From Candidatus Thorarchaeota archaeon (GTDB lineage: Archaea > Asgardarchaeota > Thorarchaeia > Thorarchaeales > Thorarchaeaceae): a stretch of 57,507 bases of DNA. The position numbers and the translations under genes were made by a program. Shown here piece by piece: positions 1 through 57,507 of the stretch. Position 1 is the stretch's first letter. Every line of letters begins with the position of its first letter. The notes beneath the pieces were generated by a model that did no database searches, was not told where the DNA came from, and saw only the letters and a program-made list of their open reading frames with translations. Where the stretch lies: the NCBI GenBank assembly GCA_016840385.1, contig JAEOSL010000010.1, positions 1 to 57,507 of the forward strand. The letters run 5' to 3'.

Positions 1-231
1 GCCAACAAGCTCGAAGTATTCACCGACTCCTTTCATCACAATAGTTCCAATAGCTCGCTTTGTGCTCATCTTGGAGAGCTTCTCAAATCCCCGAGTCCAG
101 CCAAGGTCAAGGATGTCATCAATAGTTGTCCCAAACCTCTTCAGGATCGACGTACCAATTGATTTGAACCTAGAACCAAGATTAACTAGGTCAGTAAACC
201 TTGTTCCTGCTAGTTGAGTGGCTCCTATCCA
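1..231 (-). other. Open minus-strand fragment running off the window edge
   Basis: The minus strand is open from a TAA at 232-234 to the first base of the window, about 77 codons with protein-like composition (many Gly, Thr, Lys, Ile). No ATG, GTG or TTG follows the stop closely. The first in-frame ATG is at position 69, so either translation starts there and most of the gene lies outside the window, or this is the 5'-truncated end of a decayed gene. I do not recognise the family. Confidence 0.3.
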
Positions 232-335
232 TTACAATACACCAACCCTACTGAGAAACCTATCAGTCAACAGTTATTTCAATATTGCTCTTAATCAACA
301 TTGATTATCTGTAGTGGGGTGCTTATATCCAAGTT

Positions 336-1094
336 ATGCAATCAATGAGTATGGTCCTTGCAAAGAATATCGAGGTCGACCCCAGTTTATCAGACATCAA
401 ATCGGGAAAGGTGAAACGGCCCAAAGAGATTCGGATCTCCACCGAGGTGAGTGGTCTTTTCGGTCCCATGACCAATACTACAGTTTGGAACACTCAGTAT
501 GATCATTCGGATAGGTTATTCCAAGAAGATATCGTATTTCGAGAAGGTTGGCTCATCACTGGAAAGAAGAAGGAACGAGTCATGCCGTGGCACACTGCCA
601 TGTCCCACATCAGGACCATCACAAAGGTGGGTGGTCTGCTCTTCAAGACCAAGAAGTACACCAAACACAGGCTATACGGAAGTCGCCATTCCCATAGTGG
701 TCCGATCTTCGAGGTCATTGCTCAGGAACCAGATGGAAAAGAGAAATGGGTCCTAGTTGGTAGTGAAGAAGATGCAACACTCTGGGATACTCTCACACGG
801 GCACTCCAACAAGTAGAGCTTGGTCCTCCAAAGGTTACGCAATTGCAAGTGAAGATTGCCCGTGACAAGTACTATCCAGACCACAGTCTTGCCAAGACCA
901 TCGACCTAGCTCGTGAGATCAGTCTTCGGTTACGCTTCAACCTGTATCAGGTCATTGAGGACATTGCACAGGGAGATAAACTTAGAGCACGATTCATGTC
1001 CTTTGAGAAGGATGACCTTGACTCTGTGAAAGACATGACTGAAACTGTCTGGAGATCATTCTCCGATGCTAGTGTTCCGAAGGTATGGGACTGA
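336..1094 (+). CDS. Hypothetical protein, possible PH-like fold
   Basis: A 252-residue soluble protein without signal peptide or membrane segment. Residues about 60-150 alternate short hydrophobic strands with basic loops and end in a helix rich in Leu and Trp, which resembles a PH/GRAM-like domain, but this is a guess from pattern only. The C-terminal third is helical and charged. ATGs lie at 336, 345 and 351. A TATA-like cttatat at about 321-327 is so close to the first ATG that a downstream start is possible. It converges on the surface-protein fragment ending at 1111. Function unknown. Confidence 0.6.
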   Translation: MQSMSMVLAKNIEVDPSLSDIKSGKVKRPKEIRISTEVSGLFGPMTNTTVWNTQYDHSDRLFQEDIVFREGWLITGKKKERVMPWHTAMSHIRTITKVGGLLFKTKKYTKHRLYGSRHSHSGPIFEVIAQEPDGKEKWVLVGSEEDATLWDTLTRALQQVELGPPKVTQLQVKIARDKYYPDHSLAKTIDLAREISLRLRFNLYQVIEDIAQGDKLRARFMSFEKDDLDSVKDMTETVWRSFSDASVPKVWD

Positions 1095-1110
1095 TGAGTC
1101 CTCTTCCTCA

Positions 1111-2004
1111 TCATCTCCGTTTCATTACAACGAGCCCCACTACTACAACACTTGCCACTCCAGCTCCTGCTATCAAGTACAGGGTCATTGGCGGCGTATA
1201 GCTTCGAGGTTCAATCACAACGGTGTATGACTTGGAGGGTGAAACCGCCTCATTGCCTAGGTTGTCCCAAGCAAAGACCTTGTACCCAACTATAGTGTCT
1301 GCCGCTTGACCAGGAATCGTTCCATTCCACTGTGTACCTGATTCGCTCATTGTCACGTTGATCCATGTATAACTATCAACGGAATATGAGAGGACAACCT
1401 CAGAGATACCACAGGTGTCAGATATTTCGGCAGAAACTTCAACGGATTCCCCTGCTGATCCAGATGCCTGTGAAAGAATGATATTGGGACCAGATGCAGA
1501 TTGCACTGTCACTGTCACATTATCACTGACACTCATCCTTGATGTAAAATACAAGGTCACACCGATGATGTGCTCACCAACTGAAAGTCCACCAAATTCA
1601 GTCCAGTATGGAGAACCATCCCAAACACCATAGCTTGCTAATTCACCATTGATAAAGGTCTTGTGAGACTCAGGGAGGGTCCCATTAGCATGCCAAGTGA
1701 CCCTAACGCTGTCACCGTGCTCTATGACAATGTCTGCTGGATGGGTGATAGTGGACTCGATAAACACCTGCGGGTAGTGGTCGATTCCACCTTGGTTTCC
1801 GGGAACTGTATATGTTCCCTCCCCATCATAGTCAGACCAATAATTACCTACACTGACCCCATCATCCCAGTAATTTGCAGCAATGACCTCGATTCCTTGC
1901 CAGTCCTCTTGATTGAAACCTATGAAATTAGCATAGAGTGTAGAGTTGTGCCCATCAACTGACTCAACGTAGTATCTGATGATTGATCTGGCACGGCGTT
2001 CTAC
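1111..2004 (-). pseudogene. Truncated NosD/Ig-type surface protein, C-terminal fragment
   Basis: The minus-strand frame is open from 2004 (after a TGA at 2007) to 1111. The N-terminal part contains the NYWDD...GNYWSDYDG...IDHYP pattern typical of right-handed beta-helix (NosD-like) archaeal surface proteins. Ig/fibronectin-like strands follow, then a C-terminal membrane helix (about 24 residues) ending KRR, a usual archaeal surface anchor. The only conventional start is a GTG at 1767, inside the domain and without a signal peptide. The frame breaks exactly where the 85-bp repeat (1986-2070) begins. I read this as the C-terminal stump of a larger exported protein, not an intact gene. Confidence 0.6.
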
Positions 2005-2070
2005 TCACGATTCTATTGAGAGTATGTTCGCGCTGAGTGGCTTAACCTTCTATCTCGGAAAGAGCGAGCT
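1986..2070 (+). repeat. 85-bp conserved element, copy 1
   Basis: Matches 5495-5579 at roughly 71 of 85 positions without gaps. It begins ATCTGGCACGGCG and ends in a short hairpin, CTCG-GAAAGAG-CGAG. The loop of that hairpin differs fully from copy 2 while both sides still pair. It ends 18 bp before the GTG of the metallopeptidase-like gene at 2089. It could be a leader or operator, a small structured RNA, or a mobile-element end. Confidence 0.7.
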
Positions 2071-2088
2071 GGGCGGAGATAAGGACTT

Positions 2089-2658
2089 GTGGTGATGTTA
2101 GCAGATATGAAGAAAAAAGAGATAGAGATGGGTGATAACCTCAAGTTTCTTGCATCAATGTATGGACTGGAAGAAAGGGGGATCAAGGTTCAGGTCAGAA
2201 ACCGCAACTCAATGGAAAAGTCCAGAGTGTTTACCCTTGGAAAATATAAACCGTTTAGGAATAAAATATTGGTTCTAGAGGAACTCAAACCCTATTGGTT
2301 CATTCTACTTACAACTATTGTTCATGAGTATCGTCATTATCAACAGAGAAAACAGATGTTTTTTTCCTTGGGAACGTTACTAGTACTTTGCATAATATCA
2401 TTAGCATTTGAGTCCTCAATATATTGGTATATCATCCCAGTTATCTGTGTGGTATTAATGATTCTAGCACAGCAATACTTTGAATGGGACGCCAAAAGAT
2501 GTGTTACAAGATATCTTGACGTTGAGATTCTTTTTCAGGACGCTCTTGAAAAATTATTACTAGTTCAGGGGCTGGAAAACAGTAACAAAGCTACCCGATA
2601 CTATTTCAAAAAAATACACAGATTGATCAAAACAGCATACCCATCACTTACAATATGA
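2089..2658 (+). CDS. Minimal HtpX/M48-like membrane metallopeptidase
   Basis: A 189-residue protein with the zinc motif HEYRH at residues 79-83, directly followed by two membrane helices (about 91-108 and 112-128), then EWDAKR with Glu132. In M48/HtpX peptidases HExxH, a helical hairpin and a third ligand in ExxAD follow in the same order, so both zinc-binding parts would lie on the same membrane face. HtpX is about 290 residues with two extra N-terminal helices; this protein lacks them and has a short soluble N-terminus. Start choices are GTG 2089, ATG 2095 and ATG 2107. It follows repeat copy 1 directly. Substrate unknown; family assignment rests on motif order. Confidence 0.6.
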   Translation: MVMLADMKKKEIEMGDNLKFLASMYGLEERGIKVQVRNRNSMEKSRVFTLGKYKPFRNKILVLEELKPYWFILLTTIVHEYRHYQQRKQMFFSLGTLLVLCIISLAFESSIYWYIIPVICVVLMILAQQYFEWDAKRCVTRYLDVEILFQDALEKLLLVQGLENSNKATRYYFKKIHRLIKTAYPSLTI

Positions 2659-2834
2659 TTTCTTCAAGGTCCATTAACTGTTCAAGAACTACGTAAGTCG
2701 CCATAACATCATCCTTGTTGTATTGCAGTAGTCACTCCCAATTAGCTTCATCTCCTGTTTCAAGATTTTCCATATTGGTGAGATGAAAGCACTTTCTACA
2801 GTTCAATTTCCGGTCATTTATACTTGGTACAAGT

Positions 2835-3536
2835 CTACTCTGAAAGTCTACTAATTATCGGATTAGCCGCATAAAGCGCACCCAACAAAACCAGGGATCC
2901 AAGAATAGCCCCAAATAGAACAATAAACGAGGGAGTCGCCATGTATACAATAACTGTGAGAATGCCATATGTGACGATGAATGCTGATAGAAGATTGTAC
3001 TCACTCTTTTTTCCAGTGGTTGTCTGACTTGAATAGGTTCTACCACTAGGAAAATTCCATCGTACTCCTGATTTTGTGAAGCTGTCTTCAACCAAATGCA
3101 TTAGAAAACCAAATGGTAATCCAATCCATACATACCAAACCCAAATAGTCGTTTCTAAGGGAAGAAGCAGTACATATGTTGAATGTAGAAATATGATAGC
3201 TATCGGGATCGCAAAGAAAATCGTTGCGAGAAAACAACCAATAAATGAGTGTAAATATCCGCGGTGTTTCTCTCGATATGCGTCAGAACGAGTTCTCAAA
3301 ATCCACGTCATTGGTTTATAGAATATGTATTTTCCAAAAAGACCGATTGGCCTCCAATATCCATGCATCACCTTGGCATCCGAAGCATCTACATCGGGTA
3401 GTAAGCAACCCAGTAATACGCCTCCAAGGAGATACCCCATCACGTTGGTCATTGTATCTGGTGCCATATTAAACAGAGCCATGATAGTAGGCAGACTAAT
3501 CATGAATGAAGCTGTCAGATGGGATTCCCCTCTCAT
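2835..3536 (-). CDS. YdjM/DUF457-type membrane-bound metal-dependent hydrolase
   Basis: A 233-residue integral membrane protein with the conserved polar residues of the YdjM (LexA-binding, membrane-bound hydrolase) family. These are an N-terminal TASF-type helix, LLPDVDASDAK near residue 47, EKHRGYLHS near residue 90, and HLVEDSFTKSGVRW near residue 147. The His/Asp sets sit at the membrane face and are thought to bind metal. In bacteria the family is tied to DNA-damage response and phospholipase-like activity, but no archaeal role is established. It stands alone, facing the 3895 gene divergently. Confidence 0.8.
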   Translation of the reverse strand: MRGESHLTASFMISLPTIMALFNMAPDTMTNVMGYLLGGVLLGCLLPDVDASDAKVMHGYWRPIGLFGKYIFYKPMTWILRTRSDAYREKHRGYLHSFIGCFLATIFFAIPIAIIFLHSTYVLLLPLETTIWVWYVWIGLPFGFLMHLVEDSFTKSGVRWNFPSGRTYSSQTTTGKKSEYNLLSAFIVTYGILTVIVYMATPSFIVLFGAILGSLVLLGALYAANPIISRLSE

Positions 3537-3894
3537 AATGGATTCCGTGAATCAATCATTCAGATAAATCCACTGACTCACTCCACCACACCAATGACAC
3601 CCTCTTGGCTCTCATGAAGACTCAGAACTACCCTCCATTTGCCATCCAAGTCTATTCTGTTGTTTCTACTCTCCGCATGAAGCACCCGTAGTATCCTCTA
3701 CAGAGCGAGCAGGAGAACATACATGGATCAAGAACATGATTGTCACCTACCTCATGAGGTGGGTAGGCCAGCACGAAATGGTGATTTCAACATGAGAAGA
3801 ACTCATGCGCCCTTCTTTTCACTTATCATTTACCCATCCAATCACATAGTTCAAATGGTTTCATCTCCACGTTCTCTCAACAATTAGTGTTAGG
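3537..3894. other. 358-bp gap with one palindrome
   Basis: Non-coding gap between divergent genes. It contains an inverted repeat at 3746-3767 built round the perfect palindrome acctcatgaggt (3749-3760), with flanking cctacc/gggtagg. This could be an operator or small hairpin. No other feature is visible. Confidence 0.35.
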
Positions 3895-5136
3895 TTGAAA
3901 GATTTGGCTAATAAAGAAGAGAAAGATAGCGTGACTCTCTACCCTCAGATCATTTTCGGGATATATTTGTGTCAGGAGTTCTCAGATAGCCTACAGAGTT
4001 CAGGTTATGATGATACGGGTGGGACCATTCATAGTAGAAACTTGGGTAGATATTCAATTGCATCTCAAGACTGGCCAGCCCGATTAGGAAGTCCCGAGGT
4101 GTTGCAGTATAAAGAGAAGAAGATTATACTTACATATCATCACCCAAAGAACCCAGACCCAATTACTGTTAGTAGTAGGGATGACCTTGCTACATTTCTC
4201 AGTAATATAATTCAGATGGAGAAAGATTTACTTGCTCGTAGAGATTCCTATAATCCAGAAAGCATAGGACTCCCTCTAGATGCTCATCTACACTCCTGTT
4301 ATTTCGTATTTTCGACTGAAGATATTAATTTGTACAAGTCGAAATTAGTGGAGTTAGGTGCTCCTCGAATAGAAAGTGTGGGGCAATACTACATCACAAA
4401 AGGATTCCATAGAACTCTTCTTTCTGACGTAAATGGTAAGAATAAAGCCATCCTCTTCATTAATCACAAGGATTACGAAAAAGAGTTTCCTTCTGATTCC
4501 GAACGGAAATTAAGCCCAAAATTCTCACCCATTGTAAACTCTATTCTTATCAGATTGTACAATGATGCCTTTGTTGACCTTATATTCCCTATACTCCTTA
4601 GTTCGTCACAATTGCTAGATTCTATTAGGACTGAGATTCCAAATGAGGAACTAAAAAGACAGACTAGATATGACAAGCTCACAAGGATATATGATATGAC
4701 TCATGCTTTAAGGCGGATTCAAATTCAAACAAGAAGAGTTCCGCGAATTGTAGAGGATGTTGATAAATTGAATGAGGAATCGGATAGAAGTCTATCTGAA
4801 TTCCAACATCGTGGTTTACCTCTTCACTCTTTGAAAAGCTTCTCAGAGTCATTCGAGGAAAACTTGGATTCATTTGAAACCTATATACAATCGAAATTGG
4901 ATATAGAAGGTGCTCTATTACAATATTCAACAGGACAGACATTCAACAAGCTATCGATATTCATAGGGATTTTGGTAATTTTTGAGGTTTGGGCCGCAAT
5001 CAACACTTGGTTGCTCAGTTTAGATTTCTTTGTGGAAAATCCTAGCTATATTCTAATCGGTACAGGTTTTTGGGGAGTATTAGTTATCACTCTTCTATGC
5101 TCAATCCTGTTCATTATCAAGAGATACCAAGCATAG
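3895..5136 (+). CDS. Membrane protein with large soluble domain and C-terminal helical hairpin
   Basis: A 413-residue protein starting at TTG 3895. Residues 1-240 are soluble. Residues about 240-350 are charged and helical (coiled-coil-like), leading to two C-terminal membrane helices (about 350-372 and 385-408) and a short basic tail. The layout resembles CorA-like channels, but no GMN signature is present, so ion transport is not supported. The gene lies in the accessory region next to the LRR-HEPN protein and could belong to a stress or defence locus. Family not recognised. Confidence 0.6.
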   Translation: MKDLANKEEKDSVTLYPQIIFGIYLCQEFSDSLQSSGYDDTGGTIHSRNLGRYSIASQDWPARLGSPEVLQYKEKKIILTYHHPKNPDPITVSSRDDLATFLSNIIQMEKDLLARRDSYNPESIGLPLDAHLHSCYFVFSTEDINLYKSKLVELGAPRIESVGQYYITKGFHRTLLSDVNGKNKAILFINHKDYEKEFPSDSERKLSPKFSPIVNSILIRLYNDAFVDLIFPILLSSSQLLDSIRTEIPNEELKRQTRYDKLTRIYDMTHALRRIQIQTRRVPRIVEDVDKLNEESDRSLSEFQHRGLPLHSLKSFSESFEENLDSFETYIQSKLDIEGALLQYSTGQTFNKLSIFIGILVIFEVWAAINTWLLSLDFFVENPSYILIGTGFWGVLVITLLCSILFIIKRYQA

Positions 5137-5141
5137 TGGAT

Positions 5142-5393
5142 TCACCCTGATTTGACATCCTTTGAGATTTGTATTTTCTGGGCAAACTCGTCCAAGGTTG
5201 TCTGTTGATCCCTTGTCAGACATTGCACAGGACACTGCCGACACCCCACCCAACAGGCTGGTTGGTCATGCATCACCAAGACTGATATAGTGGATATATC
5301 AGAGCAATTCTTGAGGGATTTGTTCAATGACTGACACATTGAAGTACAAAATTGCATTATCAGACCCGAAACATGCTCTTCTTGTGAAGACAA
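5142..5393 (-). CDS. Doubtful small Cys-rich ORF
   Basis: An 83-codon minus-strand frame with eight Cys, including a C-x3-C-x2-C-x3-C cluster, and a plausible charged C-terminal helix. The longest start is TTG, with an inner ATG at 5357; neither has a clear ribosome site. It overlaps the 45-codon plus-strand ORF at 5327 head-on, so at most one is likely real. Kept only because the Cys spacing resembles a metal-binding knuckle. Confidence 0.22.
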   Translation of the reverse strand: MSSQEEHVSGLIMQFCTSMCQSLNKSLKNCSDISTISVLVMHDQPACWVGCRQCPVQCLTRDQQTTLDEFAQKIQISKDVKSG

Positions 5394-5464
5394 CAGTTGA
5401 GAATGTGTTGACCTCTCTAGTCAGAAAGAAACAGATCAGTAACTGGGATGTACGTGAGGAGTAA
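5327..5464 (+). CDS. Possible 45-residue small protein
   Basis: A plus-strand frame from ATG 5327 to TAA 5462-5464. A gaggg ribosome-site-like string lies at 5313-5317, and a TATA-like ggatatatc lies about 30 bp further up. The product is soluble, charged and helical (starts MTDTLKYKI, ends WDVREE). It sits just before repeat copy 2 (5495-5579). Too short for a family call, and it may be a remnant of a longer gene. Confidence 0.35.
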   Translation: MTDTLKYKIALSDPKHALLVKTTVENVLTSLVRKKQISNWDVREE

Positions 5465-5494
5465 CTGCATCACCAATGTAGATTCTGCTGTTGT

Positions 5495-5579
5495 ATCTGG
5501 CACGGCGTTCTACCTACGATTCTTCTGAGAGTATGTACGCGCTGAGAGGGATAATCTTCTATCTCGGTGTGTCCGAGCT
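5495..5579 (+). repeat. 85-bp conserved element, copy 2
   Basis: Second copy of the element at 1986-2070, in the same orientation. Here the terminal hairpin is a perfect CTCGG-TGTGT-CCGAG. It ends 24 bp before the GTG at 5604 that opens the LRR-protein locus, so both copies sit at a similar distance before an accessory gene. Confidence 0.7.
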
Positions 5580-5603
5580 AACCACATTTTTTATTGATGC
5601 AGA

Positions 5604-5849
5604 GTGATAGAAGACAATGGTGATGTGATGAATCCGACTGAGGATGGACTATCACTCGACAATACACAGAAGGAACATGTAATCAAGCTCTTCAATCTTG
5701 GGTGGAATTTAGGAGATATCAGAACTGAGGTCTACTCACACATCTACAATAGTGAACCAACTATAACGTTCAGAAAATATCGCTCCCGTACATTGCGCCT
5801 TAAGGACAAGGAGAAACAGAATACCATTTCTTTCTTTGGAAAGCAATGA
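5604..5849 (+). CDS. Small helical protein overlapping the LRR gene, possibly its N-terminal part
   Basis: An 81-residue ORF from GTG 5604. Residues about 20-60 look like a helix-turn-helix. Its stop (5847-5849) overlaps the LRR-protein start by 14 bp in a different frame. The LRR frame stays open upstream to about 5767 and already encodes LRR-like residues before its TTG start. The two frames may therefore be one gene joined by a +1 frameshift or a single-base indel near the T-rich run at 5827-5837. If separate, the overlap implies translational coupling. Confidence 0.5.
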   Translation: MIEDNGDVMNPTEDGLSLDNTQKEHVIKLFNLGWNLGDIRTEVYSHIYNSEPTITFRKYRSRTLRLKDKEKQNTISFFGKQ

Positions 5850-7368
5850 AATTAGTGAGATAGGTTTCTCTTTTCTCAGAGAATGTCATCAAATAGAGGA
5901 GATTCGTTTGAATAATAATAGCTTGTCCACTGTTGACTTATCTGCCTTTTCTGATCATCAGAACGTCCGTCTATTAGATTTAAGCTTGAACAAAATCAAG
6001 GAGATTGACCTCTCTCCATTAAGCAACTTGCCATCCTTGGAACGAATCAAGCTGTGTGATAATGAACTAAAGGAAGTGGATTTGACTCCATTGAAAGGCA
6101 ACTCTCGTTTGCTAAGAATCGATTTAGCACACAATAAGCTCCGATCTGTGGATCTTACTCCCTTAGCACATTTACCCGCACTTAGAGAACTTTGGTTATA
6201 TCTAAACGAGATACAATCCATCGATTTACTTCCACTTGGACAAATTGAAAGCTTGCAAGAATTACGTCTAGAAAGGAATCGACTTTTGTCCATAAATCTT
6301 GACCCATTAATAAGATGTCGACACTTGAAGGATCTTCAATTGAGTAATAACCTCATTCAAGAGGCCGATATCTCATCACTTTTTTCCTGTCAGAGATTAA
6401 AGACATTCGAAATTGATCACAATGTTACATTAATTGCTTCTTCAAATCTAAGAGAGCATCACACCATACCCAACGGAGTCAAATCCGTATTAGATCGAGT
6501 GGAATGGACACCTATCAAAAAGGAAGAATCTATTCCCATAGAAGTAAAGACCACTGAATTTGGAATGGAAAAATGGAGTGGATTTTGGAAAGACGTTTTG
6601 AAATGCATTAAAAAAGAAGCGAAAGAAATTGGACTTCCTGTAGAATCACAGGAACTATCTGAAGAGCAGTATATACAGTTTGTTCGCTTACAGGCAAAGT
6701 GCTACTACGGGAAAATGAGTAAAGTCGGAGATAAAAGGTTCGACGAAATGATTAACGAACTACTCAAACCTATTATGATTGAAAGAAAAAAACTGGATGA
6801 GAAGCTATTTCGATACTACTCGAAATTTGGTGATCCACGTAAGCTTGTTGAAGCTGAGAGTTTCGTAAAGAAAGTAAATGCAGCAATATGGGCTGAAATA
6901 GAGCTTTCGATTGATTCTGAAGATGCAAGAATGATGGGACGCTTATGGATTATCTCATTCATTAATGAGCTAACTTTTACATCACTTCTAGAATCAATTC
7001 GTCCCTTATTGGATATAGTGGGTCTTGCAAACATTGCCCTTAAACTAGACCTCAATTGGGCAGCATCACTAATAGCACTTGTTTTGGAAGAAGCGATGGT
7101 TAAAGATAGACTAAGGGCAATGGGAATAGAACCCAGAAGAAAAGACAGTTACCACAAGCTTACAGAAAAGTTAGTTGAAAAATATAAAGAACAGGGGGTT
7201 CGTCCCATAACAGAGCTTCTACTTAGTGATGGATATCGTAATATTAGACATGAAGTTGTACATGATCCTATAAAATGGAATCCTAGCGAGGACGATACTT
7301 CAGAAATTATTCGCCATGCCGTAAGTCTTGCACGATTCCTATATCCCGATTCATTCAAAGATGAATAA
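5836..7368 (+). CDS. Leucine-rich-repeat protein with C-terminal HEPN-like domain
   Basis: A 510-residue protein. Residues 1-190 hold about eight 23-residue repeats of the L-x-L-x-x-N-x-I/L-x-x-DL-x-P-L type, an SDS22-like horseshoe. The rest is all-helical and ends in a segment with YRNIRHEVVHDP. This gives an R-X4-H motif (Arg471, His476) followed by a helix, as in HEPN ribonucleases used in toxin-antitoxin and abortive-infection systems. I infer LRR sensing coupled to RNA cleavage, but nuclease activity is not shown by sequence alone. The TTG start lies inside what looks like the first repeat (see 5604). Preceded by repeat copy 2. Confidence 0.7.
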   Translation: MESNEISEIGFSFLRECHQIEEIRLNNNSLSTVDLSAFSDHQNVRLLDLSLNKIKEIDLSPLSNLPSLERIKLCDNELKEVDLTPLKGNSRLLRIDLAHNKLRSVDLTPLAHLPALRELWLYLNEIQSIDLLPLGQIESLQELRLERNRLLSINLDPLIRCRHLKDLQLSNNLIQEADISSLFSCQRLKTFEIDHNVTLIASSNLREHHTIPNGVKSVLDRVEWTPIKKEESIPIEVKTTEFGMEKWSGFWKDVLKCIKKEAKEIGLPVESQELSEEQYIQFVRLQAKCYYGKMSKVGDKRFDEMINELLKPIMIERKKLDEKLFRYYSKFGDPRKLVEAESFVKKVNAAIWAEIELSIDSEDARMMGRLWIISFINELTFTSLLESIRPLLDIVGLANIALKLDLNWAASLIALVLEEAMVKDRLRAMGIEPRRKDSYHKLTEKLVEKYKEQGVRPITELLLSDGYRNIRHEVVHDPIKWNPSEDDTSEIIRHAVSLARFLYPDSFKDE

Positions 7369-7580
7369 AATTCTCATAGAGCACAACCCACCGTTATGAT
7401 TCTTATAATTCCTAACTTCGTCGCTGAATATCTCTAATCATTTTCGTGAACAAAGAAGTTCCACAGCGAGGTTCAATGTGAAGATTGCATACTTTCCTTT
7501 AATGAGGATGGATCAAATGATGCCGTTCATTATTCGCTCTGCTTCCTAGTAAATCCCTTACTTTGAAATTGGCAAGAATT

Positions 7581-8759
7581 TCAAAGACGTGGTGCTCCAT
7601 ATGTTCTTGCGATGTCATTTGGCGAAACAAACCCGGCAAGACCCAGTTCAGCCCTGTCTACTCCGATTTCATCTAAACAGTGCATAATGAGCATGGTGCA
7701 CATTTCTTTGCCTGGACTGTCGATTGTACCGAATGTCACAGCCTCAATGTAGTCAAAGTCCGACGGGTTCTTTGAGCGGACACAATTGCACAGAGCTTCT
7801 ACTTGGCTATCAGTCAGGTCAAGTCTGATGATAGAATGCTCCCTATTTAGCGCTTGATCGAGAGGGTTGTCCTCAATCCCTTCACTTGTAGCATCGATAA
7901 GTCTTGAGTTACAGACAAGACCTGCATGTGAATACCCGTACCCGCAAGTAGCATGGTCGATAACATGTCCAGCAGCAGAGTCAGCAGCGAACAAGACAAT
8001 GTCTCCTGTGGATGGTGTTTGTTCCTCTTCATTAATCACACCACGCTTAACAATACAAGTTTCGATATAATCTGCGGCCTCCACAAGTTGTCTAACGATC
8101 CCGTGCACTGCGCACCTAGCCTCATCCGACAGGAATTCAATTAGACAATCTCCTTTGCAAAATAACGAAAATCTGCCGCAGTCGTCCAAGCAGTCATCGA
8201 AGTCGTCGTATGCTCCATTCATACACTTCCATATTTCGTTAACATTACGATATACAGCCTCCACGAACTCTTTTGTACAATCCACAAGCTCATAGACGCT
8301 ATCTATTATTAATTGGATAAAGTTGGTCAATTCACATATTCTTAGAATCGCACCAAAAAACTCCATGGATTCCTGAAAAACCAAGTCTGTCGTGACTATG
8401 GTTTTCCATGTATCGGCGAATTCCTTAGCATTGCTCCATGAAATCAGCTTAACCTGTTCGCTGGTTGTTTTCTTTGATTTTTCGAAAATTCTCAGACCCA
8501 TTGATGAAAGCACTATATGCCCACTTTTCGTTGCGATTGTAGCAACTGGCCCCGATGGAGTCACTTGAAACCGTAGTGAGCCATCGTCCTTGAAAATAAC
8601 GGCTATTGGCATACGACTATTTTGTGGGTCCAGACCTACTGTAAAACCCAAACGCGGTATGTGATAGAACTGGCCTACCCTGCCATCTGGCAATGAGCCA
8701 CACTCCACCCTGGTCATCAAAGGATCAACCTTCTTTCTTCCTTTCTTCTTTTTCGACAA
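7581..8759 (-). CDS. Permuted NlpC/P60 (YiiX-like) cysteine hydrolase with N-terminal extension
   Basis: A 392-residue protein. TTG start at 8759 is set by a strong AGGAGG seven bases upstream. The N-terminus is basic (KKKKGRKK) with no signal peptide. A beta-rich region (30-100) is followed by a Cys-rich helical middle (about 130-240). The C-terminal domain has TGDIVLF, then YSHAGLV with the candidate His, then EMCTMLIMHC with the candidate Cys. In the permuted NlpC/P60 family the His precedes the Cys in this way. Bacterial relatives act on peptidoglycan or lipids; in an archaeon without murein the target is unknown, and the basic N-terminus suggests a cytosolic role. Confidence 0.65.
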   Translation of the reverse strand: MSKKKKGRKKVDPLMTRVECGSLPDGRVGQFYHIPRLGFTVGLDPQNSRMPIAVIFKDDGSLRFQVTPSGPVATIATKSGHIVLSSMGLRIFEKSKKTTSEQVKLISWSNAKEFADTWKTIVTTDLVFQESMEFFGAILRICELTNFIQLIIDSVYELVDCTKEFVEAVYRNVNEIWKCMNGAYDDFDDCLDDCGRFSLFCKGDCLIEFLSDEARCAVHGIVRQLVEAADYIETCIVKRGVINEEEQTPSTGDIVLFAADSAAGHVIDHATCGYGYSHAGLVCNSRLIDATSEGIEDNPLDQALNREHSIIRLDLTDSQVEALCNCVRSKNPSDFDYIEAVTFGTIDSPGKEMCTMLIMHCLDEIGVDRAELGLAGFVSPNDIARTYGAPRL

Positions 8760-9055
8760 ATTATAACCTCCTATGCTGTGTCTTCTTCTTTGCCCCAGAA
8801 CTTGACCACAAGACTGTAGGGCATTCTTTTAGACAGATGGATCTAGAACAAAGCATGTATTGCGAATATTATAGATTCGTTACGCCCCGTCTTCGAAACC
8901 ACCGGTTATTTGTCGCTAAGCTTCTATTTAACACCTTCATTTATTAAAATAATTCAATAAGTTATGTAAAACCATTTGATAAAGAATAAAGTAGCAGATG
9001 CGTGATGTCCTCAATCAAGTTACTGTTGAAATGGAATACCAGCATTATTGGTCAT
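8760..9055. other. 296-bp AT-rich gap
   Basis: Holds the ribosome site of the 8759 gene (8766-8771, minus strand) and a long AT-rich stretch (about 8930-8995) suited to a promoter. No ORF or repeat of note was seen. Confidence 0.3.
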
Positions 9056-9850
9056 TTAACCTCGTTGGCCTCTATCCCGAGATTGTGCTCGTTTTTTCAA
9101 CTCCTGTACAAACAGGTCATTTTGTGATTTGACATCAGGCATTGCTGGAAGGGTTCCGAGTTTTTTAGGACCAATAATCGGTGAGATATCGAGTCCAGGC
9201 AGATACGAGGGATCCTCTCCGAACGTTCGACAAGTTCCTGTCGCAGGGTCACACTCCGACCCCTCTTGACATCTGATCTTGGTACATTGTCCAGATGATA
9301 CCGGTGGAGGCTGCTGACCACCAGCACCAGAAGGAACGCAATTACAATTCTCATCGAGGACAAAACCTTCCATACACAATGCTACTGATGCACATCTTGT
9401 TGGTGCTGCTCTATCTAATGATACAAAGCAGAGATTATTTGCCTCTCCTGTTGGGTGCTTCTGGATCAGGATAGATTAGCGTGTCTAACTTTGAACCTTC
9501 AAGTTCCTCCTCCAGCATGTCCTCAATCCAAATATATGCACACTCATCTACGACATAACCATCAATCGGAAGGTCACCTGCTGGCGTTGTTGTTGTTGAC
9601 AAGCACCCACACACCCGTACACTGGGTCCACGGTGTTCCACTGGTTCTTGGGATTCCAGCGAACACGGGCAACTCGCTTTCGAACTATTCCCACTGGACC
9701 TGAGTAGTCTATCCATACCTCAGCACGTTTGCGAGATGGATTCAAACCAAGGTCGATTGGTTGGAGAAGCTCGGTCTCAATGTTCACCACTGAGCACCCC
9801 CAAGAGTGAACATACACTGATGGCCACAGCTCCAACAATTGGTTAGACAT
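9056..9850 (-). pseudogene. Frameshifted Cys-rich gene downstream of the radical-SAM-like gene
   Basis: Three overlapping minus-strand pieces look like one interrupted gene of about 265 codons. The first, 9850 to about 9590, encodes a beta-rich start and ends in a Gln run. The second, about 9590-9435, is in another frame and reads IDGYVVDECAYIWIED. The third, to 9056, returns to the first frame and carries EGF-like Cys spacing plus a Pro-rich linker. The first switch falls in a CAA/ACA repeat near 9585, where replication slippage or assembly error is easy. The 5' end overlaps the upstream gene by 67 bp. It may be a decayed gene or an assembly error; function unknown. Confidence 0.45.
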
Positions 9851-10731
9851 CCAGCAGTGTCTGTGTACCTAGCAGTCAGATACTTCTTCCCACTTCGCCA
9901 GCGATTGGTTATCTTCCCAGAGGTGTTTGACTTGACCCCGTGGACCTTGCTAAGGTCGAAAAGATGAATGAAGGGGTTGGTCCCTCGAAAACGAAGGGGT
10001 TGCTGGAGCACGTTGGGCAGGGACATGAGGTCGTCTTGCACATCCCATAGTAGGGAGTCTTCCTTGAAGGGAGCAGTCACCACTCTTCGGACTGACCGAC
10101 CACCAAGGTCCTCGTACCTGTCGAGAGCATCACAGATGATGTCAATATGCTCCTGTGGGTCAAGGGCAGACAGTGAGCCATGAATGATTGCTTCATTTTT
10201 TGCCATCTGTGCAAACATATAGTCGGTAGGAACCTTCCAGAAGCGAGTGAGGAAAATCGTGGTGATGTCGTATTGATCAGCAAAATGCATGGTCCTGATT
10301 CCGAGAGGCCAGTCGGTTGAGGGGTCTCCAGTAACCCCATTCCGCACACAGTCGCCTATGAGTAGGTCAAGTTGCTTTCCCAGAGGCTTCTCCTTCAGAA
10401 TCATGCTGACAGGAATATCAAAGAGCTTGTGGAATCTCCTGCTGGCTTCCTTGGCATTGCAATCCCCAAAGCAACCACGCCCTAGGTTGGCTGCACCACC
10501 TGGACAACCTCGCACGGTATCAAGATGATTCCCACCCTTCCGAATCTCTCTCCTTCCCCACTCCTTTGTGATATCTGTCTTCACGGACTTGATAGTACCA
10601 GTGACCTTGATTGCCTGTCTCTTGTAGGGCTCCCAAGGACGGACTGAGGGTTCAAGTCCAGCGGGATGAGAGAACTCACCGAGGGTAGAACCAGTGTACC
10701 CGAACTGAGTGAGTGTAACTTGCCCCGACAT
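9784..10731 (-). CDS. Radical-SAM-like protein of phage/plasmid type
   Basis: A 315-residue protein with Cys76, Cys87 and Cys91 in a GCPGG...GRGCFGDCNA context. This recalls the Fe-S motif of atypical radical SAM proteins found in phage and plasmid genes (compare Gp37/Gp68-like), though the spacing is not the classic CX3CX2C. A GVTGDPSTDW strand and a SLSALDP loop also fit a TIM-barrel of that kind. A second Cys cluster (CLTNCWSCGHQC) near the C-terminus could bind another cluster or zinc. A TATA box (10752-10761, minus strand) lies about 25 bp before the ATG, suggesting a leaderless transcript. Substrate unknown. Confidence 0.5.
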   Translation of the reverse strand: MSGQVTLTQFGYTGSTLGEFSHPAGLEPSVRPWEPYKRQAIKVTGTIKSVKTDITKEWGRREIRKGGNHLDTVRGCPGGAANLGRGCFGDCNAKEASRRFHKLFDIPVSMILKEKPLGKQLDLLIGDCVRNGVTGDPSTDWPLGIRTMHFADQYDITTIFLTRFWKVPTDYMFAQMAKNEAIIHGSLSALDPQEHIDIICDALDRYEDLGGRSVRRVVTAPFKEDSLLWDVQDDLMSLPNVLQQPLRFRGTNPFIHLFDLSKVHGVKSNTSGKITNRWRSGKKYLTARYTDTAGCLTNCWSCGHQCMFTLGGAQW

Positions 10732-10751
10732 GTCTCAGTGTCTTGATTGCA

Positions 10752-10761
10752 GCTTTTATAC
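10752..10761 (-). promoter_or_regulatory. TATA box of the radical-SAM-like gene
   Basis: The minus strand reads tataaaagct about 22-30 bp upstream of ATG 10731. This is the usual archaeal TATA to start distance, so the mRNA probably has little or no leader. Confidence 0.5.
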
Positions 10762-10842
10762 TCATACAAATCTGGGGCCGACTACACATTCCGTAGATAC
10801 ACTCACCCGAGGGATATTCCAACTGGAGTTCACAATTGTATA

Positions 10843-11865
10843 TCAAAGAAACTTTGTAATCGAATCCCTAGCTGCAGCAATACCTATCCCCAGTTGATAT
10901 GATTCTTCAATTGCACCCTTCATCAACTCGGTCCATTGAAGTACCAATCGAAAAAGTGTTGTAAATGCATTGTCAGTTGAGGCATAAATCAATGTTACAT
11001 CTTCATCGGTAAAAGAAACTTGCATGTCATTTTCTTCAAGAAACTGAATCACATCATCTGGGATAGTTCCCTCAACATGGGTATGAAAATCGGAATGGTA
11101 CCAGGGAAAGGATCTGGTTTTAATACTCGGAATAGAGGAAGGAAATAAGGGCATTCCTAACGGTCCAAAAGTCGTAGTGATTTTTCTAAGTTGCGAGTTT
11201 ATGGATTCAACATACTCGGTGGTCGAATTCCACATTTTTTCCAGTTCATCTCTGGTCTTCTCGAATATTTGCCAGTTGGATTGAATAGCCTCGATAACTT
11301 TGAAGATACCAACTGCTTTGTCAAATTCCTTGACTAGAGACCCAGCTGACTTGATCACAACTCCTACTAGATTGCCGGTTTTGATGTTAACGACAGATGA
11401 TCCACTATGACCTGAGTTAAACATCCCGTCCAGTTCAAAGAACTCCTTTCCTTGACTACCATACACCTCAGAACTAACAATCCCTTGTGCAAATCTAAGC
11501 CTCGGAGATGGTTCTCCCACCAGTTTTGGAAATCCTCCCCATATACACATCTGTCCTATTGCGGGTGCTGGTTCTACTACATCAAATGGTTCTTTCACTT
11601 GAATATTAGATGTAGTTACAATACGGGCAAGGTCAGATTGATTGTCGACTTTCTTAATTGTCCCTTCGAAGGGAGCAATTCCACTATTAGGTCTTGATAG
11701 TTTCACAGTGTGCTTTGGTTTTATTTCCCTTTCAGGATTTACAACATGATTTGCTGTGAGAAAAGTTGAATCAGATATTGCAAAAGCGGTACCTACTCTT
11801 TCAGGTAGGTGACCTGCCCACACCTTGAATGAGTTTGTTTTGATTCTGTCAATTATATCCTTCAT
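10843..11865 (-). CDS. Trypsin-like serine protease, cytosolic
   Basis: A 340-residue protein. From ATG 11865 the triad is His40 (TANHVV), Asp78 (SDLARI) and Ser154 (GHSGSS), all in S1-fold context. GTG 11880 is an alternative start. There is no signal peptide or membrane helix, unlike most secreted trypsin-fold proteases. A helical linker (about 205-235) leads to a C-terminal alpha/beta domain of about 100 residues that I do not recognise. Cytosolic trypsin-like domains occur as effectors or processing modules in several prokaryotic conflict systems, and the neighbourhood is accessory, so such a role is possible but not shown. Confidence 0.7.
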   Translation of the reverse strand: MKDIIDRIKTNSFKVWAGHLPERVGTAFAISDSTFLTANHVVNPEREIKPKHTVKLSRPNSGIAPFEGTIKKVDNQSDLARIVTTSNIQVKEPFDVVEPAPAIGQMCIWGGFPKLVGEPSPRLRFAQGIVSSEVYGSQGKEFFELDGMFNSGHSGSSVVNIKTGNLVGVVIKSAGSLVKEFDKAVGIFKVIEAIQSNWQIFEKTRDELEKMWNSTTEYVESINSQLRKITTTFGPLGMPLFPSSIPSIKTRSFPWYHSDFHTHVEGTIPDDVIQFLEENDMQVSFTDEDVTLIYASTDNAFTTLFRLVLQWTELMKGAIEESYQLGIGIAAARDSITKFL

Positions 11866-11953
11866 TACGAAAACACCCACTCAATGGTTCAATTGGACAA
11901 TATTTCTTTGTTTCTTTTCTATGGGAAGGTGGCGAACACACAAGTAATCGTGG

Positions 11954-11979
11954 TAGGAGGGGGGAGTTTCGTAATTGAG
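11954..11979 (+). repeat. 26-bp inverted repeat, left copy
   Basis: TAGGAGGGGGGAGTTTCGTA and six further bases. Matches the reverse complement of 15228-15253 at 24 of 26 positions, both arms starting TAGGAGG when read inward, as terminal inverted repeats do. Confidence 0.65.
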
Positions 11980-12107
11980 GGCATGTAACGAAAACTAAAC
12001 CTGTGCATTCACCGTTGATCTATGCCAACTCCTACTCACATACCATTCCTTGTCCTTAGTAATAAATCATACTTGATTGTAGCAAGAAGAACTCATCTAA
12101 AGCAATC

Positions 12108-12443
12108 TTAGATTAGACTACGAACCCTAGTGTATATTTGAATAAGCTTGGTTCTCGCAAATTCCTGATGGCTCTTAGCTGATTCGATAAAACCACCATC
12201 AATCATTCTCCAGGTTTCAACATGAAAACAAAACTGAGATAGTTGGTTGCGTAGAGAGTCAAATTTCGACTTATCGACCTTCAAACCACTCTGCTCTATC
12301 CACGCTAGACATTCAAGTAACTTCTTCCGAGTCTTTTCAAGAGCATCAGATTGCCAATGTTTTCCACAGAAACACGGGTGATACAGAATACACTCAGCAT
12401 CATAGAGTTCTTGGATTATGATTTTTGCATTATTGAGTGGCAT
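12108..12443 (-). CDS. Small helical accessory protein, paralogue of the 15313 gene
   Basis: A 111-residue, all-helical protein. It shares with the 15313-15654 product the framework N-A-x-x-I-I-x-E-L-x-D near the start, then ILY-x-P-x-F-x-G, SDAL-x-x-x-R-x-K-LL-x-CL-x-WIE-x-S. It has extra Cys residues (HPCFCGK) absent in the paralogue. Helix layout and size could fit an HEPN- or four-helix-type toxin/antitoxin component, but no catalytic motif is clear. Start ATG 12443 has gaggtg just upstream. Function unknown. Confidence 0.6.
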   Translation of the reverse strand: MPLNNAKIIIQELYDAECILYHPCFCGKHWQSDALEKTRKKLLECLAWIEQSGLKVDKSKFDSLRNQLSQFCFHVETWRMIDGGFIESAKSHQEFARTKLIQIYTRVRSLI

Positions 12444-12599
12444 TTGTTTTCACCTCACCTATACTTATTCTGATATCTCAGAGCGAGAGCAGTCATTTCG
12501 CCCAATCACTAAAGGTATTCTCTTGTCCTGTTGAAGACACAGAACTCGCTTCGTACATCCAAAAGCTTTGTAGAAACGGTGTATAAGCCTACGGATAGA

Positions 12600-12617
12600 C
12601 TTTCGATAAATCGAAAG
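12600..12617. terminator. Perfect hairpin CTTTCGAT-AA-ATCGAAAG
   Basis: An 8-bp perfect stem with a 2-base loop (or 7 bp with 4 bases) in the 309-bp gap between the divergent genes at 12443 and 12753. With no T-run it could equally be an operator. The rest of the gap holds the promoter-like motif at 12702 and nothing else visible. Confidence 0.4.
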
Positions 12618-12701
12618 CAATAGTGAGAGGATTCGAAATTTCATGATAATAGAGTGGCAGACTTAGAACAATATAACTCCACCTCGTAATCATTTATGCA
12701 G

Positions 12702-12729
12702 CCGACCACACATTTTCTACGAGCTTATA
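12702..12729 (+). promoter_or_regulatory. 28-bp promoter-like motif, copy A
   Basis: ccgaccacacattttctac followed by gagcttata. The cttata part starts 29 bp before ATG 12753, exactly the spacing seen at copy C (15862-15889) before ATG 15913. Likely TATA box plus upstream activator or BRE. Confidence 0.55.
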
Positions 12730-12752
12730 ACATCCATACAACACAGGAGTAC

Positions 12753-13196
12753 ATGACCGCTCCCAAGCGTTGCCCAACCTGCAAGTCCACAGATACGATA
12801 TTGCTACTCAAGCACCCCATCGAGGAATACCTGAAGTATACCTGTGGATCATGTGCTCGCAAATCAATCCCTAGAGGTGCAACCGTTGCAATGTTCGACA
12901 ATCGCACTGATGGATCTAGGTGGTACATATCCATCACCCGTGAGGAAGACATCATCGAAATGGAGCGGATTGGAACTTGGGCACAGGAGCAGGGAAAGAA
13001 CAAGGTGGGTCTGTACGTCTATACCAACTGGAGAGTACAGACTGGAGTGGGACCTGTGAGTTTTACTTTCGGACATGAGAACAGCATGGATTTTTTGAAA
13101 GACAGAAAGGAATGGTTGATGAAGGAACTCCCAGTTCTCTCAGGCAAGTTCACCAAGGTTTCCCCCGATGTTTTCCAAGCCACCCTAGATTTTTAG
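12753..13196 (+). CDS. Zinc-ribbon protein of unknown function
   Basis: A 147-residue protein. Residues 7-35 hold CPTC and CGSC pairs, a small zinc ribbon; an alpha/beta body of about 110 residues follows. An ATG at 12696 gives a longer frame, but that extension overlaps the 28-bp promoter motif. ATG 12753 has caggag just upstream and begins MTAPKRCPTC, so I chose it. The next gene (13237) also begins with a zinc ribbon and has the same strand with a 40-bp gap. Function unknown; possibly nucleic-acid binding. Confidence 0.6.
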   Translation: MTAPKRCPTCKSTDTILLLKHPIEEYLKYTCGSCARKSIPRGATVAMFDNRTDGSRWYISITREEDIIEMERIGTWAQEQGKNKVGLYVYTNWRVQTGVGPVSFTFGHENSMDFLKDRKEWLMKELPVLSGKFTKVSPDVFQATLDF

Positions 13197-13236
13197 GTAG
13201 GTTTTCTCCTAGTCAAAGTGTAGGAGGAGTATTTCT

Positions 13237-13701
13237 ATGAAATGTTTGAATTGTGGTGGAACTGAGTTTGAGAAGGCTGAATTTGAGGGACAGTTTACAA
13301 CCCCCTTCTCATATCGTTCTAAATTTGGGTGGTCAGCCAGCGAAAAGACAGTCATCGTTCCAAGATATTTCCATGCATGCTTAAGTTGTGGACTTGTACA
13401 CCAGATTTTAGATCTGGAGGTTCGTAGGAAGGAGATGAAGAATCTCATTGAATTTGCTATAGAGGACCAGCTCACGGAGCCGAATGATGAACGCGACGCT
13501 CCGGTCATTGAAAGAGTTAGCTGTAAAGAGATGTCTGAAATGACGAAAATTCCTCGACCACTCCTCGATGAATTGGTGAAAGAAGTACTTGAAGGACACA
13601 AGGGGTATAGCACCATACAGATCATCGACAACTGCGACCGAATAATACCGGTCTTGCGAGAGGATGATGGTGATAGGTGGATCGTTGGAAAGAAGGAGTG
13701 A
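13237..13701 (+). CDS. Zinc-ribbon protein with helical C-terminal domain
   Basis: A 154-residue protein starting at ATG 13237 with GGAGG nine bases upstream. An N-terminal zinc ribbon is formed by CLNCGG (3-8) and CLSCG (about 48-52). The C-terminal part, rich in acidic residues, could form a winged-helix-like fold (EMSEMTKIPRPLLDELVKEVLE). Likely co-transcribed with the 12753 gene. Function unknown; a DNA- or RNA-binding role is an inference from the ribbon. Confidence 0.6.
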   Translation: MKCLNCGGTEFEKAEFEGQFTTPFSYRSKFGWSASEKTVIVPRYFHACLSCGLVHQILDLEVRRKEMKNLIEFAIEDQLTEPNDERDAPVIERVSCKEMSEMTKIPRPLLDELVKEVLEGHKGYSTIQIIDNCDRIIPVLREDDGDRWIVGKKE

Positions 13702-13703
13702 CA

Positions 13704-14069
13704 CTATTCGGTATCTTGGTCTTCATTCATCGCTTTATTATATACCAGAAAGTGTTCACAAGTTCCAAAGTATATTCCTTTAGGACAATGGTGCATACAA
13801 GCTTCAAGTTCTCCGAATAAATCTAACCTATGACCTTCTTCTCTTTTCATGGTCTTAGTCTTTCCACACAGGAATTCGTATTCCACATCTCTAGCAAGTA
13901 GTTGGGTGATTAGTGTAGAAGCTTCCATCAGGGTTAGGCCTGCAACTTCTTCCTTTCCAATCTGGGAAAGGTACTGCGCCACAATTCGCTCATCCTCTGC
14001 TTTGCCAAACCTACCACTGACCATTATCTGGATATATTCTACCTGTTTGTTCGTAATTGATGCCATCAT
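13704..14069 (-). CDS. Small protein with helical and Cys/His modules
   Basis: A 121-residue protein. Residues 5-58 (ITNKQVEYIQIMV...LMEASTLITQLL) resemble the small helical module often attached to phage and plasmid DNA-processing proteins: KQ-x-x-x-I then A/S-x-x-I-x-x-L. The C-terminal half has Cys and His in CGK, CMHHC and CEH settings, a likely zinc site. It is convergent with the 13237 gene with only 2 bp between them. Function unknown. Confidence 0.5.
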   Translation of the reverse strand: MMASITNKQVEYIQIMVSGRFGKAEDERIVAQYLSQIGKEEVAGLTLMEASTLITQLLARDVEYEFLCGKTKTMKREEGHRLDLFGELEACMHHCPKGIYFGTCEHFLVYNKAMNEDQDTE

Positions 14070-14223
14070 CTAAACGGGTTCATGTCCTGTTTTAATCTTT
14101 CAGCATCTAAAATTAAAAACCGAGGATCCGGACATTGACCTTGTAGCCGATGAAGTTTGACCGTCAGAGAAGTTAATATATTCAAATCCCATTCGCATCA
14201 AGAATAGTTCTGAGGGAATTTCA

Positions 14224-15066
14224 TTGGAGGAATTAGAACAGCTCATCACTAAGATTTTGGACCACGTAAATGAAGAGAAAATGAATGCTGAAGTGTATGG
14301 GCGCAGAAGTTCCTATGAATCAAGCGAGAGTAATGTAGAACATCAAATCATTGGACCGATCATATCCGCACTAGGATGGGACCTAACTAATCCAAAAGAA
14401 GTGACAACAAAATACTTGGAACAATCTTCTGAAAAACCTGACTTTGTGCTACTGAACGAAAATGGTCCTGTTATTGTAATCGAAGCCAAAGCATTGGGCA
14501 AATCTCGGGGGACCGAAAATTTGGAGCAAGTTGTAAAATACCTTCGACATTGTACGAATGTTATACTAACAGATGGATTGATCTGGACATACTTTGACGG
14601 AGTAGATCTTGAATTCGACCATACGTATATAGATTACAATCCAGAGCAATTTTCTGATTACTTTAGGGATAACATCCAATCTAGTTTCAGACCTAAATGG
14701 GAATTTGACTTGTCCAAACATCATCCCTATTATTGCTCAGCTCTTCTATCTAGTTTAGCAAAAGACAAACCGGATTCTATTCAGGACTATCGGAACCGAA
14801 TGCATGAAGCTGAAATTGCCTCTCTAAGAATTGAAATACAGATAATTAACTTAACACTGGAAACAACAATACAGAACTTAGATATCATCAGTCTAGTAAG
14901 AGATGAAATTCTCTCTGATATCAAGAAGCATTCTAGAGAAAAATATAGCCACAAATTCACAGATGATAAACTAACAACTCATCTAGAAGTGTATATTGAG
15001 GATTCTGTAAAGAAGCATATTTTCGACAATATCAAGTGTGAAATGGAAAAAGTCGAGGAGTCATGA
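14224..15066 (+). CDS. HsdR-N/PD-(D/E)XK nuclease-like protein
   Basis: A 280-residue protein from TTG 14224 with gaggg upstream. Residues 39-90 follow the type I restriction R-subunit N-terminal pattern: Glu39, I-x-x-LGWD (near 51), PDF (72-74) and EAK (87-89), the PD-(D/E)XK nuclease site. The last 110 residues are helical and coiled-coil-like. No helicase domain and no methylase or specificity gene lies nearby, so it is not a complete restriction system. It may be a solitary nuclease of a mobile element, or act with partners elsewhere. Confidence 0.7.
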   Translation: MEELEQLITKILDHVNEEKMNAEVYGRRSSYESSESNVEHQIIGPIISALGWDLTNPKEVTTKYLEQSSEKPDFVLLNENGPVIVIEAKALGKSRGTENLEQVVKYLRHCTNVILTDGLIWTYFDGVDLEFDHTYIDYNPEQFSDYFRDNIQSSFRPKWEFDLSKHHPYYCSALLSSLAKDKPDSIQDYRNRMHEAEIASLRIEIQIINLTLETTIQNLDIISLVRDEILSDIKKHSREKYSHKFTDDKLTTHLEVYIEDSVKKHIFDNIKCEMEKVEES

Positions 15067-15150
15067 ACCCAAGTTGACCCTTGAAGCAGAAAGTGTAGGA
15101 CCAAATCTTTTCTGAGTGCAACTGGAATGCAGGATAGATAGTTATCTGTA

Positions 15151-15179
15151 CCCCACCACAAATTATTACGAGCTTATTA
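15151..15179 (+). promoter_or_regulatory. 28-bp promoter-like motif, copy B (orphan)
   Basis: ccccaccacaaattattac followed by gagcttatta. It shares the preceding tatctgta with copy C. No plus-strand gene follows; the next 130 bp lead into the inverted repeat and the 3' end of the 15313 gene. It may be a leftover from a lost gene or drive a short RNA. Confidence 0.4.
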
Positions 15180-15227
15180 GGCATCCATAGGAATAGAGAA
15201 TCAGTAGTGAGGGACTTTTTTTGTAGT

Positions 15228-15253
15228 CTCGATTACGAAACTTCCCCCTCCTA
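15228..15253 (-). repeat. 26-bp inverted repeat, right copy
   Basis: The reverse complement reads TAGGAGGGGGAAGTTTCGTA and six further bases, 24 of 26 identical to 11954-11979. The pair brackets about 3.3 kb. No direct target duplication could be made out next to the arms. Confidence 0.65.
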
Positions 15254-15312
15254 CACACCCCTCACCACTCTCTTTTTTCCTGTGTGGTCATGTGATTGAA
15301 TTCTTCATCTTG

Positions 15313-15654
15313 CTATGGAGGAATATCTAGAACGAGTCTGCGTATATCTCTCAGACGGTTTACTAGTTCATCTCGATATTCCTCTTGATAGTGAGCTACA
15401 TTGCTAATTCCCTGCAATACTCGAACTGCTCTTCTTGCAAGAATCGAATTCAACAGGTCACGTAGAGCCCCAAGTAACCTATTGTCGTATGCTGTATCAC
15501 TCAGTTCGATCCAAACAAGACAATCAAGCAATTTCATCCGAACCAGATCAAGGGCATCAGAATCCCGAGAGTCCCCTGTGAATTGAGGTTGATAGAGAAT
15601 GTTTCTCGAATCCCGAAGTTCTTTGATTATTCGTCTTGCATTAATGAGTGACAT
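15313..15654 (-). CDS. Small helical accessory protein, paralogue of the 12108 gene
   Basis: A 113-residue helical, Arg-rich protein that aligns over its first 65 residues with the 12108 product (INARRIIKELRD, ILYQPQFTGD, SDALDLVRMKLLDCLVWIE). The C-terminal halves diverge. It lies outside the inverted-repeat bracket whereas its paralogue lies inside. Start ATG 15654 has ggtga upstream. Function unknown. Confidence 0.6.
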   Translation of the reverse strand: MSLINARRIIKELRDSRNILYQPQFTGDSRDSDALDLVRMKLLDCLVWIELSDTAYDNRLLGALRDLLNSILARRAVRVLQGISNVAHYQEEYRDELVNRLRDIRRLVLDIPP

Positions 15655-15861
15655 TCTAGTTCACCAACGAGAGTTTGTCAATGGAGTATTTAATATCGAA
15701 CAAATTGAGAACTACTCCAGACTTGTTGTAAGTCAAAATAGAATACAACTGGCTTTAAGCAGTCCTTCTAAAATTGATAGTTTCATTGTGAGTAACTGGG
15801 CACAGTATTCTATTATAACTCCACCGGCAAATTCTCATTAACGGTACTACTATATCTGTAC

Positions 15862-15889
15862 CCGACTACACATTTCTTACGAGCTTATA
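15862..15889 (+). promoter_or_regulatory. 28-bp promoter-like motif, copy C
   Basis: ccgactacacatttcttac followed by gagcttata. The cttata starts 29 bp before ATG 15913. It drives the three-gene cluster 15913-16741. A related shorter string (ccgactacacattccgta) occurs at 10778-10795 without the TATA half. Confidence 0.55.
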
Positions 15890-15912
15890 TTGAACGGTCT
15901 CCACAAAGGAGC

Positions 15913-16209
15913 ATGAGGGGCACATCGAACAACCTAACCTGCTATGATTGTCGTGAGTGCATCGACGCTCAGGGAACAGAGCATGGCTTTTGTAAAATCG
16001 AAAAAGCACCAATCGGTGGATTGGACTGGAATGACGAGGACTTTGACAAGTTTCCTGCACACATCCCCCCTAGAATGGCTGGAGGTTGCTGGAAGTTTGG
16101 ACCGAGTACTCCCTTCGCACTACGGACTGCTCACCTTGTCATCTATGTCACTACTGCGGAACGTCTGAGAGAGGTCTTTGGCAATCTCAAGGGAGGTTCA
16201 CCCAAGTGA
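15913..16209 (+). CDS. Small Cys-rich protein
   Basis: A 98-residue protein from ATG 15913 with aaaggag upstream. Four Cys in the first 30 residues (CYDCREC, then FCK) plus one near residue 59 suggest a metal or Fe-S site. The second half is a mixed alpha/beta stretch ending basic. The stop overlaps the next start as GTGA, so translation is probably coupled. Function unknown. Confidence 0.55.
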   Translation: MRGTSNNLTCYDCRECIDAQGTEHGFCKIEKAPIGGLDWNDEDFDKFPAHIPPRMAGGCWKFGPSTPFALRTAHLVIYVTTAERLREVFGNLKGGSPK

Positions 16210-16394
16210 TATTCATCAAGTGGCGTGTGTCTTGGTTCAACGGTGACAATGATCAAAGTGCAGAGTTCTGGCTTCCAAAAGGTGACATTCCAGATATCCA
16301 TCTGAGAGCTTTGTTTAACCTCGTCGAACTGAGCGCGCATGATGATGGGTGCAAGTACGAACTTCTGAAGATTGGGGAGCGTGCGTGTGATTGA
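16206..16394 (+). CDS. Small protein in overlapping gene trio
   Basis: A 62-residue protein from GTG 16206, sharing the GTGA with the stop of the gene before it. Composition is normal for a folded alpha/beta protein (FIKWRVSWFNGD near the start). A longer frame reaches back into the previous gene, but the 4-bp overlap argues for GTG 16206. It ends in a second 4-bp overlap (TTGA) with the next gene. Function unknown. Confidence 0.5.
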   Translation: MIFIKWRVSWFNGDNDQSAEFWLPKGDIPDIHLRALFNLVELSAHDDGCKYELLKIGERACD

Positions 16395-16741
16395 GTCCAG
16401 AGTTTACCCCCGTTGATTCATGGGAAGAAGCCGAGGAGATAATGAATCGTCAGAAGAGAGCTGCTGCACAGGGCACTCTCAATTGGCAATGGGAACTTAT
16501 CAATCCTGGAACCTATGCGATTCGAATTGCTGGAGGTTTGTTGATCTTCACAGAAGTTCTTGAGGATTACAAAGAAGTGGATATGCAGGGTTTCATCTAT
16601 GGAAGGCATTACTCAGTAGCCTGTACACAAGGAGAACTGGGTGATGCTCACCGTTCTACATTCCTAGCGATGATAACAAAAGACATGTTTGAAGCTGCAA
16701 AGAATCTTGATTGGGTCGTTACAACTGGTTTTGAGGGGTAG
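16391..16741 (+). CDS. Hypothetical soluble protein, last of overlapping trio
   Basis: A 116-residue protein from TTG 16391, overlapping the previous stop by four bases. It starts acidic and helical and continues as an alternating alpha/beta fold with no motif that I recognise. The tight TTGA coupling suggests the three products are made in fixed ratio, perhaps as a complex. Confidence 0.5.
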   Translation: MSPEFTPVDSWEEAEEIMNRQKRAAAQGTLNWQWELINPGTYAIRIAGGLLIFTEVLEDYKEVDMQGFIYGRHYSVACTQGELGDAHRSTFLAMITKDMFEAAKNLDWVVTTGFEG

Positions 16742-16792
16742 AGAATTCGTCTTCTCTACCTGTACTTTTTATTTTTGTGAACTGCACTTGAT

Positions 16793-16931
16793 TGAAGAGG
16801 TCACTTTTTAATTTGAAAAGGAAATCGTATGCCTATCATATTTCTTCAATTTAAAGAGGAAGTCATATTGCAATGTATTAGATTACAGTATGAAGGAGGT
16901 CATTCTCGATTTTGAACAAAAAATCATATTG
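16793..16931 (+). repeat. Degenerate direct repeats, consensus TGAARAGGAAATCATAT
   Basis: Copies start at 16793, 16814, 16852, 16891 and 16913, so the intervals are 21, 38, 39 and 22 bp. The best are tgaaaaggaaatcgtatg, taaagaggaagtcatattg and tgaacaaaaaatcatattg. Further copies occur at 18371 and 18390. The one- or two-unit spacing of about 20 bp suggests a regular DNA-protein array rather than a CRISPR. Confidence 0.5.
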
Positions 16932-17124
16932 GCTACTCAATTATTGGACCTCCATGTGAACATAGTCTCTGTTTTGTTTCAGGAAACTTCTACTGATTAA
17001 TGATTTGACTGGTATGACAACATATGAAGAGTCTGTGTGTGTATTCATGCGATGTCCTCATGCAGTCAATTAGCGTTGGCTGTGGTTGCGCCATCGGAGC
17101 GTTAAAGGGCGTATGGAACTAATA

Positions 17125-17143
17125 AGGTTTCGCGAGATGATGC
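17125..17143 (+). repeat. 19-bp direct repeat aggtttcgcgagatgatgc, left copy
   Basis: Identical to 18426-18444, same orientation, on the other side of the 17214 gene. Confidence 0.65.
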
Positions 17144-17213
17144 ATGTGTATAAGGAAAGCAATACAGAAACGAACAAGTACTGTGTTGTCTTGAATTAAT
17201 AGCGTGGGTAGAG

Positions 17214-18314
17214 ATGGAACGGGCAACGAATCCTCATTTGATAGAAGAAGCTGAAACTCTTCTTCGAGAGTATAGCACTAAACTATCCTTGGAAAGTATC
17301 TCAATATTCAAAGAAGATGGAACCTTTCTATACTCATCAGATCCTTCAATGCATCAACAAGAGGGGACAGAATCCTTGTTTGAGGTTCTTGATGGGTTTT
17401 ACTATGCCTTCGAAATTGAAGAAATCCGAGCAATCATGGTGTACAATCACATGAATTGCTTAATCATTACTCCAATGTATCTTGGAAATTGGGGTGAAGT
17501 AGAAGGGTGGATGTTTGCTTTTGGCTGCTGTGAACAGGTGAAATGCTCAGAAATGGCGCTACAACTCAGACTCGATGTTGAGAAAATTAAAAGAGAAAAT
17601 ATCTCGGAAAATCTAACTATCAAAAGGCATGAGGTGAAATTCCAAAGAGCTGTTGATTTTCCAAAGATTCTGGGTAGGGAGTTTGAAGAGAATGGAGATT
17701 CTGTAGTGTTGCTAGATGGATCTAAAGGATTCGTAATGCAGACCTATGGAGAAGCACCTTGGGGAATAACTACTAGAAGGTCCGGGAGAAAATATCCTGA
17801 ACCTCTTCATCAACTTGATGAAGATCTGACCATGAAAATTCATGAACTAGGAATTGGAGTACCCCCATATGAACCAGCGTCATTGGATGAACCGTTTCCA
17901 ATGGAAACAGAAATACTAGAAACCTTAGATTCCGAAAGAGAACCAATAGCAGGAACGGGTCCAGATTACACTGAATCAAATAAAATTCTCAAAATACTCC
18001 TTGTTTATAGCGCATTTATGGCACTCACGATTATACTCTTGGATGTTACTTCCCTTTACTACATCATTGTAGTAACGATAGTTGTGGATGTATTCCTTCT
18101 TGTTAGTATCGGCTTAGAAAGAATTAGTCGCAGTAGTAATCCTTGTTGCTCATGTATAATTTTTCTGATGGGAATTCTATTAGTATGGGCGGGGATTAGT
18201 AGTCTATTGGTGAACTTTGGAGCGATGTCTTTGCTGATATTCTTGTTAGGGATTTATGGTATTATAGCAGGTGTTCTAGCTCATGTTACCAGATCCGAAC
18301 GGATGAGCTTGTGA
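17214..18314 (+). CDS. Membrane-anchored roadblock/longin-like protein
   Basis: A 366-residue protein from ATG 17214. Residues about 15-125 follow the roadblock/longin pattern: a helix, strands around SISIFKEDGTFL, a further strand pair near MNCLIITPMYLGNWGEVEGW, and a closing LRLDVEKIKRE helix. A charged middle (130-255) leads to four C-terminal membrane helices (about 260-355). Roadblock and longin folds regulate small GTPases and are plentiful in Asgard archaea. A GTPase-linked signalling role at the membrane is an inference. It is flanked on both sides by the 19-bp repeat and the degenerate repeats, which suggests a mobile cassette or a shared control region. Confidence 0.5.
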   Translation: MERATNPHLIEEAETLLREYSTKLSLESISIFKEDGTFLYSSDPSMHQQEGTESLFEVLDGFYYAFEIEEIRAIMVYNHMNCLIITPMYLGNWGEVEGWMFAFGCCEQVKCSEMALQLRLDVEKIKRENISENLTIKRHEVKFQRAVDFPKILGREFEENGDSVVLLDGSKGFVMQTYGEAPWGITTRRSGRKYPEPLHQLDEDLTMKIHELGIGVPPYEPASLDEPFPMETEILETLDSEREPIAGTGPDYTESNKILKILLVYSAFMALTIILLDVTSLYYIIVVTIVVDVFLLVSIGLERISRSSNPCCSCIIFLMGILLVWAGISSLLVNFGAMSLLIFLLGIYGIIAGVLAHVTRSERMSL

Positions 18315-18370
18315 TAGTGAATCGAATTCTTGAAGTAAACCCCATCTTCTTTACAATGGTTAACCCAACT

Positions 18371-18408
18371 TGAAAAGCGACCCCCACTTTGAACAGGAAA
18401 TCATATGG
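18371..18408 (+). repeat. Two further copies of the TGAARAGGAAATCATAT repeat
   Basis: tgaaaagcgaccc at 18371 and tgaacaggaaatcatatgg at 18390, about 19 bp apart, lie between the convergent ends of the 17214 and 18451 genes. The second matches the 16913 copy closely. Confidence 0.5.
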
Positions 18409-18425
18409 AGCATGCAACTTGACAT

Positions 18426-18444
18426 AGGTTTCGCGAGATGATGC
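18426..18444 (+). repeat. 19-bp direct repeat aggtttcgcgagatgatgc, right copy
   Basis: Exact copy of 17125-17143. It lies just past the 3' end of the convergent minus-strand gene, so it is not an obvious promoter for either neighbour. Confidence 0.65.
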
Positions 18445-18450
18445 TGAGGA

Positions 18451-19077
18451 TTAGACGATTAGCTCTTCCACTGTAGATTCTTCACTTTCTGAGGGAGAAT
18501 CACCACGAAAGTGATTCATCGCAACTCTAATTCCATAAGAGAGTAGAATCAGTCCATTGACCACTGCTAGATACCAGAGTGCATCTGTAGCTGCTAGAGT
18601 GACAAAAGACGGAAGCATTATGAAGAGTAGACCCATGACGATAGCACTGACACCCAGTGTGGCGATGAGATTTCCAAGCTTGGAAGTATCATCAGGTCGA
18701 GAACCAATCCCATATCCCCACCCAACACCAAAGAGAGCGCCCATCATAGCTAATCCTGCAGCCTGGATTTGAACCGGTGCGAATAGTGCTGCCATCGTGT
18801 CGGTCCACTCAGTTAAGTCAGCACCTGCAAGACCATGTATTGGTGATCCAGACCATGCAACAATGAACCCAACAGTGTTCATGATAAAGTACCCGAAGAT
18901 AGTTCCAAAGGCGATAGCTGCAGTCCCGCCAAGCAACCATGAAAATTCACCGCTCTCATGTCGTTTTAGCTTGATGCCAAAGTAGGTACTGGCAAGCATT
19001 CCTGCTCCAGCTCCGATTGCAAGGGCATCAATGAGAGTTATTTGGATGATAGTTAAGTAGAATTGATCAAGTTGCAT
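18451..19077 (-). CDS. Multi-spanning membrane protein
   Basis: A 208-residue protein with about six hydrophobic helices rich in Gly and Ala and an acidic C-terminal tail (SESEESTVEE). ATG 19077 is chosen over GTG 19086 because ggtga lies six bases before it. The Gly-rich helices resemble small permeases or channel-like proteins, but there is no signature to name a family. Confidence 0.65.
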   Translation of the reverse strand: MQLDQFYLTIIQITLIDALAIGAGAGMLASTYFGIKLKRHESGEFSWLLGGTAAIAFGTIFGYFIMNTVGFIVAWSGSPIHGLAGADLTEWTDTMAALFAPVQIQAAGLAMMGALFGVGWGYGIGSRPDDTSKLGNLIATLGVSAIVMGLLFIMLPSFVTLAATDALWYLAVVNGLILLSYGIRVAMNHFRGDSPSESEESTVEELIV

Positions 19078-19175
19078 AATTGTCACCGTGTGAGTATAGT
19101 TGACAATATCTGCACTGTGCCTAATAAGCTCCTATGTCCGAAGAAAGTTATCCAAGTGGAGTATGCAATTGTGAA

Positions 19176-19967
19176 CTATGCTTTATCTTGAACCCAGGAA
19201 ATGAACTTGCGAAAAAGTCTATTGAATTCCTCAGGTTGCTCAATCATGGGAATATGATCAGCACCACGTACTACAGCAAGATCTGCATATGGAATGTCTT
19301 CGATATAGTTCTTCACAATGGCGGGTGTGATGACATCATCAGCTTCGCCGACAAGCGCAAATGTAGGAATCGTGATGTCTTTGATTCTATCAGTGATATT
19401 GAACTTGTTGCATGCACGAAGGTCTCTTTGCATGGCAATTGAATCCAGATACTTCATGGCTTTCTTATACTGCTTCATATTGATTTTCTCAGCATATTCA
19501 TCAAATGCAGGATGTTTGCGTCGGATAGTTTCTTCCACAGCCTCTCTTACTAATCCTGGGGCAACCTTTGGAAGTCGTAGGTCAGGTGATGAATCTACTA
19601 ACACAAGCGCTTTAGGATTCTTGAACTCGTTATTCAATACGTAAGACATAGCTACTCCACCTCCCATGGAATGACCAACAAGAATGAAATCATTCAGATC
19701 GAGATGGCCAACCAGAGATGCAATCTCATTGGAGTACCCTTGATCAATTGTAGTATCCCCTTTGGCCACATCTGATTTGCCATGACCAGACAGATCAATT
19801 GCGATACAACGATTCGTCTTCGAGAATTCGATCAATTGCAGAGCCCAACAAAAGTGATACGAGCCACCTCCATGAATAAAGAACAAAGGGAGTCCTGCCG
19901 ATTTGTCTTCTCTTCTGTCTATATCGACGTAGTGTATCTTGGTTTTGTCGCATTGAAAGAAGGGCAT
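19176..19967 (-). CDS. Alpha/beta hydrolase
   Basis: A 263-residue alpha/beta-fold hydrolase. Oxyanion motif HGGG at 32-35; nucleophile Ser100 in GHSMGG; acid in GEADDVITP near residue 213; His in GADHIPM near residue 241. A helical cap lies between about 125 and 195. The family covers esterases, C-C hydrolases and lactonases; the sequence does not fix the substrate. No signal peptide, so cytosolic. It is divergent from the phosphoglucosamine mutase-type gene. Confidence 0.85.
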   Translation of the reverse strand: MPFFQCDKTKIHYVDIDRREDKSAGLPLFFIHGGGSYHFCWALQLIEFSKTNRCIAIDLSGHGKSDVAKGDTTIDQGYSNEIASLVGHLDLNDFILVGHSMGGGVAMSYVLNNEFKNPKALVLVDSSPDLRLPKVAPGLVREAVEETIRRKHPAFDEYAEKINMKQYKKAMKYLDSIAMQRDLRACNKFNITDRIKDITIPTFALVGEADDVITPAIVKNYIEDIPYADLAVVRGADHIPMIEQPEEFNRLFRKFISWVQDKA

Positions 19968-20075
19968 GTTTCTCCATCACTAGTAATTTCTCGTGATTTT
20001 TGATATATTGGTATATTTGTTGTACACTAGTTAGCTTTTTCTCTACTTCCGACAGCCAAAATACTCGTGACTCCA

Positions 20076-21452
20076 ATGGCTGACAAACTCTTTGGAACTA
20101 CCGGTGTACGAAAAGTCTATGGAACAGAGTTCGATCTTGAGATGGCACTACATCTCGGAAAGGCTCTAGGTACGTTAGTTGGTGAAGGTACTGTGCTCCT
20201 AGCAAGAGACGCTAGAACAACTGGTCTGATGGTTGCAGATGCACTCTCAGCAGGAATAATGTCAACAGGAGTTAGTGTTGTACGGGCGGGAATCATACCT
20301 ACCCCCACCTTGGCATATTTGACCATGAAAAGAGAATACGAAGCGGGATTGATGGTTACAGCATCTCACAATCCTCCAGAATACACTGGAATCAAGTTTT
20401 GGTCAAAGAGTAGTATGGGCTTTACATCAGACGAAGAGAGAAAGTTAGAGGAGATTTATGAATCAAAGAAATTCACTGCAGCACCATGGGATAGACTTGG
20501 AAAAGAACTGACTATAGAAACCGCAGTAGATGAGCATATCACTGGTATCTTGGAACAGTGTGATGCAGACCTAATTCGTTCAAAGAACTTCACTATCATA
20601 GTTGACCCAGGAAATGGAGCTGGATGTGTACTTGCACCGTATCTGATTCAGAAACTCAGTAAGAAAGTTGTCACAATAAATGGGCAACCAGATGGTCATT
20701 TTCCAGGAAGGAAGTCTGAACCTGAGGAAGAGACCCTAGGTGACCTCATGCAGATGGTGAAGGAAACTGGAGCGGACTTGGGTATTGCACATGATGGAGA
20801 TAGTGACCGGGTTGTCTTTGTCACCGAGAATGGAGAAGTAATTCGTGGCGATAGAACAATTGCACTTCTTGCTCAGGATTATCTCATGACTTCAAAGCCG
20901 GAAACCATTGTAACCACTGTAGATAGCTCCCTTGCCTTGGATGAAACAGTTGAGGAAGGGAACGGTAAAACCATCAGGACTCCTGTAGGAGATATTCAGG
21001 TTGCAATAAAGGTCAAGGAAACAGGAGCAGTCATGGGTGGAGAAGCATGCGGAGTTTTCATTCTACCAGAATTTCATCTCGCACCGGAACCATTTCTCGC
21101 AGCATGTAGAGTTCTAGAGAGAATGGCACGAACGGGTAAGAGCTTTGGTGAACTCATCAAAGACATTCCAATTTATCCAATTAGTAAAGCCAAAGTAAAA
21201 TGTCCTAATGAGAAGAAATCAGCAGTAATGAAGGAATTGAGCAAGACTCTACCCAAGGGACTGAAGGATGTAGTTGATGTTATCACAGTTGATGGCATTG
21301 GAGTGACTCTGAAAGATGGTTGGATACTAGTGAGACCCTCTGGTACTGAACCTGTGATTAGAATAACCTGCGAAGGACCTACTAAAGAGCTAGTTAGTAG
21401 AACACTTGATGAGGCAAAGGCCATTGTTGAGAAAACTATCAAATCAGCATAA
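20076..21452 (+). CDS. glmM: Phosphoglucosamine mutase / phosphomannomutase (archaeal GlmM/ManB type)
   Basis: A 458-residue alpha-D-phosphohexomutase from ATG 20076 (a GTG three codons earlier is less typical). The N-terminus is FGTTGVR, the phosphoserine loop is TASHNP with Ser97, the metal loop is DGDSDR, and the C-terminal phosphate-binding loop is RPSGTEP. It interconverts hexose or hexosamine 6- and 1-phosphates. Archaeal enzymes of this type make glucosamine-1-phosphate for UDP-GlcNAc. That would feed the BshA-like enzyme encoded 1.2 kb downstream, an inference from proximity. Confidence 0.85.
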   Translation: MADKLFGTTGVRKVYGTEFDLEMALHLGKALGTLVGEGTVLLARDARTTGLMVADALSAGIMSTGVSVVRAGIIPTPTLAYLTMKREYEAGLMVTASHNPPEYTGIKFWSKSSMGFTSDEERKLEEIYESKKFTAAPWDRLGKELTIETAVDEHITGILEQCDADLIRSKNFTIIVDPGNGAGCVLAPYLIQKLSKKVVTINGQPDGHFPGRKSEPEEETLGDLMQMVKETGADLGIAHDGDSDRVVFVTENGEVIRGDRTIALLAQDYLMTSKPETIVTTVDSSLALDETVEEGNGKTIRTPVGDIQVAIKVKETGAVMGGEACGVFILPEFHLAPEPFLAACRVLERMARTGKSFGELIKDIPIYPISKAKVKCPNEKKSAVMKELSKTLPKGLKDVVDVITVDGIGVTLKDGWILVRPSGTEPVIRITCEGPTKELVSRTLDEAKAIVEKTIKSA

Positions 21453-21528
21453 CGTTTAGTTTAAGTTCAATGCAGACAATGTTTATAGCGGAAATAAAGA
21501 AAATTATCATAATTCAGAGGCTATACAG

Positions 21529-21939
21529 ATGACCGACGAGAAAAAGGAACTCGAAGACAGTATCCTTGAAGAATTCGAGTGGGCCTTACAAGATCCCAAT
21601 AGCGAGAAAATACGCCAACTTGGTGAAGTAGTTAGTATCATCACAACCAAGTTAATGGAAGCTATTGATGCTCTCCAAACGACAGTGAATGGGCTCCAAG
21701 CTGAAGTTAATGGTTTAGATTCAAAGATCGACTCGCTCTCAAGTCGTGTAGCCAGTGGTGCAACAGCAACTCCAGGAGCCGCAGCAGCACCTGCAGCAGC
21801 AGATGGCGGCGAACCTATGGCAGGATTGGAAAAACCAGCAGCAGATCCACCACCAGCAGCAGGCGGTGGAATGAGCATGATGGGAGAACTGAAACAGCTA
21901 CTCGCAGCTAGAAGACAAAAAGCGGACGGCGCCGAGTAG
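21529..21939 (+). CDS. Small coiled-coil protein with Ala/Pro linker and basic C-terminal helix
   Basis: A 136-residue protein. Residues 1-75 form an acidic helix then a heptad-patterned coiled coil (ALQTTVNGLQAEVNGL). Residues 78-112 are Ala/Pro/Gly-rich and flexible. The last 20 residues (MSMMGELKQLLAARRQK) form an amphipathic basic helix. Coiled coil, Pro-rich linker and short C-terminal helix recall eukaryotic actin-regulator subunits, but these segments are low in information and the likeness may be chance. It converges with the BshB-like gene with 2 bp between them. Confidence 0.6.
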   Translation: MTDEKKELEDSILEEFEWALQDPNSEKIRQLGEVVSIITTKLMEAIDALQTTVNGLQAEVNGLDSKIDSLSSRVASGATATPGAAAAPAAADGGEPMAGLEKPAADPPPAAGGGMSMMGELKQLLAARRQKADGAE

Positions 21940-21941
21940 TC

Positions 21942-22595
21942 CTATATCAACCGCTCAACACTATTTTCCTTGTAAAAAGGACCTGCATGTTCAGGCAGTG
22001 TTATTGTGAATGCTTCAGCACGCTCACACTTTGCTTGAGCACCTCTAAGACGGGTTCTGGTATCGTACAGTTTCTCATAGAAGAAATCAGCTTTCTCAAT
22101 CTGTGATTTGTGTTCTTTTAGTGCACCAAGACCGTATTTGTACGTATCAGTTATGTCAACATACACATGAGGTCTGGATATCATTGTGTTGATTTCCATA
22201 TTGTAAATTCGTTGAACTCTGTGAGCGTCATCAAAGATTGTTGTATGGGACGCCCATTCCACTGCATCGAACACGATTTGTGCGCATTGTTGATGATTGA
22301 TGTTATAATCACCTGAAAAATGAGTGATCACGATTTCGGGCCGAGTCTTGAGAATAGCTCCTACTACTTCATTTCTCATACTCGTATCAATTGCAAAATC
22401 ATCCCGCTCACTGAGAAAGAGATTCCTAACACCAAGAATGCCACAGGCTGTTTTCATCTCTTCATTTCTAGTTGCATTTCCAGTCATACAATGTACATCG
22501 ACAGGAATTCCCAAATCACCGTGTTTCCGTATTGTACCGCCAGCTCCCAAACTTTCATCATCAGGATGCGCAACTACAACAAGAATGGAGTCCAT
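21942..22595 (-). CDS. bshB: BshB-like LmbE/PIG-L family deacetylase
   Basis: A 217-residue zinc deacetylase. ATG 22595 gives the normal LmbE N-terminus MDSILVVVAHPDDE, with ligands His10 and Asp13 and a third His in NINHQQ; longer frames add an unrelated leader. In bacillithiol synthesis BshB removes the acetyl group from GlcNAc-malate. LmbE enzymes also act on other GlcNAc conjugates, so the role rests on its divergent pairing with the BshA-like gene (105 bp between starts) and BshC beyond it. Confidence 0.8.
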   Translation of the reverse strand: MDSILVVVAHPDDESLGAGGTIRKHGDLGIPVDVHCMTGNATRNEEMKTACGILGVRNLFLSERDDFAIDTSMRNEVVGAILKTRPEIVITHFSGDYNINHQQCAQIVFDAVEWASHTTIFDDAHRVQRIYNMEINTMISRPHVYVDITDTYKYGLGALKEHKSQIEKADFFYEKLYDTRTRLRGAQAKCERAEAFTITLPEHAGPFYKENSVERLI

Positions 22596-22700
22596 AACAT
22601 GCACGATGATGACACCACTAATCAAGTTTTGGAATAGTTTGATGTTCAAACCATTTCCCTTAAAGGGGACTAATTCTCCCTCTAACAGAAGGTGACTAAT

Positions 22701-23864
22701 TTGCGTATTGGGGTTAATCTCTATCCTTCAGTAGGTGGCAGTGGATATCTCGCCACTAGATTGGGTCAACACCTAGCTGGCAAGGGCCATGTCTTACACT
22801 TCATTACATATCAGAGACCTTTCTCGATGATGTGGCAACAGACAAAGGGACTCCACGTAGATCTTGTGGACAGGTTCGATTACCCGCTGTTTAAAGCAGT
22901 GGGACCACCTTATGCAATGGCACTAACATCAAAGATAATCAAAGTAGCAAAGGCATCTGAATTAGATTTGATTCATTCCCATTATGCAATTCCTCATGCT
23001 ATGGCAGCCTACATGGCTCGGGAGATCATCAAAATTCCCTATGTTGTCACATTGCACGGCTCAGATGTTCATACTCTAGGACTTGACCCCGCGTACAAGC
23101 CAGTTGTGAAACATACTGTTGAACAGGCGGATGCAGTGACTGCAGTTTCGGAGTTTCTGAAGAAGAAGGCTCACGAGGAACTTGGTATTGAGAGAGATAT
23201 TCATGTTATTCCTAACTTCATCGATACTGGTACTTTTTCACAAGTAACAGGTATCAGATTAGTCGTGGAGAGTGGATGTGTTTCACTAAGAGATGAAGAA
23301 GAAGCCTACGAGATCTGCCCCGATGAAAAAATAATCCTTCATGCATCGAACTTCAGACCAGTCAAGCGTGTTACTAAACTCATTGAAGCAATGAGAATTG
23401 TCGTTGATAGCTATCCCAAAGCTAGACTCGTTATTGCAGGAGATGGACCTACACGAATTGAAGTCGAACGCAAAATTGAGGAACTCAAATTATGCAATAG
23501 TGTTCACTTACTTGGAATTAAGAGCAATATGCAGGAGATAATGTGCTCTGCAGATGTCTTCGCTCTGAATTCTACATTGGAAGGAATGCCACTAGTACTC
23601 CTAGAGGCAATGGCATGCAAACTGCCTGTAATCACAACACCAGCAGGAGGAATTCCAGAACTGGTTCGTCCAGGTTTGGATGGAGTAGTGACTGAGGGGT
23701 ATGATGTAGAGGAATATGCAGCAGAATTACTCGAGCTTCTCAATAATGATAGTAAGAGGAAGAAACTCGGGCAGGCAGGAAAGGCCAGGGTTGAGGATAA
23801 ATTCTCAGCAGAGAAGATAGTATCGAAGTACGAGAAAGTCTTCGAAGAAGTAGTAGGAAAATGA
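22701..23864 (+). CDS. bshA: BshA-like GT4 glycosyltransferase
   Basis: A 387-residue GT-B glycosyltransferase. TTG 22701 gives MRIGVNLYPSVGGSG, matching the usual BshA start, with aaggtga upstream; GTG 22692 is an alternative. It shows HYAIPHAMAAYMA and VTLHGSDVHTLG, both typical of BshA, and the GT4 donor motif EGMPLVLLEAM. A BshA enzyme joins GlcNAc from UDP-GlcNAc to L-malate, the first step of bacillithiol synthesis. Linkage to bshB and bshC supports that over a generic GT4 role. The next gene starts 16 bp downstream. Confidence 0.8.
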   Translation: MRIGVNLYPSVGGSGYLATRLGQHLAGKGHVLHFITYQRPFSMMWQQTKGLHVDLVDRFDYPLFKAVGPPYAMALTSKIIKVAKASELDLIHSHYAIPHAMAAYMAREIIKIPYVVTLHGSDVHTLGLDPAYKPVVKHTVEQADAVTAVSEFLKKKAHEELGIERDIHVIPNFIDTGTFSQVTGIRLVVESGCVSLRDEEEAYEICPDEKIILHASNFRPVKRVTKLIEAMRIVVDSYPKARLVIAGDGPTRIEVERKIEELKLCNSVHLLGIKSNMQEIMCSADVFALNSTLEGMPLVLLEAMACKLPVITTPAGGIPELVRPGLDGVVTEGYDVEEYAAELLELLNNDSKRKKLGQAGKARVEDKFSAEKIVSKYEKVFEEVVGK

Positions 23865-23880
23865 TTGGAGGTTACTAACT

Positions 23881-25596
23881 TTGGCTCCCAGCGTCAATAT
23901 GATTTTACAAAATTACATCTGGAAGGGAGAGAATGAGAAACTAGCTGAACGACTGTACAGCTCCCCTCCTATCACCCTTGATGGATTTGCAAAGCGAGCA
24001 ACTATCCTGAGAGAGGAATATACCAAAACATTGTGGCATATCGATGAGAAAATGGACCTCCTCGAGAAAGCTTTGCTCTCATCAAACAAAGAACTGGGAA
24101 GTCTCACACCTGAGGTGAAAGCATCAATCATTTCTTTGAAACAAGGAGCTGTAGAATCAGCCCATCAAACGGCAGTACTGGGTGGACCAGCTTACATTCT
24201 CAACAAACCAATAACTGCGAAACGTATCGCAGAATTGTGTGCAGAAAAGGACGTCAATCTTTCAACCTACTTCTGTGTAGCTGACTACGACGTTGTCCAA
24301 CCAGAATTGACCCATATCCGTGTTCCAGTCTTCGGGAAGGGTGGAACATTAGTGAGTATACCAGTTCCACCAGGGTACGAACATTCACCAGTCAATGTAC
24401 TTCCACTACCGGGAAGTGAATGGTATAGCCAGATAGAGGAAGAGATTCGCAGTAGTTACAGACCTATGTTCAAACCACTTGAAAGAGCATCCCGTAGCTT
24501 ATTTGAAGAGAGACTCGAACAGGCACTCTCAATCACCAGATGGAGCTATAACAACTCATCAACATTCGGAGAATGGGTAAAACGAATTCTGGGCAGATTG
24601 TTCAATGTCGAAGGAAATCTTGGAGTCCCGCTTGTTTCAGCTTCGCATCCAAAGATTCGAGATCTTCTAACAGAAGGTTTGGAGTTTCTCCTTGCAAGAG
24701 AGAATCGTGACCGATTCCTGAAAACAGTAGATGAAGTTACGACTGAGATCACTGATGCAGGTTTCAGTCCAAGCATGAGAAGAAGAGGTCAAGACTATGT
24801 TCCGTTCTACTATGAGTGCACAAATAAAGAGTGCAATAGTGCACGAACAGAACTTCATTATATGGACCAAGGGAATATTGCATTACTAACTGGCAAATGT
24901 CCCACTTGTTCTGAACCTATAGAGATTGAAACACCTGCAGATAGTCCTTACTTGGGAGAAGTTGCAAAGAATCTCTCTCTAAGAGTTGATTCAAGACAGA
25001 TGGTTATTGATACGATTATCCCAACAATTGTTCATGTCGGAGGACCCGGTGAAGCAGCATATTACAGTCAAGTCATTCCAGCAGCGAAGGCAATGTCGGT
25101 TCCGTTTCCGTTATTTGTTAGATATCCAAGAGTGTACTTCAACACACCATGGAACGAGAGTTTGGCACGAAAATTGGAAGAGAAAGGAAATACAGTCCTT
25201 CACAGAGGAGATATGTTTAGTCTCAGTGGGAAAGTTTCTCGATTTAGAAAGAAGAAACGTTTCGACGAAATGAATGAAGCACTATCAAATCTAAGCAGTC
25301 TGATTCTAGAAACTCACTCCAAACTCAATCAAGAACATAAAGAACTTGAAGCTGAGATTGAGGGTAAGAAAGGAAAAGAAGCAGAAACCTTGCTCAATCA
25401 CAAGTTCGATTTGGAACGATATCTGAGTTGGACTTTTGGTCAATTCGCAGAAGGCAAGCTAGGTCAAGAGTCATCATGGTCATGGATCGAGTGGGCAATA
25501 AACGCAGGATTTGGAAATCTCTTCGGACCATACGAGAGAGCCTATGTTGGACCAATGAAAAATGGTGCAACAATGTTCGTGAATTTTGCTGTATAG
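23881..25596 (+). CDS. bshC: BshC-like cysteine-adding enzyme with zinc-ribbon insert
   Basis: A 571-residue protein from TTG 23881 with GGAGG eight bases upstream. It has the BshC signatures HQTAVLGGPAYI (95-106, like the family's Gln/Gly/Pro-Leu-Tyr loop), an ADYD loop (134-137, where bacterial BshC has EDHD), and HVGGPGEAAYY (385-394). A coiled coil lies near 455-505. Between 313 and 343 it carries a zinc ribbon (C-x4-C and C-x2-C), at a place where I recall none in typical bacterial BshC. BshC adds cysteine to GlcN-malate, the final step. The divergent loop means the amine or thiol substrate could differ. Confidence 0.75.
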   Translation: MAPSVNMILQNYIWKGENEKLAERLYSSPPITLDGFAKRATILREEYTKTLWHIDEKMDLLEKALLSSNKELGSLTPEVKASIISLKQGAVESAHQTAVLGGPAYILNKPITAKRIAELCAEKDVNLSTYFCVADYDVVQPELTHIRVPVFGKGGTLVSIPVPPGYEHSPVNVLPLPGSEWYSQIEEEIRSSYRPMFKPLERASRSLFEERLEQALSITRWSYNNSSTFGEWVKRILGRLFNVEGNLGVPLVSASHPKIRDLLTEGLEFLLARENRDRFLKTVDEVTTEITDAGFSPSMRRRGQDYVPFYYECTNKECNSARTELHYMDQGNIALLTGKCPTCSEPIEIETPADSPYLGEVAKNLSLRVDSRQMVIDTIIPTIVHVGGPGEAAYYSQVIPAAKAMSVPFPLFVRYPRVYFNTPWNESLARKLEEKGNTVLHRGDMFSLSGKVSRFRKKKRFDEMNEALSNLSSLILETHSKLNQEHKELEAEIEGKKGKEAETLLNHKFDLERYLSWTFGQFAEGKLGQESSWSWIEWAINAGFGNLFGPYERAYVGPMKNGATMFVNFAV

Positions 25597-25601
25597 TAGA
25601 A

Positions 25602-25620
25602 CATCGGGATTGTCCCGATG
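25602..25620. terminator. Bidirectional hairpin CATCGGGA-TTG-TCCCGATG
   Basis: A perfect 8-bp GC-rich stem with a 3-base loop between the convergent ends of the bshC-like gene (25596) and the aminotransferase gene (25632). Likely a shared terminator or an mRNA 3'-end stabiliser. Confidence 0.6.
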
Positions 25621-25631
25621 CTTCTATTAAA

Positions 25632-26903
25632 TTACCCCAAATCCTTTGCTAGGAGTGTGCCTAGTTTTTCAATTCCTTCTGCAATCACTTCTTTTGTTGC
25701 ATAGGAGAATCCTAGACGCATTGTATTTGCTTCGGGTACACTGGGAATGATATCATTTCCATCCTCACTGATTTTGTGACCTGTGATTGGGTAGAACGGA
25801 GCTCCTGGCACGTAAAGCAGGTCATTTGGAATAGCAACCCGCTCCATGAATTCACTAGAGTTGAAGTTCTTATCATCACTTTTCCACCAGATGAAGAAAC
25901 CCCCTTGCGGATCTGTTCTTTCACCACCGGGGAAGAATTCATCCATTGCTTTAGCCATTGCCTCATAGCGTTCTTGATACGCGGGAATACTGACCTTCAT
26001 GGCTTGGTCAATATACTTGGTGTAGTATTCATCAAGAATACGCTGAACTAAAGATGTTGTACATAGGTCAAGATAGCCCTTGTCCTTGAGAACTTGATCA
26101 CGGACATTTTCAGGCATAACAGAATAACCCACTCTCAGGACAGCAGCTTCCTTACTGCTTGTGCCAAGGTAAGCCACTCGTTTATTTTCCTTGTCTAGTG
26201 TCTTGATTGCTTTCGGAGTATCCTTGAATTGTATCTCTGCGTAAGCGGAGTCCTCCAATAGTAGGATGTTGTGACTCTCACAGATATCATAGAGGGCTTG
26301 ACGTCTATTCCATGGCAATGTAGTACCTTTTGGATTGTCACTGTCAGGAACTACATAGAGAAGATCAGGGACCTTTCCAAATTTGATCTTTGAAAGATGA
26401 ATGGCTCGTTCTACTTGGTTAGGAATGATACCATCTTGATCGGTTTCTACTATTAGAACTCTAGCTCCGAGTTTTACAGCAGGAACAAGAAAGCCCAAGT
26501 ATGCGGGGGATGGTGTGATGATGACATCACCAGGATCAATCAATGTATCAAGTAAAGCATACAGAGCCTGTTGAGAACCATTGGTGATTGATACGCACTC
26601 CCATTCATCCTCACAATTGATAGGAATTTCACGAACTTCATGGAGCCTTTTTGCAAGAGTTTTGCGGAACCAGGGTTGACCTCCTGTGGGACCATAATTC
26701 AGATCGTCAAGTGCCATTTTAGAATCAGCTTTGTACCTCTCACTGATATCAGCTAAAATATCAGCAAAGATATCGGTAGGCATGATGCCAGGTTTCCCAC
26801 CAGCAAAATAGTACTTGACATTATACTTGAGCAAGGATCTAATTTGAGACTCCTCAATGAAAGACGTCCATGTAGCAAAGCTATAACCACGTTCATTCGC
26901 CAA
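25632..26903 (-). CDS. PLP-dependent class I/II aminotransferase
   Basis: A 423-residue fold-type I aminotransferase. SITNGSQQAL binds cofactor phosphate, PAYLGF precedes the ring-stacking strand, PDSDNPKGT holds the Asn contact, LLEDSAY the Asp, and GTSSKEAAVLRVGY the Schiff-base Lys followed by the Arg-type phosphate contact. The layout fits the 2-aminoadipate/aromatic/MocR-like aminotransferase group found in archaea, but substrate cannot be set from sequence. Start is TTG 26903 with ggag upstream. It stands alone, convergent with bshC. Confidence 0.85.
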   Translation of the reverse strand: MANERGYSFATWTSFIEESQIRSLLKYNVKYYFAGGKPGIMPTDIFADILADISERYKADSKMALDDLNYGPTGGQPWFRKTLAKRLHEVREIPINCEDEWECVSITNGSQQALYALLDTLIDPGDVIITPSPAYLGFLVPAVKLGARVLIVETDQDGIIPNQVERAIHLSKIKFGKVPDLLYVVPDSDNPKGTTLPWNRRQALYDICESHNILLLEDSAYAEIQFKDTPKAIKTLDKENKRVAYLGTSSKEAAVLRVGYSVMPENVRDQVLKDKGYLDLCTTSLVQRILDEYYTKYIDQAMKVSIPAYQERYEAMAKAMDEFFPGGERTDPQGGFFIWWKSDDKNFNSSEFMERVAIPNDLLYVPGAPFYPITGHKISEDGNDIIPSVPEANTMRLGFSYATKEVIAEGIEKLGTLLAKDLG

Positions 26904-27075
26904 CAGAAATTACTCCAGGGATTGATTCGCTTGTCAGAAGCATGCACACTTCTGTACATGAACAGTCCGCATCGTCCTTTATCCTTTTCTGATGTGGTAC
27001 TGCAAAAAAGGCCATATTTGGGCTATAGTGTACACTAATGTTCGTCCAAAACGTGCACAATTTCAAATTGTTTTC

Positions 27076-27861
27076 TTACCGAATTTCCGCAGTAATCGAA
27101 GCGGCCGCGGCCGCAGGGTCAGGTGCTTCCACTATTGATCGGGCAGCTATTACAAAGCTTGCACCTGCATCGATGGCCGAACGTGCACTTCCACCTTGGG
27201 CGCCCACACCTGGACTGAGAATTGGGATGTCATCGCCTAATACAGCACGAATTTCTTGGATTTTTTCTGGATGAGTAGCTCCAACAATAATTCCATCCAC
27301 ATCCCAAAGTCGTGCTTGTCGTGCAAATCGAATATACAGAGGTTCAGTGTTCTTCCCTTTTTCATCAGAGGCTATTGCAAGACCATAACCATCTTTTGCC
27401 GCAGGATGTGACATGTAACAGAGTGTGATGATTCCACGTTTCCTATTTGTGGCCATTTCAAATACGCTATCAAGACCACCCTCCATTCCTACAAGAGGAT
27501 TGACAATCATGGCATCAAATCCCGCATCAAAGTAATACTTGGCAATCGTCTTGTTCGTATTGCCAATATCATTTAGCTTGCAATCTATAATTGCGGTGAG
27601 ACCTTCATCATGTATCTTATCCACGATTCGTGGAATTCCCTCACTGATTCCAAGTGGAAGAATTAGATGTCTGTTAATCTTGTATGCAACGGCATGTTCT
27701 ACAGTTTGTGAGATAACTTTGAGAACATCTTGTTCAAGTCGGTCCCGTTCAATCTTCATTGCTGCTGTATCCTTACCTGTGAAATCAGCAATTAGATCTA
27801 AACCAATAATCAGTTTGCTTTTCCTAACGAAACTGGATGCAGTTAACTTCCGTTTAAACAC
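27076..27861 (-). CDS. pyrF: Orotidine 5'-phosphate decarboxylase
   Basis: A 261-residue TIM-barrel enzyme that makes UMP from OMP. GLDLIADFTG near residue 20 carries the first substrate Asp. IIDCKLNDIGNT holds the catalytic Asp-x-Lys-x-x-Asp set. GATHPEKIQEIR and SPGVGAQGG form the phosphate-binding loop. Start is GTG 27861 with aaggagag upstream. Somewhat longer than the about 215-residue archaeal norm because of an insert near residues 30-60. The C-terminus is an Ala run encoded by a GC-rich stretch. No other pyr gene is nearby. Confidence 0.9.
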   Translation of the reverse strand: MFKRKLTASSFVRKSKLIIGLDLIADFTGKDTAAMKIERDRLEQDVLKVISQTVEHAVAYKINRHLILPLGISEGIPRIVDKIHDEGLTAIIDCKLNDIGNTNKTIAKYYFDAGFDAMIVNPLVGMEGGLDSVFEMATNRKRGIITLCYMSHPAAKDGYGLAIASDEKGKNTEPLYIRFARQARLWDVDGIIVGATHPEKIQEIRAVLGDDIPILSPGVGAQGGSARSAIDAGASFVIAARSIVEAPDPAAAAASITAEIR

Positions 27862-27975
27862 ACTACTCTCTCCTTGTTCCCTGAAGCTCGAAGTCGACAG
27901 GCAATTATGTCATGTTACGAAGTCCTTCTAAATAAGTTCTCGGCATACCCCGATTTCGCTTACCGTCAGCGCAAA

Positions 27976-27983
27976 CTTATATC
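27976..27983 (+). promoter_or_regulatory. TATA-like box of the 28018 gene
   Basis: cttatatc, 35 bp before the TTG at 28018, with ggtggag between them. It argues against the longer frame that starts at 27874, since that frame would include this box. Confidence 0.4.
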
Positions 27984-28017
27984 GGTTTCAGGAAATGAGA
28001 GGGGTGGAGAGAAAAGA

Positions 28018-29058
28018 TTGAGTCCTGATTGGTTGCTTTCTCGAATTACTGTTGTGCTTCTAGCTATAATTGGTCCAGTCTATTTCTTCATACTGATGCT
28101 GTTTATTCCCCAGATGATGCCATTTGCAGACCCCTGGTATAATTTTCTATTTCATTACATCGCAGCACCAACTGTATTCTCAGTTCCATGGATTGGTACT
28201 ATCTACTACCAGCGGTATCGATTGGCAAATACGGTTCATATCATGGATGGAACAATTACTGCTGTGCCACTTCGTTGGCGTGTATTCTATGGAGCAAATG
28301 CATCATTCATTCTAATGGTCTTCATCCTCCCAATGGCAACTCCAATCATCGCGCTCGTTGAAGGGCTCGTTGTTGCGGGGCATGTATTCTATCGAGTTGG
28401 AGTAGGTAAGCTAGGAGGCGGAAAGCCAGCAGCATTACTGGGAGTAGTAGTAGCAATTGGATTGTGCATACTGCCTGCCTTTGTAATGATTGAATTCCTG
28501 CCGACATATCTCAATCTATGGACTTCTATACTACAAGCATGGGAGAGTTTTTGGCTGCAAATAGCCTATGGATTTGCTCAATGTCTCGTAAATGCATTGA
28601 GCTTTGGAGCTCCAGTGTACTTCATCTATTATGGAGCAACGGAATACGATAAGGGACTTTATGGTGAGGTGTACACAAAGACACCCACAGCTTGGATAAG
28701 ACTTGGTGAGTTTGTCTTGTTCATTGTATTCCTGTTCATATATCTACCACCAATCGCAACTCCATTTGGGATCATACCTTTTCTTGACCAATCAAATCTT
28801 TTCTATAATTACATCAATTGGACATCGCTTGCTATTGTCGGGATAATGATACTTGTCAGGTTCCGTCTAAAGGTTGAGGGAGATACAACAATGGGTGGAG
28901 CATCTAATATCTTCGTTATTGGATTGTTCTTGGTGGTTGAACTATTCTTCAAGACAAACCTGATTCTTATTACATCAATAATCTGGCTCGCATTCATCAT
29001 CTATGCAGCACTTGCAGTAATTAGCTATTTACGAGCGTCATCCAGAGAGCTGTACTAG
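28018..29058 (+). CDS. Multi-spanning membrane protein
   Basis: A 346-residue protein with about nine to ten hydrophobic helices and short loops. The frame is open upstream to 27874, but TTG 28018 follows ggtggag and a TATA-like box and puts the first helix near the N-terminus (MSPDWLLSRITVV), so I chose it. No transporter signature is visible. Family not recognised. Confidence 0.6.
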   Translation: MSPDWLLSRITVVLLAIIGPVYFFILMLFIPQMMPFADPWYNFLFHYIAAPTVFSVPWIGTIYYQRYRLANTVHIMDGTITAVPLRWRVFYGANASFILMVFILPMATPIIALVEGLVVAGHVFYRVGVGKLGGGKPAALLGVVVAIGLCILPAFVMIEFLPTYLNLWTSILQAWESFWLQIAYGFAQCLVNALSFGAPVYFIYYGATEYDKGLYGEVYTKTPTAWIRLGEFVLFIVFLFIYLPPIATPFGIIPFLDQSNLFYNYINWTSLAIVGIMILVRFRLKVEGDTTMGGASNIFVIGLFLVVELFFKTNLILITSIIWLAFIIYAALAVISYLRASSRELY

Positions 29059-29080
29059 CTGGATGATTACTACAATAGTT

Positions 29081-29491
29081 TCACAAATCGAGAATTTCTA
29101 GTTTCTCAGCTAAGCGGATAATGGGCAGATGGAGAACCATTGGGCCTGCGTCTGCAATTGAATCGACGAAGTCCACTTTCTCCTTGGGACGAGTGGTATA
29201 GGATAGGAAACTACCCTCAGGAGGTCCTTCACCCTCTGTGTGAACCCAGAGTGGTAGTCCATAATTCTCATAGTATCCATGATTAGAAATCAATGTACCA
29301 TAGATGTGCTTGCCATTGTGCTCGAAATAGAGCATACTTGCAGGTCGGTCCCTTTGAGACCATGAAACTAGCATTCTAGCCAAATCGGTCATTGAAACAA
29401 TCTTCATATTAACGGGTGGTCGAATGTCGTTCTTGCTCATTCTTGTGTGCACCAAATCGCTCTTTGTTCGTGCCCTTATAAGAGCAATCAT
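29081..29491 (-). CDS. Hypothetical protein downstream of HerA-like gene
   Basis: A 136-residue soluble protein (or 119 if ATG 29440 is used). It starts 12 bp after the HerA-like stop, so they probably form an operon. The sequence alternates short strands and helices (TDLARMLVSWSQRD, GKHIYGTLISNHGYYENYG) with no motif that I know. It could be a HerA partner, replacing the usual NurA nuclease, but it lacks visible nuclease residues. Confidence 0.6.
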   Translation of the reverse strand: MIALIRARTKSDLVHTRMSKNDIRPPVNMKIVSMTDLARMLVSWSQRDRPASMLYFEHNGKHIYGTLISNHGYYENYGLPLWVHTEGEGPPEGSFLSYTTRPKEKVDFVDSIADAGPMVLHLPIIRLAEKLEILDL

Positions 29492-29503
29492 TGAGCGCTG
29501 GAC

Positions 29504-31738
29504 TTAGTCTGGATTGTGCAGAGAGTTGCGTATTCTATCAGCAATAGTCGCAACACCTCGTCGGTCAACACCAACAACGACGACTGGTGCACTGAGTAAT
29601 GCATCACTAACACTAATTGAGAAGATTACCCGAATACCTTCCTTCCTAAAACATACGAAGGTGAATCCATCCTCGTGGATTAACTGGTCTAGATCCAATC
29701 CACTTGAACTGATACTAGCTGCTACCCAGTTGATAACATCCAATGGTTCTGTATCCTGGCGCTCCACTGAGATTGTTTCTCGATAGTCATTCTCGGAACT
29801 GAAGAGATATTCATGAGGGGCTCTGTTATAGAGTATCTTTCTCGTTGTAGCCTTTGAGAGTAGCTCCTTTGATACAGGTCCGAACTGCTTCACAAGAACT
29901 GCAGATGCATCGATAGTTGGATCTGAAACTGGAACAATCTCAACATCGGAGAGTAAGGATTCTTCTACAGGTTCTTCACTTCTTGGAGCTGGTTCATCTG
30001 TAATGGTAAATTCTTGCTTCTCTTCTGCAAATAACTCCTGGACATAGTCTCTCATCCAACCATCAAGAGTCTGCCAGTCATCTTTGCTCAATTTCAGTGG
30101 AGGACGAGGTACTTCAGGAAGCTCCTCACCAGCTTCTTCAAACTCAATCTCTTCTTCTGTTGATTCTTCTACTGCAGGTTCTTCCACTACTGCAGTTTCT
30201 TCAACTTCTTCTGATTCCTCTTCAGGAATATCAACAATCTCAACCTCTTCGACATCGTCGGGAATCAGTAATTTGACAGCTTCAAAGAGACCTGAGAGTC
30301 GGTCAGTACCACCATGCTGGGACAATCTAGGACGAACCTGCATGATGAACCCACGTTTGTTTTCAGTAGTTTGATCAAAAACTATCGCTACACCTCTAGG
30401 CAGACTGCTAATGAAGACCTTATCCCTGAACTGGTCAGGTAGGACAGCAGGAGCTCTCTGTTGGAGCGCTCGAATGTCGTTGTCGTGTGATAATGAATGT
30501 GAGATAATTATGTCAGCTTGCGAGATGGCATCATCTGAAACTGCGGATGGTTGTTGTGTACAAAGAACAAGACTACATCCGAATCGCCTGCCAAGCTTTG
30601 CGTACCCAATGATAGCGTCTTTTGCAGGGGTGGGTCCAGATCGCGGAACAAGGGTATGGGCTTCATCGATAATCAGCCAGGTCGGAGGTAGCTCTTCACG
30701 AGCACTTGTACCCTCATCAGTCCAGGCCATTCGATATGTGAGTACCTGACGACAGAGCATGTTAGTCAGAATCGCAAGAACAGCCTCAGCATCAGAACCG
30801 AGGGGTGCTACATCAATTACTGTAATCTGACCGGCAATGGCAAGGTCCTGAGCACTAGTTCCTCCGGGATGAAATACTCCCATTCGGTCAGCTCGCTTTA
30901 ATCTCTGAATTATAGCAGTGCGAGTTGCAGGTTTGTAGAGTTCTTCAATAGCTGGATTTGTGTCAATACAGATGATCATGTCTTTGATACTAAAATCGCG
31001 TTTGAGATTAACACGTTCACCGGAACCTAGAGCATACCCTTTTCGCACACTATCAAGAGTTTCACTGATTAGGTTCTCCATGGCAGTACTAAGAGTGCCA
31101 CCCTTCTCGAGGACGTAACCCCAATCAGACACAGTCAGTTCCTTGGGACCAATTGACAGTGGGAACAGTCTAGCCTTCTTTTTCACTTCATCAGGGAGAC
31201 CTACGTAGGTTCTCCTCGGAATGTAGACATTAACTGGAAAACCTCTAGCTTCGAAAGACCATTTCTTGAGCAAATCACTCTGGTCATCATTTGGTTCAAC
31301 CATCTGTCTGAATACATCAACCGTATCAACCTGAACACAAGCAACTTCAATCTCTCGTCGTTCCATTGCACGTGCTAGTTCTTCAGCAAGTATTCCAAGA
31401 GTATAGCTCTTTCCAGAACCTCTCTTTCCAGCAACAAGCATAACGTGTGGACTCATCAGGTCCAAGTTCACTGGCATACCCATGAGAGAAGTCAGTACAT
31501 CATCAGAGGTCTCTGTAACACCTCCGATCATACCAAGACCATGATTACGGTATTTTCTGTGGAATGAGTCTGAGCGGCCTAAGACTACTCCGACATTCAA
31601 ATCGACATGTAAGTCAAGAACATCACCCACACGTGGATGGTATGGCAGCGCTGATTTGTGGATGAGTTCAACTGGTTTGTCTAATTCTTGTGCATCTTCT
31701 AGATGTTCTTCATTTGGCGTGTCGGGATTGTCGTCCAT
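29504..31738 (-). CDS. HerA-like DNA-translocating ATPase
   Basis: A 744-residue protein from ATG 31738, chosen because ggaggtg lies just upstream; the frame is open 22 codons further. It has a HerA/FtsK-type P-loop NTPase core: Walker A GKRGSGKSYT near residue 105, Walker B WLIIDEAHTLVP near residue 355, a sensor-like CTQQPSAVSDD, and an N-terminal beta-barrel-like domain. An acidic Glu-rich linker (about 500-550) leads to a C-terminal domain of about 180 residues. HerA works with NurA in end resection; no nurA or mre11-rad50 is beside it, so the partner here is unknown. Confidence 0.85.
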   Translation of the reverse strand: MDDNPDTPNEEHLEDAQELDKPVELIHKSALPYHPRVGDVLDLHVDLNVGVVLGRSDSFHRKYRNHGLGMIGGVTETSDDVLTSLMGMPVNLDLMSPHVMLVAGKRGSGKSYTLGILAEELARAMERREIEVACVQVDTVDVFRQMVEPNDDQSDLLKKWSFEARGFPVNVYIPRRTYVGLPDEVKKKARLFPLSIGPKELTVSDWGYVLEKGGTLSTAMENLISETLDSVRKGYALGSGERVNLKRDFSIKDMIICIDTNPAIEELYKPATRTAIIQRLKRADRMGVFHPGGTSAQDLAIAGQITVIDVAPLGSDAEAVLAILTNMLCRQVLTYRMAWTDEGTSAREELPPTWLIIDEAHTLVPRSGPTPAKDAIIGYAKLGRRFGCSLVLCTQQPSAVSDDAISQADIIISHSLSHDNDIRALQQRAPAVLPDQFRDKVFISSLPRGVAIVFDQTTENKRGFIMQVRPRLSQHGGTDRLSGLFEAVKLLIPDDVEEVEIVDIPEEESEEVEETAVVEEPAVEESTEEEIEFEEAGEELPEVPRPPLKLSKDDWQTLDGWMRDYVQELFAEEKQEFTITDEPAPRSEEPVEESLLSDVEIVPVSDPTIDASAVLVKQFGPVSKELLSKATTRKILYNRAPHEYLFSSENDYRETISVERQDTEPLDVINWVAASISSSGLDLDQLIHEDGFTFVCFRKEGIRVIFSISVSDALLSAPVVVVGVDRRGVATIADRIRNSLHNPD

Positions 31739-32429
31739 CTGTGCACCTCCAGTCGATTCCACTTTGAAGTCGGATAAAGCTTGGTATCGCCTAGTTAATA
31801 CCACGATTGTATGAGTTCATATACATCGAATAGAGTGAATTATTGATTGGACTAGGTAAGTATGCTATTACTATGGTGAGAAGCATTCGACTGAAAGCCT
31901 GAGGAGGAATAATTCTTCTAGATGGAAGTCCTCACTCTCTGAAGAAGAACGAACATCATGTTCTGGAGAGTCCGCGGTTATTCACTATGCTCAAACGAGT
32001 CTTCTTAGCTTTGGTGACAAATCTAAGAAGTGCGATAATGACTTCACCGTGGCAAGAACTGTGGAAATACTCTCTGTTGCTGGAAGTGATGTACCAGAAC
32101 TACGACAGGAGAAGGAAGCCAGGTCTTCACGAGGGATCCCATCCCAGTGAACGTTGACAAAGCTACTGCTAACTCGTTAGTCTGTTGGACTGATGGGAGT
32201 GGTGACACCGGCAGGAGACGGGTGGAACATAGAAGTATCTTCTATTGGTGAATGATACACCAAAATTGAAGAAACATGTCAGAAAGCTTAGCTTGCTAGT
32301 ATTCCAAGGCGCGTTTTTGTAAAAATATGATAAATTCTAGTTTCCTATCGCTTCGTCATCGGGTGGTCGAAAGGCGTTTCCACGTCACCTTAGCAACACT
32401 CAAAACACAACCAGAACAGAAAACACTCT
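31739..32429. other. About 690-bp gap with strong stem-loops and broken frames
   Basis: No full gene is seen. Perfect or near-perfect stems are at 31934-31939/31966-31971 enclosing 31946-31950/31960-31964, at 32001-32008/32023-32030 (8 bp), and at 32245-32250/32258-32263. This would fit a structured RNA of about 350 nt, but conserved cores of RNase P RNA or SRP RNA were not found; only a GGAAGTCC string is suggestive. Alternatively, a plus-strand frame open at 31903-32157 (ATG 31987, 56 codons) and a second frame ending near 32246 (containing WTDGSGDTGRR) could be pieces of a decayed gene. Confidence 0.4.
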
Positions 32430-33212
32430 ATGCAAGACCCGATTCAAGATGGAGACCTTGTCTATATCTTCATGGATGGCAAGAGAAACTGGATCCGACG
32501 AGTGAAAGCAGGAGAGAGTTTCCACTCCAATAAGGGAATCCTACCTTTTGATGATATGATAGGCAAACCCTTTGGACACAAGATGGAGAGTCATTCGGGC
32601 ACCATATTCCAAATCCATAGACCAAGCAATACTGACATTCAGATTGCTATGGGTCGAAACACACAGATCATCTATCCAAAAGATGCAGGGACTATTCTTG
32701 TTCAAGCATCCATCAGTGCAGGTTCCCGGGTTGTTGAATCAGGAACAGGTTCGGGTGCACTCACCGGAATCCTAGCACGGGCAGTGGGTCCTACTGGGAA
32801 AATTTTCACCTACGAAATCAGAGAAGACATGTATATTGGAGCACAGAAAAACCTCACAAAGTTTGGTCTCACCGATAATGTCACACAGCATCATCAGGAC
32901 ATCTTGGAAGGAATCAAGGAAGACAACATCGATGCCATTGTCTTGGATCTTGCTACTCCCTGGTTACTCGTGGATGAAGCACATCGAGCCCTGAAATCTA
33001 GTTGTTATCTTGCCAGCTATAGTCCCACTATCGAACAGACAATGAAGACCTGTAAGGCGATGTCAGAAGAAGGCAAGTGGGGCATGATCAAGACCCTTGA
33101 GATATTCCAACGGGAGATAATGGTCAGAGAGAATAAGACTCGACCAACAACATGGATGGTAGCACATACTGGCTACATGACCTTTGCCAGAACCATGTCT
33201 GTAGAGGAATAG
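32430..33212 (+). CDS. trmI: tRNA (adenine-58/57-N1)-methyltransferase
   Basis: A 260-residue protein from ATG 32430. An N-terminal beta-barrel precedes a Rossmann methyltransferase with SAM motif VVESGTGSGALTGILA (about 97-112), acidic loop TYEIRED, and DAIVLDLATPW as motif IV. The C-terminal RPTTWMVAHTGYMTFAR is a TrmI hallmark. It methylates A58 (and in archaea often A57) in the T-loop, acting as a tetramer. It lies between the unassigned gap and the small-gene pair at 33330. Confidence 0.9.
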   Translation: MQDPIQDGDLVYIFMDGKRNWIRRVKAGESFHSNKGILPFDDMIGKPFGHKMESHSGTIFQIHRPSNTDIQIAMGRNTQIIYPKDAGTILVQASISAGSRVVESGTGSGALTGILARAVGPTGKIFTYEIREDMYIGAQKNLTKFGLTDNVTQHHQDILEGIKEDNIDAIVLDLATPWLLVDEAHRALKSSCYLASYSPTIEQTMKTCKAMSEEGKWGMIKTLEIFQREIMVRENKTRPTTWMVAHTGYMTFARTMSVEE

Positions 33213-33329
33213 AATGGATTCTTAACCAATAACAAATCCTTAAATACACTTAAAGTCTAGTTGTTGATTGTCGATTGTTGTCGACGGTTGTTGGAAACTG
33301 TGACCTATCACCATAAGAAAGACCAGTGT

Positions 33330-33674
33330 ATGAAGGAAACTAAAGAAATAGTTGAAAATATCCTTCAATCGAAAGCATCAGATTATGATTTAGCTGATCC
33401 CTCAGAAATTGTTACTTCTGGAAAGACAATTCAGATCATTCGTAGCGAAAGTACCGAAGCCAATATTCTCCCCAGTGAAACGGAAGAGATGATGGAATGT
33501 TGCTCGGATGATGAAGCAATGGTTGATGGTGAATGTGTAAGTCTTGAGGATCTGGAATCCTATAAACCAGAACAGGAGATCGACATTGAAGTTGCGGAAC
33601 TGAAAGAGGGTATTGAGAAAAAGAAAGGCAAACGCAATTATATAGAATTCAGAAAAGATTACGAACAAACATAG
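33330..33674 (+). CDS. Small acidic protein, operon with winged-helix gene
   Basis: A 114-residue acidic protein. ATG 33330 is favoured; the upstream extension to 33261 is rich in Cys/His and overlaps the likely promoter (ttaaatac near 33240). It contains a CC and a further Cys (MMECCSDDEAMVDGEC) that may bind metal, and a Lys-rich C-terminal helix. The winged-helix gene starts 12 bp after its stop, so the pair is probably co-transcribed. Function unknown. Confidence 0.55.
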   Translation: MKETKEIVENILQSKASDYDLADPSEIVTSGKTIQIIRSESTEANILPSETEEMMECCSDDEAMVDGECVSLEDLESYKPEQEIDIEVAELKEGIEKKKGKRNYIEFRKDYEQT

Positions 33675-33686
33675 GTAGGGAAAAAA

Positions 33687-34061
33687 GTGGAAGAAAATCA
33701 GGATATCGAAGCTCTCAGGAAAGAAGTCACAGAACTGAGAAAGTCTGTCTATAGTCTAAAAGATACTATCATTGAACTAACAAATCAGATCGAAACAGGG
33801 AGTTCAGAATCACCATTTGATGGTGGACAGTATAGTATATTTCCAAACCGCTCCAATTGCCTTGATGGAGATGCTAGCTGGGATAGACTTGTCAATATGT
33901 TGCACAAAGAAGATAGTGGTCTTACTGCAGCAGAACTTGCTGAAAAATGGGGAAAGTCCCGCTCTCGAACAAGCGAAGTACTCAACAAACTTGCTGAGAA
34001 TGGACAGATTATCAAATATCGAGACGGAAGAATGATCAGATTCAGAAGCGCGGAAGAGTAG
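33687..34061 (+). CDS. Coiled-coil winged-helix transcription regulator
   Basis: A 124-residue protein from GTG 33687 with ggtaggg upstream. Residues 5-38 form a leucine-zipper-like coiled coil. Residues about 65-120 form a winged helix-turn-helix (GLTAAELAEKWGKSRSRTSEVLNKLAENG, then wing KYRDGRMIRF). This MarR/ArsR-like layout with N-terminal dimerisation helix points to a DNA-binding regulator. Targets unknown; the preceding small acidic protein may be its partner. Confidence 0.7.
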   Translation: MEENQDIEALRKEVTELRKSVYSLKDTIIELTNQIETGSSESPFDGGQYSIFPNRSNCLDGDASWDRLVNMLHKEDSGLTAAELAEKWGKSRSRTSEVLNKLAENGQIIKYRDGRMIRFRSAEE

Positions 34062-34234
34062 TACGATTTCTCCTATTCCCAAAGATGCATATTGCAGAAT
34101 GGCATGTTTTTGCTAAGCCAATTCGCAAGTTGTGAGCACCATCTAGGAAAATCGCGCATTTTCGAGGGCGTAAGTACGCTTAAGTAATTGTTACACGACA
34201 TAGCCTTTGGCCTTAATTTCAGGAGATTGAAAGG

Positions 34235-36568
34235 ATGTCAAACGTGCGACCGGGCTCAAAAAAACCGCGTAAAACCGGAAGTAGTGGTGATGAAACTCCA
34301 ATCTATACCAGTTTACTATTCGAGCTCAATCTTAGGGCGCAAGATGCTGTGAGAGATTTTTCCCTTCATGATATAGATGACAAAGAAGGGATTGAGCTGA
34401 AACGGATTGCGATGCATAGAGCTTTCACTGAACTCTATGACACAGTAGCTTCTTTCAGTCAACAAATCATGGTTGGAGATTTTGATTTGTCATATCTGCG
34501 CAATAGAGTAGCGCAGAGTGAGGGTGAAACAAAGGAGCAACTCGAAGCAGCTCTTGAAGAACTTGAAGATCAGACCGAGAGAGATCTCGCAGATGTCTGG
34601 ATGGCAAGAGTCATGGCATGGTTACATACAGCAGCCGCAGCAAGTGGACCCTTTGTTGAAAACGAACATGAGGATATTCAACGGAATGCATCAAAGTATC
34701 TTGCTAAGGTTTACACAATGCTTGAACGTCCATTCTCAGCAGTTGCTAAGAAGGTAGATGGGACCCAAAAGCTTCGCAGAGTTGCCTTAGGTCTACAAGC
34801 CCACAGTCTAATGAAAGAATCCTTAGGTGAAGATGATGCAGAACTCACATCAATTCTAGGTAAGAACAAGAGTGCAGAAGCTGAATTCTATGACGAGTTT
34901 CTCAACGAGCTAGTAGGTCAAGAGAGCACATTCAGACAAGCGTTCAATCCATTTGATGAACTGATTTGGCGTGATATTCTTAGTTCATTTATCTTTGAAC
35001 AAGCAACTGACCTATACAATGAAGCAATTCCATTGTTCAAGAAGACACGAGAAAACAAAGAGAAGCTTTCAACCATCAAGTCATGGAAAAGTAATACCTC
35101 AGGACTTAGTGAAGTATACCTCGCAATGACGTACACAGATATTGCTGATGCGCAGATGAGAGCTGGAAATCTGGAAGATGCTTCCAAGTTGTATATGATA
35201 GCTTCTGATGCCTTTGGTAGAGCAGAGAAATGTTTCAGGGAAGTCATTGCCCTACAACCAAATGCTGAACAAAGCAGGCTTGACAAAGAGCAGAAGAAAG
35301 CTCAAAGTTTGTTTTGTAGTGCAGAGTCAAGTGTACGGGTTCTCACAGAGTTACTAGAAGTGAATAACAAAACCGAAGCAAAGAAGGTCCTGAAAGAGAT
35401 CTTCAAGAATCTTAGAAAGGCAGAGAAATTAGCAAAGACCAGAGAATTGACTGGTGCCATTCAGGGAGACCTGAAGACGTATTCTTTTGTTCAAGACCTC
35501 CTCAAGAAAAGGGGCGATGATGATATCAGCGGTATCATAGCTCAGATAGCGTTTGCAAAGGACTTGAGAAAGACCGCATTGATTCAAGACATCAGCAAGG
35601 CAATGGACGAAACCAAAATTGAGATGACTGAGAATCCATCAGACTCGTTGGATTCCATTAGAGAAGGTCTCAACACTCTTGGTATTCTTCTCAGTTTAGA
35701 GATAGAAGATGCAGAAGTTGGAGACCTACGTAATAGGACCCTTGCACTACTGAACAACGTAAAGTACATGATTCAATTCCAGCAGAGCTCAAACCTAGAA
35801 CAGGGCGTAAAATTCATACTATCCAGAATTCTTGAGAATCTTCATGCTGAAGAGGCTGCATCATACTACAAGATTGTTGGGGATAATGAATCAGCTCTAG
35901 AACTTGTGGACCTTGGAAAACTTGCACTAGCCACAGCATTTGCAGCTGAGGCTCAAGCATATTCAAGACAGTCCGAACAATTAGCTTTTCGCGCTCAGAT
36001 TGAACGTTTGAACACATTCCAAAAACTGGCGGACGAGTTGGCAATTCTAGAAGAGGATGATCCAATGGAGGACGCTCTGGAAATTCATGATGGAACCATA
36101 ACCAAATTAAAGCAGACAGTGGCATCATTCGAGGCGGCTGCAAATGAGCTTGATAGTGTGAAAGGTGAAACCATCAGGACTAAGAATAATGTTGATGCCC
36201 AGGTGAAACAACTCCAAGGTGTTGTGATGAAGTTCAAGGGAGACCTCTCTCGACTGGAAGGTGCAAAGAATGACTTCATGGCTGAATACATGTTCATGAA
36301 GGGAGAGAAGTCCAAGGCAAAAATACACTACTCGGATGCTAACGACCATTTGAGAGAAGCAGTTGGTAACTACACTACAGCTGCACAGGTGTTCCAACAG
36401 GTTGGAGATGGCCAATCAGCTCAGAATGTTGATACTAAAGCAAAGACAACAGACTTACTTGCACGAAGCATCTGGGATAACAGACACCGTATAGACAGAG
36501 ACCAAGATCCCACTGTTAAAGGTGAAACAGAGTTAGCAGCACTCTATCTTGGTGCCGGTGGACAATAG
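34235..36568 (+). CDS. Large all-helical TPR-like protein
   Basis: A 777-residue protein from ATG 34235 with aggag upstream. A basic, Ser/Gly-rich N-terminal tail (1-25) is followed by continuous amphipathic helices. Residues about 300-350 fit TPR units (YTDIADAQMRAGNLEDASKLY, then ASDAFGRAEKCFREVIALQP). Further helical pairs and a coiled coil (about 600-700) follow. No membrane segment or enzyme motif. Such proteins act as scaffolds. It is convergent with ATPase subunit I (13 bp apart), so linkage to the ATPase is positional only. Confidence 0.65.
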   Translation: MSNVRPGSKKPRKTGSSGDETPIYTSLLFELNLRAQDAVRDFSLHDIDDKEGIELKRIAMHRAFTELYDTVASFSQQIMVGDFDLSYLRNRVAQSEGETKEQLEAALEELEDQTERDLADVWMARVMAWLHTAAAASGPFVENEHEDIQRNASKYLAKVYTMLERPFSAVAKKVDGTQKLRRVALGLQAHSLMKESLGEDDAELTSILGKNKSAEAEFYDEFLNELVGQESTFRQAFNPFDELIWRDILSSFIFEQATDLYNEAIPLFKKTRENKEKLSTIKSWKSNTSGLSEVYLAMTYTDIADAQMRAGNLEDASKLYMIASDAFGRAEKCFREVIALQPNAEQSRLDKEQKKAQSLFCSAESSVRVLTELLEVNNKTEAKKVLKEIFKNLRKAEKLAKTRELTGAIQGDLKTYSFVQDLLKKRGDDDISGIIAQIAFAKDLRKTALIQDISKAMDETKIEMTENPSDSLDSIREGLNTLGILLSLEIEDAEVGDLRNRTLALLNNVKYMIQFQQSSNLEQGVKFILSRILENLHAEEAASYYKIVGDNESALELVDLGKLALATAFAAEAQAYSRQSEQLAFRAQIERLNTFQKLADELAILEEDDPMEDALEIHDGTITKLKQTVASFEAAANELDSVKGETIRTKNNVDAQVKQLQGVVMKFKGDLSRLEGAKNDFMAEYMFMKGEKSKAKIHYSDANDHLREAVGNYTTAAQVFQQVGDGQSAQNVDTKAKTTDLLARSIWDNRHRIDRDQDPTVKGETELAALYLGAGGQ

Positions 36569-36581
36569 ATAGAGAACGTCG

Positions 36582-38774
36582 TCATTGCACAGCATAGCTC
36601 TCTTGAGCTACATCGGTTTTAATTTGGGTTGTATGGATTCGTTTTGCATAGAATGGTGTGAAATCGACACCACCTGCGTGATAGAATTTGCTGAACCATT
36701 CAACAAAGTGTAACCGTAGCGTGTGCATGAATCCGAGGAGTCCTTCTAGGATACCCACGATGAAAGTACCGATGATTGCACCCAACAATGGCAAGTGTGG
36801 AGTAGTTGGTGCTAAGGGATCGGCAGAGTGCACTTCTTGAGGTATTAGCTCTACACCAGCTATTGACAACGCAGGAAATGGGATGTAGATTATTGCGGGT
36901 ATAAGCGAGAAGAAAACTCCACTCAGAATTATGTGTACAGTGTTCAATGCGAAGATACGAGCATAACTAACAGTGTGGCTGATCATCCCAATTGCATACT
37001 CGAGGAATAGCACAATGCCATCCATACCACCCTTGAATGATGCAAGCGCCATGATGACCATTGGGACTATGAAACAAGTCAACGAGAATATCAACGGAGC
37101 TATAGGGATTGCGGGATAAACACCATTATTCCCTATTCCAAATCCTATGCCAGCAATGGGGACCCAGAGGTTAATCTGTCCTTCTGGATTGAACCAGTCG
37201 CCGACACTACTGTAGCTCACTCCGAAGAGTAGGTTGATGAATCCATAGTAGAGCCAGAGGTAAGAAATACCAACAATGAAGGCAGATTTGTTTTTGTGTT
37301 TGAATTGATTGTAAATGTTCAGAATGATTCCAATCATGATATGAATGGCACCAATCTCGATTGAGAGTTTGAGCATGTGTGTGGCTCTATACGGGTTGAG
37401 AACCATGTGTCCATGTCCATCGTCAATGAAATGAGCGAATGTTGGCCAGAGAGGTTCGAATACGGTCTCAGCACCGAAAAAGCTCCCAAAGAGGAACCCA
37501 CCAAAAACCGCGAATATCCCCATCATCATGAGCCCATACGCACCATTCTGTACATAACCCATTATTGCTCCCCAGTCATCTCCCTTCTTGTTTGCTCTCC
37601 AAGCTGCAAGGCCGATGATAAAAATAAGAATCCCTTGACCGATATCAGCAAACACCAAACCAAAAATCAAGGGGAAGGATAGGAACATGATCTTTGTAGG
37701 GTCAATGTCATGACGAGATGGAATTCCGAAAGCCTTCACAACATCTTCAGTAGGCTTCATGACAGCTGGATTGGAAATACTTGAAGGTGCCTCATGGTCA
37801 GCAAAATCGGGCTTGTCAAATGACACTTCTAATGCAGATCCGACCCGCTCACGAAGTATCGGCTCAAGCTCGGCTTCTCTACTTTCTGGAACCCAACCCC
37901 ACATTTTGATTGATTGTTCAGTATAGACAATCTGATTTTTGATGTCAACACGTTGTTTCTCTACGTGCAGGGTTTCCCAAGCGGCTAATATTCTAAAGCT
38001 CCATTCATTTCCGATGGTTGTTTTTCTCTGCTCTAGTTGAACAATCTGTTCTTCTTGAGCCACCATCTGAGCTTGTGCTTTGACCACGATTTGCTCAGGA
38101 CTTCCAGATTCACCTTCAGGGATTTGAAAGACCTCAAATTCGAGGGCGGACAGTATTCGTTCTACTGCATCCATCATCTCAATTGGAACAGTGATAACAC
38201 TGGCATGAGCACCACCCTTGAGAGGTAATGAACTGATAGTAAAGGCTCCTTCAGTGACTTCCTGAAGGCTCCACTCCAACTCACTAATTCGTCCAGATGG
38301 GACTAATCCTGCCGTTGTGAATGTGTAGTCAGTGGTTGTTATCAGACTAGGATCGATACCCAATGGCTTCAGTGAATTTGCTACATCACTGATACCCTTT
38401 TGGCGGTCCAACTCGGTTTTGGCCATCATAAGTTCAGTATCAATCTCAAGCACTTCAGTTTCGATTGAAGTTATAACTTCAGAAACAAGCTCAAGTGACT
38501 TATTGAGTGCTGAATCATCAATTTCCAATACTTGTCCAGTTGAGCGATTTGGGTCTAGTTCTAGTGAATGAACGATCTTTTCCAACCGATCTAATGCGGA
38601 GAAGACGGTTTCTTCTTCTCTGCTTCTCTTGACTTCGACCAAGCCAGCTTGTCTTCGAACATCCAGGAACTCAAAAGCCCCGAATTCTTCAATTCCGAGC
38701 AAGACCTGACGTTCAAAATCTCGATGGGAAACAATTTTGGCGACAATCATTTTTTCTGGACTCATCAGACCCAT
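36582..38774 (-). CDS. atpI: A/V-type ATPase subunit I (a)
   Basis: A 730-residue protein from ATG 38774. The N-terminal half is soluble with long coiled-coil helices (the stator arm, about 70-300). The C-terminal half has seven to eight membrane helices. VSYARIFALNTVH near residue 600 carries the Arg expected to face the c-ring carboxylates. It forms the ion half-channels and anchors the peripheral stalks. Length is normal for the family. It is divergent from subunit H (38935), with a 160-bp control region between them. Confidence 0.9.
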   Translation of the reverse strand: MGLMSPEKMIVAKIVSHRDFERQVLLGIEEFGAFEFLDVRRQAGLVEVKRSREEETVFSALDRLEKIVHSLELDPNRSTGQVLEIDDSALNKSLELVSEVITSIETEVLEIDTELMMAKTELDRQKGISDVANSLKPLGIDPSLITTTDYTFTTAGLVPSGRISELEWSLQEVTEGAFTISSLPLKGGAHASVITVPIEMMDAVERILSALEFEVFQIPEGESGSPEQIVVKAQAQMVAQEEQIVQLEQRKTTIGNEWSFRILAAWETLHVEKQRVDIKNQIVYTEQSIKMWGWVPESREAELEPILRERVGSALEVSFDKPDFADHEAPSSISNPAVMKPTEDVVKAFGIPSRHDIDPTKIMFLSFPLIFGLVFADIGQGILIFIIGLAAWRANKKGDDWGAIMGYVQNGAYGLMMMGIFAVFGGFLFGSFFGAETVFEPLWPTFAHFIDDGHGHMVLNPYRATHMLKLSIEIGAIHIMIGIILNIYNQFKHKNKSAFIVGISYLWLYYGFINLLFGVSYSSVGDWFNPEGQINLWVPIAGIGFGIGNNGVYPAIPIAPLIFSLTCFIVPMVIMALASFKGGMDGIVLFLEYAIGMISHTVSYARIFALNTVHIILSGVFFSLIPAIIYIPFPALSIAGVELIPQEVHSADPLAPTTPHLPLLGAIIGTFIVGILEGLLGFMHTLRLHFVEWFSKFYHAGGVDFTPFYAKRIHTTQIKTDVAQESYAVQ

Positions 38775-38934
38775 GGCAATATCACCGTTTTTTGTCGAAT
38801 AGTGGATACTGAAACACTAGTTCGTTAGTGCTTGACTTAAGTTCTGGTAATTAACCTTTGCGACGGGAGGCAGGTCAATGTTTTTTAGGTGCGTGCAGTA
38901 GTAATGGATGTCAGAAAAATGAGGTTTGGGCCTA

Positions 38935-39258
38935 ATGTGTGCAGCACATGAAGAAATTGATCAAATTCACGAGAGTGAAGTGGCAGCCCGTGTGAGAGTC
39001 GAAGACGCTGAAAAGCGTGCTCGAGCAATTCGGGAAGAAGCCGACAAGGAAGCTAAGGCACTAATGGCCAAAGCAGAACATGATGCTAAGAAGACCGCTT
39101 CTAAGATGTTGTCTGAGATTGAGGGGAAGAAAGGAGAGATTGAAGCAGGAGTGCTTGCTGAAACAGAGCAGACAATAAAGAATAGACAGAAATTAGCAGA
39201 GAAGAGGAAAGATGAGGCAGGAAAAGCTGTCTACAAAAACCTCGTGGGGGAGGTCTGA
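38935..39258 (+). CDS. atpH: A/V-type ATPase subunit H (G), peripheral stalk
   Basis: A 107-residue, highly charged helix of the stalk type (Ala/Lys/Glu-rich, EAKALMAKAEHDAKK). ATG 38935 is preferred to TTG 38926 because gaggt lies at proper distance. It pairs with subunit E as a right-handed coiled coil linking subunit I to the catalytic head. Subunit E begins four bases after its stop. Confidence 0.75.
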   Translation: MCAAHEEIDQIHESEVAARVRVEDAEKRARAIREEADKEAKALMAKAEHDAKKTASKMLSEIEGKKGEIEAGVLAETEQTIKNRQKLAEKRKDEAGKAVYKNLVGEV

Positions 39259-39262
39259 AATC

Positions 39263-39889
39263 ATGAGCGGCATCACTAATATCATCGAGATAATTAATAG
39301 TAAAACTACTGAGAAAGAGAAGGAAATCATCAGCGAAGCAGAGAAGCATAAGAAGATGAAACTTGAAGAAGCTCAGCGAAAAGCCGAAGACGCAGCATCA
39401 GCAATAACCAAGAAAGCTGAACTTCAAGCAAACTCTGAGTTAGTCAAATATGAAGCAAGTGCCAAACTCAAAGGAAAATACAAAATGCTTGAAGCCAAAG
39501 ATGCACAGATCACTGAGATTCTATCATCAACACAGGAAAAAGTCGAAGGTGTTGTTGGAAAAGCAGAGTACAAAAAAATTCTCACTCGGTTAATCACAGA
39601 TGCTTGCAAGGCACTAGCAGTAGACCAAGTTGAACTCATTCTCCCGAAAGGTCATGCATCACACGTAGATACTGCTGAAATCGAGAAAATTGTTGCAAAA
39701 GAGAGAGGTAAGAAGACAAAACTCACCATTTCAAAAGAAACCATTCGTTCCAAGGGTGGAGTAATAATCAGAACAATGGATGGTGCAAGATGGGTCGATG
39801 ATACCTTTGAGGCTCGATTTGAAAGATTAGAAAGCAAAGCTCGAGACACTATTGCGAGTATCCTATTTGATGATGAGGATAAAAAGTAG
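39263..39889 (+). CDS. atpE: A/V-type ATPase subunit E, peripheral stalk
   Basis: A 208-residue protein from ATG 39263 with ggaggt just upstream; the longer frame back to 39212 overlaps subunit H and is unlikely. Residues 1-100 form the long Lys/Glu-rich helix that pairs with H. Residues 110-208 form the globular head that binds subunit B, with GGVIIRTMDGARWVDDTFEARFERL as the typical end. It converges on subunit K (45 bp apart). Confidence 0.9.
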   Translation: MSGITNIIEIINSKTTEKEKEIISEAEKHKKMKLEEAQRKAEDAASAITKKAELQANSELVKYEASAKLKGKYKMLEAKDAQITEILSSTQEKVEGVVGKAEYKKILTRLITDACKALAVDQVELILPKGHASHVDTAEIEKIVAKERGKKTKLTISKETIRSKGGVIIRTMDGARWVDDTFEARFERLESKARDTIASILFDDEDKK

Positions 39890-39934
39890 AGAGTGGAGGA
39901 AACCACTCCTACTATTCCACATCAATTGCTAGTA

Positions 39935-40342
39935 TTACATCAAGACAATCAATTGAGGAATATATCCTACTAAGAGAAAGGCGATAACAAATCCGTAGAT
40001 AGCTACAGCCTCAATAAATACTACGTATAGAATACTTTTACCAAAGGTTTCTGGTTTCTCTGTGATTGCACCAAGTGCAGCCGCAGAAGCAGTACCCATT
40101 CCTAAGCTAGCACCAACACCAGCAAGGCCAAGTGATAGACCAGCACCAAGTGCCAGACCAAGTATAGCCATACCTGCACCTTCTGCTGCTTGCAGCATCT
40201 CAAATCCATGAATTGGGGGTGTTCCCAATGCATTCATGATTGTCGAACTATCCATCAATCCGAATGTGATAGCAGCTAACACTGTAACTACTACGCTCAG
40301 ACTAAGCAGGATCAGACTTGTGATTTCTTTATCAAATCTCAT
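39935..40342 (-). CDS. atpK: A/V-type ATPase subunit K (c, proteolipid)
   Basis: A 135-residue proteolipid. ATG 40342 is chosen for ggagg seven bases upstream. An N-terminal hydrophobic helix (cleavable signal or extra helix) is followed by a Gly/Ala-rich helical hairpin (about 55-130). Glu in VVFIEAVAIYGFV is the ion-binding carboxylate. One hairpin with one carboxylate gives a standard H+- or Na+-binding c-ring subunit; a Gln/Glu-type sodium set is not obvious, so the coupling ion is open. Same operon as subunit C, which ends 18 bp before. Confidence 0.9.
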   Translation of the reverse strand: MRFDKEITSLILLSLSVVVTVLAAITFGLMDSSTIMNALGTPPIHGFEMLQAAEGAGMAILGLALGAGLSLGLAGVGASLGMGTASAAALGAITEKPETFGKSILYVVFIEAVAIYGFVIAFLLVGYIPQLIVLM

Positions 40343-40360
40343 TTGTATTTCCTCCAACTC

Positions 40361-41422
40361 TCACCAAATTGTTATCATTCTACGAATTGTTTCTGCAGAT
40401 TCTCCTCGCTCAATACCGACTGCTATGGAGCGTAGGTTACGAACTTCATATTGTTTGAGACTAAAGAATCCAATGATTGTTCCCAAATGGAATGGAAATG
40501 CGGTCATTTGAAGTTTTATCCTCTGAGCAATAAAGTCCTCTATTGCTAGTTCTACATTTCCTAAATCATCGGTCTCTTCATACAATCTAGCCATTCTTCC
40601 GCCAAAATCAGAATACTTTGTTGAATCCAGTTTTGTGATGACTTCCCTCCACGTATTAGCAGAGGCAATAGCATCAGTTAGTGCCTGGACCCGTGGAAAC
40701 CGAACTAAGGATAATTCCAAAGCTCTAGAGTCTAAACCGAGAAGTATGGCTCTAATTCCAGTCAGGACATTTCGAAGTACGACTCTTGGTTCAAGGATAC
40801 TATTGACTCGATCACTCTCAACCTTTGAGAATTCCTTCAATGCATCCACAACATTCCTCAGATACCATTCTTCAACTGCCACCTCAAGTGGCACGGTTGA
40901 GTTGTATTCTTGGTACGTGGGAAGTCTCGTGAGCAAGGACACCTTCAGATCCCATTGGGGAAGAAGGTCAATCATCTTGTTCACAGAAGAGGCTCCGATA
41001 AGTGTCTGGAATAGGGTAGCTTCAGCAGGAGATGAGGGCACTGAGAATCTCAGAATCTCATCTTCTTCAAGCTCAACATGAAGTCCTCTAATAATTGACT
41101 TTACACTCTCTGCATAGAACATCTCTAGGAAAGTGTTAGTAAAATGGCGAACTTTTCCAGTTAATGAACGGGATAGGTTCGTACTCACATCTGCAAAATC
41201 TTTAGAGAGAATGAGGGCAAGTTCATCCGGACTTGGTACAGCACTCGGTGAATGTTTTGAAATGACCGAACCGTAATAGGTTCCGGAGAGCATCTTAATG
41301 AAGTCTTGATAGCTACTTACCTGAAGCAGACTCTCGTACATGCCAATCGAAATGAAGCGTGACTTCATTCCTCGAATCCTGGCATTGACAAAGCCATACT
41401 CGTTAGCAGCTCGTAGACCCAT
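40361..41422 (-). CDS. atpC: A/V-type ATPase subunit C (d)
   Basis: A 353-residue helical protein from ATG 41422, giving the typical MGLRAANEYGFVNARIRGMKS start; TTG 41446 is eight codons earlier. Three similar helical thirds form the funnel that joins the central stalk to the c-ring. ARIRGMKSRFI and the C-terminal IGFFSLKQYEVRNLRSIAVG are family marks. It is transcribed ahead of subunit K. Confidence 0.9.
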   Translation of the reverse strand: MGLRAANEYGFVNARIRGMKSRFISIGMYESLLQVSSYQDFIKMLSGTYYGSVISKHSPSAVPSPDELALILSKDFADVSTNLSRSLTGKVRHFTNTFLEMFYAESVKSIIRGLHVELEEDEILRFSVPSSPAEATLFQTLIGASSVNKMIDLLPQWDLKVSLLTRLPTYQEYNSTVPLEVAVEEWYLRNVVDALKEFSKVESDRVNSILEPRVVLRNVLTGIRAILLGLDSRALELSLVRFPRVQALTDAIASANTWREVITKLDSTKYSDFGGRMARLYEETDDLGNVELAIEDFIAQRIKLQMTAFPFHLGTIIGFFSLKQYEVRNLRSIAVGIERGESAETIRRMITIW

Positions 41423-41562
41423 TATGATGTTCCTGTCCGTTCTCAATGTGGTGAGGACTACCGTGGAGAAACATTAGTGCCGATATAAAAGTAATGACTA
41501 GCCTAGATTACCGCTTGTAGAAGAATTCAAATAACGAACTGCCATCACGTTCAGTGGTCACT

Positions 41563-42150
41563 ATGACAGAAGAGAGTGGGGCACCAGTTCATCGGTCTGA
41601 CGACTACATAAACCTTGGAAGCCTTTTCAGAAATTCTGCAACGATCATGTTCGTTGTTCAGATAGTATCAGTAATTGCAATGATTGGCGCATTTGCTGCC
41701 TATTTCATTGGAGATGTGTACTTTGTCCTAGCGGGAGATATGCAGATACTTGCACTCCTTCTGGCCAGCATTGTGGTACTAGTGATATTCCTAGCAGCAA
41801 TCAGCGCATTTGTTAGATTCTCCAGAAGAATCGGTGATGCCGTTGTAGGGCCCGGAGTTGAGGAAGTACGAATGAGTACACCACGAGTAAAGGGAGTAGT
41901 TGTACTCTACGCGCTGCTTGTTCTAATGATGGCTATCACGGGAATTTACACATGGTATCTAGTGGATTCTAACATTCTGGCTCCACTTGCAACAACCAAT
42001 AATTCCATTTCACTCAGGGTCGCAGGTCTTGCACTTGGGGCGTTCATCATCGCTTTAATGATCCAGGTGATAATTGCAGCAGTTGGAAGAAGCGCAACAA
42101 AGATCATCATAGAAGTGCTTGATGGTGATGACTCAGAGTTCTTAGATTAA
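41563..42150 (+). CDS. Four-helix membrane protein
   Basis: A 195-residue protein with four hydrophobic helices (about 25-50, 57-83, 108-130, 148-172) and short acidic ends. ATG 41563 lies three codons inside a GTG-started frame. It sits between ATPase subunit C (divergent) and the AtpZ-like gene (convergent, 1-bp gap). Family not recognised; a link to the ATPase is only positional. Confidence 0.6.
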   Translation: MTEESGAPVHRSDDYINLGSLFRNSATIMFVVQIVSVIAMIGAFAAYFIGDVYFVLAGDMQILALLLASIVVLVIFLAAISAFVRFSRRIGDAVVGPGVEEVRMSTPRVKGVVVLYALLVLMMAITGIYTWYLVDSNILAPLATTNNSISLRVAGLALGAFIIALMIQVIIAAVGRSATKIIIEVLDGDDSEFLD

Positions 42151-42151
42151 T

Positions 42152-42469
42152 TCACTCAGAGGAATCGTCTTCCAAATCGAAGACGACATCCTCCAGTATC
42201 TCTTCCATTGCAGGCATATACTTGGGGCGTTCCTTAGATTTTTGTTCAATCAGTTCAAGATAGCCAACGGTTTTGTAAACACCATATACGCCCAAGAAGA
42301 ATCCAGCAATCGCCCCGATTATTGCACCCCAGGTAGCACCACTTGGACCTCCAATTGAACCACCTACAACTTGACCAGCAAGAAGAAGTGCAATCACGGA
42401 GCACGGAAGTTCAGAGCCAACTGCAAGCCAAGGTCCCATTCCAGAGAACCCTCTATCCTTCTCAGACAT
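42152..42469 (-). CDS. AtpZ/AtpI-like two-helix membrane protein
   Basis: A 105-residue protein with two membrane helices (about 14-35 and 44-66) separated by a Gly-rich turn (GGSIGGPSGATWG), followed by an acidic tail. The first helix carries a polar SELP, and the second reads GAIIGAIAGFFLGVYGVYK. This matches the AtpZ/AtpI family, which helps F-type ATP synthases and may move Mg or Ca. Its place beside A-type ATPase genes in an archaeon is unusual and supports the call. Confidence 0.6.
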   Translation of the reverse strand: MSEKDRGFSGMGPWLAVGSELPCSVIALLLAGQVVGGSIGGPSGATWGAIIGAIAGFFLGVYGVYKTVGYLELIEQKSKERPKYMPAMEEILEDVVFDLEDDSSE

Positions 42470-42574
42470 AAGACTAGTACAGATTTACTTCCGAATATTC
42501 CTTGTGGTTTCAACATATGCAGTATGGTGAACGTTTTTGTAAGGATTTACAACCAAATAAGATGAGGTAAGTCA

Positions 42575-43861
42575 ATGGAAGTATCAGTTAGCTACGGTGA
42601 AGGCAAAGTAAAGCTCAATATTCCTGAGAGCAACCTTGCTGGAATCATCAAGCCAAAAGCGCTGAAACCAAAGCAAGACCTGCTTGGTGAACTGGATAGG
42701 GTACTTGACAACCCTCATGGACCAACACTCGCTGAATTGGCAAAAAGCAAGAGCGTTTGTGTACTTGTTGAAGATCATACTCGAGATGAACCACACTGGG
42801 AACTTGTGTCTTCAATTATTCCACGTTTAGTACACGCAAACAGGGTCCAATTCATTATTACTACAGGTTCACATGAAGTAAATCATCCTGATAACATTGA
42901 GATTGTGGATCTAATTCGAAGGGCTGCAAAGGACTCGCGACTTCCTAATTTTGAAGTCACTATCCATGATTGCAAGGCAGAAGATTTAGTTAATCTTGGA
43001 AAAACAAGTCGGGGTTCCCCGGTCTTGGTTAACAGTGCGGCTGTCAATCACGACGTGTACGTAAGCATCTCTGATATGAAAGCCCACTATTTTGCTGGAT
43101 ATTCAAATGTAGTCAAAAACTTCCTTCCTGGTGTCTGCGGGTTTGATACCATAGAGGCAAATCATGCAATGGCACTCAATCCACACTCGACATTCGGAAT
43201 CCATCCCTATCATTCGGACAAGACTCGTCGAGAAAACCCTCTTGCCGATGATATGAGAGAAGGGATGGAAATAATTGTTGGAAAGGGAACTGTGTTCTTG
43301 TTAGCTGTTGTCACAGATGGTGGAAAATTAATCTGGGCAGACGCTGGAAAGGTTGAACCTGTAACAGCTGGAGCCATGGAGATTCTTGATGAATCAGCGA
43401 GCTTTGTTGTAACCCCACAATCACGAATCATTGTTTCACCAGGGGGCTATCCACAGGACAAATCGCTATATCATGCACAAAGGGCAATCGAACTCACAAA
43501 GAATGCTGTACTTGACTATGGAGAGATTCTGTTCCTGGCACAATGTAAGGATGGCGTAGCTCCCGAATCAGCTATTCAGAATTTCTACAATAAATTGACA
43601 CTACCTTTGACTGAAGTTATCGCATCGATTAGTGGAAAATATCATCTCTATGAGCATAAGGCTTTCAAATTCGCAGAACTTCTCATGAAAGTGGATAGCA
43701 TCAAGATGTACACAGACCTTGACAGACAGACAGTCGAATCTGTTCATATGAAGAAGATTGAGAATCCTCAGACAATCATTGACGAATGGATTGCAGACGA
43801 TCCAGATGTCAAGATACTGGTGCTTGACAAGGGCAACAAAATTGCAGTATATGCGAACTAA
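42575..43861 (+). CDS. larA: LarA-like (DUF2088) nickel-pincer enzyme
   Basis: A 428-residue protein from ATG 42575. Residues about 70-130 carry VLVEDHTRD and TTGSHEVN (His of the active site). MKAHYFAGYSNVVKNFLPG aligns with the LarA FSGGRKS loop, keeping the Lys that binds the nickel-pincer cofactor but replacing GGR with NVV. IEANHAM and IHPYH supply further His. LarA racemises lactate; many homologues act on other 2-hydroxy acids. No larB, larC or larE cofactor genes are nearby. It overlaps the glycerol kinase end by 4 bp, convergently. Confidence 0.75.
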   Translation: MEVSVSYGEGKVKLNIPESNLAGIIKPKALKPKQDLLGELDRVLDNPHGPTLAELAKSKSVCVLVEDHTRDEPHWELVSSIIPRLVHANRVQFIITTGSHEVNHPDNIEIVDLIRRAAKDSRLPNFEVTIHDCKAEDLVNLGKTSRGSPVLVNSAAVNHDVYVSISDMKAHYFAGYSNVVKNFLPGVCGFDTIEANHAMALNPHSTFGIHPYHSDKTRRENPLADDMREGMEIIVGKGTVFLLAVVTDGGKLIWADAGKVEPVTAGAMEILDESASFVVTPQSRIIVSPGGYPQDKSLYHAQRAIELTKNAVLDYGEILFLAQCKDGVAPESAIQNFYNKLTLPLTEVIASISGKYHLYEHKAFKFAELLMKVDSIKMYTDLDRQTVESVHMKKIENPQTIIDEWIADDPDVKILVLDKGNKIAVYAN

Positions 43862-45378
43862 TTATCTTGCCAGTGAATCTCTGATATTGCATTATAGAGT
43901 GCTTTGAATGTGTCATAGCCTTTTTTGTACACATCCAGTGTTTCTGGTCTAGGTTCAAGTGGAGTGAGAGGTTTAACCATCTCTTCAGATGCTTGTGCAA
44001 CTGATTTGTAAGCATTCACACCTTTGAAGGCTAGAATAGCTGCTCCTACTGCTGTTGCCTCCTCCATTTGAGTTCGAATCACGGGAGTTCTAAGAATATC
44101 TGCTTGAATCTGCATCCAGGTTTCACTTCTTGATGCACCTCCATCTACCCTAACCTGCTGAGAGGGGAGACCGAGTTCACGCATCACCTCAAGATTTGTG
44201 CGAATCTCATATGAAACACCTTCGAGTATTGCACGAATCAAATGGTGACGGGAATGACCAAGAGCAAGTCCAGCAAAGATACCTCGTGCATGGGGATTCC
44301 AATTGGGAGCTCCTGCTCCAGCAAAGTGCGGAATGTGGATTACACCCTCAGCACCAGGAGGACTCTTCTCAGCAGCCTCAGTGATTATGTCATATGGGTC
44401 AACACCACGTTCATCAGCAATACCAATCTCTTCGCTTCCTAAGTTGTCCCTATACCATTTCAGAGCAGACCCCGTTGTGAACATACTTGCTTCAACAACG
44501 AATGTATTTGGAACAACATGACGACTACAGAGTACTCTCATGGAGGGGTCCAATTTCACAGTGTTAGAGTGAGCGAGTAGGAATGTGCCAGTTCCAGTCG
44601 TGGATTTGATCATACCCTCGCGGACAACACCAACACCGAGAGCTGCACATTGTTGGTCACCTCCACCTGCGACAATTGGAGTTCCTTCTTTGAGCCCAAT
44701 TTCCTTGGCAGCTGTACTAGTCAATTCGCCTACAAGGGTACCAGATTCAACAAGCTGAGGTAATTTTTCCTTTTCAACTTCAAAAGTATCTAGCAGCTTG
44801 TCTGACCATTTTGCTGTTCGAACATCAAAGAGAAGAGTTCTGCTAGCATTTGAGTAGTCTGTGATTATTTCATCAGAGAGACGGTAAATCAAGTAATCAT
44901 GAACGAGCAAGAACTTGTGTGTTCTGTCATAGATCTGTCGCTCGTTCTCACGTATCCAGAGAATTTTTGGTGCAGTAAAATATGGATCAACTGTAAGCCC
45001 ACTAATAGTGTAGACCTGAACCTGGGCAATCGTTTCCTCAATCCAATCACACTGTTTTACAGTTCTGCGGTCTTGCCAAACAATCGCATTTCGTAGCGGT
45101 ACTCCATTCTCGTCTATTGGTACGACTGTTTCCCGTTGGTTTGTAACACTGATTGCTACAACCTGTTCGGGGCTAATCTTGCCATCCTTAAGGCAACGCT
45201 GAATGGTTTCACATGCTTTTTCCCACCAACTCTCAGCCCGTTGCTCAACCCACGATGGATGAGGATAGAGTGACTCAAATTCAGAGTAAGCACTAGCAAT
45301 TACATTACCAGATTTATCAAAGAACATAGAACGAACACCGGTTGTTCCAGAATCAATTGACAAGACTACTTCGGCCAT
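43858..45378 (-). CDS. glpK: Glycerol kinase (FGGY family)
   Basis: A 506-residue kinase from ATG 45378 (GTG 45387 also possible). The FGGY ATPase core begins SIDSGTTGVRSMFFD. Glycerol-site residues appear in VEQRAESWWEKACETI and in VTNQRETVVP...NAIVWQDRRT, the pattern specific to GlpK. STTGTGTFLL and DGGASRSETWMQIQADIL complete the ATP site. It makes sn-glycerol 3-phosphate. No glycerol-3-phosphate dehydrogenase or facilitator gene is adjacent. Confidence 0.88.
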   Translation of the reverse strand: MAEVVLSIDSGTTGVRSMFFDKSGNVIASAYSEFESLYPHPSWVEQRAESWWEKACETIQRCLKDGKISPEQVVAISVTNQRETVVPIDENGVPLRNAIVWQDRRTVKQCDWIEETIAQVQVYTISGLTVDPYFTAPKILWIRENERQIYDRTHKFLLVHDYLIYRLSDEIITDYSNASRTLLFDVRTAKWSDKLLDTFEVEKEKLPQLVESGTLVGELTSTAAKEIGLKEGTPIVAGGGDQQCAALGVGVVREGMIKSTTGTGTFLLAHSNTVKLDPSMRVLCSRHVVPNTFVVEASMFTTGSALKWYRDNLGSEEIGIADERGVDPYDIITEAAEKSPPGAEGVIHIPHFAGAGAPNWNPHARGIFAGLALGHSRHHLIRAILEGVSYEIRTNLEVMRELGLPSQQVRVDGGASRSETWMQIQADILRTPVIRTQMEEATAVGAAILAFKGVNAYKSVAQASEEMVKPLTPLEPRPETLDVYKKGYDTFKALYNAISEIHWQDN

Positions 45379-45431
45379 GGATGCCACAATATGTGAATAT
45401 GATATCCTCGATAAGAAGGCTTCGAGAAATA

Positions 45432-45719
45432 CTATTTGTAACTTAGTTCTGAGTCAATAACTTCGCGAATATCTCTGCGAGGCCCAATGCATTCTTTCTT
45501 GAACTTGGAATCCTTCTTCAAGCGGTTTTCCAATCGCATTGCATCCCTACGGGTCTTGCATTCACAAGTATATACAACGAACTTTGGTTTGTGAGCGCGG
45601 AGGTATGTTGCAGAGCGAGATGTGTTGGATAGGTGTTCGCTCATTCGTCTTGCGAGGTCGTTAGTCATCCCTGTATAGTATGTTCCATCTTCAGTTTCGA
45701 CGATATATACAAAGTACAT
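45432..45719 (-). CDS. GIY-YIG family endonuclease-like protein
   Basis: A 95-residue single-domain protein of the UvrC-N/YhbQ type: YFVYIVETEDGTYYTG (the GIY-YIG pair), then DLARRMSEH with the active-site Arg, and MRLENRLKK with the metal-binding Glu. All key residues are present. These small proteins nick or cleave branched DNA, though the physiological role is often unknown. It stands alone between glpK and a membrane-protein gene. Confidence 0.85.
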   Translation of the reverse strand: MYFVYIVETEDGTYYTGMTNDLARRMSEHLSNTSRSATYLRAHKPKFVVYTCECKTRRDAMRLENRLKKDSKFKKECIGPRRDIREVIDSELSYK

Positions 45720-45776
45720 GACAGCATCGGAGTTATCCCCATGCTTTGATAAAGGCGTTTGTTACATGTAGATAAT

Positions 45777-46847
45777 ATGTCAGAAGAAGGACCAACGAAA
45801 GGGTTCAGTGTGTTGGCGATAGTTCTCTTTGGATTTCTTTCAATGATCTTTTCACAGGTATTTACAGGAACCTCACCATTATGGTTCCTAGGAGCTTCTG
45901 ACTGGTTTGTAGCCCTTCCACTCTACTGGGCACATGCTTTGCTTCTTCTTAATCTAGCATTGAGGTATGAACGAACTTCTCTTACACAATTGTACCTATG
46001 GGGTATAATTTTCGGACTTTTTGAGGGCTGGATTACAAAAGTGATTTGGGCAGGATATGTGGGAGAGGTTCCAGCATTTGGAACATTTCTTGGATTTGCT
46101 GTAGGAGAATTCTTGGTAGTTGCATTATTCTGGCATGCCTTTTACTCCTTCATTGTCCCAATACTCGTGTTTCAAATAATCGTTCAAGGAACAAACAAAG
46201 GTGATGCGGGAGCTATTCACACATCACACTTGAGAGTAATATCAAGAAGTACACCTAACAAAATCCTACTTGGTATCTTCGTTGTCACAAGCTCGTTCTT
46301 CGTCACTATGGGTCTAGGCGCAAATAGTTTAGCCATCTTGGTTGCTGCGGGAGTTAATTTTGCGTATATCTTTGTCCTGAACTGGATTGTTACATCATGG
46401 AGTAAAAAGCCACTTGATCTAGATTCGCTCCGGCTCGGAGAGAGAGGTCTATCCATTATAATCATCTACCTGATTGCAATTTACGCGTTCTCATTTCTCA
46501 CCTTTATGCCTGAGAGAATTCCAACTTTAGGAACAATACTCCTAACAATAGCATTCTACATTGTTGTGATTACTCTCATTTTCGTCAGCCCCAAAGATAC
46601 TCGAAAAACCATTGAGCTTCCTTCGGGAATTCTGGATTTTGGACAAATCACCTGGGGATTGATTATGATTTTTATGCTAGCTATAACGTGGGCTTTGATT
46701 CCAGTTATCCCTCTATTTCTGGGAAGTCTACTCTACCTATGCATGATAGTCATAGGACCAATTCTATTCTTCCTAGCAATAGTTATCGTTGTCAGAAAAT
46801 ATCGGGCTAGCACACACCAACCTACGGAGCAAGTACACTCAGAATAG
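45777..46847 (+). CDS. Multi-spanning membrane protein
   Basis: A 356-residue protein from ATG 45777 with about ten hydrophobic helices and a short charged tail. Helix 4 has EGWITKVIWAG and helix 5 has VGEFLVVALFWHAFYS, both with membrane-embedded charged residues, which suggests transport or an enzyme in the membrane. Family not recognised. Confidence 0.6.
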   Translation: MSEEGPTKGFSVLAIVLFGFLSMIFSQVFTGTSPLWFLGASDWFVALPLYWAHALLLLNLALRYERTSLTQLYLWGIIFGLFEGWITKVIWAGYVGEVPAFGTFLGFAVGEFLVVALFWHAFYSFIVPILVFQIIVQGTNKGDAGAIHTSHLRVISRSTPNKILLGIFVVTSSFFVTMGLGANSLAILVAAGVNFAYIFVLNWIVTSWSKKPLDLDSLRLGERGLSIIIIYLIAIYAFSFLTFMPERIPTLGTILLTIAFYIVVITLIFVSPKDTRKTIELPSGILDFGQITWGLIMIFMLAITWALIPVIPLFLGSLLYLCMIVIGPILFFLAIVIVVRKYRASTHQPTEQVHSE

Positions 46848-46925
46848 CTAAGATAAAGTTACCATGCAAAATCCTATGTATTCATGGAAAGGATTACAAG
46901 GTACCGAATCTTTGGCTTGATTGAT

Positions 46926-47870
46926 ATGACAGATACCATCATCGTAACTGGAGCAAGTGGGTTCATTGGAAGCCATCTAGTTGACCAACTCCTAATGAAA
47001 GGACACAAAGTGATTGGTATCGACAACATGAGAACAGGTAGGAAGGAAAACCTCTCAGAGGCTATGCAGAATAATAGGTTTCGATTGCTGATAGCGGATA
47101 TTCGCGATACGGAACTTCGCAGTATAATCGAGGATGATATCGATACTATCTTTCATCTTGCTGCCATTTCTTCTGTAAAAGAATCTGTAGAGAATCCCAT
47201 CTTGGTAAATGATGTCAATGTAAATGGAACAGTCAATGTTCTTGAAATGGCTCGAAAACGAAATGCAAAACGAATAGTATTTAGCTCGAGTGCGGCAGTC
47301 TACGGGGATCCTGAGGAGATTCCGGTTCGTGAAGACTTCCCTCTTAATCCACTAAGCCCCTATGCGGCATCAAAGATTTCAGGAGAAATGTACATTCGGT
47401 CTTTCAGTAAATCGTATGGCATGGATGCAACAATTCTTCGCTATTTCAATGTCTACGGACCACGACAGGAGTTCTCAGAATACAGTGGGGTTATTTCAAT
47501 ATTCATCAATGAAGTACTGGCAGGAAATCCGATTAAAATAGAAGGGGATGGAATGCAGACTAGGAGTTTCTTGCATGTTGCTGATGTAGCAAGAGCAACC
47601 CTGAATGCCAGTGAGCTCGATGCAGCTATTGATGAAACAATCAATATTTCTGGACCCAATATGATTTCTATTCTTCAGCTTGCCGAGATGATGAAGAAAT
47701 CTATTGATGATTACAAATCAGAGATTATTCATATAGAACCACGAATAGGAGACATAGCAGAAAGCATTGGGAGTATAGAGAAAGCCCAGAAGCTACTGGA
47801 CTTTTCTCTGAAGATACCACTAGAGAGAGGTCTCAGAGAGACCGCAGAGTGGTATCGGAATCACCAATGA
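46926..47870 (+). CDS. NAD-dependent sugar-nucleotide epimerase/dehydratase
   Basis: A 314-residue short-chain dehydrogenase-type enzyme. ATG 46926 puts the NAD motif TGASGFIG near the N-terminus; the upstream frame adds an unrelated 14 residues. Catalytic Ser/Thr lies in SSSAAVYG, and Tyr/Lys in YAASK. RYFNVYGPRQ and EGDGMQTRSFLHVADVA are marks of the UDP-glucose 4-epimerase/dTDP-glucose dehydratase group. Epimerisation of a UDP-hexose(amine) for surface glycans is the likely role. Confidence 0.85.
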   Translation: MTDTIIVTGASGFIGSHLVDQLLMKGHKVIGIDNMRTGRKENLSEAMQNNRFRLLIADIRDTELRSIIEDDIDTIFHLAAISSVKESVENPILVNDVNVNGTVNVLEMARKRNAKRIVFSSSAAVYGDPEEIPVREDFPLNPLSPYAASKISGEMYIRSFSKSYGMDATILRYFNVYGPRQEFSEYSGVISIFINEVLAGNPIKIEGDGMQTRSFLHVADVARATLNASELDAAIDETINISGPNMISILQLAEMMKKSIDDYKSEIIHIEPRIGDIAESIGSIEKAQKLLDFSLKIPLERGLRETAEWYRNHQ

Positions 47871-50800
47871 CTACGTGACTGTTAGTAGCAAATTGATTTG
47901 ATCAACCACACCATCATCTGTTCTCAGAATCACCTGAATTAGGAATTGTTGTAGTACAGTTCCTTCCGGAAGTATCACCGTGATTGAAGGTGATGTTCCG
48001 TAAATATCTCCAGCACCAACATAACCAATATCAAGAGTGTATGTCGTATTTGATGCATACATGCTTGGAATGACTTCTAATCCATGCCATTGGATAGTGA
48101 AGTTAGCTGTGTAAGCTAAGTTGGTTGGTGGAGTCACTATATCCAGATACAGATGCTGAGTCATATTGTAGTTGTTACGCATCAACGTTGTCAGGCTTGA
48201 GAAGTCTCCAGAATCTATTGAGATTGGTGTGAACACTGCAGATTCGAAACCAACTTCTCCGGCTTCGATGATGCTTCTGTTTAGAAGTCCAAACATTTTG
48301 TAGTATGCTTCAATAACATTCTCACCTAGTTCTACACGTTCTCCGGTGTATGCATCAACGAGACCAACGCCACCTAACTTCTGAATGACCCTATTCGATG
48401 AGGTTTCCACTTCTAGGAAGACAGGAACAACAAAGAAGAGGTCTCCACCAAGATGGTAAAGGAGACGATTCCCATATCGATGCGCACCCCAAAGTTGCAA
48501 TTGCGTTCTAACCACATCATTAGTTTCAAAGGCTTGAACGACTGCAGTTGGACCTAGCCAATTTGATGCACCGCTTTCACCAGCTCGATAGAACGTCATC
48601 TCTCCAAATCGCTGATCACCACAACCCATGACATAGATACCCGCAAGATTATGCGCAGAGTCTGCAGAAGATGCGATTCTGAATTCGCTGTTGTGATATG
48701 CAATGAAGCGTTCCTCACCTTCAATATTCATAATGACATAACGTGTATCAGAATCATCAGGTTTCTGATGGAAATCAACTCCACCAAGCCAGGTGTTCGG
48801 TTCATTAACGTGAAAGATGTAAGCAACGTCAAGTTGTCGTTCATAGAGATCTTCAGGCCACTTCAGCTGTGACTGAAGCCAGTCAGGGGTCTCTTGCCAA
48901 TCATAGTAAGATCGATATGTGTTGTCTAAAAAGATACTTTCGCCTGTTTCTTGCGATTCGTAGAAATCCATCTCGCCAGTTTCTATATCAACAAGAACTA
49001 CTCCCATGAATCTCATGTAGTTTTCATAGGCATATCCTGTGGAGAGTGGGTAATCTATGAATACCGAAACTGCGTAGAATATTTCTCCAGAAGGATTGAC
49101 AACAATATAAGGATCTGAATCTACCGAAAGTCCTTGGAGCATCACTGAACGAACACGAGAAGCGACATCACGCTCTACTAGCATATCCATATCCTGTCCG
49201 AAATATGACCAAGCTTGGGGACCAAGTGTCAAAAGGTAGTAGAAGGATTCGAATCCAGAGAGTGTATAGTCAGGAGTTCCAGCAAATGAGCTGTTCCCCA
49301 CTTCTTCGAAGTTCTCTACATTCACGAAGACACTATCGCTGAATCCCACACCTTCGCCATAGTAGAAATTGACCTCTTCTGTTCTGTTAAGCAAGGCGAC
49401 AAGATTGTCATCTTCAATTAGCTCACCACTATAGGCATCCAGAACAATCATTCCCTCAGTATGAGTATAGATAATGTGCTGATTAATGAAACTGGTCCAT
49501 GTTTGCCCAGTTTCGAAAGTCAAAGGTGCAATCCAGTATTCATGGTTCTTGAGATATACAATATCTGAATCCGCCAATTGCATCCAATTTGCACCAATTT
49601 GATTCCGCATACGTAAGTAACTCGCAGTTTGATCCCATTGTCGTACCGTAGTCAGGGACTCAATTTCACTAGCAGGGGTAGCATTAGAGGTTAAGTCATC
49701 AAGTGATTTGATTTCAAGATCACTTATTCCTGCAGCCCAGTTTGTAATCTGAATAGATTTTGTTGTCTGCATGTCAAACTGCCATTCCACATACTTGTCA
49801 CCCTCCATCTGAATTCCATAGTAGAGAGCTTGAGTAATTGGAAGCATCACTACAATTGCAATCAAGAAAACTGCAAGTAGTCCAAAGCTGCGTGGACTTC
49901 CACCTATTGGAATTAAGCGTGCAAGTTTGAGTCGCCGAAGCTCATTGGCGATGTGCGCACGATCCTCCATGAGAAGTCCAACACGTTTTCTATAATCTTC
50001 TGCAGAGAGGGCAGCAGCCTCATACTCTTGTCTGAGAGAGAGAAGCTCTCCCTGAAGTCGGGCAAGGTCACCCTCAAGTGAAGCTATCTTCGACTTGAGG
50101 CGCTGTCTGACATCACCAGACCTAACTCTAATCACCATAAACGCAAATGAACCAAAGAGACATGCACCCAGTGCTATAATCATAGCAAGGTAGCTCATCC
50201 AAGTCCCAGCATTCACTGTCCAAGTAGGTACTGCAAGAATTTCTATCAGAAGTACCAAAGCACCTACCAAGAGACCCTTTGAAATAACAACAAAGATGTC
50301 TCGTCTCTGCATCATGAGGTCAGTAATGATGCTAATTGCAAAACGAGCAGCAGTAGCAAAAATGACTGTTGCTATAAGACCAAGGTATAGCTGATACATC
50401 TCCATTGCAGGAATGAGTGATTGGATTGATGCAGCTGAAGTTCCTGGTGCGAAGGGTAGAGCAAACAGTGTTCCAATTTGAGAAGCTGATATTGAGATAG
50501 ACCCATCACCAGCTAGCATCATGAGAAAAGCAACATTCTGCCCAGTTACCGCATACCCACCTGTTGAAACATAATATAAGAAGAATCCAGCAAATTCCAA
50601 GAGCCTCCAGATTACTGCAGTTTTCTGATCTAGACGGAGTTGTGTTGGAGGACCTGTCTGTGTCATTGCTGAAACAAATGAGAGGAAAGTAGAGCGAGAC
50701 CATACAGTGACTAGACTGCTTAGAATTGCGAGTAGTAATGACGCAGTGAATATGTTGTTCTTCAGGGTCCAGGTTGCCCAGTAATCGACACCTGCCTTTA

Positions 50801-50918
50801 TGTTGTAAGTCGCGATGAAAATATTCTGACCTAAGACCCACCCATATACGGTGGCAGCAACAGCAGCGATAATTCCAGCTAATATTGCAATGTAAACAAT
50901 GACTCTGAGCATTTTCAT
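47871..50918 (-). CDS. UPF0182 family membrane protein with coiled-coil insert
   Basis: A 1015-residue protein from ATG 50918 with gagagg upstream. The N-terminal 350 residues hold about seven membrane helices. A long coiled coil (about 270-340) lies between helices 6 and 7. The large outer domain carries UPF0182 marks: INQHIIYTHTEGM, DPYIVVNPSGEIFYAVSVFIDYPLS, LKWPEDLYERQLDVAYIFHVNEP, and QLQLWGAHRYGNRLLYHL. The family has no known function and occurs mainly in actinobacteria, cyanobacteria and methanogens. Its stop adjoins the end of the epimerase gene. Confidence 0.8.
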   Translation of the reverse strand: MKMLRVIVYIAILAGIIAAVAATVYGWVLGQNIFIATYNIKAGVDYWATWTLKNNIFTASLLLAILSSLVTVWSRSTFLSFVSAMTQTGPPTQLRLDQKTAVIWRLLEFAGFFLYYVSTGGYAVTGQNVAFLMMLAGDGSISISASQIGTLFALPFAPGTSAASIQSLIPAMEMYQLYLGLIATVIFATAARFAISIITDLMMQRRDIFVVISKGLLVGALVLLIEILAVPTWTVNAGTWMSYLAMIIALGACLFGSFAFMVIRVRSGDVRQRLKSKIASLEGDLARLQGELLSLRQEYEAAALSAEDYRKRVGLLMEDRAHIANELRRLKLARLIPIGGSPRSFGLLAVFLIAIVVMLPITQALYYGIQMEGDKYVEWQFDMQTTKSIQITNWAAGISDLEIKSLDDLTSNATPASEIESLTTVRQWDQTASYLRMRNQIGANWMQLADSDIVYLKNHEYWIAPLTFETGQTWTSFINQHIIYTHTEGMIVLDAYSGELIEDDNLVALLNRTEEVNFYYGEGVGFSDSVFVNVENFEEVGNSSFAGTPDYTLSGFESFYYLLTLGPQAWSYFGQDMDMLVERDVASRVRSVMLQGLSVDSDPYIVVNPSGEIFYAVSVFIDYPLSTGYAYENYMRFMGVVLVDIETGEMDFYESQETGESIFLDNTYRSYYDWQETPDWLQSQLKWPEDLYERQLDVAYIFHVNEPNTWLGGVDFHQKPDDSDTRYVIMNIEGEERFIAYHNSEFRIASSADSAHNLAGIYVMGCGDQRFGEMTFYRAGESGASNWLGPTAVVQAFETNDVVRTQLQLWGAHRYGNRLLYHLGGDLFFVVPVFLEVETSSNRVIQKLGGVGLVDAYTGERVELGENVIEAYYKMFGLLNRSIIEAGEVGFESAVFTPISIDSGDFSSLTTLMRNNYNMTQHLYLDIVTPPTNLAYTANFTIQWHGLEVIPSMYASNTTYTLDIGYVGAGDIYGTSPSITVILPEGTVLQQFLIQVILRTDDGVVDQINLLLTVT

Positions 50919-51065
50919 TGGTTTTTCCTCTCAGTTCCTAATTGATACATTGAGTATGAGCACATAAGAGGATAACGTTTCAAGATAATGAATCATTGAA
51001 CATGAAAATGCAATAATTCCCTTCATTTCGATAACAATATCAGGGGCGTAACCAGTCCTAGATTT

Positions 51066-51896
51066 ATGGCTCGACCAATGTGGTTTGTTTCCATTCTAAA
51101 GAAAACCTTTGGAACTAGAAGTATGATAGCAAAAGCAACGAAAATTCCATTGCTAGGAAGAGCTGTGGATAAAATGTTCTTCGAAGGCGATGATGTAATT
51201 TACTTACCAAAGGATTCTGTCGCTCAGAAGACCATCCAGATAGGTAGGAAATTGGACAGGCCAGAGGAAACCACACTTCCCTCAGAGATCATTCACCACT
51301 TCATTGAGAAAGCAAACAAGCACTGGATTATGAATTCCTGTATATGTCGGGATGCAGCCACATGCGAGGATTATCCGATAGATTATGGCTGTCTCTTTAT
51401 GGGAGAAGCTGTTGACGATATCAACCCTAAACTTGGTCGTCTAGTGACAAAGGAAGAAGCTCATGACTTTGTAAGGAAATGTCGAGATGCAGGTCTCGTT
51501 CATCTAATAGGAAGAAACAAACTAGATGCACAATGGCTGGGAGTTTCTCCAGGTGATAAACTTCTTACAGTATGCAATTGTTGCCCATGCTGTTGTCTTT
51601 GGAAAATGCTCCCAGATTTGACCCCGGAGATTGGTAGAAAAATAACCAAGATGTCAGGTGTTGAGGTTAAAGTAACAGATGCTTGCGTTGGATGTGGAAC
51701 CTGTGTTGATGAGGGTGTATGTTTTGTCAACGCTATATCCTTAGTTGATGGAAAAGCCGTGATTAGTGCTGAATGTCGAGGATGTGGTAGGTGTGTTGAA
51801 GTATGTCCAAATGATGCAATCGAACTGACAATAAATAACCCTGAGTTCCTTAGTGAATCAATTGATAGAGTATCCTCAGTGGTTGATGTTGAGTAG
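51066..51896 (+). CDS. 2x[4Fe-4S] ferredoxin-type protein with extra Cys-rich domain
   Basis: A 276-residue protein from ATG 51066. The C-terminal 90 residues hold two ferredoxin motifs, CVGCGTC...C and CRGCGRCVEVCP. The middle has a further set of Cys: NSCICRDAATCEDYPIDYGC and a dense CNCCPCCCLW, which could bind another cluster or corrinoid. This layout recalls iron-sulphur proteins linked to reductive dehalogenases or epoxyqueuosine-type enzymes, but no partner is adjacent. Cytosolic; an electron-transfer role is probable. Confidence 0.75.
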   Translation: MARPMWFVSILKKTFGTRSMIAKATKIPLLGRAVDKMFFEGDDVIYLPKDSVAQKTIQIGRKLDRPEETTLPSEIIHHFIEKANKHWIMNSCICRDAATCEDYPIDYGCLFMGEAVDDINPKLGRLVTKEEAHDFVRKCRDAGLVHLIGRNKLDAQWLGVSPGDKLLTVCNCCPCCCLWKMLPDLTPEIGRKITKMSGVEVKVTDACVGCGTCVDEGVCFVNAISLVDGKAVISAECRGCGRCVEVCPNDAIELTINNPEFLSESIDRVSSVVDVE

Positions 51897-51899
51897 TGA

Positions 51900-53141
51900 T
51901 TATGCACCAAATTTCTCAATATGACCTGCGTAACCAAGAAGTAAAGGCATGACATCCAAACCTCGGATTGTATGTAGACCACCCATAGCAGCATCAATTT
52001 CAGAGAACTTCTCAACATTATCGGGTCGAATGAACTCGGACCAAAACACGATTGGAACAGGGTCACATGCATGCTCACCAGTTGAAACAGGTGTTGTATG
52101 GTCTCCAGTAATTGCGATGACTATCTTACTACTAACCTTGTCGATGATTTTCCCGACCATTTCATCGGTCTTTTCGATGGCTAGTATCTTCTCTTCAGCA
52201 TTATGATCATGACTCGCATTATCAGTCGCCTTGATATGAACGAAGATGTAGTCATAGTCACCTTCGATACATTCGATGGTCTTTGCTGCAATGTTATCAA
52301 AATTCGTATCGATGGTTCCAGTTTGACCGTCAACGGTCTCATGAACCATACCAACATACTTGGCAGTGCCAATGTAGAGTGCGCCACCAGCAATGACTAC
52401 AGAGGATACACCGTATTTGTCATTGAGCGTTTGTATCTCGCTATGTCGTCCAGGACCACGTATAAGAATCGCATTTGCAGCAGGTAGACCACGTTTTTCT
52501 CGCTCCGTATTTACGTCGAGGTCTCTCAGACGTTTGTTAATTTCCACCATCATCTTGTTGATTATATCTGCAGTCTTCTTAGCTTCGGGTTTCAATGGTT
52601 TGCATTCCCAAATCTTCACACCTGTTTCATGAGGGTCAACATCACTAATCTCTGCATAGAGACCCTCACCCCTAAGGATCATTGCGCCCCGATGTTCAAC
52701 TGTTGCAAGAAAGTGAATCTTAACTTCATCAATCTCAATACCATCGATCTTGGATTGGAGAATATCTTGTTCTTCACGGGTGAAGATACGACCAGCTCGT
52801 CTATCAAGAACAGTCATGTCTTTGTCCAGTGTCGCAAAGTTTGTACGAAAAGCAACATCACCAGGTTTGGACTCTAGGCCAGTCCCCAAGGTTTCAAGAG
52901 GACCTCTTCCTGGATAGTCTTCTAATGGATCATATCCGAATAGAGCAAGATGGGCAGCATCACTTCCTGGAGTAATACCAGGACCAATAACATCCATCAG
53001 AGCGTTCTGTCCTTCCTTAGCAAGACGGTCAAAGACAGGTGTCTTTGCTGCTTGAAGGGGGGTTTTGCCACCCAATTTTGAAAGGGGGCGGTCTCCAACA
53101 CCATCCATCACAACGAAAACTGCTTTCCGTTTATCACTCAT
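51900..53141 (-). CDS. apgM: Cofactor-independent phosphoglycerate mutase, archaeal type
   Basis: A 413-residue alkaline-phosphatase-fold enzyme converting 3- and 2-phosphoglycerate. VVMDGVGDRP binds the first metal. GPGITPGSDAAHLALFGYDP carries the catalytic Ser. HIKATDNASHDHN and ITGDHTTPVSTGEHACDPVP supply the metal His/Asp set. The ribosome site ggagg lies inside the end of eno, and the start is four bases after the eno stop, so the two are translated from one mRNA. Confidence 0.93.
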   Translation of the reverse strand: MSDKRKAVFVVMDGVGDRPLSKLGGKTPLQAAKTPVFDRLAKEGQNALMDVIGPGITPGSDAAHLALFGYDPLEDYPGRGPLETLGTGLESKPGDVAFRTNFATLDKDMTVLDRRAGRIFTREEQDILQSKIDGIEIDEVKIHFLATVEHRGAMILRGEGLYAEISDVDPHETGVKIWECKPLKPEAKKTADIINKMMVEINKRLRDLDVNTEREKRGLPAANAILIRGPGRHSEIQTLNDKYGVSSVVIAGGALYIGTAKYVGMVHETVDGQTGTIDTNFDNIAAKTIECIEGDYDYIFVHIKATDNASHDHNAEEKILAIEKTDEMVGKIIDKVSSKIVIAITGDHTTPVSTGEHACDPVPIVFWSEFIRPDNVEKFSEIDAAMGGLHTIRGLDVMPLLLGYAGHIEKFGA

Positions 53142-53144
53142 TGA

Positions 53145-54443
53145 CTAGAATTTCCTCCAGGCAGTTCTGAATTCATTTCCAGGATAGGCACATTCTCCAC
53201 CGAGTATATCATGAATCTCAAGAAGTCGATTATACTTCTCTACTCTGTCACTTCGAGCGGGTGCGCCAGTCTTAATCTGTCCAGAAGAAAGTGCAACTGC
53301 AAGATCTGAGATGAAGGTGTCACCAGTTTCACCACTTCTGTGGCTTACAACAACACCCCACCCTGCTTCATTAGCTAATCGAGCAGCCTCAATAGCTTCG
53401 GTAACAGTACCAATTTGATTCACTTTCAGAAGGAGTGCATTGCCTGCTTTTTCTTCGATAGCTCGTTTCACGATCTCGGGATTTGAAACTGTCAGGTCAT
53501 CAGTTACTACCTGGGTCTTTGTCTTTCGCATGTAATCAGTGAAGTCACTGAATGCCTCTTCTTCGAAAGGATCCTCAACGATAGACAATGGATAAGTTTT
53601 CTCAAGGTCAACATACAAATCTATGAGCTCAGAAGCATCGAGCTGTTTTCCATCAATAGCATACTTTCCGTTCTCATAGAATCCACTGGCTGCTGCATCA
53701 ATTCCTAGAACAACTTCCTTTTTCGGTTTATATCCAGCTTCTTCAATTGCAACCATAATTGCATCAAAAGCATCTGTTGTAGATTTCAAACCAAATCCAC
53801 AAAATCCACCCTCATCTCCTACATGCTTGCCCATCCTTCCATATTTACTGATGAGTCCTTTTCCAAGAGTGTGGTATACTTCACTGACACATCTTAGTGC
53901 ATCTGGAAAACTTTTGGCACCTACTGGGAGAACCATGAACTCCTGTATTGCAAGGTCATTACCCGCATGAGCTCCTCCATTTATCACATTAGACATTGGA
54001 ACCGGTTGGAGGTATTTAACGGGTTTTCCAATTACCTTGGTTCTAAGATACTCAAATAACTCCATGTGAAGATGGGATGCTGCTGCAACAGCGGTTGCCA
54101 TTGAAACTGATAAAACAGCATTTGCACCAAGTTGACCCTTCCCCTTGCTAGGGTCAAGCTCAAGCAGTGCTCTATCAACCTCACTGTGATTCAATGGATT
54201 GATTGTTAGCATTGCTTCACATATTGTTGTGTTGACGTTCTTGACCGCACGAGTTACACCTTTTCCCTTGTATCTCTTGCCGCCGTCTCTAAGTTCCACA
54301 GCCTCATGAATACCAGTAGAGGCGCCACTAGGAACTTTAGCTACACCTTTTGTGCCATCAGAGAGCAGTACCTTCGTCATTAACGTGGGATTTCCACGAG
54401 AATCAAGAATCTCAATTGCATGAATCTTTGTGATGTCTACCAT
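53145..54443 (-). CDS. eno: Enolase
   Basis: A 432-residue enolase from ATG 54443 (TTG 54455 is four codons earlier). SGASTGIHEAVELRD is the mobile loop. DAAASGFYENGKY, SIVEDPFEEE and VTDDLTV carry the three Mg ligands. LLLKVNQIGTVTEA holds the catalytic Lys, and VSHRSGETGDTFISDLAVAL the His/Arg/Ser loop. It dehydrates 2-phosphoglycerate to PEP, leading into apgM on the same mRNA; the pyruvate kinase gene is 1.5 kb away on the other strand. Confidence 0.95.
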   Translation of the reverse strand: MVDITKIHAIEILDSRGNPTLMTKVLLSDGTKGVAKVPSGASTGIHEAVELRDGGKRYKGKGVTRAVKNVNTTICEAMLTINPLNHSEVDRALLELDPSKGKGQLGANAVLSVSMATAVAAASHLHMELFEYLRTKVIGKPVKYLQPVPMSNVINGGAHAGNDLAIQEFMVLPVGAKSFPDALRCVSEVYHTLGKGLISKYGRMGKHVGDEGGFCGFGLKSTTDAFDAIMVAIEEAGYKPKKEVVLGIDAAASGFYENGKYAIDGKQLDASELIDLYVDLEKTYPLSIVEDPFEEEAFSDFTDYMRKTKTQVVTDDLTVSNPEIVKRAIEEKAGNALLLKVNQIGTVTEAIEAARLANEAGWGVVVSHRSGETGDTFISDLAVALSSGQIKTGAPARSDRVEKYNRLLEIHDILGGECAYPGNEFRTAWRKF

Positions 54444-54634
54444 TAAGCTCACCAAGCATGTAAAATGATGCTTACTATCTTATATTTTGGATACGTTTTG
54501 AATTTATGTACATCCATGTGAACGTTATCCGAAATAATACACTTGATTCACAGGGATTAAGCAACTGCTGTGCAAATCTTGGACAAACCTAGACATCAAT
54601 GAAATCAATAGTTGAATAAAGACCATTCTTGAAT

Positions 54635-54648
54635 GAGCTTAAAAGCTC
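54635..54648 (+). repeat. Subterminal hairpin, probable left end of the TnpB element
   Basis: GAGCTT-AA-AAGCTC, a perfect 6-bp stem 27 bp before the tnpB ATG. IS200/IS605 elements carry such small palindromes near their ends. The exact insertion boundary cannot be fixed from one copy. Confidence 0.5.
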
Positions 54649-54674
54649 CTCACAAGACCATAAGTTGAACCTGA

Positions 54675-55904
54675 ATGTTGACCAATAAGGCTTACAGGTA
54701 TGAACTGGATCCTAACAACATCCAGAGGTCATCCCTTGCTCAGCATACAGGAGTAGCTCGTTTTGTCTACAACTGGGGTTTCGAACAACGGATTGCAATG
54801 TACAAAAACAATCAGGGTAACGACCGGTTCACTAACGCCATGAAGCAGCACAAACTCCTCAACTCTCTGAAGAAGACAGAGTTCCCATGGATGTACGAAA
54901 CCTCGAAGTGTGCACCTCAGGAAGCCCTGAGAGACCTCCATCGAGCTTTTCAGAACTTCTATCGAGGACTCAAGTCTGGGAAGAAGGTGGGATTTCCTCG
55001 CTTCAAGAGGAGGGGAGTCAGGGACAGCTTCAGGTTGACTGGAATAATCAAGTTCCATGAGCGAGCGATCCAGCTCCCTCGGATCGGTAAGGTCCGTATC
55101 AAGGAGAAGAGAGAGGAGTACCACAGTGGAAGGATACTCTCAGTCACTGTACGACGGAGGGCTAACAGGTGGTTTGTGTCAGTCACTGTGGAGGAGGATA
55201 TCCTTGACCCACAGCCTGTAAGAGGAGTACCAGTGGGAGTGGACCTAGGAGTGAAGACTCTAGCCACACTCTCTGATGGCACTACCTTTGCAAACCCACG
55301 GGCCCTGGGAAGACGATTGGGGAAATTAAGACAGCTCTCAAAGAGCCTATCACGAAAGAAGAAAGGAAGCAAGAACCACGAGAAAGCGAAATTGCGACTT
55401 ACAAAGATGTACCTACGAGTCTTCAATATCCGACAGGACACACTACACAAGGTGACGACCTATCTTGCCAAGAGCCACAGTAAGGTAGTGATCGAGGACC
55501 TGCTGGTGTCCGGGATGCTGAAGAACCGAAGGCTTGCAAGAGTTATAGCTGATGTGGGATTCTATGAGTTCAGAAGACAGCTGGAGTATAAGTGCGGGTG
55601 GTACGGTTCTGAGCTTGTTGTGGTATCACGGACCTTTCCTTCATCGAAGATGTGTTCACGTTGTGGGCACAGAAAGAAGGAACTCTCTCTATCAGAGAGA
55701 GAGTACGAATGTGACCAGTGTGGGTTTGAAATCGATAGAGATCTCAATGCCGCACTGAATCTGGTCGCCGTCAGTTTGCCGGAGACTGAAAACGCCTGCA
55801 GAGAAGAAGTAAGACTCTTAACAGATTCAGAGAATCTAAAGAGAGCAGCCTCGATGAAACAGGAACCGAACATCATCCCAGACTCAATGTCCAGGAATGT
55901 CTAA
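54675..55904 (+). CDS. tnpB: TnpB RNA-guided nuclease (IS605 OrfB family)
   Basis: A 409-residue TnpB from ATG 54675. The N-terminal domain begins MLTNKAYRYELDPN. The RuvC-type site is intact: Asp in VGVDLGVKTLA, Glu in VVIEDLLVSGM, Asp in DRDLNAALNL. A zinc finger is formed by CSRCG and CDQCG. A low-complexity tail of about 40 residues follows the last motif, in the zone that usually overlaps the guide RNA. No tnpA is present, so the element is non-autonomous or TnpB has been kept for another use. It sits between the divergent eno and pyk promoters. Confidence 0.93.
   Translation: MLTNKAYRYELDPNNIQRSSLAQHTGVARFVYNWGFEQRIAMYKNNQGNDRFTNAMKQHKLLNSLKKTEFPWMYETSKCAPQEALRDLHRAFQNFYRGLKSGKKVGFPRFKRRGVRDSFRLTGIIKFHERAIQLPRIGKVRIKEKREEYHSGRILSVTVRRRANRWFVSVTVEEDILDPQPVRGVPVGVDLGVKTLATLSDGTTFANPRALGRRLGKLRQLSKSLSRKKKGSKNHEKAKLRLTKMYLRVFNIRQDTLHKVTTYLAKSHSKVVIEDLLVSGMLKNRRLARVIADVGFYEFRRQLEYKCGWYGSELVVVSRTFPSSKMCSRCGHRKKELSLSEREYECDQCGFEIDRDLNAALNLVAVSLPETENACREEVRLLTDSENLKRAASMKQEPNIIPDSMSRNV
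55682..55704 (+). other. Perfect hairpin inside tnpB
   Basis: ACTCTCTCT-atcag-AGAGAGAGT, a 9-bp perfect stem with a 5-base loop, 200 bp before the tnpB stop and between the two halves of its zinc finger. It may be the 5' boundary structure of the guide (omega) RNA or a chance result of codon choice. Confidence 0.35.
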
Positions 55905-55964
55905 GTTTCGGGGAACGGCTATTATCACTCTTGTCCCTGCAATTTGTATCTGGTGGAACAATTC

Positions 55965-57392
55965 ATGGTCTTTGAATCAGCTAATTCCAAAATAGTATGC
56001 ACAATCGGACCTGCTTCTAAATCAAAAGAAGTTCTAACGAAGATGGTCGAAGCAGGGATGGATGTTGCAAGACTCAATTTTTCACATGAGGACCATAGGA
56101 CTGCAAAGGGCACGTTTGATACAATACGTTCGGTCGATGATACGATTCCAATCCTATTCGACCTCCAAGGACCGAAGATACGAATTGGCGAGATGGCAGA
56201 ACCAGCAGTCTTGAAATCAGGTGCTGAATTCATCCTATCAACGGAGGAGTTCATTGGTGATGCTACACGAGTGTCAATCTCACATGAAGAACTTCCCAAG
56301 GATGTGAAGAAAGGAAATATCATCGCATTGAACGATGGTATCGTGAGATTAAGGGTCAAATCCATCAAAGGAACTGAAGTTATCACCGAAGTTGTCCACG
56401 GAGGTCCAATCAACAGTAGGAAAGGAGCCAACATTCCAGGCATCAAACTCTCATGTATGGTTCCAACTGAGGAAGATCTCAGGGACCTTGACATTGCTGC
56501 TGAACTTGAACCAGATCTAGTAGCATTATCATTCGTCACCGGTGCAGATGATGTGAAGAAACTTCGAGAGGCTATGGATTCCAAGGGACTACATAATACA
56601 ACCATCATCAGTAAAATCGAACACACACTTGCTATCAAGAATTTTGATGAAATCCTCCAGGAATCAGATGGTGTAATGATTGCTAGAGGAGACCTTGGAA
56701 TAGAAGTACCCATAGAAGAGGTTCCAATACTACAACGAAACATGATTCGTCGAGCGAATATCTGGGCAAAACCATCAATTGTGGCAACCCATATGTTAGA
56801 GTCGATGACGAATGAAGTCATGCCAACAAGAGCAGAGGTTAGTGATGTTGCGCATGCAGTTCTTGAACGAGCCGATGCTGTGATGTTGAGTGGAGAAACT
56901 GCAGTGGGCGTAGACCCGGTCGGTGTTGTGAAAATGATGGATAAGATCATCAAACGTGCAGAAAGAGAACTTCCACATCTTGATCCACTATCTATTACAT
57001 CTCCAAAGAAGATGATTGTAGAACTGATTGGAAATCTCACCTACAATGCTGTAACACTTATTCCTGATAAGATTGAAGCAGTGATTACAGCAACACGGAG
57101 TGGCTACACTGCTCGATGGATCTCCAAGTTCAGACCTCCAGTACCAGTGTTTGCTGTAACTGCCAATAACAAAATCGCAAGGAGTCTGAGGTTGTTATGG
57201 GGAGTGCATCCAATCACTCAGGAGCAACATGTGGATAATGTAGACGAGCTTGCTCAGGCATCCACTCAAGTTGTTTATGATAAGGGCTATATCTCAAAGG
57301 ACAAGGATATTGTCTTCACATCAGGTGTCCAGATGATCCCCGGCCGAACCAATGTGGTCGGAGTATTCCATATTGAGGATTTAGTCAAATAA
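55965..57392 (+). CDS. pyk: Pyruvate kinase
   Basis: A 475-residue enzyme from ATG 55965 with ggtgga upstream; TTG/ATG options at 55944 add seven residues. Marks in order: KIVCTIGPAS, DVARLNFSHEDH, FDLQGPKIRIGE, the B-domain (70-170), IISKIEH with the catalytic Lys, MIARGDLGIEVP with the Mg ligands, MTNEVMPTRAEVSDVAHAV, and VMLSGETAVG. The C-terminal allosteric domain is complete. Its promoter region, including ctattatc near 55918, lies within 60 bp of the tnpB stop, so the insertion may have supplied or changed it. Confidence 0.95.
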   Translation: MVFESANSKIVCTIGPASKSKEVLTKMVEAGMDVARLNFSHEDHRTAKGTFDTIRSVDDTIPILFDLQGPKIRIGEMAEPAVLKSGAEFILSTEEFIGDATRVSISHEELPKDVKKGNIIALNDGIVRLRVKSIKGTEVITEVVHGGPINSRKGANIPGIKLSCMVPTEEDLRDLDIAAELEPDLVALSFVTGADDVKKLREAMDSKGLHNTTIISKIEHTLAIKNFDEILQESDGVMIARGDLGIEVPIEEVPILQRNMIRRANIWAKPSIVATHMLESMTNEVMPTRAEVSDVAHAVLERADAVMLSGETAVGVDPVGVVKMMDKIIKRAERELPHLDPLSITSPKKMIVELIGNLTYNAVTLIPDKIEAVITATRSGYTARWISKFRPPVPVFAVTANNKIARSLRLLWGVHPITQEQHVDNVDELAQASTQVVYDKGYISKDKDIVFTSGVQMIPGRTNVVGVFHIEDLVK

Positions 57393-57507
57393 ATTCTGTA
57401 TTCGACTAGTATGTGTACATCGGCATCCCCATAGTAACCCTTTTCTTTGGATAATTTCGCCCCCCTATTAGCTGAAAGACTACGTCGGAGTAGGTAATGA
57501 ATATGGT

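What the first reader, a model, noticed from the sequence alone, without database searches (positions are those of the whole stretch)
21942..25596. Complete bacillithiol-type (BshA-BshB-BshC) gene set in an archaeal context
Three neighbouring genes match all three steps of bacillithiol synthesis. A UDP-GlcNAc:malate-type GT4 has HYAIPHA and VTLHGSDVH. An LmbE deacetylase has AHPDDE. A BshC-like cysteine ligase has HQTAVLGGPAYI and HVGGPGEAAYY. A hexosamine-phosphate mutase that could supply the sugar lies 1.2 kb upstream. Bacillithiol is best known from Firmicutes and several other bacterial groups; archaeal low-molecular-weight thiols are poorly known. That this cell makes a GlcN-malate-cysteine or related thiol is inference.
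Basis: partly seen in the sequence, partly recalled or inferred. Interest (0 to 1): 0.85.

Follow-up and report, generated by a model that had tools for sequence, protein, structure and literature searches.

The report
Bacillithiol-type thiol genes in Thorarchaeia
A Thorarchaeota genome, from the Asgard archaea related to eukaryotes, carries a complete and conserved gene set that most likely makes bacillithiol, a protective thiol known from bacteria, with a cysteine-adding enzyme of a distinct archaeal type that probably binds zinc.

Summary

Against: BshB and BshC miss NCBI's equivalog cut-offs; in 47 genomes of the class, none has BrxA/B and none a YpdA over its cut-off. Asgard BshA and BshC homologues were noted in 2020; a 2025 survey denied a complete archaeal pathway. 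New variant of a known kind.

The parts
21942..22595 (-). BshB-like PIG-L/LmbE deacetylase, 217 aa from the likely ATG start (the ORF is open to a TTG at 22649)
22692..23864 (+). BshA, UDP-GlcNAc:L-malate glycosyltransferase, 390 aa
   Evidence: TIGR03999 377.1 bits, above the cut-off 273.7; best PDB match 5d00 BshA, E 8e-78; groups with BshA in a tree
23881..25596 (+). BshC, cysteine-adding enzyme, archaeal type, 571 aa; 16 bp lie between the BshA stop and its start
24817..24909 (+). Ribbon cysteines of BshC: C313, C318, C340, C343 (probable zinc ribbon)
   Evidence: Alignment and counts: both cysteine pairs in 46 of 61 archaeal-type rows, C340 in 61 of 61, no complete pair in 15 of 15 bacterial-type rows. 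That it binds zinc is inference
20067..21452 (+). Archaeal phosphoglucosamine mutase GlmM; could supply the UDP-GlcNAc precursor
   Evidence: TIGR03990 519.6 bits, cut-off 439; upstream of the cluster in most Thorarchaeia loci that reach that far
21529..21939 (+). Conserved 136-aa ORF, coiled-coil by appearance, between GlmM and BshB; function unknown
   Evidence: No Pfam match over a cut-off; homologue at the same place in Thorarchaeia loci
25632..26903 (-). PLP-dependent aminotransferase of the kynurenine/2-aminoadipate type, convergent with BshC
   Evidence: PF00155 85.4 bits; best PDB matches 1x0m, 3aov; next to BshC in 35 of 35 Thorarchaeia loci that read past BshC and in 5 of 8 loci of the Hodarchaeales-type group

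Best explanation
The divergent pair bshB / bshA-bshC is a bacillithiol-type biosynthesis cluster. BshA joins GlcNAc from UDP-GlcNAc to L-malate, the PIG-L enzyme removes the N-acetyl group, and BshC links cysteine to the freed amine, giving Cys-GlcN-malate (bacillithiol) or a close derivative that serves as a low-molecular-weight thiol of the cell. Shown here: the genes, their families, their predicted folds, their linkage and their spread. Inferred: the reactions, the product, zinc binding and the thiol's use.
Against: BshC and BshB fall below the NCBIfam equivalog cut-offs (75.5 against 265.8; 78.9 against 182.5). A histidine of Bacillus BshB (position 110 of 2ixd) is Asn98 here. Bacilliredoxin BrxA/B is absent (0 of 47) and no YpdA reaches its cut-off (0 of 47; lesser matches of general flavin reductases in 47 of 47). 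Only 5 of 47 genomes of the class have the more specific PF04978 S-transferase at E up to 1e-8, though 41 of 47 have the broad DinB_2 family. No thiol has been measured; [quoted passage not shown]
Confidence: 0.77

Rival explanations
1. The cluster makes a related cysteinyl-glucosamine thiol, not bacillithiol itself: another acid in place of malate, or a later change made by a neighbouring enzyme such as the aminotransferase.
For: The aminotransferase gene is the fixed neighbour of bshC in Thorarchaeia (35 of 35 loci that read past BshC) and in 5 of 8 Hodarchaeales-type loci, whose genomes lack BshA at E up to 1e-60. The window's BshC is only 17-23% identical to six bacterial rows. N-methyl-bacillithiol shows that variants exist (PMC6282198, passages).
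Against: BshA is at equivalog level and its invariant residues are shared with bacterial BshA. The aminotransferase also occurs in 23 of 117 genomes with neither BshA nor BshC, against 88 of 110 with one, and lies elsewhere in the genome in other groups (for example G012 and G059, places), so it is not tied to the pathway.
Confidence: 0.16
2. The BshC-like enzyme is not a thiol synthase here but cysteinylates a sugar of a glycan or lipid, as might be the case in the BshA-less modules.
For: In six Asgard genomes a GT2 enzyme, a PIG-L deacetylase and a BshC of the archaeal type sit together without BshA, and some Thermoproteota copies lie among glycosyltransferases.
Against: In Thorarchaeia the partner is BshA, a malate-using enzyme by family, and the two genes are 16 bp apart in the window.
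Confidence: 0.05
3. The genes are bacterial contamination of the bin, or a recent bacterial gift.
For: One Asgard lineage (G059-G065, G067, G171) has a bacterial-type BshC; seven of these were put in the tree and group with bacterial rows.
Against: The window's BshC lies in a Thorarchaeia clade (100/100) inside an archaeal clade separate from bacteria; the gene order is the same in many separate genomes, mostly with archaeal GlmM upstream.
Confidence: 0.02

Closest known systems
Bacterial bacillithiol pathway (BshA, BshB1/BshB2, BshC of Bacillus)
   Same: Same three enzyme families; BshA at equivalog level; BshC and BshB folds match the Bacillus structures best.
   Different: All three genes form one divergent cluster; BshC is of a deep archaeal clade with a four-cysteine ribbon; no BrxA/B, and no YpdA over its cut-off, in 47 genomes of the class.
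Mycothiol pathway (MshA, MshB, MshC)
   Same: Same logic: glycosyltransferase, PIG-L deacetylase, cysteine ligase with a class I synthetase core (general knowledge).
Class I lysyl-tRNA synthetase (1irx; archaeal as recalled)
   Different: Only residues 3-323 of 507 of the synthetase align. Without the ribbon columns the profile signal falls to 5%, so the sequence evidence rests mainly on the ribbon.
Asgard BshA/BshC homologues of the 2020 review (PMC7278568)
   Same: The review lists 39 archaeal InterPro hits for each of BshA and BshC, most in Asgard archaea (passages).
   Different: The passages seen give no archaeal deacetylase, no gene cluster and no separate BshC type; the whole text was not read.

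Membership tests
Bacillithiol biosynthesis pathway | BshA at curated equivalog level | tested here: met
   TIGR03999 377.1 bits, cut-off 273.7
Bacillithiol biosynthesis pathway | BshB at curated equivalog level | tested here: not met
   TIGR04001 78.9 bits, cut-off 182.5; TIGR04000 63.4, cut-off 195.25
Bacillithiol biosynthesis pathway | BshB fold and metal-site residues | tested here: met
Bacillithiol biosynthesis pathway | BshC at curated equivalog level | tested here: not met
   TIGR03998 75.5 bits, cut-off 265.8
Bacillithiol biosynthesis pathway | BshC family PF10079 and fold | tested here: met
Bacillithiol biosynthesis pathway | The genes occur together across the lineage | tested here: met
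   All three in 33 of 38 Thorarchaeia loci, the other five cut or partly unread; both BshA and BshC in 39 of 47 genomes of the class
Bacillithiol biosynthesis pathway | Bacilliredoxin BrxA/B and reductase YpdA (accessory) | tested here: not met
   PF06491 0 of 47; TIGR04018 over its cut-off 0 of 47
Bacillithiol biosynthesis pathway | Bacillithiol in the cell | not testable with these tools
   Needs thiol labelling and mass spectrometry
Mycothiol pathway | MshA and MshC at curated level | tested here: not met
   MshA model 71.9 bits, cut-off 462.5; the only NCBIfam match of the ligase at E up to 0.01 is BshC
Class I lysyl-tRNA synthetase | Whole synthetase, including the C-terminal part | tested here: inconclusive
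   Alignment ends at residue 323 of 507 of 1irx

The most novel reading that the evidence does not exclude
Archaeal zinc-ribbon BshC is the older form of the family. The cysteine ligase arose in archaea from a class I lysyl-tRNA synthetase-like enzyme whose metal-binding ribbon it kept; bacterial BshC lost the ribbon. Archaea then built several cysteinyl-aminosugar thiols with it: bacillithiol where BshA is the partner (Thorarchaeia, some Bathyarchaeota and other Asgard lineages), and undescribed relatives where a GT2 or another enzyme replaces BshA (six Loki-like genomes, Hodarchaeales-type genomes, Nitrososphaera-type archaea).
Probability: 0.25. Interest if true: 0.85.

Novelty: new variant of a known kind. 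Interest (0 to 1): 0.64.

Why it matters
Archaeal low-molecular-weight thiols are poorly known (PMC7278568, abstract passage). A 2025 survey states that no archaeon has the complete bacillithiol pathway (PMC12719100, passages); its BLAST limits (identity above 25%, Chlorobaculum queries) would probably miss the archaeal type, since the window's BshC is 17-23% identical to six bacterial BshC rows (Chlorobaculum itself was not among them). If the Thorarchaeia cluster works, bacillithiol is an ordinary metabolite of a lineage close to eukaryotes. It also bears on an old gap: the BshC reaction had not been shown in vitro as of a 2015 review (PMC4360819, passages). Residues kept between two deep clades (Q96, K109, D137, G388, Y394, P410) and a probable metal site point to what to mutate. 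Nitrososphaera-type archaea (soil ammonia oxidisers, some in culture, as I recall) carry relatives of this BshC with no BshA seen nearby, so the question of unknown archaeal thiols can be tested.

Tried and rejected
Fusion of BshC in one genome: a 1236-aa open frame holds an unread stretch, so it is no evidence of a fusion; it was left out of the trees.

Aminotransferase as a pathway enzyme: kept only as a suggestion, since it also occurs in 23 of 117 genomes without BshA or BshC.

Sulfolobales as owner of the Thermoproteota copies (my first guess): dropped; the archaeal names among the best hits of one copy are mainly Nitrososphaera and other Thaumarchaeota.

In print: nine searches listed no paper whose title or abstract start tells of an archaeal bshABC cluster, and none holding both BshC and lysyl-tRNA synthetase (0 papers). 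Searches listed only 20 of 86, 15 of 23 and 5 of 509 papers. I read passages of six papers, none whole. The library lacks most subscription papers, and the BshC structure paper is not held.

Limits: the BshC tree is midpoint-rooted and warns that long branches meet (thermo group and bacterial side). Whole-genome BshA absence rests on E up to 1e-60 with at most 8 candidates scored per genome. For Thermoproteota copies only the fetched stretches were checked for BshA. The Thermoproteota count (8 of 398) is from a sample. Trees used 76 of 117 distinct BshC rows and 53 BshA rows plus 3 outgroups. Group labels g3, g4, g5, g8, g9, thermo and canonAsg are mine; 'Loki-like' is a guess.

Full report
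What is there. The window is a contig whose BshC is 83-89% identical to the three nearest proteins that NCBI names, all Candidatus Thorarchaeota. It carries an archaeal GlmM (20067-21452), a 136-aa ORF, a PIG-L deacetylase on the minus strand (21942-22595 from the likely ATG), and on the plus strand a GT4 glycosyltransferase (22692-23864) followed after 16 bp by BshC (23881-25596), then a convergent PLP aminotransferase (25632-26903). ARAGORN found no tRNA and Rfam no match at its gathering scores.

Linkage. A scan of one genome per species gave 50 loci: 38 of the Thorarchaeia type, 2 Bathyarchaeota and 10 bacterial (two of the 38 are contigs of one genome). BshB, BshA and BshC lie together in the window's order in 33 of the 38, BshC being cut by the contig end in three of these; in four others the contig starts inside BshA or BshC, and one has an unread stretch. 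The aminotransferase follows in all 35 loci that read past BshC. The two Bathyarchaeota have BshB, a gene of 314-317 aa, BshC and convergent BshA. In L040, the one examined, the gene between is an amidohydrolase, and two genes beyond BshA match DinB_2 and the mycothiol-S-transferase family.

Spread. Of 227 Asgard genomes, 104 have a PF10079 match (94 over the cut-off) and 93 a BshA match at E up to 1e-60 (89 over the cut-off); 87 have both and 110 at least one. In the window's class (47 genomes) the numbers are 41 BshC, 43 BshA, 39 both and 45 at least one. Of the 17 genomes with BshC but no BshA, three (G026, G216, G217) have contig-end or assembly faults near the gene (in G217 a cut BshA is seen). 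The other 14 fall in two groups: eight of Hodarchaeales type (one member and its nearest relatives are named Heimdall- or Hodarchaeota) and six that are Loki-like by my guess. In a Thermoproteota sample 8 of 398 genomes had a match. One such copy has 720 homologues at E up to 0.001, of which the best 120 were listed; those with archaeal names are mainly Nitrososphaera, called hypothetical protein.

Use of the thiol. The S-transferase family PF04978 at E up to 1e-8 is found in 17 of 227 Asgard genomes, all 17 among the 110 with BshA or BshC (chance 2e-6 if genomes were independent, which they are not); 5 of the 17 are in the window's class. The broad DinB_2 family is in 41 of 47 genomes of the class (40 over the cut-off). 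BrxA/B is in none of 47, and YpdA reaches its cut-off in none of 47; all 47 have lesser matches, as do all 14 control genomes, which I read as general flavin disulfide reductases. The aminotransferase is in 88 of 110 genomes with BshA or BshC and in 23 of 117 without.

Mechanism. Most likely UDP-GlcNAc plus L-malate gives GlcNAc-malate (BshA), which is deacetylated (BshB) and joined to cysteine (BshC). These are the reactions of the bacterial pathway as described in PMC7278568 and PMC4360819 (passages). How BshC activates cysteine is open: its activity had never been shown in vitro according to PMC4360819 (2015).

Against the literature. The 2020 review gives 39 archaeal InterPro hits each for BshA and BshC, mostly Asgard, and no detection of BSH. 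A 2025 paper reports that no archaeon has the complete pathway. NCBI already labels many of these proteins 'bacillithiol biosynthesis BshC', so the name is not new; the complete cluster, the separate type and its spread are what this report adds, as far as the searches in Tried and rejected show.

Noticed in passing
L136, L137, L139, L143, L147, L148 (Asgard genomes, Loki-like by guess): Six loci carry a GT2-like gene, PIG-L and BshC in a row (ribbon seen in the five read far enough), with no BshA found in the genome (GT2 family checked by Pfam in L137 only): a possible unknown cysteinyl-aminosugar product.
   Followed up: partly
L141, L142, L144, L145, L146 (Hodarchaeales type): Zinc-ribbon BshC convergent with the same aminotransferase as in the window, with neither BshA nor BshB in the neighbouring genes; three of these genomes (G050, G051, G055) have a PF04978 S-transferase.
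   Followed up: partly
L175 (Nitrososphaera-type by its best named hits) and its tree relatives L172-L174: Zinc-ribbon BshC, whose relatives are annotated as hypothetical protein, with a PIG-L gene next to it (L175) or two genes away (L172-L174) and no BshA in the fetched stretch.
   Followed up: partly
L040:12892-13915 (Bathyarchaeota): Two adjacent DinB/mycothiol-S-transferase-like genes directly beyond bshA.
   Followed up: partly
L092:9667-10026: A VOC/glyoxalase-fold gene beside BshC; ORFs of about the same size (118-120 aa) lie beside BshC in several related loci. FosB-type thiol transferases share this fold (recalled).
   Followed up: no
G583, G619, G460: A second, short CysRS-like gene (394-417 aa) besides the normal one.
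   Followed up: no
window 21529-21939: A conserved ORF, coiled-coil by appearance and Pro/Ala-rich, between GlmM and BshB with no family match over a cut-off.
   Followed up: partly
window 34235-36568: A 777-aa protein with a weak C-terminal MIT-domain match (20.4 bits, cut-off 30), next to V-ATPase genes.
   Followed up: no
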